Source of the DNA: Candidatus Uhrbacteria bacterium
Lineage (GTDB): Bacteria; Patescibacteriota; Patescibacteriia; UBA9934; GWF2-40-263
Assembly (NCBI GenBank): GCA_016208545.1
Contig: JACQXU010000022.1
Coordinates: forward strand, 1-32,627
Direction: 5' to 3'
Length of the DNA: 32,627 nt
The position numbers and the translations under genes were made by a program. Numbering within the stretch: position 1 is the first letter of the stretch; the number at the start of each line of letters is the position of its first letter. Positions 1-32,627 of the stretch are shown here, piece by piece. The notes under the pieces were generated by a model. The model saw nothing but the letters and a program-made list of their open reading frames with translations. It was not told the DNA's origin and did not search any database.

Positions 1-815
1 TTTATTTCTTCAGGGCTACATGTCGCATAACGAAGTTTCACTTGTTCAGCAACGTCAATTGAAGTTCTCAAGCCAAGAGCAATATCTGAAGTAATATGGT
101 CAGACCCAATCGGTAAAACTGAAGTGTGAAGAACATCGCCTTCTTCATAAACAACTAAAGACGTAGTTGATGCGCCAATGTTTACAACACAAACACCGAG
201 TTCCTTCTGACGATCTGACACAACAGCTTCTGCTGTTGCGAGAATTGAAAAAACTAAATCTTCGATATTCAATCCGGTTCGATATACTGCTTTTGTGAGA
301 TTTTTAATTTGTGAACCCAAACCTTGAATGATAAGCGCATCAACTTCAAGTCGAATTCCGTTCATTCCAACCGGATCTTTAACACCGCGCTGACCATCAA
401 CAATAAAACTTTTTGGAATAACGTGAATTATCTCGTAATTTGTCGGCGTCGCGACTGTTCGAGCGGCTTCGATTGCGCGCTCAACATCTTCTTCACGAAT
501 TTCACCGTCGCTTCGCCCGACTCCAATCACACCTCTTGATTCTTGTGAAATGATGTGCCCGCCGCTTATTCCGACCCAAGCTGAATTGATTGGAACGCCA
601 GTGATTCGTTCAGCTTGTTCAAGCGCGCGAGAAACAGAGGAAACTGCGTCTTCCAAATTTGTGATTGTGCCTTTATTCACGCCAGATGAAGGAACCTCAA
701 CAGCGCCGATGATGTGCATCTGCTCTTTTCCGTCAGATGACGGAACCAGTTTTCCAACCGCCACACGCACGGCATGTGAACCAACATCAAGCCCTGCATA
801 GATTTCTTCGGTCAT
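1..815 (-). CDS. ftsA: Cell division protein FtsA, C-terminus cut by window edge
   Basis: Actin-like ATPase that tethers the FtsZ ring to the membrane and recruits later divisome proteins. I translated it by hand. The 271 visible codons begin MTEEIYAGLDVGSH (phosphate-1 loop). They continue with the SHS2/1C region (IIHVIPKSFIVDG, then KDPVGMNGIRLEVDA) and phosphate-2 region VVNIGASTTS, ending in LPIGSDHITSDIALGLRTS. The phosphate-2 motif has Asn where many FtsA have Asp, a variant I recall from other FtsA. The C-terminal third and membrane helix lie off the window. The ATG at 815-813 is the natural family start, but it directly abuts a tandem palindromic element (813-1098) and has no Shine-Dalgarno. 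Upstream are dgkA and ybeY on the same strand. Identity is secure; the mode of expression is not. Confidence 0.95.
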   Translation of the reverse strand, partial: MTEEIYAGLDVGSHAVRVAVGKLVPSSDGKEQMHIIGAVEVPSSGVNKGTITNLEDAVSSVSRALEQAERITGVPINSAWVGISGGHIISQESRGVIGVGRSDGEIREEDVERAIEAARTVATPTNYEIIHVIPKSFIVDGQRGVKDPVGMNGIRLEVDALIIQGLGSQIKNLTKAVYRTGLNIEDLVFSILATAEAVVSDRQKELGVCVVNIGASTTSLVVYEEGDVLHTSVLPIGSDHITSDIALGLRTSIDVAEQVKLRYATCSPEEI

Positions 816-816
816 A

Positions 817-953
817 CCCGGTAGTACAACAATGATACTTATATTTGTTAGTGTTTCTTTGACTGACATTGTTACGACATCTTACGTATGGAGTCGTACA
901 ATCTTTATTAATACACAGCAGAACAGGAGACAGATCATTGTTGTCCTACCGGG
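817..953. mobile_element. MITE-like palindromic element, copy 1
   Basis: 137-bp element with 20-bp terminal inverted repeats (817-836 and 934-953, one mismatch). The left end begins CCCGGTAGTACAACAATGAT. A second inner stem around ATTGT(T)ACGAC flanks a TACGTA centre, so much of the element can fold into one imperfect hairpin. It carries no transposase. Flanking CATA on both sides fits a target duplication. Its left end touches the ftsA start codon. Read toward ftsA it contains a TATAAG box about 22 nt upstream of the ATG, which might act as a promoter, but no good -35 is visible. Confidence 0.8.
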
Positions 954-957
954 CATA

Positions 958-1094
958 CCCGATAGTACAACAATGATATTTATATTTGTTAGTGTTTCTT
1001 TGACTGACATTGTTACGACATCTTACGTATGGAGTCGTACAATCTTTATTAATACACAGCAGAACAGGAGACAGATCATTGTTGTCCTACCGGG
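958..1094. mobile_element. MITE-like palindromic element, copy 2
   Basis: Same 137-bp element as 817-953 with two substitutions (G to A at element position 5, C to T at position 22). Near-identity means either a recent tandem duplication by recombination across CATA or a second insertion at the same target. Read toward ftsA, an in-frame ATG formed at the copy boundary reaches a TAA inside the element, so no fused longer FtsA can be made. Confidence 0.8.
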
Positions 1095-1126
1095 CATACT
1101 CATACTTTTCTTCAAGTATAGCTCGT

Positions 1127-1489
1127 TTAGGAAAACAAACGCAAATGCGGGGCGAAAATCACTACACCGATTACGACAGCGATTAAAGACATAAGTAGCA
1201 CTGTCGCGGCCATAATGTCTTTAATGTCATGAACGATTGGATGAATTCTGGGTTTGAACGTGTCAACAATTCGTTCAAACACACTATTTATCAGCTCGAG
1301 AGTTAATATGAGTCCAATGAGCAATAAAAGTACAATCCATTCAAACGCGTTTACTTCAAACCAAATTGCCAGAACAATAATTGCAACTGCCGCAAGTGTT
1401 TGCATACGAAAATTTTGTTCACTTTTGAACACAACTCGAACACCTCGAAGCGCGTGAGAAAAACTTTTTATTAAACGACTTATAGACAT
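1127..1489 (-). CDS. dgkA: Diacylglycerol/undecaprenol kinase (DgkA family)
   Basis: Small integral-membrane lipid kinase that phosphorylates diacylglycerol or undecaprenol, recycling lipid carriers for the envelope. The 120-residue length is normal for the family. E24 in SEQNFRMQ, the ELINSVFE segment (E65, E72) and HDIKDIMAA (K90-D91) match the conserved ATP/Mg and substrate-site motifs. Three hydrophobic helices lie at about 30-46, 50-68 and 93-113. The start overlaps the end of ybeY by 10 bp, which suggests translational coupling. ybeY-dgkA-ftsA is a gene order I recall from CPR genomes. Substrate (DAG or undecaprenol) cannot be told from sequence; Gram-positive-type short enzymes are usually undecaprenol kinases. 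Confidence 0.93.
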   Translation of the reverse strand: MSISRLIKSFSHALRGVRVVFKSEQNFRMQTLAAVAIIVLAIWFEVNAFEWIVLLLLIGLILTLELINSVFERIVDTFKPRIHPIVHDIKDIMAATVLLMSLIAVVIGVVIFAPHLRLFS

Positions 1490-1896
1490 AGTCTGTTCAA
1501 AATTTTTGTTTGCAGTGAAAACATTTTTTCCGCATCTTTTGATTTTTCATGATCGTATCCGAATAAATGCAGTAGTCCATGAATTATCAAAAAAGTTATT
1601 TCTTTTTCTGCACTGTGTTTAATTTTTTTGGCTTGACGACTAGCTCGCGAATAGGAAATTAGAAGTTCGCCGCTGTCTTTTGTGAGTGGAAAAGACAAAA
1701 CGTCGGTCACGGAATCTTTTCCACGATAAACACTATTCGCGAAACGCATTGTTTTATTGTCAACAAACGCGATTGAAACAGTGTACTTTTTTGCTTTCAC
1801 TTCGCGGCTGACAAGTCGCAAAATCTTTGACAATTTAGAAATAGGAAAACGCTGACCGCTTTCTAACAATGTTTGATTGACTTCCGCGCGAATCAT
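1480..1896 (-). CDS. ybeY: Endoribonuclease YbeY (16S rRNA maturation)
   Basis: Single-strand-specific metallo-endoribonuclease of the UPF0054 family, acting in 16S rRNA 3'-end maturation and ribosome quality control. The metal-binding motif HGLLHLFGYDH is intact, with H106, H110 and H116 as ligands. The preceding SVTDVLSFPL segment at 62-71 is the usual conserved strand. 138 residues is slightly short, mainly at the N-terminus. It overlaps the upstream gene by 4 bp (1893-1896) and dgkA by 10 bp, so it sits in the middle of an operon. Confidence 0.96.
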   Translation of the reverse strand: MIRAEVNQTLLESGQRFPISKLSKILRLVSREVKAKKYTVSIAFVDNKTMRFANSVYRGKDSVTDVLSFPLTKDSGELLISYSRASRQAKKIKHSAEKEITFLIIHGLLHLFGYDHEKSKDAEKMFSLQTKILNRLCL

Positions 1897-2885
1897 AACA
1901 CGATTTTTTTCAAACTATTGATCATCATTTGAAAGGTCTGAACATAATCAGCTGTTGATTTCGTTGGAATTTCGTAAGTCAATGACAAAACTGTTGAATC
2001 AATCATAACAAGCGCGGCGCGTTTATTTTGTGCAATATAAAATTCAAGACCTGTTTTTGTGGTCGTCTTAACAATTTTTTCTTGTCCGCCTTGTTCTTGA
2101 GTCCAATCGCTTATTGTTTGAACAACAGCTTCAGGAGTTTGTGAACGAACAGCGATCACAAAAGATTCGCCGGTTGTTGTTTGAATAAAAGTTGACATTG
2201 GAGTTGGTCCGGTTTGCGTCTGCCAAATTGATGGATATACAAATTCAACAACTGAAGGAAGTGTAAAAGAAGAAACCAAATCGGCTTCGATCAGAGTTCC
2301 AGGCGCTATTCCACTTGGATTGTATAAATGAAAAACTTCATTGCCGTCCAAAAATCCATCAGCATCAGTGTCTGGTAAATTTAAGTTTGTTTTGTAAATC
2401 AATTGTTCTTCGATGTCTGTCAAACCGTCCGAATCTGTGTCTTTTCCCGGAACGATTTCGACAGACTGTGCAGGCTCTTCTTTTATTTCTTCTTCTTCTT
2501 TAACTATCGGTTTTTCAACTTCAGGTCGCGAAACAACAGATTGTGTAACAAGCTCTTGTGTTGTAGGAGTTTGTGTTTCAACACTCCGAAGCAAAATATA
2601 ACCAGTAACGATCAAAGCTAGAATCACAATTCCTCCGGAAATGAGAAGCGCTTTTGTGGAAGCTGATAAACCTTTTTTCGTTGGTTGTTTCAAAATTGGA
2701 GCCGGTTTTTGTGGAGGTGGCGGAGTCGGAGGAATGTTCACAGCCTGCGGCCTTGCTTGCCCTTTCGGTTCAACAATTTTTGATTCTTTGCCATGACGAT
2801 ATTGCTCGGGCATCGTAAAAATCTGCGCATCTGGTGCAGTTTTTTTCTGTTGCTGATTTTCCATTTTCAATTCTGTTTCCTGCAT
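1893..2885 (-). CDS. Single-pass membrane protein with TSP3 calcium-binding motifs
   Basis: Function unknown. The 330 residues run as follows: a Pro-rich cytoplasmic N-tail (1-78), one transmembrane helix (about 80-101, LLISGGIVILALIVTGYILL), an acidic linker, then two thrombospondin-type-3 motifs (DTDSDGLTDIEE and DTDADGFLDGNE) at about 150-180. A 140-residue C-terminal domain of unknown fold follows. No signal cleavage site is seen, so it is probably a type II anchor with the C-terminus outside. It is the third of three neighbouring proteins of this design and shares the DGxxDGNE...YNPSG stretch with them, but it alone has a large domain after the motif. A Met at codon 8 (2864) is an alternative start. 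Confidence 0.85.
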   Translation of the reverse strand: MQETELKMENQQQKKTAPDAQIFTMPEQYRHGKESKIVEPKGQARPQAVNIPPTPPPPQKPAPILKQPTKKGLSASTKALLISGGIVILALIVTGYILLRSVETQTPTTQELVTQSVVSRPEVEKPIVKEEEEIKEEPAQSVEIVPGKDTDSDGLTDIEEQLIYKTNLNLPDTDADGFLDGNEVFHLYNPSGIAPGTLIEADLVSSFTLPSVVEFVYPSIWQTQTGPTPMSTFIQTTTGESFVIAVRSQTPEAVVQTISDWTQEQGGQEKIVKTTTKTGLEFYIAQNKRAALVMIDSTVLSLTYEIPTKSTADYVQTFQMMINSLKKIVL

Positions 2886-2934
2886 AATTTTCCATTACCA
2901 CTTACTCCCTTTCTCCCTTTCTTTTATTTTTTTC

Positions 2935-3528
2935 TTAACTTCCACTTGGAACTTCCAACAACTTCCCTTGTCCGTTTGGATTATATCCGGCTTTAACTTC
3001 GTCGCCGTCTGAATATCCGTCGCCATCTGAATCTGGATTCAAAGGATTGGTTCCATAAACTTCGATCTCTTCGCGATCAAACAGAAAATCACCGTCTGTG
3101 TCTGAACTTGTTGCATTGGTTCCAAATTGAGCTTCTTGCAAATCAGACAGTCCGTCTTTATCTGTGTCAACTTCTATAGCCTCTTCAGCTTCTACTGCCT
3201 CTACAGCTTCTTCAGCTTCTACAGCTTCTTGAGCCGGTTCTTGAGGCGTAACAGGCGTTCTAGAACTCAAAATTCGCCAAGAAATTAAAAATGCAATAAC
3301 GATTACTGTCAAAACTGAAACAACGATGATAATAGTTTTTAGGTTTTGGGTTTTAGGTTTTGGGTGTTGGGTTTTGGGTGTTGGGTTTTGGGTGGAAGGA
3401 GTAGGAGAAGACTGAACTGGCTCCGAAACTAAATGAGTTGGCGGAGCTGTTGGCGGAATCACTTGCGGCGCGGCTTCGTCTGTTTTTGCAAAAATGTCTT
3501 CAGGAGGTTTTTGTAATTCGTCGAACAT
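2935..3528 (-). CDS. Single-pass membrane protein ending in TSP3 motifs
   Basis: Function unknown. In its 197 residues there is a Pro/Thr-rich cytoplasmic tail, a Lys-Thr-Gln-Asn-Pro low-complexity run at about 47-64, and a transmembrane helix at about 65-86 (IIIVVSVLTVIVIAFLISW). An Ala/Glu/Val-rich spacer (about 100-120) follows, then three TSP3-type Ca2+ motifs: DTDKDGLSDLQE, DTDGDFLFDREE and DSDGDGYSDGDE. The protein ends GYNPNGQGKLLEVPSGS. The TQNPTPKTQHPKPKTQN run is encoded by the AAAACCCAAAACC-type repeat that also occurs between genes, so an intergenic-style repeat has been absorbed into the reading frame. No Shine-Dalgarno; the leader is A/C-rich. Confidence 0.85.
   Translation of the reverse strand: MFDELQKPPEDIFAKTDEAAPQVIPPTAPPTHLVSEPVQSSPTPSTQNPTPKTQHPKPKTQNLKTIIIVVSVLTVIVIAFLISWRILSSRTPVTPQEPAQEAVEAEEAVEAVEAEEAIEVDTDKDGLSDLQEAQFGTNATSSDTDGDFLFDREEIEVYGTNPLNPDSDGDGYSDGDEVKAGYNPNGQGKLLEVPSGS
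3335..3394. repeat. GGTTTTGGGTTTTAGG word repeat inside a coding region
   Basis: About 60 bp of degenerate TTTTGGG(T/TG)T(T)TTAGG units, G-rich on the plus strand. It lies inside the minus-strand gene 2935-3528 and encodes its Gln-Asn-Pro-Lys-Thr linker. The same word occurs at 3529-3559, 4369-4390, 21224-21240 and 24951-24970. Confidence 0.85.
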
Positions 3529-3559
3529 AGGTTTTTGGTGTTAGGTTTTGGGTTTTAGG
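3529..3559. repeat. GGTTTTGGGTTTTAGG word repeat, intergenic
   Basis: Fills the gap between the genes at 2935-3528 and 3567-4364. Read in the gene direction it is an A/C-rich, nearly G-free leader (AAAACCCAAAACCTAACACC) just before the ATG at 3528. Confidence 0.8.
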
Positions 3560-3566
3560 AAAAAAA

Positions 3567-4364
3567 TTAAGGCAATTTTCCAGCGCCGTTTGGATTATAA
3601 CCTGCGGCGATTTCTTGACTGTCGCTATATCCATCTCCGTCAGTATCAGCTTTGTACGGATCAGTTCCGTACAATTTTTCTTGCGTGTTATCCAAATCGT
3701 CAAAATCCGGATCATCAACCAAAATCCATTCTTCCTTACACAATCCAATTCGGTCTTCGTCAATTAATTTCTCACAAACTCGAGAGTCTTGTTTTTGATT
3801 CGCCTCTTTAACGACGATCAAAAATTCACATTCTGATGGATCTTTTCCAAGCGTCGCACAATTTTCAGCAGTAACTGGCTCAAGACCAGAGTGGCATCCT
3901 TGTCGTTTATTCTCGTTTTGTATTTTATCACACAACTTCACATTTTGAGCAGAAACTGCAAGAGCATAATTCACACTGTCTGAACAAAGTCTTTTCCATT
4001 CTTCGTTAACGATATTTTCACAAATCGAGGTATCTTTTTTATCAACTCCAAGTTCCCAAACGCAAGCGTCATAACTTTTGTCTGTTAAGCCTTCGCAAAA
4101 CAAAACATTTCCGGTTTGAGAAGCAAGTTTTTGAGTTTGTTGTTGAGCGCATTTTTCCTTGTCAACCGCACTCTGACAGGTTTGTTCGATTTGAGCGCGT
4201 TGATTTTCAAGTTCCTGCGTTTGCAGAGATGTTTCATTTCTTCCGCTGATAAAACGAACAGCGCCTATCACCAAAAACACAGCAATTAAAACTCCGACTG
4301 CGATAATCGCGACAGGTTTCCAAGAAATTTGTTTTTGTTCAGTTGGATAGTCGGAGAAAGGCAT
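3567..4364 (-). CDS. Cys-rich single-pass membrane protein with C-terminal TSP3 motif
   Basis: Function unknown; 265 residues. A short cytoplasmic tail precedes a transmembrane helix at about 17-40 (VAIIAVGVLIAVFLVIGAVRF). A presumed extracellular domain (about 55-215) follows, with around a dozen cysteines at roughly regular spacing, in pairs such as ICENIVNEEWKRLC and LCDKIQNENKRQGC, suggesting a helical disulfide-linked repeat. The C-terminus has one clear TSP3 motif (DTDGDGYSDSQE) and ends AGYNPNGAGKLP, almost the same tail as the neighbouring 2935-3528 protein. It directly follows the giant adhesin gene (36 bp), so the products probably act together. Confidence 0.85.
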   Translation of the reverse strand: MPFSDYPTEQKQISWKPVAIIAVGVLIAVFLVIGAVRFISGRNETSLQTQELENQRAQIEQTCQSAVDKEKCAQQQTQKLASQTGNVLFCEGLTDKSYDACVWELGVDKKDTSICENIVNEEWKRLCSDSVNYALAVSAQNVKLCDKIQNENKRQGCHSGLEPVTAENCATLGKDPSECEFLIVVKEANQKQDSRVCEKLIDEDRIGLCKEEWILVDDPDFDDLDNTQEKLYGTDPYKADTDGDGYSDSQEIAAGYNPNGAGKLP

Positions 4365-4368
4365 AAAT

Positions 4369-4390
4369 TAGGTTTTTGGTTTTGGGTGTT
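4369..4390. repeat. GGTTTTGGGTTTTAGG word repeat, intergenic
   Basis: Short copy in the 36-bp gap between the giant adhesin gene and the 3567-4364 gene. In the gene direction it reads as A/C-rich leader immediately before the ATG at 4364. Confidence 0.75.
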
Positions 4391-4400
4391 TGCGAAAAAA

Positions 4401-7400
4401 TTACTGCGAAGGACAATACTCAAAATTAATGTTAGAAAAATTCATCGTTCCGGTTCCGTTGAAAATTGTTTGAATCGGCATCAAAGTTTGCTTGTTCTGA
4501 CACGCGAATGTTGACGGTAAAGGCAATTCAATATTTTGACCAACAGGAGTGATCGCAGTTTGCGAACTTGATTCTGTTCCCTTTGTCGCAGTAACTGTTG
4601 TTTTTGATTCCAAAACAGATTCGATGATTTTGTTATACATTCCCTTAATACCTTCAGCTGTCGTTGCTTGATACGCATAGTCTCCTTCAAAACAGTCATT
4701 AAGTGCTGACATTGTGTATCCATGGCATTTCATGCTAGACAAATGTTCCATGTAGACAATTTGAGTGGTGTTATTAGATATGACTGCGGAATAAAAAGTG
4801 ATGTCACCAGATTTTATATGATCATAAATCATTCCGTCTTCATAACGAGCTTCGGCAATGCAAGCATCAGGTCCATCATAATTATAATCTTCAGTATTTT
4901 CGTCCGTTTCTGAAGTAAACACCTTAGAATAATCAGTACAGTGGTGATCATATTCTGACGGTGTATTCTCATCAAAATCTATAGGATGGTTTGCTTCGCC
5001 GTCTGCAAGAAGAATTACAAATTTTTTGTTTTCCGAAGGAGACTGTTCATCTAAAATTTGAATTGCTTTTTGAATAGCTTTGCCAGTTAATGTCCATCCA
5101 CCTGTATTGTCCTTATAAGTTCCAATAATACTTTGTAGTATTGTATTATTCCCTGCTTCATTCAATGACAATAAACTGTCGGTGCTTGTTGGATTCATAA
5201 AAAGAACATCGTCTTGAACATTATGAACAGCATCGCCTTTTCCTGCCTCTTGTTCGTCTGGTGTTCCATATCCGTACGAGACTAAACCAATTCTGACTTC
5301 TCCTTCGTTGCCTTGATACGCATTGTACAAGTCGTCTATCGCTTGAATTGCGGATTCCGCGGCAATGTCAATTTTGCGATTTGGAGCAGTGGCGGCTGTT
5401 CCATCTGGAGCATCTTCCATTGTTCCTGTTAAATCCGTCACAAACACAATATCAATGTTTGGTTCAATTACATTTATGTTATCAATATTTGCTGTAATTT
5501 TTGTTCCAACAGAGCAAGCCGGCAAAACCAAAACCGCATTATCTGGCGAGAGTTTTTCTGTGTTGAAATAACTATAAAGATCAACGCTTGGAAGCGGTTG
5601 AGCACCGGAAAGTTCACTTTGCACTAAAATTCCTGTTTTCTTTAGTGAAAACGGACATGCTCCAGTACAATCACTCGCGCAAACAGGCGCAACGCAAACA
5701 CTATCTGCTCCGCAAAGAGTTTTATTTGCTGAACTAGTATAATCTGTTGTATTTTTGTCCGGTGGCTGAAGTGTGCATGGTTTGCCGTTATCTGCTCCGC
5801 CATTGCAAACTCCTGCGTAATGGCACGAATATCCTGATTCGCACGAACTATCAGTTAAAACATCACTTTTTGGACAACTCGCGCCACGTTTTGAATCTCC
5901 ATTATTGTAATCAATGCACCAATACGGCTGGTCGTTCCCATCGCAAAATTCATTTCCATTTATAATTCCGTCGCCGCAATACGAACCAGACAAAGTTTTA
6001 TATTGACACTGCCAATTGCAATAATTGCAAGTGTCGTCGTACGAAGCTGTGCACGGATTTGTGCTAAATGGTCCGACATTCTCTCCGCCATTGTCGCACG
6101 CCTCAACACCACTAAAAACATAATTATCTCCGCAGATATTTTTCTGGCATCCGTTTGTGCAACTATCATTGTTTGAATCATTTCCATCATCACATTTTTC
6201 AGTTCCTTCCACTTTTCCATTTCCGCAAACTTGATCTCCGCCAGAACACGCAGACCAACCAGGCCATGAACAATCATTCTGACAAACGCGAGTTCGAGTA
6301 AGTTCGTAAGTGAAATCGGAACATTCGGCGTTTAAACCGGCACAGTCGGTGTTTACATTGCATTTCTCTCCAACTTCTGTTCCTCCAACACAAACTTTAC
6401 TGTTTCCACATTCTAGTTTTCCAGCTCCTCCTCCGCAGGAATATCCTGTTGGACAATCACTTTGCGTTTCACAAGTTGTTAAATTATCAGTACAAAGTTT
6501 TCCAGCCCACTGTTCACTTCCTCCGTCGCACTGTTCCGGACCATTCACAATTTTGTCTCCGCAAGAAAGTCCCGGCTGTTTGCAGTCATATGTGCAAGTT
6601 TTGGTTGGAGTATTTCCGTATTGTCCGTTTGACGCAACACAAGAATTCAACTTTGCCCAACTTTGCGCACCAAGCGTTGCAAAATTTTCAATTGAACCGC
6701 AATCGCACTCTTCACCGCCTGCCAAATATCCATCACCGCACAAAAATGCTGTTGAAAGTAAACATCCTGTTCCGCAGTGGCCATAAGTTCCGTTTAATTC
6801 TCCGTCATCACAAATTTCATTTCCTTCCAAAACACCATTTCCGCACTCAAATTGAATAAGCGGCGAACCAGCTGTCATTGCCTCTTGCGCTGACTGAAAA
6901 CCTGAACAATCGTCTTTACACGCAACGTTAATGTATTCCGTTGAAACTGTTCCTCCTGACGGAGTCGGACATTTATCAACCAAAACTCCTTGATCCCAAA
7001 CCTTCGCGCATTCTATACTTTGCACTTGTCCCAATTCGCACGTTTCACCAATTCCTGAAACTCCATCGCCGCACACAGCTGAAATTCCCCAACTTGTGCT
7101 GTCAGCGCAGAAAAGTGGATTTGAAACAAATCCTTTCGGAACTGCGGCGAGTCCGCTTAAATACTCCGCAACAACTGTCGCGTCATCAGTTGGAAACTGA
7201 TCAATTGGGAAATTCCACACCGCATCTGCGTATTCAAGTTGAGTAAATAACGTATATTTTTCAGCGCCTTTATTTTGATAACCATAAACGTGCGATCCTT
7301 TTGGACAAACAAATTTCCCTTCCAACCCGTTAAAACAAGTTAAAGGATCAAAACCTTCGCCTTGCGACTTACAACCTTGCCAGAACTCGTCGATCGGATC

Positions 7401-10400
7401 TTTCGGAAGAGATGTTCCAACCGCGTTTGAAAGAACCGCGTTCCACGATTCCCATTTACTCACGCTCATTGCTGGAACATAAGTTCCTTGTTGAACTGTT
7501 GGATAACCTTCAACACATACTTCTGTGCCTGGACACTGCGGATCTGATGAACATCCTTGATTTTTTGTGACTGAACAATGTTTGTTTTGCAATCCATATT
7601 TTGTAAGCGCGGAAATCGTTGTTGTAATATCCGTCAATCTCTGCGTGTCATTTTGCAATTTTGCTTTGTCGTTGTCGCAAAATGCGTCTTTGGAAACATC
7701 AAGTGGACAATCTGATGCGAATCCGCTCACTGGTTTATCTTTGGAAATCGAACACTCGCCGTCAACAAATTCTTCAACACACTCACCATCCCATGAACAA
7801 TTTATAAAATCATTTTTTTCATTTTTCACATACGCGCCACTCATTTTTTTACACAGTCCGACATTGCTGACAGCAATTGTGTTTGCATTGAATTTCCAGT
7901 GATCGAAAATCTGCGCAAAAATTTCTTTCGCATCAATTCCAGCATTTGGATTATATGAAACAACGTAAATGTTTGGATATAAAATCTGACTGTGCTCATT
8001 TGCCGCGGCAACATAAGCTGTGTTTCCAGATTGGATCGCTTGATATCCATCAATTTCTATTTCTTTGTAAGTGCCTTTAAAATTTTGCGATTCAAACCAA
8101 TCCTTTGGGGAAAGATAACTCGGGTTTTGAAACACGCGAACTCCGATCGCGTCAGGCGTTCCTTCAACTTTGAAAAAAAGTTCCTGCAAAAGTCCGGCGG
8201 TTGCGACAGAAGTTACATCAACTGGATCAGCAAGCGACGGAAGATCATCAGTTGTTCCGTCTTCGCCTCGATCACGGCAATAATAGAAACCAAAGTTAGA
8301 TGGTTTTGTCGGATCTGTTTTTTCAATATATGGAAACCCAAGTGGTGAACCCAAAGCCGGCCATGGATTTTCACAAACAAGAGCTGTAATTTCAAGCGAA
8401 CCTGCTGTTTGCTTTCCTGATGTTGTCGGCGTATTTAGAGTATCTTTACCGATTGTCGCTGTCGCAACAACGTGCTCAAGTCCGTTATTTCCAACTGATG
8501 AAAATTCAGCTTTGTGCAACTGCTTTTTTGTAAGATCAACAATGTTTTCCGGAGTTCCACTTGCAAACGACGAACCAAAATCCCAAGTCCATCCGTAAAT
8601 GCTTGTTGAGTTGATCGGTTCGTAAACTCCAAGCCCGTCTCGGTAAGTCAGAGCTTTAGCGGTAAATTCGTGCGTTTCATTTTTCTTTGAGAAAAATTGT
8701 GGAGAATGAATTTCATAATCTTTCAAATTGAGCGTTTTGGTGTCTTCAACACTAACAGCTTCGAGCAAACAAACTTCTTTGCCGATCTTGAACGTATTTG
8801 TCGTTTGCCCAAATTGGCATTTATTTCCTGATCCTAAACATATTCCAACTCCATTTTCACTTAACACTCCGTCGGCTTTATTGTCGTTTGTGATTTTGTC
8901 GCCAATTACTACAATTTGATAATAAGAATTCGGTTCAAGTAAATCATTATATTGAATCACAACTTTTTGACCGCCTACTGCATCATCAATTGTTTCAAAA
9001 GTTACTGGCGCATAACAAAATTGCAAAGCCGCTGAAACGTCTTTTCCAAAAAACGACCAAAATCCTGTTTTTACAAAATTCCAAAGTTTAGCAAACCAGC
9101 CAGATGGCGCTTGCCCTGTTGAAACAAGCTGATAGTTTGATGGACAAAGTGTTAGATTTGTTGAAATGTTTTTTCCGTTTATTGTTATCAATTTCAATCG
9201 AATGTTAGAAAGTCCATCCTTCACATTAACAAACGGCGGTTTTACATTTGGCCGAGAGAAACAACAACTACCTGCGCCGCATCCAAGCAGTTTACCATCT
9301 CCGCACGACTGATCGGTTTTACATGAACACTCGATTGCGAGCTCTGTGTCGCCAATCACATTTTCTGCTGAGGCTGTAATTGTTGAAATCGCGTAACCTG
9401 TTGTTGGATCAACCTCTTTTGGAGCATTTGTAGCAATTTGAGCCGCACCGTATCCTCCAATCGAGACTTTACTGCCAACAGCCGCTTCGCATTCCTCGCC
9501 TGTTTGTTTTTGAATGTCGCCGCAATACGATGGAGCTACATATTGAACAGACGAACCTTCTTTCAAACACACTGCGGAACATCCGTCGCCGGAATTCAAA
9601 TTTCCATCATCGCAATCCTCGCCTTTTTCAGGCGCGCCGCTATTACCGCAACATGGAATTTTGAACGGCTGACATTTTGCTGGAGCTGTGCAATCCGCAT
9701 CAACAGAACACGACTCATTATTGTCAGAACAGACAAGCGCACACTCTGCTGTTCCTTCGTTCAAACATTTTTCATTGCATCCATCTCCAGAAACCGCATT
9801 GCCGTCGTCGCAATCTTCTCCGGATTCCTTTTTCGCATTTCCACACGTCGCATAAACGAATTCTTCCGCGATCGCTCCTTCAAACAAACATTGGCCAGAA
9901 CATCCATCGCCATTTTTGTTATTTCCATCATCACAATCCTCGCCTCCTTTTTGCGGCGCGAAATCAACAATTCCGTCTCCGCAAGTTGAGCCAACAGAAG
10001 ATGATCCGTTGTTTAAACAAATTGAATTGCATCCGTCGCCGTTGGCTGTGTTTCCATCATCGCACTGCTCGAAAGCGTCAACGACATTATTTCCACACGT
10101 TGTCGCATTTCCCTCTTTCAAACAACTTGAAGAACATCCGTCATTTGGCGTTGTGTTTCCGTCATCACATTCTTCAGCTTCATTTTTTCCATCGCCGTTG
10201 TAGTCAATAATTCCATCTCCGCAAACTGATTGAGTGTGTTTAATTGAAGCTCCGGCATTCAAACAGTTGAACGTGCACCATTGTGGAAGTTGGTTTGTGA
10301 GACTTATCGCGCCGTTTTTGAGCATAAACGCAACATCCTGTGTTCCGCCGCCTTTCGCAACTGTAAAATTATCCGGCGTATCTTTTGAAACCCATGATTT

Positions 10401-13400
10401 CCATGTGTAGTTTGAATTTTGTAAAGCCTGTCCTGACGCGTCGCAATCATCTGGCGCTCCGTAAGTTGTTGCCTTGTATTCTTGTTTTTGTCCAACGTAA
10501 TTCAATTTCTTTTTGTCTGGTGAAACGACAATCGAATCAATTCCGCAACTGATGTCTGAATCTTTTGTTTTGAAAACCCAAGAAAAATCATCGCCGTAAT
10601 TTGCGCCAGAATCTTTGAGTGCAACTCCGGAATCAGATTTTATTGAAGTTCCGTTCAAAACCATTCTGTACCAAGTGTTCGCAAGCAAAACTGAACCGGT
10701 TTTGAAATCAACAAACATTGTTTTTGTGTCTTTGTTGTAAGTGACATTTTGAATGATGTTTGTTTTTGTGAGTTCACCTGCCGCGCAAAGCGAATCTTCA
10801 CACTCAAAAAGCGAAACAACAGCGGTTGAAACAGTGGACGGATCAAGATCTGCGTCAAAACGAACCCAAGGCTGTGCGTTCACGCACGCGGTTTTACAAT
10901 TTGGAAAAAATGCGTCAACTGTTGGATCACTAAAATCAATTGTCAAATCTCCGGTGTCTTCAGGTGTGTTTGCCGTGTTTGTAACTTCAGCTTTAATTTT
11001 TGCGATTTTCCCTTTTGTTTCTTCTGTTGTTTTAACGGTCGCCAAACATAAAGCGTCCCCAACTGTCGGAGCTTGAACAGCGGCTCCGAAAAAATCCGAT
11101 GACCACGAAAGAGTTTGTCCTTCACAACTGATCGTTACACATTTATTGTTTTTTGAAATGAGTTGCGAACCGTAATCTACTGTTTGATCGTCTTGGATCG
11201 CTGTGAATTCTGCTGGAGATACATTCACTCCGCCGACTTCACAAAAATCATTTTCACCGGAAGTTGTAAATTCCCAACTATAATCTTTTTCCATGAACGC
11301 ACCGCCAACAGAATCGCTCGCGCGAACTCCGCCTTGTCCGCCTTTAATTGTTGTGCGATAAAGCGAGGTTGGAGAAAACTGTTGTTTTGGCGTCCAATTA
11401 AACGAAATTTCTGTTACTGAAATTGTCCCTTCGAGTTCTTGCCACGCACCACAGCTTCCGTCGGTTTTTAGATCAGTGCATTTTTCAACAATCACATTGT
11501 CCGGAATCGAAGTCTTGTCCATTTGTTTTGTAAATTCCGCGGTAACTATCGCATTCAAACAAACAGAAGTTGAATCAGCCCAACTTTCCCACGGACTTGG
11601 TGAAATTGTATCTTCATCGCACGCAACTTTCACTGTTGGAGCAATAGGAATTAAACCTGTTGAAATACGAAAGGCGAAATGCGATTCTTTCGGTTTCAAA
11701 TCGCAGTCAATTTGATTTGCTTTGCATGTTCCATCTCCGCAACAAAAAGTATTCACAGGACACACAAAATCATTTTGACAATTTCCAACAGCAAAATTTA
11801 CAGAGTTTGATGTGTAACCAGTTTGAGTTGTGGCAAAAATAGGGCCAGTTTTACCTAAATCAGGAACATTCGCGTCAGTGATTGTTGTATTTTCCCAAAT
11901 GAGCGGAACGGATTGCTGATTCTCAAAAAATGTGATTGATCCCTTTTCAGATCCAAAATTTTCACCAACGACTTTTACAGGCGTTCCGATTGGCCCCGCA
12001 ACTGGATCAAGCTCACAAATCGCAGGCCCTGGCGCGCCGTCAACAATCACAAAATCTTTGTTGTTTGAAGTTTGGCCGTCTTGGCGCGTGAGAGAAAGTT
12101 GATATGTTCCAGAAACAATTTCATCACTCGGAACTTTCACAATGACTGATGTGTTTCCCCAAAACTTCGGACATTGATCTGGAAATATCGTATCAGCAAC
12201 AAATTTTTTCCCTAAACCATCTAAAAAATAAACTTGACCGATTTGCGTTCCAAAATCTGTTCCAAGAATTGTGACGTACTGTCCGGACGGTCCCCAATTT
12301 GGAGCGCCTTCACATGTGCCTTCGCCGCAGTCTGTGGACTCAGCGCAAAGCTCGCCATTTTTAGTGCCTCCACTACAAGCTTTCCAACCTGTTTCAATAT
12401 ACGAAATGTTTGGTTTTGTGGCCGCTTCCGCAGGGTCCAAAACTGTAAACGCAAGTTTATTTGATCCTACACGCACTGAAACGCAAAGTCCTGCGTTGTT
12501 TTTTTCACATGTTTCATCTGACGAACAATAAGCGAGAGTTTCACTGCACCACGAAGTCGCGCAAGTATTTTTCTCTCCGCAATCGCTGTCAGACGCGCAA
12601 AGCGTTCCTGTTTCTTTTCCTGTTTCATCAATGCAACGATAATCGCCGGTGAACGCTTGAGTGTAAATTTCACCGGAAGAAATGTTTGGAACAACTGTTT
12701 TGACTTGAGTATCAGACCAGGCCAAACTGGCTGGCGGAAGAAAATTTTTAAAATAAATCTCCGACGAACCTTGTTTTTCTCCAAGTCCAAGCCCTGAAAA
12801 AATTGTCTCTGTGGCTGTTTCGGCTTTTTCTGGTTCAACATCGCAAAGTCCAGGACGTTTCACAGCGTTCACATCAAAATCAGAAGAAAACGGCCCATAA
12901 TCATCGTCGGTACGATCTGTTTTTACGTCAGGTCCAGAAGTTGCAACTTCGATCGGACCATCTTTGGCTTCATTTGGAACTTGAACAATAATTTGTTTGT
13001 CGCTCCATTTTGTTTCGCTGTTGCAGACATAAGCTGAAACTCCAATTTTTTCATCATCCTTCAATCCCAAAAATGTAACGCTCCCGCCAAGCGCGCCAAA
13101 TCCTTCTCCTTTGATCGTAACCAAATTTTGAACTGCTCCATCGCCAGGAGACACAGAATCAATTCGCGGTTTGCTTACACAAACTTCGTTTTCGCACACA
13201 AGACCTGGCGCGCATTCTGCTGTTTGTCCGCACGGGTCATCCGCACATTTGCCGCAATAAAACGCGCTTTCGGAATCACCGCCGCAATTCAAACCTGTTT
13301 CGCCAAACTCTTCGTCGATCTCTGCATTACCACAATTTACCGCTTTAACAACAGCTGAAATTTTTGTCGCAACAGCTGTGTTCCCTGCGCAATCAGATGC

Positions 13401-14474
13401 TGAAGCCCAAAGCGGATAACTTTTGTTTGTGATGTAACCTATTGTGTCCCATTCAACAGTATCATCTGTTGAAAAAGTGTTAGGCGAATCTTTTCCTGTT
13501 AATTTTTTCTCGCTTGAAAAATTCAAGCCTGAAGTGTAAAGCGCTTCGTCGTCGTCGACCGCGTAAAAATCAACACTTGAAACTCCTGTGTCATCTTTTG
13601 TTTGTGATTGCAAAAGCTGAATCGATCCAACAATCACAGATTGACCGTTTGTTGGAGTCTTCATGCTGATTGTCGGTTTTTTTGTGTCAACACCTTCACC
13701 TGTTGTGAATGAAAAATCACACGGCGACTCAACAGTGCAAGAAAGCCCTGCGCCATTTGTTGATTTGAGAACCGTGGCGTTGACATTGAGTTCGTAATCT
13801 GTGTTTGCGGTAAAACAATGAACAGTGCCGTTTGGATCAGAACAAAAAGCCGATGGTGTGAAAGTAACAACACTTCCTTTGGTCACAAAAGTTCCTTCGA
13901 CTGGATCGCCGTTTTTTACTTTAATTTGAATTCCATCAGCGACAGTCGCGGAATTCACGCTTTTTGAAAAAACAAGTTGAAGTTTGATGTTGCGAAGCGT
14001 GTTTGCGCATTCTGTGTTGACTGAATTGAGTTTGAAAGAGGAAAGAGTTGTGCTGTCTGGATACAAACCGGGTCCTCCATCTTCGGTTGTAATACCTCCT
14101 CCAGATGTTTCAACAAGTTTACCAATTATGAATTGAACAATTCCAAATGAAGCTAGAACAATTATCAGTCCAACAATTGCCTGTTGCAAAATCTTTTTTG
14201 CTGTTTCAATCCGTTTTGTGTTTCCAACGGCTGTCATGTATAAAAATCCAGCGTAAACAATCATGACAACAGCAATAATTCCAACAAAACTAACGAAAGT
14301 CCGAATAAGCCTCGCAATAATGAGCTGAATCGACGGACCTGTTGCAAATCCAGAAGCCTCTGCAAACGCTTTTAGATCAACTCCTTGCGCGAAAACCGGA
14401 ACAGCAATAATCAACCCAACGCTCAAAAGCGCGAGAAAGAAACCATATAGAAATGATAGACGAGAAGTACGCAT
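4401..14474 (-). CDS. Giant pilin-anchored surface adhesin (3357 aa): TIG, Ig-like, Cys-rich repeats, vWA
   Basis: Probable secreted, membrane-tethered adhesin. Residues 1-29 form a signal peptide ending PVFA|QG. Residues about 50-118 are a TrbC/VirB2 pilin-like two-helix module (IARLIRTFV...YAGFLYM, then AIVGLIIVLASFGIVQFIIG). With the signal peptide removed this places the whole remainder outside. In order follow SbsA-type Ig-like domains (about 145-260, 950-1070, 1190-1300) and IPT/TIG domains (about 435-530, 545-610, 725-790, 815-890). A first block of Myxococcus-type Cys repeats (CDDGNxxxGDGCxxxC, five clear copies, about 1415-1665) is followed by a PKD-like region (about 1925-2010). A second, more degenerate Cys block (about 2465-2945) comes before a vWA domain (about 3005-3290) whose MIDAS looks intact: DLTGT at 3014-3018, a later TLTGK Thr and an LLADGEAN Asp. 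No enzymatic motif is seen. The ligand is unknown; attachment to a host cell is an inference. Confidence 0.9.
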   Translation of the reverse strand: MRTSRLSFLYGFFLALLSVGLIIAVPVFAQGVDLKAFAEASGFATGPSIQLIIARLIRTFVSFVGIIAVVMIVYAGFLYMTAVGNTKRIETAKKILQQAIVGLIIVLASFGIVQFIIGKLVETSGGGITTEDGGPGLYPDSTTLSSFKLNSVNTECANTLRNIKLQLVFSKSVNSATVADGIQIKVKNGDPVEGTFVTKGSVVTFTPSAFCSDPNGTVHCFTANTDYELNVNATVLKSTNGAGLSCTVESPCDFSFTTGEGVDTKKPTISMKTPTNGQSVIVGSIQLLQSQTKDDTGVSSVDFYAVDDDEALYTSGLNFSSEKKLTGKDSPNTFSTDDTVEWDTIGYITNKSYPLWASASDCAGNTAVATKISAVVKAVNCGNAEIDEEFGETGLNCGGDSESAFYCGKCADDPCGQTAECAPGLVCENEVCVSKPRIDSVSPGDGAVQNLVTIKGEGFGALGGSVTFLGLKDDEKIGVSAYVCNSETKWSDKQIIVQVPNEAKDGPIEVATSGPDVKTDRTDDDYGPFSSDFDVNAVKRPGLCDVEPEKAETATETIFSGLGLGEKQGSSEIYFKNFLPPASLAWSDTQVKTVVPNISSGEIYTQAFTGDYRCIDETGKETGTLCASDSDCGEKNTCATSWCSETLAYCSSDETCEKNNAGLCVSVRVGSNKLAFTVLDPAEAATKPNISYIETGWKACSGGTKNGELCAESTDCGEGTCEGAPNWGPSGQYVTILGTDFGTQIGQVYFLDGLGKKFVADTIFPDQCPKFWGNTSVIVKVPSDEIVSGTYQLSLTRQDGQTSNNKDFVIVDGAPGPAICELDPVAGPIGTPVKVVGENFGSEKGSITFFENQQSVPLIWENTTITDANVPDLGKTGPIFATTQTGYTSNSVNFAVGNCQNDFVCPVNTFCCGDGTCKANQIDCDLKPKESHFAFRISTGLIPIAPTVKVACDEDTISPSPWESWADSTSVCLNAIVTAEFTKQMDKTSIPDNVIVEKCTDLKTDGSCGAWQELEGTISVTEISFNWTPKQQFSPTSLYRTTIKGGQGGVRASDSVGGAFMEKDYSWEFTTSGENDFCEVGGVNVSPAEFTAIQDDQTVDYGSQLISKNNKCVTISCEGQTLSWSSDFFGAAVQAPTVGDALCLATVKTTEETKGKIAKIKAEVTNTANTPEDTGDLTIDFSDPTVDAFFPNCKTACVNAQPWVRFDADLDPSTVSTAVVSLFECEDSLCAAGELTKTNIIQNVTYNKDTKTMFVDFKTGSVLLANTWYRMVLNGTSIKSDSGVALKDSGANYGDDFSWVFKTKDSDISCGIDSIVVSPDKKKLNYVGQKQEYKATTYGAPDDCDASGQALQNSNYTWKSWVSKDTPDNFTVAKGGGTQDVAFMLKNGAISLTNQLPQWCTFNCLNAGASIKHTQSVCGDGIIDYNGDGKNEAEECDDGNTTPNDGCSSSCLKEGNATTCGNNVVDAFEQCDDGNTANGDGCNSICLNNGSSSVGSTCGDGIVDFAPQKGGEDCDDGNNKNGDGCSGQCLFEGAIAEEFVYATCGNAKKESGEDCDDGNAVSGDGCNEKCLNEGTAECALVCSDNNESCSVDADCTAPAKCQPFKIPCCGNSGAPEKGEDCDDGNLNSGDGCSAVCLKEGSSVQYVAPSYCGDIQKQTGEECEAAVGSKVSIGGYGAAQIATNAPKEVDPTTGYAISTITASAENVIGDTELAIECSCKTDQSCGDGKLLGCGAGSCCFSRPNVKPPFVNVKDGLSNIRLKLITINGKNISTNLTLCPSNYQLVSTGQAPSGWFAKLWNFVKTGFWSFFGKDVSAALQFCYAPVTFETIDDAVGGQKVVIQYNDLLEPNSYYQIVVIGDKITNDNKADGVLSENGVGICLGSGNKCQFGQTTNTFKIGKEVCLLEAVSVEDTKTLNLKDYEIHSPQFFSKKNETHEFTAKALTYRDGLGVYEPINSTSIYGWTWDFGSSFASGTPENIVDLTKKQLHKAEFSSVGNNGLEHVVATATIGKDTLNTPTTSGKQTAGSLEITALVCENPWPALGSPLGFPYIEKTDPTKPSNFGFYYCRDRGEDGTTDDLPSLADPVDVTSVATAGLLQELFFKVEGTPDAIGVRVFQNPSYLSPKDWFESQNFKGTYKEIEIDGYQAIQSGNTAYVAAANEHSQILYPNIYVVSYNPNAGIDAKEIFAQIFDHWKFNANTIAVSNVGLCKKMSGAYVKNEKNDFINCSWDGECVEEFVDGECSISKDKPVSGFASDCPLDVSKDAFCDNDKAKLQNDTQRLTDITTTISALTKYGLQNKHCSVTKNQGCSSDPQCPGTEVCVEGYPTVQQGTYVPAMSVSKWESWNAVLSNAVGTSLPKDPIDEFWQGCKSQGEGFDPLTCFNGLEGKFVCPKGSHVYGYQNKGAEKYTLFTQLEYADAVWNFPIDQFPTDDATVVAEYLSGLAAVPKGFVSNPLFCADSTSWGISAVCGDGVSGIGETCELGQVQSIECAKVWDQGVLVDKCPTPSGGTVSTEYINVACKDDCSGFQSAQEAMTAGSPLIQFECGNGVLEGNEICDDGELNGTYGHCGTGCLLSTAFLCGDGYLAGGEECDCGSIENFATLGAQSWAKLNSCVASNGQYGNTPTKTCTYDCKQPGLSCGDKIVNGPEQCDGGSEQWAGKLCTDNLTTCETQSDCPTGYSCGGGAGKLECGNSKVCVGGTEVGEKCNVNTDCAGLNAECSDFTYELTRTRVCQNDCSWPGWSACSGGDQVCGNGKVEGTEKCDDGNDSNNDSCTNGCQKNICGDNYVFSGVEACDNGGENVGPFSTNPCTASYDDTCNYCNWQCQYKTLSGSYCGDGIINGNEFCDGNDQPYWCIDYNNGDSKRGASCPKSDVLTDSSCESGYSCHYAGVCNGGADNGKPCTLQPPDKNTTDYTSSANKTLCGADSVCVAPVCASDCTGACPFSLKKTGILVQSELSGAQPLPSVDLYSYFNTEKLSPDNAVLVLPACSVGTKITANIDNINVIEPNIDIVFVTDLTGTMEDAPDGTAATAPNRKIDIAAESAIQAIDDLYNAYQGNEGEVRIGLVSYGYGTPDEQEAGKGDAVHNVQDDVLFMNPTSTDSLLSLNEAGNNTILQSIIGTYKDNTGGWTLTGKAIQKAIQILDEQSPSENKKFVILLADGEANHPIDFDENTPSEYDHHCTDYSKVFTSETDENTEDYNYDGPDACIAEARYEDGMIYDHIKSGDITFYSAVISNNTTQIVYMEHLSSMKCHGYTMSALNDCFEGDYAYQATTAEGIKGMYNKIIESVLESKTTVTATKGTESSSQTAITPVGQNIELPLPSTFACQNKQTLMPIQTIFNGTGTMNFSNINFEYCPSQ

Positions 14475-14481
14475 GAAGAAT

Positions 14482-14575
14482 TGTAGTAAGTGGCTTGTAG
14501 CAAGTAGTAGGTATACTTGATACTTACTACTTACTACCTACTACCTACTACTTATTACCAACTACTTACTACTAA
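14482..14575. repeat. TAGTAAG/TAGTAGG heptad repeats, inverted pair
   Basis: The 103-bp gap between the 600-aa gene and the giant gene is almost wholly built of degenerate 7-mers. TAGTAAG/TAGTAGG lie on the left and their complements CTTACTAC/CCTACTA on the right, so transcripts can fold into a hairpin. On the minus strand the last unit leaves CTTACTAC 8 nt before the giant gene's ATG. It might act as a weak terminator, promoter -10 or leader; none is proven. Confidence 0.85.
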
Positions 14576-14577
14576 CT

Positions 14578-16380
14578 TTATTTCACATTCCCCGGCAATG
14601 TTCCTGGTTCATTCACAGTTTGACAAGCGGTCGCAGACGGATTTCCGTTACAACAATACGGCTGATTTGAATTTCCGCCGTCACAGTTTCCGCCGACTTG
14701 CATCGAAGGATACATACAAATCTGATAAACGCTCTTCAAACCGTTTGTGATAACTGGATAATAATCGTATCCGCCTTCGGCATTGCTGATAAATGCGGCG
14801 TGATTTACGAGCGCTTTACTGGTTTTAGCGTTCACATCATCTTCTTTTCCAGTTGAAAACCACATTAGATAAAGCGGATCCGGCCAAACAGAAACGTTCG
14901 TGGTGTTAACAGTTGACGCTTTGAGCAAAGTGTTGAACGAAATCTCAAGTAGAGCGTTTTGATCAATCTCTTGACCATCGATTCCAGGATTCAAAGTTGT
15001 AATTTTTGGAACTGTGTCGTTTATCGTGTTTGTTGTTTTGAAAACCCACGCGTAATTGTCGTTTTTACTACTATCAGAACAAACAATCGTGTCATTTTCC
15101 GTTCCGCACGCGACACCGTCTCCGTTTCCGTCAAGCGAATTACCTGATGCATCAGTCAAACCATCATATTTCACACCAATTAACTGTGCTTGCGGAGGAT
15201 TGGAATTATCAAGTGTTGCGGCTTTTGCTGTTACACTCAAATCCGCGTTTGCCGGCAAACAATAAATTACATCTCCGCATGGATCTTTTGAACAAGCATT
15301 AATCGAAGTAAATCCAACTGTTTTGTAACCATTGCTAATTTCATAAGTTCCCTGAACATTTCCAACATCTTTTTGCGCAATTGTGATATTTGTAAACTGC
15401 GTATCTTTTCCAGTGATATAAGAACCTGTCGAAGATACAGGATCCATTGCTTCATTGAATGTTATTTCAACTGTGATATTTCGCGCTTCTTCTGAATCGT
15501 TTTTTGGAATCATAGAAACCACTTTTGGCGGAGTTAGGTCAATTTCCGTTGAAACTTCAAACGTCCATCCATAACCGGAAGAATATACGCCAACAAATGC
15601 GTTCGATCCATCTGCTTTTTTGATTCCAGGCTGAAGCGCAACAGTGTAATTCGTGTCTGAAGTCGGATTTCCCAAGAGATCAACAGGATCAAAAACAAAA
15701 ATCGTTTTTTCTTCGTTCGTCGCAACTTTCACTGCGGAGCTGTCGAGCTTTTTGTCTTTACCTTTTGCTGTTTCAAAAATCCAAACATTATTATTGTCGA
15801 GTGTTCCGTCATCTTTGATGATAGTTTTCGACTCGATCGCTTCTTTAAACGTCACGAAAATTTTCGTATTGCGCGGAATGTCAATTGCGTTGCGCGGTGG
15901 ATAATGACTTTCAACAATTCCGGCTCCCAAAGCTCCTGCAAGCGGTTCTTTGTACTTTTCCACAGCAGTTTTAGAAACGATCTGGCCGCCTGTTGCGCCA
16001 ACAATCGCATTTATAATGAACGATGCAATCGCGTATGAAGAAAAAATGATGAGCATTCCGACAACTGCTTGAGTAATCATCTTTTTTGCTTTGTCAGTTT
16101 TCGCGGCTTCGCCTTTTGACGTCATGTACAAAAATCCGGCGTAGATGACAAGAATAACAAAAATAATTCCTAAAATTCCAAGAAAAGCTCGAATAAGTCG
16201 CGCAATAATCAAAATAATGTTTGTTTGCGGTAAACCAGACGCTTCAGCTGAAGTTGTGAGAAAATCTTCCTGCGCAAACACTGGATCAACAAGACCAAAT
16301 AAAACAAAAACACACAGCACGCCAAAGCCTGCCGCGCAAACGACAAATGAACGCAAACGTGTCCGATAAGAATCGGTCAT
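14578..16380 (-). CDS. Pilin-anchored Ig-like surface protein (600 aa)
   Basis: Probable exported surface protein and structural relative of the 3357-aa neighbour. It has a signal peptide 1-36 (PVFA|QED), then the same AEASG...IIARLIRAF...VIYAGFLYM...QAVVGMLIIFSSYAIASFIIN two-helix TrbC/VirB2-like module at about 50-125. Three SbsA-type Ig-like domains follow (starting near PPRNAIDIPRNTKIFVTF, PPKVVSMIPKNDSEEARN and VPKITTLNPGIDGQEID). The Cys-containing C-terminal tail (GGNCDGGNSNQPYCCNG) has no Cys-repeat array and no vWA. It lies upstream of the giant gene on the same strand, so the two are likely co-expressed and could be shaft-associated partners. The ATG is preceded by a 30-nt pyrimidine-rich leader without Shine-Dalgarno. 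Confidence 0.88.
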   Translation of the reverse strand: MTDSYRTRLRSFVVCAAGFGVLCVFVLFGLVDPVFAQEDFLTTSAEASGLPQTNIILIIARLIRAFLGILGIIFVILVIYAGFLYMTSKGEAAKTDKAKKMITQAVVGMLIIFSSYAIASFIINAIVGATGGQIVSKTAVEKYKEPLAGALGAGIVESHYPPRNAIDIPRNTKIFVTFKEAIESKTIIKDDGTLDNNNVWIFETAKGKDKKLDSSAVKVATNEEKTIFVFDPVDLLGNPTSDTNYTVALQPGIKKADGSNAFVGVYSSGYGWTFEVSTEIDLTPPKVVSMIPKNDSEEARNITVEITFNEAMDPVSSTGSYITGKDTQFTNITIAQKDVGNVQGTYEISNGYKTVGFTSINACSKDPCGDVIYCLPANADLSVTAKAATLDNSNPPQAQLIGVKYDGLTDASGNSLDGNGDGVACGTENDTIVCSDSSKNDNYAWVFKTTNTINDTVPKITTLNPGIDGQEIDQNALLEISFNTLLKASTVNTTNVSVWPDPLYLMWFSTGKEDDVNAKTSKALVNHAAFISNAEGGYDYYPVITNGLKSVYQICMYPSMQVGGNCDGGNSNQPYCCNGNPSATACQTVNEPGTLPGNVK

Positions 16381-16450
16381 GTTAAAAAGGGAGAAGTTGT
16401 ATTTATATTTTAGCGCATTTGAAAAAAGTAGGATAGTAGTAAAGGATCGA

Positions 16451-16480
16451 AATTAAAAAACGCGTTTTTAAACGCGTTTC
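16451..16480 (-). terminator. Rho-independent terminator after the YqeY fusion gene
   Basis: On the minus strand AAACGCG, an 8-nt loop and CGCGTTT are followed by further T residues. It lies 28 bp past the stop of the 16509-17267 gene. The hairpin is bracketed by an inverted pair of GTAGGATAGTAG-type words (about 16427-16440 and 16489-16506), relatives of the TAGTAGG family. Confidence 0.7.
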
Positions 16481-16508
16481 TTTTCCATCTCCTACTTTCC
16501 TACTATTT

Positions 16509-17267
16509 TTACATAACCTCCACAACAACCGTTGAAACGCCGTACAACAAAACAACTGCAATTGAACCGATGAAACCAGTCATTATTTTTCTCCATGCTG
16601 AAACATGCGACTCATCGCGCATGCCGGAAACCATATAATCAAATCCGCCTGCTAAAATTAAATTCACGGTCAAAATCCCAAACCAAAGAAGTAGAACCCG
16701 AAAAATACGCACACCAGTTTCAAAAAATGAATATGCTTGCAAAGACGCAGGAACAATATCAATTGCGGCAAGTGCCGGAAAGGCTAATCCGACTCCAAAA
16801 ACTGCAAGCACAAATACTGCAAGCAATGTTTCAATAATTTGTTTAACGCGAGTTCCGTCAGCTTTGCCTTGAACAGCTTTCATAACAGCTCCCATCGCTT
16901 TTCCCATTTCCTGTCTGCTTTTCACACCAGATTCTTCAAGAGTTTTTTTCACAATCTGTGTTAATTCGTCGTCGGACATTTGCTTAGGAAGATACGCCTC
17001 TAAAACCGCGATTTCTGCGCGAGCTTGAGAAGCTAGATCTTCGCGATTCGCGCTTTCGTATGACACTAATCCATCGCGCAACTGTTTCACTTGCGATCGA
17101 ATCACACCCAAAATTTCCTCATCTGAAAGTTCGTGCTGAACATCAATCTGTTTATTTTTCATTGCAGAACGCAACAAACGCAACGTTGAAAGCGTTGCGT
17201 CGTTTTTGCTTTTCATTGCGTCTTTCATCGCGTTTGTGATTTGGTCAGAAAGAGACATAGTATACAT
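16509..17267 (-). CDS. YqeY (GatB-like) domain fused to a signal-peptide/pilin-like two-helix module
   Basis: An unusual 252-residue fusion. Residues 4-150 are a complete YqeY/Asn-Gln-amidotransferase-like domain (MSLSDQITNAMKDAMKSK..., EAYLPKQMSDDEL, MGKAMGAVMKAVQGKADG) ending VKQIIETLLA, where normal YqeY proteins stop. Without a break it runs into VFVLAVFGVGLAFPALAA, which looks like a signal-peptide core and AxA cleavage site. Two more helices follow (RVLLLWFGILTVNLILAGGFDYMVSG and IMTGFIGSIAVVLLYGVSTVVV), laid out like the pilin module of the two adhesins upstream in this window. An in-frame ATG at 16883 has GGGAG 5 nt ahead (16889-16893), so the membrane part may also be made alone. The start could equally be the Met at 17258. 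YqeY is usually cytoplasmic and tRNA-linked by family resemblance only. Confidence 0.85.
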   Translation of the reverse strand: MYTMSLSDQITNAMKDAMKSKNDATLSTLRLLRSAMKNKQIDVQHELSDEEILGVIRSQVKQLRDGLVSYESANREDLASQARAEIAVLEAYLPKQMSDDELTQIVKKTLEESGVKSRQEMGKAMGAVMKAVQGKADGTRVKQIIETLLAVFVLAVFGVGLAFPALAAIDIVPASLQAYSFFETGVRIFRVLLLWFGILTVNLILAGGFDYMVSGMRDESHVSAWRKIMTGFIGSIAVVLLYGVSTVVVEVM

Positions 17268-17290
17268 AATGTCAAATGCTTAATGACAAA
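17268..17290. repeat. CAAATGACAAATGAC word repeat, left part
   Basis: Degenerate TGTCAAATG/AATGACAAATGAC units just upstream of the YqeY-fusion start. The array continues at 17481-17552; the 184-bp hairpin element 17294-17477 appears to have been inserted into it. Confidence 0.7.
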
Positions 17291-17293
17291 TGA

Positions 17294-17477
17294 CTATAGA
17301 CTTCACACTATGAAACAGGACTTAGAAATAAGACAAAATTGCGCAGGACGCAGTTTTGGAGCATTGAAAAACCACAGCGGTATCCGTAGATACCGTGAGG
17401 ATTTTTCAATGTGAAAAACAAGTTCTGCACAATTTTGGCTATTTATGGAGTCCTGTTTAATAGTGTGAGGTCTATAG
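17294..17477. mobile_element. Full-length hairpin (MITE-like) element, 184 bp
   Basis: The whole element folds back on itself. The outer 29-30 bp arms (from 17293/17294, and to 17477/17478, beginning ACTATAGAC.TCACACTAT) have two mismatches. The inner arms (about 17323-17384 against 17389-17448) match through AAAATTG.GCAG.AC and CATTGAAAAA, and the tip is CGGTATC-CGTA-GATACCG. TGA flanks both ends (17291-17293, 17478-17480), a possible 3-bp target duplication. It carries no open reading frame. It sits between rpsU and the YqeY fusion, so readthrough transcripts would carry a long stable hairpin. Confidence 0.82.
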
Positions 17478-17480
17478 TGA

Positions 17481-17552
17481 ATGACTAATGACCAATTTGG
17501 CATTAAAACATTTGACATTAATTTGTCATTTGCCATTTGAAATTTGACATTA
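17481..17552. repeat. CAAATGACAAATGAC word repeat, right part
   Basis: About 70 bp of AATGACTAATGACC, CATTTGACATTAA and TTTGTCATTTGCCATTTG units, partly inverted, between the hairpin element and the rpsU stop codon. It is related to 17268-17290. Confidence 0.75.
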
Positions 17553-17554
17553 CA

Positions 17555-17800
17555 TTATCTTCCCCTTGATGGCGGACGGACTTCTTCTTTCAATTGTCCG
17601 ATGCGCGCCAGATATTCGCGTTTTTCGCGAATTTCAATTTTGCGCAAAGCGCTTTGGCGTTGCTTATTTTTATTTGGCTTTGATGAATGAAAGCGAATTT
17701 TGCGAACTTCAAGCTGTTTGCCGCTTTGCTGAAGACGGCGGCTAAACCTGCGCAAAAGACTTTCAAAACTTTCACCTTTTTTTCGTTTGACTTCGACCAT
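17555..17800 (-). CDS. rpsU: Small ribosomal subunit protein bS21
   Basis: 81-residue basic protein of the 30S platform, involved in initiation. MVEVKRKKGESFESLLRRF matches the bS21 N-terminus (E-F-LRRF pattern), followed by a long basic helix and the tail RPPSRGR. It has an extended C-terminus compared with the roughly 58-70-residue bacterial norm. The reading frame is open a further 32 codons upstream, but that stretch is the translation of a REP element and TAGTAAG repeats, so I start at 17800. No Shine-Dalgarno; CTTACTAC lies 7 nt upstream of the ATG. A strong promoter at 17938-17967 is a plausible source of its transcript. Confidence 0.88.
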   Translation of the reverse strand: MVEVKRKKGESFESLLRRFSRRLQQSGKQLEVRKIRFHSSKPNKNKQRQSALRKIEIREKREYLARIGQLKEEVRPPSRGR

Positions 17801-17805
17801 AAAAT

Positions 17806-17849
17806 TGGTAGTAAGTAGTAGGTAGTAAGTATTAAGTAGCAGATAGTGA
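17806..17849. repeat. TAGTAAG/TAGTAGG heptad repeats upstream of rpsU
   Basis: Array GGTAGTAAGTAGTAGGTAGT... ending AGATAGTGAG. In the rpsU direction it forms the leader immediately before the ATG. Same family as 14482-14575 and 19586-19671. Confidence 0.8.
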
Positions 17850-17857
17850 GCAGATTT

Positions 17858-17922
17858 GGTAGCCGCGGGCTTTAGCCCGCGTTCGGGCGTAAACACAACG
17901 CATGCTAAAGCCTGCGGCTACC
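17858..17922. repeat. REP-type paired palindrome (REPIN-like), copy 1
   Basis: Outer arms of 19 bp with one mismatch (GGTAGCCGCGGGCTTTAGC at 17858-17876 and its complement at 17904-17922). The left half itself forms a GCGGGC-TTTA-GCCCGC hairpin. The GTAG at each outer edge fits the tetranucleotide that RAYT (REP-associated tyrosine transposase) proteins recognise. No RAYT gene is in the window. It lies in the predicted 5' leader of rpsU. A second copy is at 21248-21306. Confidence 0.8.
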
Positions 17923-17937
17923 GCACAGACGAGCAAG

Positions 17938-17967
17938 ATTATGCCGAATTTACCTAATTTTTGTCAA
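17938..17967 (-). promoter_or_regulatory. Strong sigma-70-type promoter pointing at rpsU
   Basis: On the minus strand: consensus -35 TTGACA (17967-17962), 18-bp spacer, -10 CATAAT (17943-17938). Transcription would start near 17931 and run through the REP element and heptad repeats to rpsU at 17800, giving a leader of about 130 nt. This is the best -35 match in the window. Confidence 0.7.
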
Positions 17968-17992
17968 GTTCCCAGACGTTTTGTGCAATACA

Positions 17993-18152
17993 GGTCGTTC
18001 GGACTCTTTTGTTCGCAGACATACAGAGCCGACTAGCATAAACGCTGGTTAACTACGAAGGTCACGTCGGCGATGGCTAAGCCGCCGCCACTCACGTTGG
18101 TATTTATTAACGCCAGACGGCGGCGGTCAAGAACAGAAGAGTCCGAACGATC
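17993..18152. mobile_element. 160-bp inverted-repeat element with two internal hairpins
   Basis: 22-bp terminal inverted repeats with two mismatches (17993-18014, 18131-18152; motif CGTTCGGACTCTT). Inside are two further stems: GCCGAC/GTCGGC (18028-18033 with 18066-18071) and GCCGCCGCC paired with GGCGGCGG (18081-18089 with 18119-18126). The second encloses CGTT...AACG. The predicted fold is a three-way junction. It starts 10 bp after the hisS stop. It could be a MITE or a structured RNA/terminator, and is unlike the other palindromic elements here in sequence and GC content. Confidence 0.7.
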
Positions 18153-18162
18153 TAAATCATCT

Positions 18163-19578
18163 TTAGCTTTCCGACACAGGTGAAAACCCTTCCGGTTTCA
18201 CACCTGAATCTTTTTGAAGTTTACGTTCAATCACTGAAACGACTTTTTTTGCGTCAATCGTTTCTTGCGCGCCAGATTCCATGTCGCGAATAATGATCGT
18301 TCCATCCAATACTTCTTTTTGTCCAAGAATCAACGTGAGTTGAACTCCGAGTTTGTTCGCGACTTCAAGCTGACCCTTAAGCGCATTTTTTCCAGCGGCT
18401 TCGGCAATCGGAATATGCGCTTTTCTAAATTCCTCAAACAAACGCAAACCAACTCTGCGCGCGGCATCTCCAAGTTGAGCAAAAAACACATTTGGAACAG
18501 GAATTGATGGTGGATTGATTCCTTTGTCAGCCAAAGCGCGAGCTGTTCTCTCGATTCCCAGTGCAAAACCGCACGCGGCTGTCGGACGTCCTCCTAAAAG
18601 CTCAATCAATCCATCATATCGCCCTCCTCCGCATAAAGCGTTTTGCGCTTTTTCTCCTTCGTCGCCTGCAAGCACAAACTCAAACACAGTGTGCGTGTAA
18701 TAATCCAAACCGCGCACGAGATGAGAATTTAACACATACGGAATTTCCACTTCATCCAAAAATTCCAAAACTTTCATGAAATGTTCTTTTGATTTTTCAT
18801 CAAGCCAATCCAAAATCTGCGGAGCTTCTTTCAAAAGTTCAATTGTTTCCGGCTCTTTGCTATCAAGAAGTCGCAAAGGATTTTTTTGCAAACGTCGTTT
18901 GTCGTCTTCTGAAAGTTTGCTTCTGAATTGCCTAAAGTAGGCCACGAGTTCGGTTAAATATGCTTGTCTGCAATCAGGTGTGCCGATTGAATTGATTTGC
19001 ACTTCAACATTTAACCCCAACTCCTCAAAAATCTTTTTAGCAATCAAAATTAACTGTGCGTCAATGATCGATTCGTTCCCACCCAACACTTCAAACCCAA
19101 CTTGGTGCAGTTGACGATAACGGCCAGCTTGCGGCCGGTCGTGACGAAACATCGGCCCTTCATACCATAATTTAACTGGCTGTGTGCGTTCGACCATTCC
19201 GTGTTCAATATACGCGCGAGCAACAGATGCCGTTGCCTCCGGACGAAGCGCAACCGAACGATTGGACGGATCAGTGAAAACGTACATTTCTTTTTCAACA
19301 ATGTCGGTCGCTTTTCCAATCGAACGCAAAAACAAATCCGATCGCTCCAAAATCGGCAAATCAATGCGGTCGAAACTGTACGCCTCGGCAAGAGCGCGGG
19401 AAGTGTCGCGGATCAAATTCCATCTCCCCTGCTCTTCCGGCAAGATGTCTCGAAATCCACGCAAAAGTTCAGGTGTGCCTTTTGATGATTTTTTTGAGTC
19501 TTCTTCATCTCCATCCTCTGTTTCAGGTTTCTTTACCGGTGCTTGTAAAGGCTTTGGTGTATTTCTTTTGAAGGGCAT
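18163..19578 (-). CDS. hisS: Histidyl-tRNA synthetase
   Basis: Class II synthetase charging tRNA-His. From residue about 36 it has GTPELLRGFRDILPEE, motif 1/2 elements (LRPEATASVARAYIEHGM, WYEGPMFRHDRPQAGRYRQLHQ) and the His-specific LVRGLDYYTHTVFEF. Motif 3 (GFALGIERTARAL) and a C-terminal anticodon-binding domain from about 365 follow. 471 residues; an extra acidic, Lys/Glu/Ser-rich N-terminal tail of about 34 residues precedes the normal start and looks disordered. CCTACTAT lies 8 nt before the ATG, a possible -10 box supplied by the heptad repeats. No Shine-Dalgarno. Confidence 0.97.
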   Translation of the reverse strand: MPFKRNTPKPLQAPVKKPETEDGDEEDSKKSSKGTPELLRGFRDILPEEQGRWNLIRDTSRALAEAYSFDRIDLPILERSDLFLRSIGKATDIVEKEMYVFTDPSNRSVALRPEATASVARAYIEHGMVERTQPVKLWYEGPMFRHDRPQAGRYRQLHQVGFEVLGGNESIIDAQLILIAKKIFEELGLNVEVQINSIGTPDCRQAYLTELVAYFRQFRSKLSEDDKRRLQKNPLRLLDSKEPETIELLKEAPQILDWLDEKSKEHFMKVLEFLDEVEIPYVLNSHLVRGLDYYTHTVFEFVLAGDEGEKAQNALCGGGRYDGLIELLGGRPTAACGFALGIERTARALADKGINPPSIPVPNVFFAQLGDAARRVGLRLFEEFRKAHIPIAEAAGKNALKGQLEVANKLGVQLTLILGQKEVLDGTIIIRDMESGAQETIDAKKVVSVIERKLQKDSGVKPEGFSPVSES

Positions 19579-19585
19579 AGATTTG

Positions 19586-19671
19586 AATAGTAGGTAGTAA
19601 GGTAGTAGGTAGTAAGTATATTTGTAAAAAAGCGAGTATACCTAATACTTACTACTTAATACTTGCTACTT
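19586..19671. repeat. TAGTAAG/TAGTAGG heptad repeats, inverted pair
   Basis: The 94-bp gap between lepB and hisS is filled with TAGTAGGTAGTAAGG-type units (19586-19622), a short spacer, and complementary TACTTACTACTTAATAC-type units (about 19637-19671). The arms can pair. The hisS start lies 8 nt beyond one end. Confidence 0.85.
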
Positions 19672-19672
19672 T

Positions 19673-20272
19673 TTACAAATTATACAACGGTGAATTAAAC
19701 GTTCCGAGTCGCGAAAGTGGAAGCCCGCGCACCCATACGCGGCCAATGAATCCAGCACGCTTCACGGCACCGAATGCGCGAGAGTCTAAACTTTCATCAC
19801 GATTATCTCCGAGCAAAAAATACTCATTCTCTCCCAAAGTTGTGCGAATTTTTCCGTCTGTTCTTTCATGGACAATATACGATTCTTCAAGAATAGTGCC
19901 GTTTGGATGTTCTGAAGTGTAAAGAATGATTTTCCCGTTTGTGATTTCAACTGTTTCACCTGGCAAACCAATAACACGCTTGATGAAAAACTGACGCGGA
20001 TCGCGCGGATATCGGAATACTACGATTTCCCCGCGCTCTGGCTCGCGAAGACGATACGAAAGCTCATCTATAATAAGGTATTCGTGATCGTAGAAATTCG
20101 GTTCCATTGAAGCGCCTTTAACGTAAAACGGTTGGATTAAAAAATATCGAATCGGAATTATAATCGCGGCCGAGACAGCAACAATTTGAATCACTTCCAA
20201 AATAAAAAAAAGAATCGAACCAAAGGTTCCTCCAAACCGATTCTGAAGTTTTTGCTCAAATTCTACTCGCAC
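19673..20272 (-). CDS. lepB: Signal peptidase I
   Basis: Membrane serine protease that removes signal peptides, such as those predicted on the two pilin-anchored adhesins here. One N-terminal helix (about 19-44), then catalytic Ser55 in GASMEPN and general-base Lys98 in FFIKRVIGLPGE. The conserved GDNRDESLDSR box is at 155-165. 199 residues is a normal short form. The start is GTG at 20272, 4 bp after the upstream stop, with no clear Shine-Dalgarno, suggesting coupling with 20277-20564. Confidence 0.96.
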   Translation of the reverse strand: MRVEFEQKLQNRFGGTFGSILFFILEVIQIVAVSAAIIIPIRYFLIQPFYVKGASMEPNFYDHEYLIIDELSYRLREPERGEIVVFRYPRDPRQFFIKRVIGLPGETVEITNGKIILYTSEHPNGTILEESYIVHERTDGKIRTTLGENEYFLLGDNRDESLDSRAFGAVKRAGFIGRVWVRGLPLSRLGTFNSPLYNL

Positions 20273-20276
20273 AAAT

Positions 20277-20564
20277 TTATTCTTTTTTTGGATTCAAAAT
20301 TTCGTGACAAACTTTAAACACATTGGCTGGAACCATTGAAGCAACTGCTTCAGCCAATTCGTCTTTTAACGGATGATCACCAAGTGCGCTTATCAATGTG
20401 TGTTCGTTTCTATTTATTGCCGCCTCTGTTCGCGCTCCAGCGTTGTCATATCGATCATAATCTTCATTAAAAGCTTCGTACGCACGCCGAAAATCCGCAA
20501 GTGGATCGCGTTCAATCCGAGGAAGGTAATCTTTGAAGATGTCTTCTTGATGTATTTCATTCAT
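20277..20564 (-). CDS. Small acidic hypothetical protein
   Basis: 95 residues, not recognised. Mixed charged, predicted helical, no transmembrane helix, signal or Cys. It opens MNEIHQEDIFKDYLPRIERDP and contains an Asp/Tyr/Arg-rich stretch (FNEDYDRYDNAGARTEA). It lies 4 bp ahead of lepB and has its own promoter with the -10 box 10 nt before the ATG, so it appears to be the first gene of the lepB transcript. Probably cytoplasmic. Confidence 0.75.
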   Translation of the reverse strand: MNEIHQEDIFKDYLPRIERDPLADFRRAYEAFNEDYDRYDNAGARTEAAINRNEHTLISALGDHPLKDELAEAVASMVPANVFKVCHEILNPKKE

Positions 20565-20574
20565 AAAGCAAAAA

Positions 20575-20603
20575 ACTATAAACAGTCTATCATAGTTCTT
20601 TAA
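20575..20603 (-). promoter_or_regulatory. Promoter for the 20277-20564/lepB unit, leaderless type
   Basis: Minus strand: TTAAAG (20603-20598), 17-bp spacer, TATAGT (20580-20575). The ATG follows after 10 nt, leaving a 5' leader of about 3 nt at most. The -35 is only fair. Confidence 0.55.
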
Positions 20604-20623
20604 AAATGAGAAGGGGGGAGCGC

Positions 20624-20650
20624 AAACAAAAAAAGCGCCAGGGAGGCGCT
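20624..20650 (-). terminator. Rho-independent terminator after the 20654-21148 gene
   Basis: Minus strand AGCGCC (20650-20645), 5-nt loop, GGCGCT (20639-20634), then a run of T residues broken by one G. It begins 3 bp after the stop codon at 20654. Confidence 0.85.
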
Positions 20651-20653
20651 AGA

Positions 20654-21148
20654 CTAGAGAGGATAGAGTTCGAACCTGCGAGGAAGAGGAAAAGACGCGC
20701 CAGACGGAAGCGAATTCTCGTCAGCAAAACGCCAGTTACTTTCCTCCATCAGTCTGTTATAGCTTGCGGCGAGCGAATTGTAGTCAACTTTTGCGGTGTC
20801 AAGATCAAAAAGAATGTCGTTATACTCGTTGTACGTTGCCTGACCGCCATCAGGGACGTTCACAAAAACATCCTCGAGTAATATCAGAACTCCTTCGTGT
20901 GCTTCGACAGTCTCGCGTTTGGACATGATCAGTGAACAGAGTTCATCGAGCGTTTCGTATCGCCGGAGGTCAGATCGCTCCTGCGACTCCTGCTGTCTCT
21001 CATCGATCCTGTCAGACTCGATCGCGCGACCGATTTCGAAAAAAGTCCAGATGAAGACCACGGCGACCATTAGTACGAGTAACGCCACACAGATCTGAAT
21101 AAAGAGTCTGATACCTGGATCCATTCTCTTATACTCGTCTTCACTCAC
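20654..21148 (-). CDS. Single-pass membrane protein with a cytoplasmic-type start and coiled-coil-like C-terminus
   Basis: Not recognised; 164 residues. I chose the GTG at 21148 because AAGGAG lies 4 nt upstream (21158-21153), the only good Shine-Dalgarno I found in the window. An ATG 7 codons earlier (21169) lacks one. A transmembrane helix at about 13-38 (IRLFIQICVALLVLMVAVVFIWTFF) is followed by a highly charged, probably coiled-coil region (IESDRIDERQQESQERSDLRR) and a longer helical domain. Type II topology is likely. It is bounded by a terminator, so it is a single-gene unit. A possible promoter is TTGACC at 21219-21214 with a weak -10 near 21192. Confidence 0.75.
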   Translation of the reverse strand: MSEDEYKRMDPGIRLFIQICVALLVLMVAVVFIWTFFEIGRAIESDRIDERQQESQERSDLRRYETLDELCSLIMSKRETVEAHEGVLILLEDVFVNVPDGGQATYNEYNDILFDLDTAKVDYNSLAASYNRLMEESNWRFADENSLPSGASFPLPRRFELYPL

Positions 21149-21223
21149 GTTTCTCCTTCCATCAAGCATTTGGCTTGAATCCTCAATATATTCTTAGCGG
21201 ATTTGACGAAAAAGGTCAAGAGA

Positions 21224-21240
21224 TTAGGTTTTGGGTTTTG
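21224..21240. repeat. GGTTTTGGGTTTTAGG word repeat, intergenic
   Basis: TTAGGTTTTGGGTTTTG beside the REP-type palindrome 21248-21306. A different word-like run, TCCGACTTCTGACATCTGAAAT, follows the palindrome at 21318-21339, just beyond the 3' end of tRNA-Val. Confidence 0.7.
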
Positions 21241-21247
21241 TGGTAAA

Positions 21248-21306
21248 GGTAGCCGCAGGCTTTAGCCTACGTGCGTTACAAGCACAGGCTAAAGCCTGCG
21301 GCTACC
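21248..21306. repeat. REP-type paired palindrome (REPIN-like), copy 2
   Basis: Perfect 21-bp inverted arms (21248-21268 and 21286-21306, beginning GGTAGCCGCAGGCTTTAGCC) around a 17-bp spacer. The arm matches the copy at 17858-17922, while the spacer differs, as expected for a REP doublet. It lies 32 bp beyond the 3' end of tRNA-Val and could end that transcript. Confidence 0.82.
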
Positions 21307-21338
21307 AATTTTAAATATCCGACTTCTGACATCTGAAA

Positions 21339-21415
21339 TGGTGGACGTTGGAGGACTTGAACCTCCGACCTTCGCAATGTGAATGCGACGCTCTAACCAG
21401 CTGAGCTAAACGTCC
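21339..21415 (-). tRNA. tRNA-Val (anticodon CAC)
   Basis: Complete cloverleaf on the minus strand. Acceptor GGACGTT/AACGTCC, D arm GCTC/GAGC, anticodon stem TCGCA/TGCGA with loop TTCACAT (anticodon CAC, reading GTG). The T arm is GGAGG-TTCAAGT-CCTCC, discriminator A, and CCA is encoded at 21341-21339. No intron. It has its own promoter (21429-21457), divergent from the lytR promoter. Confidence 0.95.
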
Positions 21416-21428
21416 ATAAACAAATTCA

Positions 21429-21457
21429 ATTCTATCACGATAATCATTGCTTTTCAA
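21429..21457 (-). promoter_or_regulatory. Promoter for tRNA-Val
   Basis: Minus strand TTGAAA (21457-21452), 17-bp spacer, TAGAAT (21434-21429), ending 13 bp before the tRNA 5' end. Its -35 lies 4 bp from the -35 of the divergent lytR promoter. Confidence 0.7.
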
Positions 21458-21461
21458 ACGC

Positions 21462-21490
21462 TTGCTTTTTCGTCATCACACCGATAAAAT
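21462..21490 (+). promoter_or_regulatory. Promoter for the lytR-der-pth-dprA operon, leaderless type
   Basis: TTGCTT (21462-21467), 17-bp spacer, TAAAAT (21485-21490), then 10 nt to the ATG at 21501. The expected transcription start leaves only about 3 nt of leader. This is the main reason to prefer 21501 over an upstream ATG at 21447, which lies before the promoter. Confidence 0.7.
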
Positions 21491-21500
21491 ACACACAAAC

Positions 21501-23072
21501 ATGAATATGGATAAACCGAAAATTGATTTACTCAAACAGAAATATCAATTAGACGGTAACAAGAAGAATAACCTTCTTGTTTTTGGTCGTGTCATGATTA
21601 TCGCACTTGCGATCAGTGCAGTGATCGGAGTTGCGTTTTCTTATCGCATAAATTCAACTACAACAAGCACGAACGATTTTCCAAAAATTTCTCTTCTTTC
21701 AACAATTCGAAATTTTGTTGACGGCGATAAATTGAATGGTGAAGAAAACGATCGTGTCAACATTCTCCTTCTCGGAATCGGCGGTGAAGGTCACGAAGGC
21801 CCGCAACTCACAGACACAATTATGTTTGCCAGTTTCCAGCCGTCAACCGGAAAAATCGGGCTTATGTCTCTTCCTCGTGACATGACAGTTCCAATTCCGG
21901 GCTATGGTTATAGAAAAGTAAACCACGCAAACGCGCTTGGAGAAATGGACAAAACAGGATCAGGTCCAAAACTTGCGTCTCAAGTTATCGGACAAGTTTT
22001 AGACGAAGAAATCCAATATTATTTCCGTGTTGACTTTAACGGTTTTGCACAACTTATCGATCAAGTTGGCGGAATTGATGTTTATGTTGAACGCGGATTC
22101 ACTGATCCAGAATATCCAATACTCGGAAAAGAATATGATGAATGTGGAGGAGAAGCAGAAGAAGACCCAGAAGGCCCAGAAGGCCAAGAGGGCCTGGATG
22201 GTGAAAAAATTATTTCTCCAAATTATTCCTGTCGTTTTGAATCTTTAACTTTTCAAGAAGGCTGGATGCACATGAGCGGAGACACAGCCTTAAAATTTGT
22301 GCGTTCTCGTCACGGAACAAACGGTGAAGGCTCTGACTTTGCCCGTTCTGCGCGCCAACAAAAAATTTTGCTAGCAATCAAAGACAAAGTTTTTTCAGCT
22401 TCGACGTTTTTGAATCCTGCCAGAATGAATAAAATCCTCGACACACTCAAACAAAACATCGCAACGAACTTGGACGTTTCAAAAATGCTTAGGCTCGGAC
22501 GCGCGATAAAAAATCTTGAATCAGATCAACTTACACATCACGTTATTGACGCCTCTGAAGATTCACCTTTGTATGCGACAATTCTAAACGGCGCGTTTGT
22601 GCTTCTTCCAAAAAACGATGACTGGCGTCCTTTGCAAAAAATAGCTAAATACATTTTCACTCCAAAACAGGAACAATCGCGTTTTGCGCTATCGCCGGAT
22701 GAAAAACCAAAATTTGTAAAAGTTGAGATTCAAAATGGCACAAACCTGACAGGACTTGCATTTCGCGCATCGCAACTCCTCGACGGCCAGGGATTTGATG
22801 TTGTAAAAGTTGGAAATGCGGCGTCGCGCGGATATGAACACACTGTAATTTATGATTTGACAAACGGCGCTCGCGGCAGTGAACTGAAGGCCTTAAGCGA
22901 TTTTTTGAAAGCAGATGTAACGCTTTCCGCAACAGGTTGGATGGTAAGCGGTGAGGTGGTTCCAAAAGAAATTTCCGTAACAAGCGAAGAATATGAAAAA
23001 CTCGCGACAGAACAAAATATAGATTTTTTAATCATATTAGGTGAAAATTCGTCGAGTTTGGTGAGACAATAA
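21501..23072 (+). CDS. LytR-CpsA-Psr family protein with LytR C-terminal domain
   Basis: Family members ligate undecaprenyl-linked glycopolymers to peptidoglycan or other surface acceptors at the outer membrane face. 523 residues: a cytoplasmic tail, a transmembrane helix at about 29-50 (VMIIALAISAVIGVAFSY), and an LCP domain at about 85-320. The LCP domain has TDTIMFA, GLMSLPRDM, RKVNHANALG, and GDTALKFVRSRHG carrying the usual Arg/Asp site. A LytR_C domain (VKVEIQNGTNLTGLA..., ending DFLIILGEN) starts near 400. Within the LCP domain, Cys215 and Cys244 bracket an acidic, collagen-like insert (EDPEGPEGQEGLDGE), probably a disulfide-closed loop. der follows after 3 bp. The exact acceptor polymer is unknown. 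Confidence 0.92.
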   Translation: MNMDKPKIDLLKQKYQLDGNKKNNLLVFGRVMIIALAISAVIGVAFSYRINSTTTSTNDFPKISLLSTIRNFVDGDKLNGEENDRVNILLLGIGGEGHEGPQLTDTIMFASFQPSTGKIGLMSLPRDMTVPIPGYGYRKVNHANALGEMDKTGSGPKLASQVIGQVLDEEIQYYFRVDFNGFAQLIDQVGGIDVYVERGFTDPEYPILGKEYDECGGEAEEDPEGPEGQEGLDGEKIISPNYSCRFESLTFQEGWMHMSGDTALKFVRSRHGTNGEGSDFARSARQQKILLAIKDKVFSASTFLNPARMNKILDTLKQNIATNLDVSKMLRLGRAIKNLESDQLTHHVIDASEDSPLYATILNGAFVLLPKNDDWRPLQKIAKYIFTPKQEQSRFALSPDEKPKFVKVEIQNGTNLTGLAFRASQLLDGQGFDVVKVGNAASRGYEHTVIYDLTNGARGSELKALSDFLKADVTLSATGWMVSGEVVPKEISVTSEEYEKLATEQNIDFLIILGENSSSLVRQ

Positions 23073-23075
23073 TTT

Positions 23076-24443
23076 ATGGATGACCGAAAAATCCCGACGG
23101 TCGCTCTGATCGGACGCACAAACGTCGGAAAATCCACACTTTTCAATCGCATGTTGGAACAGCCAAAAGCGCTGGTTTCTGATATTCCAGGAACAACACG
23201 CGATCGAAACGAAGGCGAATGCATCTGGCGCGGAAAAACAATCAACCTAGTTGACACTGGCGGACTTGATGTTGATAAAAAAGATGCGATTGAACGCAAC
23301 ACAATTTTACAAGCAGAACACGCCATGAAAAAAGCTGACTTGATTCTATTTGTGCTTGACGCAAAAGTCGGACCGCTTCCGCAAGAACACTCACTGGCTC
23401 TCACGCTTAATAAATCTAAAGTTCCAGTGATCGTTGTTGCAAACAAAGCCGAGTCTGCCGCAGAACGCGCAGATGTCAAAGGCTCTCATTGGTTCCTCCA
23501 CGGACTAAAAGCTCCGATTGCGGTTTCAGCAAAACGCGGTTCAAGCGTTGGAGATCTTCTTGATGAAATTTTCGAACAGCTTGAGCGCGTCGGAACTCCT
23601 CCGATTGAAATTCAAAAAATAGAAGCAACTCGTGTTGCTGTAATTGGAAAACCAAATGTCGGAAAATCAACACTTCTTAATTCAATGATCGGCGAAGAAC
23701 GTTTCATAACAAGTCCAATTGCGCACACAACTCGCGAACCAAATGACACTCTTGTTCAAAAAGGCGATAAAAATTATATTTTCGTGGATACTGCCGGAAT
23801 GCGAAAAAGCGGAAAAGTAAAAAAATCAGGCGGGCTTGAAGCCGCGGCTGTTAAACGAAATGAATACGCAATCAAAATTTCAGATGTAACACTTTTGATT
23901 GTAGACGCGACTGAACCGATCGGAGCGCAAGAAAAAATTCTGGCCGGATTTTTGAAAGAATCAGGGACAGGCGTAATTGTAATTGTGAATAAATGGGATT
24001 TGGTGAAAGACAAAACAACAACAACAATGAATCGTTATCGCGAATATGTTGCCGCGTCGCTTCCCTTTCTTGAATGGGCGCCTGTTTTATTTATTTCAGC
24101 ATTGACAAAACAACGCGTGCAAACAATTTACGACATGATTGACACTGTTCAAACAAATAGAAATAGATGGCTTACTGAAAAAGAAATGGATGAATTTCTG
24201 AAACGAACGATCGCAGAACACAGACCAACGGCTGGCAAAGGAATTTTTCCTCCAAAAATTTTAGGAATGAAACAAGTCGCAATAGCTCCACCGGAATTTG
24301 ATCTAATCCTCAAAGCAAAACGCACTGATATTTTAAGTCAAAGTTATATTCGTTTTATAATCAATCGTTTGCATGATACATTTCATTTGAATGGAACGTC
24401 GGTTAGGATGAATATAAGGATCGCGAGATCGACAGCGGTATAG
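23076..24443 (+). CDS. der: Ribosome-assembly GTPase Der (EngA)
   Basis: Double-domain GTPase needed for 50S maturation. First G domain: GRTNVGKST at 12-20, DIPGTTRDR, DTGGLD and NKAE. Second G domain: GKPNVGKST at 191-199, TTREPNDT, DTAGMRKSG and NKWD. A C-terminal KH-like domain occupies the last 80 residues or so. 455 residues is normal. It starts 3 bp after the LCP gene and ends 3 bp before pth, without Shine-Dalgarno sequences, so it is a middle gene of the operon. Confidence 0.97.
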   Translation: MDDRKIPTVALIGRTNVGKSTLFNRMLEQPKALVSDIPGTTRDRNEGECIWRGKTINLVDTGGLDVDKKDAIERNTILQAEHAMKKADLILFVLDAKVGPLPQEHSLALTLNKSKVPVIVVANKAESAAERADVKGSHWFLHGLKAPIAVSAKRGSSVGDLLDEIFEQLERVGTPPIEIQKIEATRVAVIGKPNVGKSTLLNSMIGEERFITSPIAHTTREPNDTLVQKGDKNYIFVDTAGMRKSGKVKKSGGLEAAAVKRNEYAIKISDVTLLIVDATEPIGAQEKILAGFLKESGTGVIVIVNKWDLVKDKTTTTMNRYREYVAASLPFLEWAPVLFISALTKQRVQTIYDMIDTVQTNRNRWLTEKEMDEFLKRTIAEHRPTAGKGIFPPKILGMKQVAIAPPEFDLILKAKRTDILSQSYIRFIINRLHDTFHLNGTSVRMNIRIARSTAV

Positions 24444-24446
24444 ACT

Positions 24447-24974
24447 ATGCTCCTTATCATCGGCCTTGGAAATCCCGGAACACAATACACAAACACTCGG
24501 CACAATGTCGGATTTCTTGTGATTGATGAACTTTCAAAACGACTCAATATCAGTTTGCGAGAAAAACAAACTCTGGAAGCTGAAGTTGGTGAAGGTGAAA
24601 TAAATGGACAGCACATCGTACTTTCCAAACCACAAACTTTTATGAACAAAAGCAGTAGAGCCGTCCGCAAGCTCATGAAAAAATACTCTGCAAAACCAGA
24701 AAATGTGTTAGTGATTTATGATGACGCAGATCTTGCGTTTGGAAATGTGCGAATGAAGCCGGCTGGTTCGTCAGCCGGACATCGCGGAATGCAGTCAATA
24801 CTTGATTTGTTTCCATCAGGAATAAACATCGCGCGAGTCCGCGTTGGAATCGGCAGGCCAAGCCAGGATATTCCGCTTGATGAATTTGTTTTGCAAAAAT
24901 GGACGTTGTCTGAAAAAAAAGAATTGGAAAAAGTGATTGAAAAAGCTGTTGAGGTTTTGGGTTTTAGGTTATGA
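24447..24974 (+). CDS. pth: Peptidyl-tRNA hydrolase
   Basis: Recycles peptidyl-tRNA that drops off ribosomes. GLGNPGTQYTNTRHNVGF contains N9 and catalytic H19. KPQTFMNKS has N67, and IYDDADL has the catalytic Asp partner; GSSAGHRGM follows. 175 residues is slightly short. The last codons (EVLGFRL) are written by a GGTTTTGGGTTTTAGG word (24951-24970), so the repeat has replaced or extended the natural C-terminus. The TGA stop overlaps the dprA ATG by 4 bp. Confidence 0.96.
   Translation: MLLIIGLGNPGTQYTNTRHNVGFLVIDELSKRLNISLREKQTLEAEVGEGEINGQHIVLSKPQTFMNKSSRAVRKLMKKYSAKPENVLVIYDDADLAFGNVRMKPAGSSAGHRGMQSILDLFPSGINIARVRVGIGRPSQDIPLDEFVLQKWTLSEKKELEKVIEKAVEVLGFRL
24951..24970. repeat. GGTTTTGGGTTTTAGG word repeat at the pth/dprA junction
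   Basis: Same word as in the intergenic copies, here inside the 3' end of pth and immediately before the dprA ATG at 24971. Confidence 0.8.
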
Positions 24975-26056
24975 TACAAAATGATCTTCCTTATTGGCTG
25001 GCGCTTGCCCGATTCCAACCGTTTGGTTCTGTTCGGATGCAAAAACTAATGCGCCGTTTCAAAACAATGCAAAAAGTTTTTTCAGCAAGCGCGTCGTCGC
25101 TCACAGAAGCTGGAATTGAACCGCAAATTGTCAGTCGTTTTTTGCAAGAGAGAATTCATTTGAATCCAGAACAAGAACTTTTGAAGCTGAAAGAAGAGAA
25201 CGTCGAAGCAATAACACTTAACGATGAAAAATATCCTTCACTTTTGAAAACTTTGTATGATCCGCCCGCTGTTTTGTTTGTTCGCGGCAAACTTCCAAGC
25301 GAAGACAAAAAACATTTGGCAGTTGTTGGATCGCGAAAAGCGAGCGGATACGGAAAAGACGCTGTTCGAACTATTGTTGAACCACTTGCGAGAGCTGGGG
25401 TTGTGATTATTAGCGGACTTGCGTACGGAATTGACGCACTTGCGCATCAAGCCGCTCTCGACGCTGGCGGAACAACAGTTGCGGTTTTAGGATCGGGTGT
25501 TGACACAGAAAGTATTTATCCTTCTGCCAACCGAACGCTCGCATCTCAAATTCTCGCGCACAACGGCGCGATCGTGAGCGAATATCCAATCGGAACTTTG
25601 CCGCTAAAATCTTTTTTCCCAGTTCGAAATCGTATCATCGCAGGACTTTCAAGCGGAACTCTCGTTATCGAGGCGGCCCTCAAATCCGGATCGCTCATCA
25701 CAGCTCGTGCCGCTCTTGAACAAGGACGAGACGTTTACGCAGTTCCAGGATCGATATACTCGTCACTAAGTGACGGCCCAAACAATTTGATAAAAATGGG
25801 GGCGATACCTGTCACACAAGCGTCGGATATTTATCCTGTCGAAACGAACGAAAATACTGACAAATACCAACCAGCAAACGAAGAAGAACGCGCACTTTTC
25901 GACGCGATAGAACCAATTCCGCGCCACATTGATGAACTTATTCGACTCACACAACTTCCTCCAGCAACTGTAAATCATGTTCTTACTATTCTTGAAATGA
26001 AAGGCGCGATCAGGCACGATGGCGGACAATATTATTCTCGCAAAAACAATTCGTAG
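24971..26056 (+). CDS. dprA: DNA-processing protein DprA (Smf)
   Basis: Binds incoming single-stranded DNA during natural transformation and loads RecA. 361 residues: an N-terminal SAM-like region, then a Rossmann-like core with VVGSRKASGYG, SGLAYGIDALAHQAAL, SVYP-like ESIYPSANRTLA, SEYPIGTLPLKSFFPVRNRIIAGLS and VPGSIYSSLSDGPNNLIKMGA. A C-terminal winged-helix domain (about 300-361) closes it. Every hallmark motif is present. It is translationally coupled to pth (ATGA overlap). A comEC or com pilus gene is not in the window, though competence is common in CPR. Confidence 0.96.
   Translation: MIQNDLPYWLALARFQPFGSVRMQKLMRRFKTMQKVFSASASSLTEAGIEPQIVSRFLQERIHLNPEQELLKLKEENVEAITLNDEKYPSLLKTLYDPPAVLFVRGKLPSEDKKHLAVVGSRKASGYGKDAVRTIVEPLARAGVVIISGLAYGIDALAHQAALDAGGTTVAVLGSGVDTESIYPSANRTLASQILAHNGAIVSEYPIGTLPLKSFFPVRNRIIAGLSSGTLVIEAALKSGSLITARAALEQGRDVYAVPGSIYSSLSDGPNNLIKMGAIPVTQASDIYPVETNENTDKYQPANEEERALFDAIEPIPRHIDELIRLTQLPPATVNHVLTILEMKGAIRHDGGQYYSRKNNS
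25761..25776. repeat. 16-bp palindromic word CGTCACTAAGTGACGG inside dprA
   Basis: Exactly the same 16-mer, in the opposite orientation, forms the core of the palindrome upstream of rel (29220-29236). Here it encodes SSLSDG of a conserved DprA motif, so it may be coincidence or a protein-binding site. Confidence 0.5.
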
Positions 26057-26119
26057 CATGGAGAGCTGGCTCGACTGGGCGCCCGTGAAAGGTAATATCA
26101 TAGAGTTTTATAAAAAAAC

Positions 26120-26148
26120 TTGACGTCCACGAATTTCTATATTAGTAA
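26120..26148 (+). promoter_or_regulatory. Promoter for topA, leaderless type
   Basis: TTGACG (26120-26125), 17-bp spacer, TAGTAA (26143-26148), then 9 nt to the ATG at 26158. It lies in the 101-bp gap after dprA, so topA is at least partly transcribed on its own. Confidence 0.65.
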
Positions 26149-26157
26149 TACTTACAC

Positions 26158-28428
26158 ATGTCAACAAAACTCCTCATCGTCGAGTCTCCGACGAAAGCAA
26201 AAACAATTTCAAAATTTTTAGGGAATGATTACACAGTCCTCTCTTCATTTGGTCATATTCGTGACCTTCCAAAAAGCAAAATCGGCGTTGATGTTGAAAA
26301 TGATTTCACTCCAACATACACAATTCCGCCAGACAGCAAAAAACACGTTACTGAACTCAAAAAGGCTGCAAAAAATGTTGATGAAATACTTCTGGCAACT
26401 GACGAAGACCGAGAAGGAGAAGCAATCGCATGGCACGTTGCAAGCGCGCTTGGAATTGATGAAAAGAATGCGAGTCGAATCACTTTTCACGAAATTACAC
26501 GATCCGCGATTGAAGAAGCAGTCTCGCATCCGCGGTCGCTTGATTTGAATCTCGTGAATGCGCAACAAGCCAGACGCATTCTTGATCGTCTGGTTGGATA
26601 TGAACTCTCCCCTTTTTTGTGGCAGAAAGTCCGTCGCGGACTTTCGGCCGGACGCGTGCAATCTGTTGCAATGCGTCTCATAGTTGAACGTGAACGCGAG
26701 CGTTTGGCATTTAAAATTGATGAGTATTGGACGATCGATGCTGTTTTTCAAAAACGGCAAACTTCTTTTCCGGCAAAACTTGTTGAGATGGACGGAAAAA
26801 AATTGGATAAACTCGACATTCACACGAACGAACAAGCTGATAAAATCGTTTCTGATTTGACTGACGCTGATTTTGTCGTGAGCGCGGTTGAAAAAAAAGA
26901 AATCAGCAAAACTCCGCCAACACCATTTACAACTTCTGCTTTACAAATTGATTCAAACAACAAACTTGGATTTAGCGCAAAGCAAACAATGGTTCTCGCG
27001 CAAAAATTGTATGAAACAGGACGCATCACTTACATGCGCACAGACTCTATGAATCTCTCGGAAAAATTTTTGCAAGAAGCGCAAACTTTTATATCAGAGC
27101 GATTCGGCTCGCAGTACGCGACTGGAATCAAACATTACAAAACAAACAAAAAAGGCGCGCAGGAAGCACACGAGGCAATTCGTCCGACAGATGTTAATTC
27201 AAGTCCGGACGTTCTAAAAGGAATACTCGATCCGCGAGAATGGCGGCTTTATGATTTGATTTGGCGTCGAACACTTGCTTCACAATTTCCAAACGCTAAA
27301 CTAGAACGAACGTCAGTTGATCTATCCGCAAAATCTTACACATTTCGAGCAAACGGAAATGGAGTTGTGTTTGATGGTTTCATGAAAATTTATCAAGCCG
27401 CAAAAGAAACTTTATTGCCTTCCCTTTCAAAAGGCGACGCTGTTGAAACTCAAGAAATAAAACCAACACAACATTTCACAGAACCGCCAGCGAGATTTTC
27501 AGACGCGTCGCTTGTGAAAGCGCTCGAGGAATTTGGAATCGGCCGTCCTTCAACTTATGCTCCGACGATCAGCACAATCATCGAACGAGGATATATTGAA
27601 CGCGATGAAAATAAAAAACTTTTTCCAACTGACATTGCAATGATCGTGAATGATTTGTTGGTCGAACATTTTCCGCAAGTCGTTGATTTTGAATTCACTG
27701 CCAAAATGGAAAAAAATTTGGATGATGTTGCAGACGGAGAAATCGATTGGATCCCGATGCTCAAAGAATTTTATGTTCCGTTTCATTCAAACTTAGAAAA
27801 TAAAACAAAAGAGCTTACGCGACAAGACATTATGCCTGATCGCACGCTCGGCACTGATCCGCAAACTGGACTACCAGTAATTTTAAAAACTGGACGTTTT
27901 GGATCGTATGTTCAGCTTGGTGAATACACGGAAGAAGATAAAAAAAATGAAAAACCCAAACCAAAAAGTTCGTCTTTGCTAAAAGGAATGAACGCGGAAT
28001 CTGTAACTCTCGAACAAGCGCTCGCGTGTTTGTCGCTTCCGCGCACGATCGGGACAATGTCTGACGGAGAAGCGATCATTATTTCAAACGGACGTTTCGG
28101 GCCATATCTCAAAGCCGGTGAAAAAACTGCGTCAATTAAAGAACCGTGTGATCCGCTCACAATCACAAAAGAACAAGCAATCGAACTTTTGATTCAATCA
28201 AGCGAACTCAAGAAAAAAATGATGGAACCAATCGCGGAATTTGGTACAGATCCAGAAAGTAGCGGAACGATTTTGCTAAAACACGGACGCTTCGGTCCGT
28301 ATGTTACGGACGGAAAAACAAATGTTTCGCTTGGAAAAAAATTAGAACCGTCGGACATTACTCGCGAAAAAGCAATCGAACTCCTCGCCAAAAAACGCAC
28401 ACGAAGAAAATATGAAAAAAAGGCCTAA
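26158..28428 (+). CDS. topA: DNA topoisomerase I (type IA)
   Basis: Relaxes negative supercoils through a transient 5'-phosphotyrosine link. Toprim domain: LLIVESPTKAKT with the catalytic Glu at residue 9 or so, and DEDREG at 82-87. Then RRGLSAGRVQSVAMRLIVERE and ITYMRTDS with catalytic Tyr292. The C-terminus has repeated topoisomerase C-terminal motifs (LKTGRFGSYVQLGE, ISNGRFGPYLKAGE, LKHGRFGPYVTDGK) and no Cys4 zinc fingers, typical of many non-proteobacterial enzymes. 756 residues. The stop codon lies in the loop of a terminator hairpin shared with the converging gene. Confidence 0.97.
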   Translation: MSTKLLIVESPTKAKTISKFLGNDYTVLSSFGHIRDLPKSKIGVDVENDFTPTYTIPPDSKKHVTELKKAAKNVDEILLATDEDREGEAIAWHVASALGIDEKNASRITFHEITRSAIEEAVSHPRSLDLNLVNAQQARRILDRLVGYELSPFLWQKVRRGLSAGRVQSVAMRLIVERERERLAFKIDEYWTIDAVFQKRQTSFPAKLVEMDGKKLDKLDIHTNEQADKIVSDLTDADFVVSAVEKKEISKTPPTPFTTSALQIDSNNKLGFSAKQTMVLAQKLYETGRITYMRTDSMNLSEKFLQEAQTFISERFGSQYATGIKHYKTNKKGAQEAHEAIRPTDVNSSPDVLKGILDPREWRLYDLIWRRTLASQFPNAKLERTSVDLSAKSYTFRANGNGVVFDGFMKIYQAAKETLLPSLSKGDAVETQEIKPTQHFTEPPARFSDASLVKALEEFGIGRPSTYAPTISTIIERGYIERDENKKLFPTDIAMIVNDLLVEHFPQVVDFEFTAKMEKNLDDVADGEIDWIPMLKEFYVPFHSNLENKTKELTRQDIMPDRTLGTDPQTGLPVILKTGRFGSYVQLGEYTEEDKKNEKPKPKSSSLLKGMNAESVTLEQALACLSLPRTIGTMSDGEAIIISNGRFGPYLKAGEKTASIKEPCDPLTITKEQAIELLIQSSELKKKMMEPIAEFGTDPESSGTILLKHGRFGPYVTDGKTNVSLGKKLEPSDITREKAIELLAKKRTRRKYEKKA

Positions 28429-28441
28429 GCGGCCTTTTTTT
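28415..28441. terminator. Bidirectional terminator containing both stop codons
   Basis: Perfect 11-bp inverted repeat AAAAAAAGGCC/GGCCTTTTTTT with a 5-nt loop TAAGC. The loop supplies the topA TAA (28426-28428). Read on the minus strand the same bases plus one give the TAG (28427-28425) of the converging gene. It works as a T-tailed hairpin in both directions. Confidence 0.92.
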
Positions 28442-29084
28442 CTTCACTCGATTCTTCTACTTTTGACGGTTCTTCTTTCCCCTCTTCCTTTCCTCCTTCT
28501 CCTTCCGCTTTGTCCACTTTTCTTTTTCCTGCATCTGCTTTTTTCTTTTTCTCTTCTTCAGCAACTTTTTCTCTTAAACTTTTTTCCGGCTTTGACATTC
28601 CAATTTTTCCAGCCAAGAAAACCCCAAGTCCGACAAGCGGACTCAAAATCGTTAATTCCAACTGTGTCGGATTGGCGGCTTTCCAGTATTTTTTAATTTC
28701 GTCAGTTCCAGCCTTCTCAATCGAAGAGAAAAAATCATCCCACCACATTGCAACTCCCTTTGCCGCTTTTTCAACTCCGCGACCAAACGGCCAAGAGACG
28801 CCGAGCTTGGCAAGCCCACCCCAAAATTTTCCTTGTTGGCTAGGCGGACGTTCAACAACCCTAACTTTTGCCGGCTCTTCTTTTTTCTTTAATCCAGCCG
28901 CCAATCTTACAGCTTCCTCTTCAGATCTGGCTCGATCTTCAACCATTGCTGAATTAAGCACTTCACGGCGCTGTGCGGATTCGTCTTCTGACGAACCAAA
29001 CTCTTCACCTTCAATTTCTGGAGTTTCCTCATCAATTTCAAATCTAGTTGTGTCCATAGGTGGATATTGTTCAAATTCAGACAT
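28425..29084 (-). CDS. Charged hypothetical protein with one hydrophobic segment
   Basis: Not recognised; 219 residues. An acidic N-terminal third (EIDEETPEIEGEEFGSSEDESAQ) is followed by a Lys/Arg patch and a Trp-containing middle (FWGGLAKLGVSWPFGRG, MWWDDFFSSIEKAG). A hydrophobic segment at about 145-165 (LTILSPLVGLGVFLAGKIG) may be a membrane helix or amphipathic anchor. The tail is very Lys/Glu-rich and low-complexity. It has its own promoter with the -10 box 11 nt before the ATG, converges on topA by 4 bp, and ends in the shared terminator. Confidence 0.78.
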   Translation of the reverse strand: MSEFEQYPPMDTTRFEIDEETPEIEGEEFGSSEDESAQRREVLNSAMVEDRARSEEEAVRLAAGLKKKEEPAKVRVVERPPSQQGKFWGGLAKLGVSWPFGRGVEKAAKGVAMWWDDFFSSIEKAGTDEIKKYWKAANPTQLELTILSPLVGLGVFLAGKIGMSKPEKSLREKVAEEEKKKKADAGKRKVDKAEGEGGKEEGKEEPSKVEESSEEKKAA

Positions 29085-29095
29085 ATATTACTTTT

Positions 29096-29124
29096 AATTT
29101 AGCACAAAATCGAACTTACGTCAA
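29096..29124 (-). promoter_or_regulatory. Promoter for the 28425-29084 gene, leaderless type
   Basis: Minus strand TTGACG (29124-29119), 17-bp spacer, TAAATT (29101-29096), 11 nt to the ATG at 29084. Confidence 0.68.
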
Positions 29125-29148
29125 ACAAAATCCTCCAACCTTCTCAAT

Positions 29149-29253
29149 CGTCACTAAGTGGATGGAATTTTTAAGAAAATTTATTTGTAATTTAAGCAAA
29201 AAAAAATCACACGTTTTTACCGTCACTTAGTGACGGGGATATAGTGACGGGGA
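29149..29253. promoter_or_regulatory. Cluster of CGTCACTAAGTGACGG palindromes upstream of rel
   Basis: A perfect 17-bp palindrome CCGTCACTTAGTGACGG sits at 29220-29236. A 12-base partial copy CGTCACTAAGTG lies at 29149-29160. The right half repeats directly as TAGTGACGGGGA at 29228-29239 and 29242-29253 (14-bp step). The cluster lies just before a possible rel promoter (TTGAAC 29258-29263, 18 bp, TATGTT 29282-29287) in the divergent gap. A repressor operator or remnants of a dispersed palindromic repeat would both fit. The rest of the gap (29163-29219) is AT-rich with no feature I can name. Confidence 0.5.
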
Positions 29254-29313
29254 ATAATTGAACTTTTTTCACTGCCCATGGTATGTTTAGATTTGAATAA
29301 ACGAACTTCCGCT

Positions 29314-30678
29314 ATGCCAGATTCAACTCACACATTCAAACAGCTTGAAAATTTCGTACAAAAAAACTATACGAATCCTGATTTGGATTTATTGCGTCGA
29401 GCGAATCAAACGGCTGTTGCGGCTCATGAAGGAAAAACTCGGCTAACTGGCGAGCCATTTATCAATCATCCAATTGCGGTTGCGTATCGTCTTGCTGAAA
29501 TGGGACTACATCTCAATGTTGTCGTTGCTGGACTTTTGCACGACGTTGTCGAAGACAGCGAATATGAAATTGAAGATGTGCGAATTGAGTTTGGAGATGA
29601 TATTGCGTCGCTCGTTGACAGTGTTACGAAATTGAAACGCAATGTGAATTATCGAGGCGTTGAACGCTACGCGGAAAACTTGCGCAAAATGTTTCTCGCG
29701 ATGGCAAGCGATGTTAGAGTTGTATTCATGAAATTTGCAGACCGACTACACAACCTTCAAACTCTTTACGGACAACCAAAACACAAACAAGAGCGCATTG
29801 CTCGAGAATCGCTTGAAATTTACGCACCGATTGCTGGACGACTTGGAATGAGCGAAATCAAGGGCGAACTTGAGGATTACGCTTTTGCGTATTTACAACC
29901 AAAAGAATACGAAAGAATGAAGAGCATCATGGATATCAAAGATTCTGATGATCTTGACAAAATTTATGACTTAATCGCGGTTCGAATCGTTGTAAACAAT
30001 GTTGAAGATTGTTATGCGGCGCTCGGCGTTCTTCATCAAAAATGGCGACCAGTGCCGGGACGCATTAAAGATTATATCGCGCAACCAAAACCAAACGGAT
30101 ATCAATCTTTACATACAACAATGTTCACAAGTGAAGGAGAAGTAGTTGAATTTCAAATTCGCACACAGGAAATGCATGAATTGTCAGAATATGGTGTTGC
30201 CGCGCACTGGCGATACAAAGAAGGAAGCGGACAACAAGAACGGAATATGCGATGGATGGAAGAATTGGCGCAAATTCAAAAAGAACTTGCGAGCAAAAAA
30301 GATTTTCTTGAACAACTTGAGTACATGAAAATTGACGTGTTCAACGATCGAATTTTTGTGTTCACTCCGCAGGGAGACGTTATTGATTTACCAGAAGGTG
30401 CGACACCAATTGATTTTGCGTACGCAATTCACTCAAAAGTCGGTGATAAATGTGTTGCCGCGCGCATCAATGACGTGATGCGAAATTTGGACACAAAACT
30501 AACTTCTGGTGATATTATAGAAATAGTAACTGATAAAAATCGAAAAGCTCCTAACCCAGACTGGCTCAAATTTGCGCGCACACGTCACGCAAGAAAAAAA
30601 ATTAGAGACGCAACTCGCAATACAGTTAAAGGTTGGTTCGTAGGAGTTTTGCACGGAAGAGAAAAAGGAGGGAAATAG
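29314..30678 (+). CDS. Rel/SpoT-type (p)ppGpp enzyme with intact hydrolase and deleted synthetase segment
   Basis: Stringent-response enzyme. HD hydrolase domain: INHPIAVAYRL, LLHDVVED with H76-D77, FGDDIASLVDSVTKL and MKFADRLHNLQTL, all as in active hydrolases. The synthetase domain keeps YDLIAVRI (Asp219), PGRIKDYIAQPKPNGYQSLHTT and VEFQIRTQEMHELSEYGVAAHW. The stretch between YLQPKEYERM and IYDLIAVR is 44 residues shorter than in typical Rel proteins, and the GRPKHIYSIYRKM-type ATP-binding segment is missing. A TGS domain (about 340-405) ends it; the ZFD and ACT domains are absent (454 residues, against about 730). I start at 29314 (MPDSTHT) because a possible -10 lies over the earlier ATG at 29278; the earlier start adds 12 residues. 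Confidence 0.9.
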   Translation: MPDSTHTFKQLENFVQKNYTNPDLDLLRRANQTAVAAHEGKTRLTGEPFINHPIAVAYRLAEMGLHLNVVVAGLLHDVVEDSEYEIEDVRIEFGDDIASLVDSVTKLKRNVNYRGVERYAENLRKMFLAMASDVRVVFMKFADRLHNLQTLYGQPKHKQERIARESLEIYAPIAGRLGMSEIKGELEDYAFAYLQPKEYERMKSIMDIKDSDDLDKIYDLIAVRIVVNNVEDCYAALGVLHQKWRPVPGRIKDYIAQPKPNGYQSLHTTMFTSEGEVVEFQIRTQEMHELSEYGVAAHWRYKEGSGQQERNMRWMEELAQIQKELASKKDFLEQLEYMKIDVFNDRIFVFTPQGDVIDLPEGATPIDFAYAIHSKVGDKCVAARINDVMRNLDTKLTSGDIIEIVTDKNRKAPNPDWLKFARTRHARKKIRDATRNTVKGWFVGVLHGREKGGK

Positions 30679-30734
30679 AAGAAAAAACTAATTTCAATTT
30701 TCCTACAATCCTCCCACCCTACAACCCTTTACCA

Positions 30735-31583
30735 CTATCCAATTAGTCTGTCGAGCAAATCTAAAAATTCTTCGCGGGAATAAAATGAGATGGAAATTTT
30801 TCCTTTTCCGTTTGATTCTGAAATTTCAACTTTTGTCCCAAGCACTTCACGTAATTTTTTTTCATGCGCGAGAATGTTTGGATCTTTTTTTGCTCCAGAA
30901 TTACCTGCGCGTTTACTTACAATGCGCGCTTCTGCTTCTCGAACTGAAACATCACCGCTTAACATTTGTTTAAAAAGAGAAAAACGTTTTTTTGTGTCTG
31001 TTTCAGCCAATAAAGTTCGAGCATGGGATTTTGTGATTTGTCCGTTTTTAAGCGCGATTAAAATTTCTTCGGGAAGTTCTAGCAGTCTAAGAATGTTTGC
31101 GATATTTGAACGGCTCTTTCCAACACGTTTTGAAACTTGTTCTTGCGTTAAATTAAATTCTTCAATGAGCGCTTTGTAGGCAAGCGCTTCTTCCAGAGCA
31201 TTCAAATCTTGTCGTTGAATGTTTTCAATAAGCGCAAGTTCGAGTTTTTGTTGTTCTGTTGCGTCGCGAACAATTGCTGGAACGGTTTTGAGCCCAAGAG
31301 TTCTGGCCGCTCGCAGACGCCTCTCTCCAGCGATAAGCTCATATTCACCGTTTGAACGCGTTACAATGAGCGGCTGGATGATTCCGTGTTCTTGAATGGA
31401 GTTGATGAGATCTTCAAGTTCACTCGGTGAAAAATTCGCGCGCGGCTGGCGAGGATTTTCGTGAATTTCTTTAACTGAAATTTCGAGCACCTCATGCCGC
31501 GCTTCAGGAAGAACTTGTTCAGTTATTGATTGCCTTTGTGGGATGAGTGAACCAAGTCCCCTCCCAAGAGCTGGTCTGATCAT
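30735..31583 (-). CDS. parB: Chromosome partitioning protein ParB (CTPase, parS-binding)
   Basis: Binds parS near the origin and spreads as a CTP clamp. 282 residues. The N-terminus is RPALGRGLGSLIPQ, the ParA-stimulating Arg-rich tail. The CTP-binding region follows (ENPRQPRANFSPSELEDLINSIQEHGIIQPLIV, GERRLRAA). The helix-turn-helix is LTQEQVSKRVGKSRSNIANILRLL with ITKSHARTLL after it, then a C-terminal dimerisation domain. It lies 101 bp after parA on the same strand. I noticed no consensus parS (TGTTTCACGTGAAACA) in the window, so the binding site is probably outside or diverged. Confidence 0.96.
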   Translation of the reverse strand: MIRPALGRGLGSLIPQRQSITEQVLPEARHEVLEISVKEIHENPRQPRANFSPSELEDLINSIQEHGIIQPLIVTRSNGEYELIAGERRLRAARTLGLKTVPAIVRDATEQQKLELALIENIQRQDLNALEEALAYKALIEEFNLTQEQVSKRVGKSRSNIANILRLLELPEEILIALKNGQITKSHARTLLAETDTKKRFSLFKQMLSGDVSVREAEARIVSKRAGNSGAKKDPNILAHEKKLREVLGTKVEISESNGKGKISISFYSREEFLDLLDRLIG

Positions 31584-31599
31584 AAATTAAATAATCTAA

Positions 31600-31630
31600 A
31601 TTCGAAATTCTAATATCGAAATCCGAAACT
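31600..31630. repeat. TCGAAATTCTAATATCGAAATCCGAAAC word repeat between parA and parB
   Basis: Degenerate CGAAAT(T/C)C units in the 101-bp parA-parB gap. This is a fourth word family, distinct from the TTTTGGG, TAGTAAG and AATGACAAATGAC families. The rest of the gap (31631-31684) is AT-rich without a clear hairpin. Confidence 0.6.
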
Positions 31631-31684
31631 ACTAATAAATATTCATCTTTAATCTCAAATCTTTTTTAATACTTGCTTCGAATT

Positions 31685-32458
31685 TCATAAAATTCCTTCT
31701 TCTCTCAAAATAAATTCTTTTGCTAAACGCTCATATGCTTTCGCGGCGCGAGATGATGGATCGTATCCTAAAATTGATTTTCCAAATGATGGTGCTTCGG
31801 CCAGTCGCACACTTCGCGGAATAACAGAACGAAAAATTTTATCAGGAAAATATCTATACAGTTCTTGCAAAACTTCATTTGAAAGCCTTGTGCGAGAATC
31901 GTACATTGTTATAACTGCTCCCATGAGTTCCAAATCAGGACGCAGATTTTCTTTCACCAAATTAATTGTGTTAAGAAGTTGTGTCAATCCTTCAAGGGCA
32001 TAATATTCTGCTTGAACAGGAATGAGAACTGAATCTGACGCAACCAAACCGTTGATCGTGAGCATTCCAAGCGACGGAGGATTATCAATTAAAATATAAT
32101 CGTAATCATTTCGAACTTCAAGAAGCGCCTTGCGCAAAAAATGTTCGCGTTCCTCCGCGTTCACAAGTTCAACGGTCGCACCAGCCAGAGATTGCGTTGC
32201 CGGAAGAAGTTTAAGGCCTGGATGCGCTGTTTTGTGAATCAAATTACGAACGGAATGCGAACCAATCAAACCTTCATAGACTCCGGCTTGTAAAGTTGTG
32301 TGATCTACGCCAAGTCCAGAAGTCGCGTTTGCTTGAGGATCAAGATCAACAAGTAAAACAAATTTTCCGTGTTCAGCCAAAAAAGCCGCGAGATTCACGG
32401 TTGTTGTTGTTTTTCCAACTCCACCTTTTTGATTAACGACCGAAATTATGTGAGCCAT
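31685..32458 (-). CDS. parA: Chromosome partitioning ATPase ParA (Soj)
   Basis: Deviant Walker ATPase that moves ParB-parS complexes. I start at 32458 (MAHIISVVNQKGGVGKTTT), giving 257 residues. The frame is open a further 22 codons, but that stretch covers the promoter and a terminator. The deviant Walker A KGGVGKTT is at 11-18, followed by VDLDPQANATSGLG and Walker B-like YDYILIDNPPSLGMLTINGL. The C-terminal region has RSVIPRSVRLAEAPSFGKSILGYDP. TATACT lies 11 nt before the ATG and no Shine-Dalgarno is present. Confidence 0.97.
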   Translation of the reverse strand: MAHIISVVNQKGGVGKTTTTVNLAAFLAEHGKFVLLVDLDPQANATSGLGVDHTTLQAGVYEGLIGSHSVRNLIHKTAHPGLKLLPATQSLAGATVELVNAEEREHFLRKALLEVRNDYDYILIDNPPSLGMLTINGLVASDSVLIPVQAEYYALEGLTQLLNTINLVKENLRPDLELMGAVITMYDSRTRLSNEVLQELYRYFPDKIFRSVIPRSVRLAEAPSFGKSILGYDPSSRAAKAYERLAKEFILREEGIL

Positions 32459-32469
32459 ACGCGAAAGAT

Positions 32470-32475
32470 AGTATA
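32470..32475 (-). promoter_or_regulatory. -10 box of parA, leaderless type
   Basis: TATACT on the minus strand, 11 nt before the parA ATG. No convincing -35 is seen at 16-18 bp, so the promoter is less certain than the others. Confidence 0.5.
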
Positions 32476-32499
32476 ACAAAAACATCCGCGCAATGCACG

Positions 32500-32537
32500 A
32501 AAAAACAAAATTTCCCCTCGCCAAGCGAGAGGAAATT
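32500..32537 (-). terminator. Rho-independent terminator of the tRNA-fMet transcript
   Basis: 12-bp inverted repeat (32509-32520 with 32526-32537, one G-U) and a 5-nt loop, followed on the minus strand by a T-rich tail (TTTTGTTTTT). It begins 1-2 bp after the encoded CCA of the tRNA. Confidence 0.88.
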
Positions 32538-32538
32538 C

Positions 32539-32581
32539 TGGTTGCGGGGGTTGGATTTGAACCAACGACCTCAAGGTTATG
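32539..32581 (-). tRNA. tRNA-fMet(CAT), 3' exon only
   Basis: The minus strand reads CATAACCTTG, variable loop AGGTC, T arm GTTGG-TTCAAAT-CCAAC, acceptor 3' strand CCCCGCA, discriminator A and encoded CCA. The CCCCGCAACCA end, with A at position 72, matches initiator tRNA-fMet, where position 1 is an unpaired C. The sequence immediately upstream does not supply the expected CAAGGCT 5' half of the anticodon arm. It looks like intron sequence instead, so the 5' exon should lie beyond the window. A pseudogene fragment is the alternative. Confidence 0.75.
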
Positions 32582-32627
32582 CTTACCTACTACAGCTTTC
32601 GCTGCTCCGGAAAACTGGATTTGTGGT
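32582..32627 (-). other. Probable group I intron in tRNA-fMet, 3' end only
   Basis: The 46 bases before the CAT anticodon (minus strand) end in G, the terminal omega-G expected of a group I intron. They contain CAGC-GAAA-GCTG (32604-32593), a stem with a GNRA tetraloop as in P9. A split between U33 and C34 is the known insertion position of group I introns in tRNA-fMet(CAU). The core (P3-P8) lies outside the window, so the class is inferred. Confidence 0.6.

Follow-up and report, generated by a model that had tools for sequence, protein, structure and literature searches.

Two adjacent genes in the window, the whole stretch of 32,627 nucleotides of a Candidatus Uhrbacteria genome that was analysed, encode surface proteins of 600 aa (P0001) and 3357 aa (P0002) in which a VirB2-family pilin domain carries long extracellular regions. 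Neither is a short subunit ending just past the second helix, as classical pilins are, so the full proteins are a new architecture, distinct from classical pilins. By a narrow balance of probability, we read them as T4SS-pilin-borne adhesins, namely VirB2-type minor or tip pilins that would be inserted into a pilus. The original prediction had left two options, and the pilus-integrated adhesin is favoured over the re-used membrane anchor.

Organization of the locus

All the features described here lie on the reverse strand. P0001 is an ORF at 14578..16380 with Pfam matches to Big_5 (three times), TrbC and T4SS_pilin, and P0002 is an ORF at 4401..14474. Each begins with a signal peptide predicted from sequence (residues 1-36, ...PVFA|QED, 16273..16380 in P0001; residues 1-29, 14388..14474 in P0002), followed by the pilin module (residues 38-130, 15991..16269, and residues 42-124, 14103..14351, respectively). 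The two N-termini have the same layout, a signal peptide (...VFAQ), the motif series AEASG...LIIARLIR...YAGFLYMT... and two hydrophobic helices, with 58 of 132 residues in common (z ~33 against shuffled sequence), which bears out the prediction of two neighbouring exported proteins with a common signal peptide and two-helix module. The long regions predicted to follow the module are also present. P0001 harbors Ig-like Big_5 domains (14791..15933, Pfam and model). P0002 contains a first Big_5 domain (residues 161-258, 13701..13994, Pfam), four stretches of IPT/TIG domains (approximately 11775..13169; PF01833, E 2e-16), a main Cys-rich block of DUF4215/myxococcus-type repeats (approximately 9555..10247; TIGR02232, E 9e-38, 8 stretches; PF13948) with more copies downstream, and a vWA domain (residues 3008-3166, 4977..5453; PF00092) with the MIDAS motif DLTGTM...T...ADG. 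Further downstream, three membrane-anchored proteins (1893..4364), two of them with clear TSP3 repeats (PF18884), belong to a gene order that is conserved in relatives.

The YqeY ORF just upstream of P0001 (16509-17267) bears at its C-terminus, in frame, a third pilin-like signal peptide and two-helix hairpin module (16512..16823), identified by alignment. This module aligns to the third of the short pilins encoded elsewhere in the genome (z 13) and to the P0001 module (z 9), and matches NF045849 at E 0.3 only. Its counterpart in one related locus (L055) is a separate, overlapping gene.

Homology of the module to T4SS pilins

The P0002 module passes the Pfam cut-off for T4SS_pilin (PF18895; 27.9 vs 26.6 bits, E 2.6e-6), whereas the single-sequence match of P0001 (22.3 bits, E 1.4e-4) is below this curated cut-off of 26.6. 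P0001 also matches TrbC (PF04956, E 1e-4), and both modules match NF045849, the Mbov_0395-type family of pilin-like conjugal transfer proteins (E down to 3e-8), with scores below the family cut-off. A T4SS_pilin search of the whole genome gave nine places, i.e. five short pilins encoded as an array on contig C51, two mid-sized proteins (contigs C25 and C36), P0001 and P0002, the last two both above cut-off in this search (35.1 bits for P0002). The P0001 module is identical to array pilin 1, which itself passes the NF045849 cut-off, at 52 of 104 positions (50%, z 37), a likeness equal to that between array pilins 1 and 2. When a profile of the adhesin modules was compared by hhalign with the array pilins of the order, including the five of this genome, the probability was 99.9 and the E-value 1.9e-32. 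Four invariant glycines (G65, G76, G84 and G102 of array pilin 1) correspond to G71, G82, G90 and G108, invariant in the P0001-type modules; in the P0002 series the G65 position is not fully conserved (0.91).

In the AlphaFold2 model, the P0001 module consists of a short helix and two long helices separated by a short turn (residues 38-48, 55-87 and 92-129). Sequence and model thus both indicate a signal peptide, then two long hydrophobic helices with a short basic turn, as in TrbC/VirB2/TraA conjugative pilins and in the pilin-like protein of the Mbov_0395 ICE, to which the direct HMM matches above lead (PF04956, NF045849). Unlike P0001 and P0002, those proteins are small subunits without ectodomains. 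The module profile had no match among the sequences of solved structures, and neither P0001, the N-terminus of P0002 nor one array pilin had any in PHROGs. The predicted likeness of the module to a conjugative pilin subunit (VirB2/TrbC) is confirmed by these family and profile matches, and at the sequence level its homology to T4SS pilins can be taken as established, beyond a look-alike.

T4SS genes and their linkage to the pair

The search for T4SS-like partners suggested in the original prediction was positive. A cluster on contig C36 codes for a VirB4 ATPase (above the NF045971 cut-off), a TrsD homologue, PrgI, a VirB6-like protein and an M23 peptidase; a VirD4-like ATPase is present on contig C48. 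The VirB6-like protein, large and polytopic, was assigned by its place in the VirB6 position and its sequence, with no library hit. This gene set is the one described for the T4SS of Patescibacteria, and the VirB2-like pilin arrays of that description, here an array of five, belong to the same module family (PMC12102498). In the known array pilins the chain is short and stops just past the second helix, whereas extracellular domains of about 470 to 3200 aa follow the module in the pair. The cluster has the same gene order in a relative, G005, where it lies beside serS.

The pair itself lies outside the T4SS cluster. It is found hundreds of kb from VirB4 in two one-contig relatives (G110 and G202) and ~20 kb away in a third (G183). 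This distance weighs little, since in those relatives VirB4 is not linked to the pilin array either. The genomes compared are metagenome assemblies, some with masked stretches. Two genomes that seemed to have the pair without VirB4 (G022 and G165) were dropped as counter-evidence: in G022, serS is missing as well, the gene next to the T4SS cluster in G005 of the same genus, and in G165 ~195 kb of the 947-kb contig read N, with the VirB6-like gene present.

Distribution and synteny

T4SS_pilin matches were obtained in all 39 genomes searched, this one included, with about nine in each as a rule, and many relatives harbor an adjacent pair of ~600 and ~3100-3600 aa, which places the observation beyond chance. 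The giant lies directly after the P0001 homologue in 68 of 75 loci, with gaps of mostly a few bases, and four of the remaining seven loci end at or near a contig edge. Complete giants are mostly 3,065-3,600 aa long. An open frame of 14,266 aa in G099 is left out of account, as it spans a stretch masked as N.

The nearest named relatives are Candidatus Uhrbacteria, and homologues are also present in Falkow-, Magasanik- and Komeilibacteria, all of which we take, from the organism names, to form the class ABY1. Of 191 genomes sampled across the class, 190 match the P0001 profile, 96 of them well beyond the pilin module; outside the class, the module alone is covered among the matches listed. The comparison of gene order with other CPR genomes proposed in the original prediction reveals a pair that is old and syntenic in ABY1. 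The idea of a surface protein built on a pilin module recurs in another lineage of Patescibacteria, as indicated by proteins of 1,490-1,660 aa that have the same module and are placed after other pilin-like genes.

Extracellular arms and vWA domain

The C-terminal 427 residues of P0002 were modelled (pLDDT 82), and the best solved matches of the model are the pilus adhesins PitA, SpaC and RrgA, the tip protein Mfa5 and GBS104, then integrin headpieces. Of the relatives that can be aligned at the C-terminus, most have the MIDAS motif (D-x-S/T-x-S/T); the more distant giants are not alignable there by sequence. Conservation along the giant is lowest in the vWA region (about 0.22-0.29), as expected for a tip that would bind a partner; relaxed constraint would look alike. 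P0002 resembles the tip adhesins of sortase pili (RrgA, SpaC, GBS104, PitA) in its predicted vWA domain with flanking beta domains and in its MIDAS, and a role as distal binding tip is plausible. It differs from them in having no C-terminal LPXTG and in that its anchor, a T4SS pilin, is at the opposite end, and the likeness is one of fold, at 11-14% identity. Among the relatives checked, two LPxTG strings were found, neither C-terminal. The domain content as a whole suggests a role in adhesion. The contact function proposed here would make the proteins functional analogues of the VirB5 tip protein and the PrgB adhesin of other T4SSs, with no sequence match; in particular, the Pfam and NCBIfam scans gave no VirB5 family match for P0001 or P0002.

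Pilus assembly or other uses of the module

The module has a mean pairwise identity of 0.51 in both P0001 and P0002. The corresponding values are 0.16-0.20 for the signal peptides (0.16 in P0001) and, over almost the same set of genomes, 0.19 for the single membrane-spanning anchor of the TSP3 protein next to the pair. Moreover, the P0001 and P0002 modules are more alike within a genome (0.48 identity) than between genomes (0.40; Wilcoxon p 9e-11, an optimistic value as the genomes are related), and a stricter control, in which the partner from the same genome was compared with that of a near relative, gave p 0.02. The within-genome identity reaches about 75% in some genomes, and signal peptides and ectodomains are generally without such likeness. 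Consistently, P0001 and P0002 modules pair within genomes in a tree of 96 module sequences, which are too short for firm branching. Recent gene conversion is unlikely, as the DNA identity of the most similar pairs is no higher than about 74%. Compared with the array pilins, the modules match those of their own genome only slightly better, the own array being best in three cases of ten. As far as sequences can tell, conservation, common invariant positions and co-variation favour a pilin whose packing with partners persists. Such co-variation is what common packing would produce, and it could also result from a complex of P0001 with P0002, from old gene conversion or from a common lipid environment.

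These data bear most directly on the possibility that a pilin gene, after duplication, acquired ectodomains by fusion and that its product now does no more than keep them in the membrane, outside the pilus and the T4SS. This would agree with the fact that no other anchor is apparent, P0001 and P0002 having neither a C-terminal LPXTG nor a hydrophobic C-terminal segment, and with the lack of linkage to VirB4 in most relatives checked. In addition, some large pilin-module proteins elsewhere in the phylum end in a hydrophobic C-terminus, so the module need not mean pilus assembly, and ectodomains this large could not decorate every subunit, which counts against the pilus reading. Nevertheless, a simple anchor is not expected to keep pilin-specific invariant residues, as the contrast with the ordinary TSP3 anchor illustrates, nor would it explain two modules that co-vary within genomes, and we consider this explanation unlikely, if a serious one.

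The same co-variation, together with the strict adjacency and short gaps of the two genes and the third pilin-like module directly upstream, would suit a hetero-oligomeric membrane complex of P0001 and P0002, perhaps with the YqeY-fused pilin, that presents the giant arm independently of a T4SS pilus. On its own, however, such a complex leaves unexplained why the module is so close to the array pilins, invariant glycines included, and it appears rather improbable.

Still more doubtful is a surface layer in which P0001 is an S-layer-like structural protein attached through its pilin hairpin, with P0002 standing on P0001 as a long fibre. The few Ig-like domains kept throughout the P0001 family fit it, as does the top solved match of the P0001 model (mean pLDDT 82), the S-layer protein SbsC, but the TM-score is 0.16 and a transpeptidase and titin Ig domains score similarly, so that the modelled fold resembles a generic chain of Ig domains. 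Finally, the idea that the similarity to VirB2 is superficial and common to any two-helix membrane hairpin, to which the sub-threshold single-sequence match of P0001 might point, can practically be set aside given the profile-profile E-value, the genome-level matches above cut-off, the z-score to array pilin 1 and the common invariant positions.

A pilin-hydrolase family

One of the two mid-sized proteins, encoded on contig C36, combines the pilin module with an N-acetylmuramoyl-L-alanine amidase. Its relatives, matching mainly over the module, are present in 83 of the 95 class genomes sampled, and sampled members carry an Amidase_2, M23, SLT, C39 or GDSL domain after the module. A mid-sized pilin-module gene lies ~3-14 kb from VirB4 on C36 and in G005, G020, G110 and G202 (in the relatives this concerns the gene position, not the C-terminal domain). 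By analogy, such proteins resemble a pilin to which a wall-opening function of the VirB1 type has been added, and the family supports reading the module as a common T4SS chassis. We tentatively extend this to ABY1 as a whole: the VirB2 pilin may be an interchangeable chassis, and the T4SS pilus, composed of short array pilins alongside minor pilins bearing giant vWA adhesins or peptidoglycan hydrolases, an organelle for attachment and wall opening in a life on other cells, an extension that is possible rather than probable.

Proposed assembly and implications

F-type pilins have both termini facing outward, which makes a C-terminal arm sterically possible on some subunits. If P0001 and P0002 are pilus-borne adhesins, each precursor would be exported by Sec and cut by signal peptidase, leaving a membrane hairpin whose two ends face outward and whose basic loop faces inward; the Ig/TIG/Cys-rich chain would form an outward stalk and the vWA domain a binding tip. 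Less certainly, the module might co-assemble with the short array pilins via the same packing surfaces, with the arms as a cap or decoration on the T4SS pilus or at its base, where they might play the part in cell contact that VirB5 or PrgB plays elsewhere. Structures of the T-pilus and of archaeal pili show that such pilins form lipid-containing tubes (PMC9905601).

VirB2-like pilin arrays, known from Patescibacteria (PMC12102498), are essential in S. epibionticum (PMC10633639). The T4SS of the phylum is essential in the one species tested and its pilus only inferred so far; a 2025 review mentions a pilus just as a possibility (PMC12857230), and the role of the system has been called completely unknown (PMC11665869). 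The survey of 3,035 genomes in PMC12102498 reports no PrgB-type T4SS adhesin, and pilin-adhesin fusions are not mentioned under the terms searched in its text. Likewise, the open-access literature searched holds no description of pilin-adhesin or pilin-hydrolase fusions or of Uhrbacteria pilins, an absence that is no proof of novelty.

The class-wide pilin-adhesin pair is a concrete candidate for the contact part of the Patescibacteria T4SS, with named, testable partners. It suggests how ABY1 cells, which are tiny and, from what is known of the phylum, probably host-dependent, may attach themselves to other cells, and it could be used to track host binding in this large, uncultivated lineage. 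From the sister family with hydrolases, it seems that wall-cutting enzymes may be borne on the same pilus as well.

Pilin-like modules in other protein contexts

Upstream of the gene pair encoding the giant protein and its 600-aa partner, a single open reading frame (16509-17267, minus strand) joins YqeY to a third pilin-like module made up of a signal peptide and two helices, and the same fusion, of about 242-257 aa, is found in many Uhrbacteria (loci L053-L065). In one of these loci (L055), YqeY and the signal-peptide/two-helix module are encoded by two separate, overlapping genes. The fusion has an odd arrangement, with the signal peptide lying internally, behind a cytosolic domain.

The T4SS_pilin module also occurs mid-protein in a family that spans the class (L016:8328-9938, L015:9235-10572 and L156-L165), whose C-terminal domain varies among Amidase_2, M23, SLT, C39 and GDSL; VirB4 lies within about 3-14 kb of several of these genes. 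In another lineage of the phylum (L149-L153), proteins of 1,490-1,660 aa combine a signal peptide, a pilin module and a long ectodomain, in some cases with a hydrophobic C-terminus, and their genes sit downstream of other pilin-like genes. Separately, a gene for an exported 2,801-aa protein immediately precedes a VirB6-like gene in one relative (G165, L177:6684-18350).

Variants and neighbors of the giant gene

In a relative (L058:6439-18860), two successive ORFs of 2385 and 1753 aa take the place of the giant gene, and of these only the first includes a pilin module. Within a hypothetical ORF of the window (832-1194), a stretch of roughly 130 bases is duplicated in tandem almost perfectly (832-1130); the duplication lies beside the beginning of the ftsA-like gene and could be a small repeat or an assembly feature. 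The giant gene is followed by genes for three membrane proteins (1893-4364, minus strand), each crossing the membrane once and at least two carrying TSP3 repeats. Similar genes come after the giant gene in relatives, and the three proteins may belong to one surface apparatus with the giant protein.
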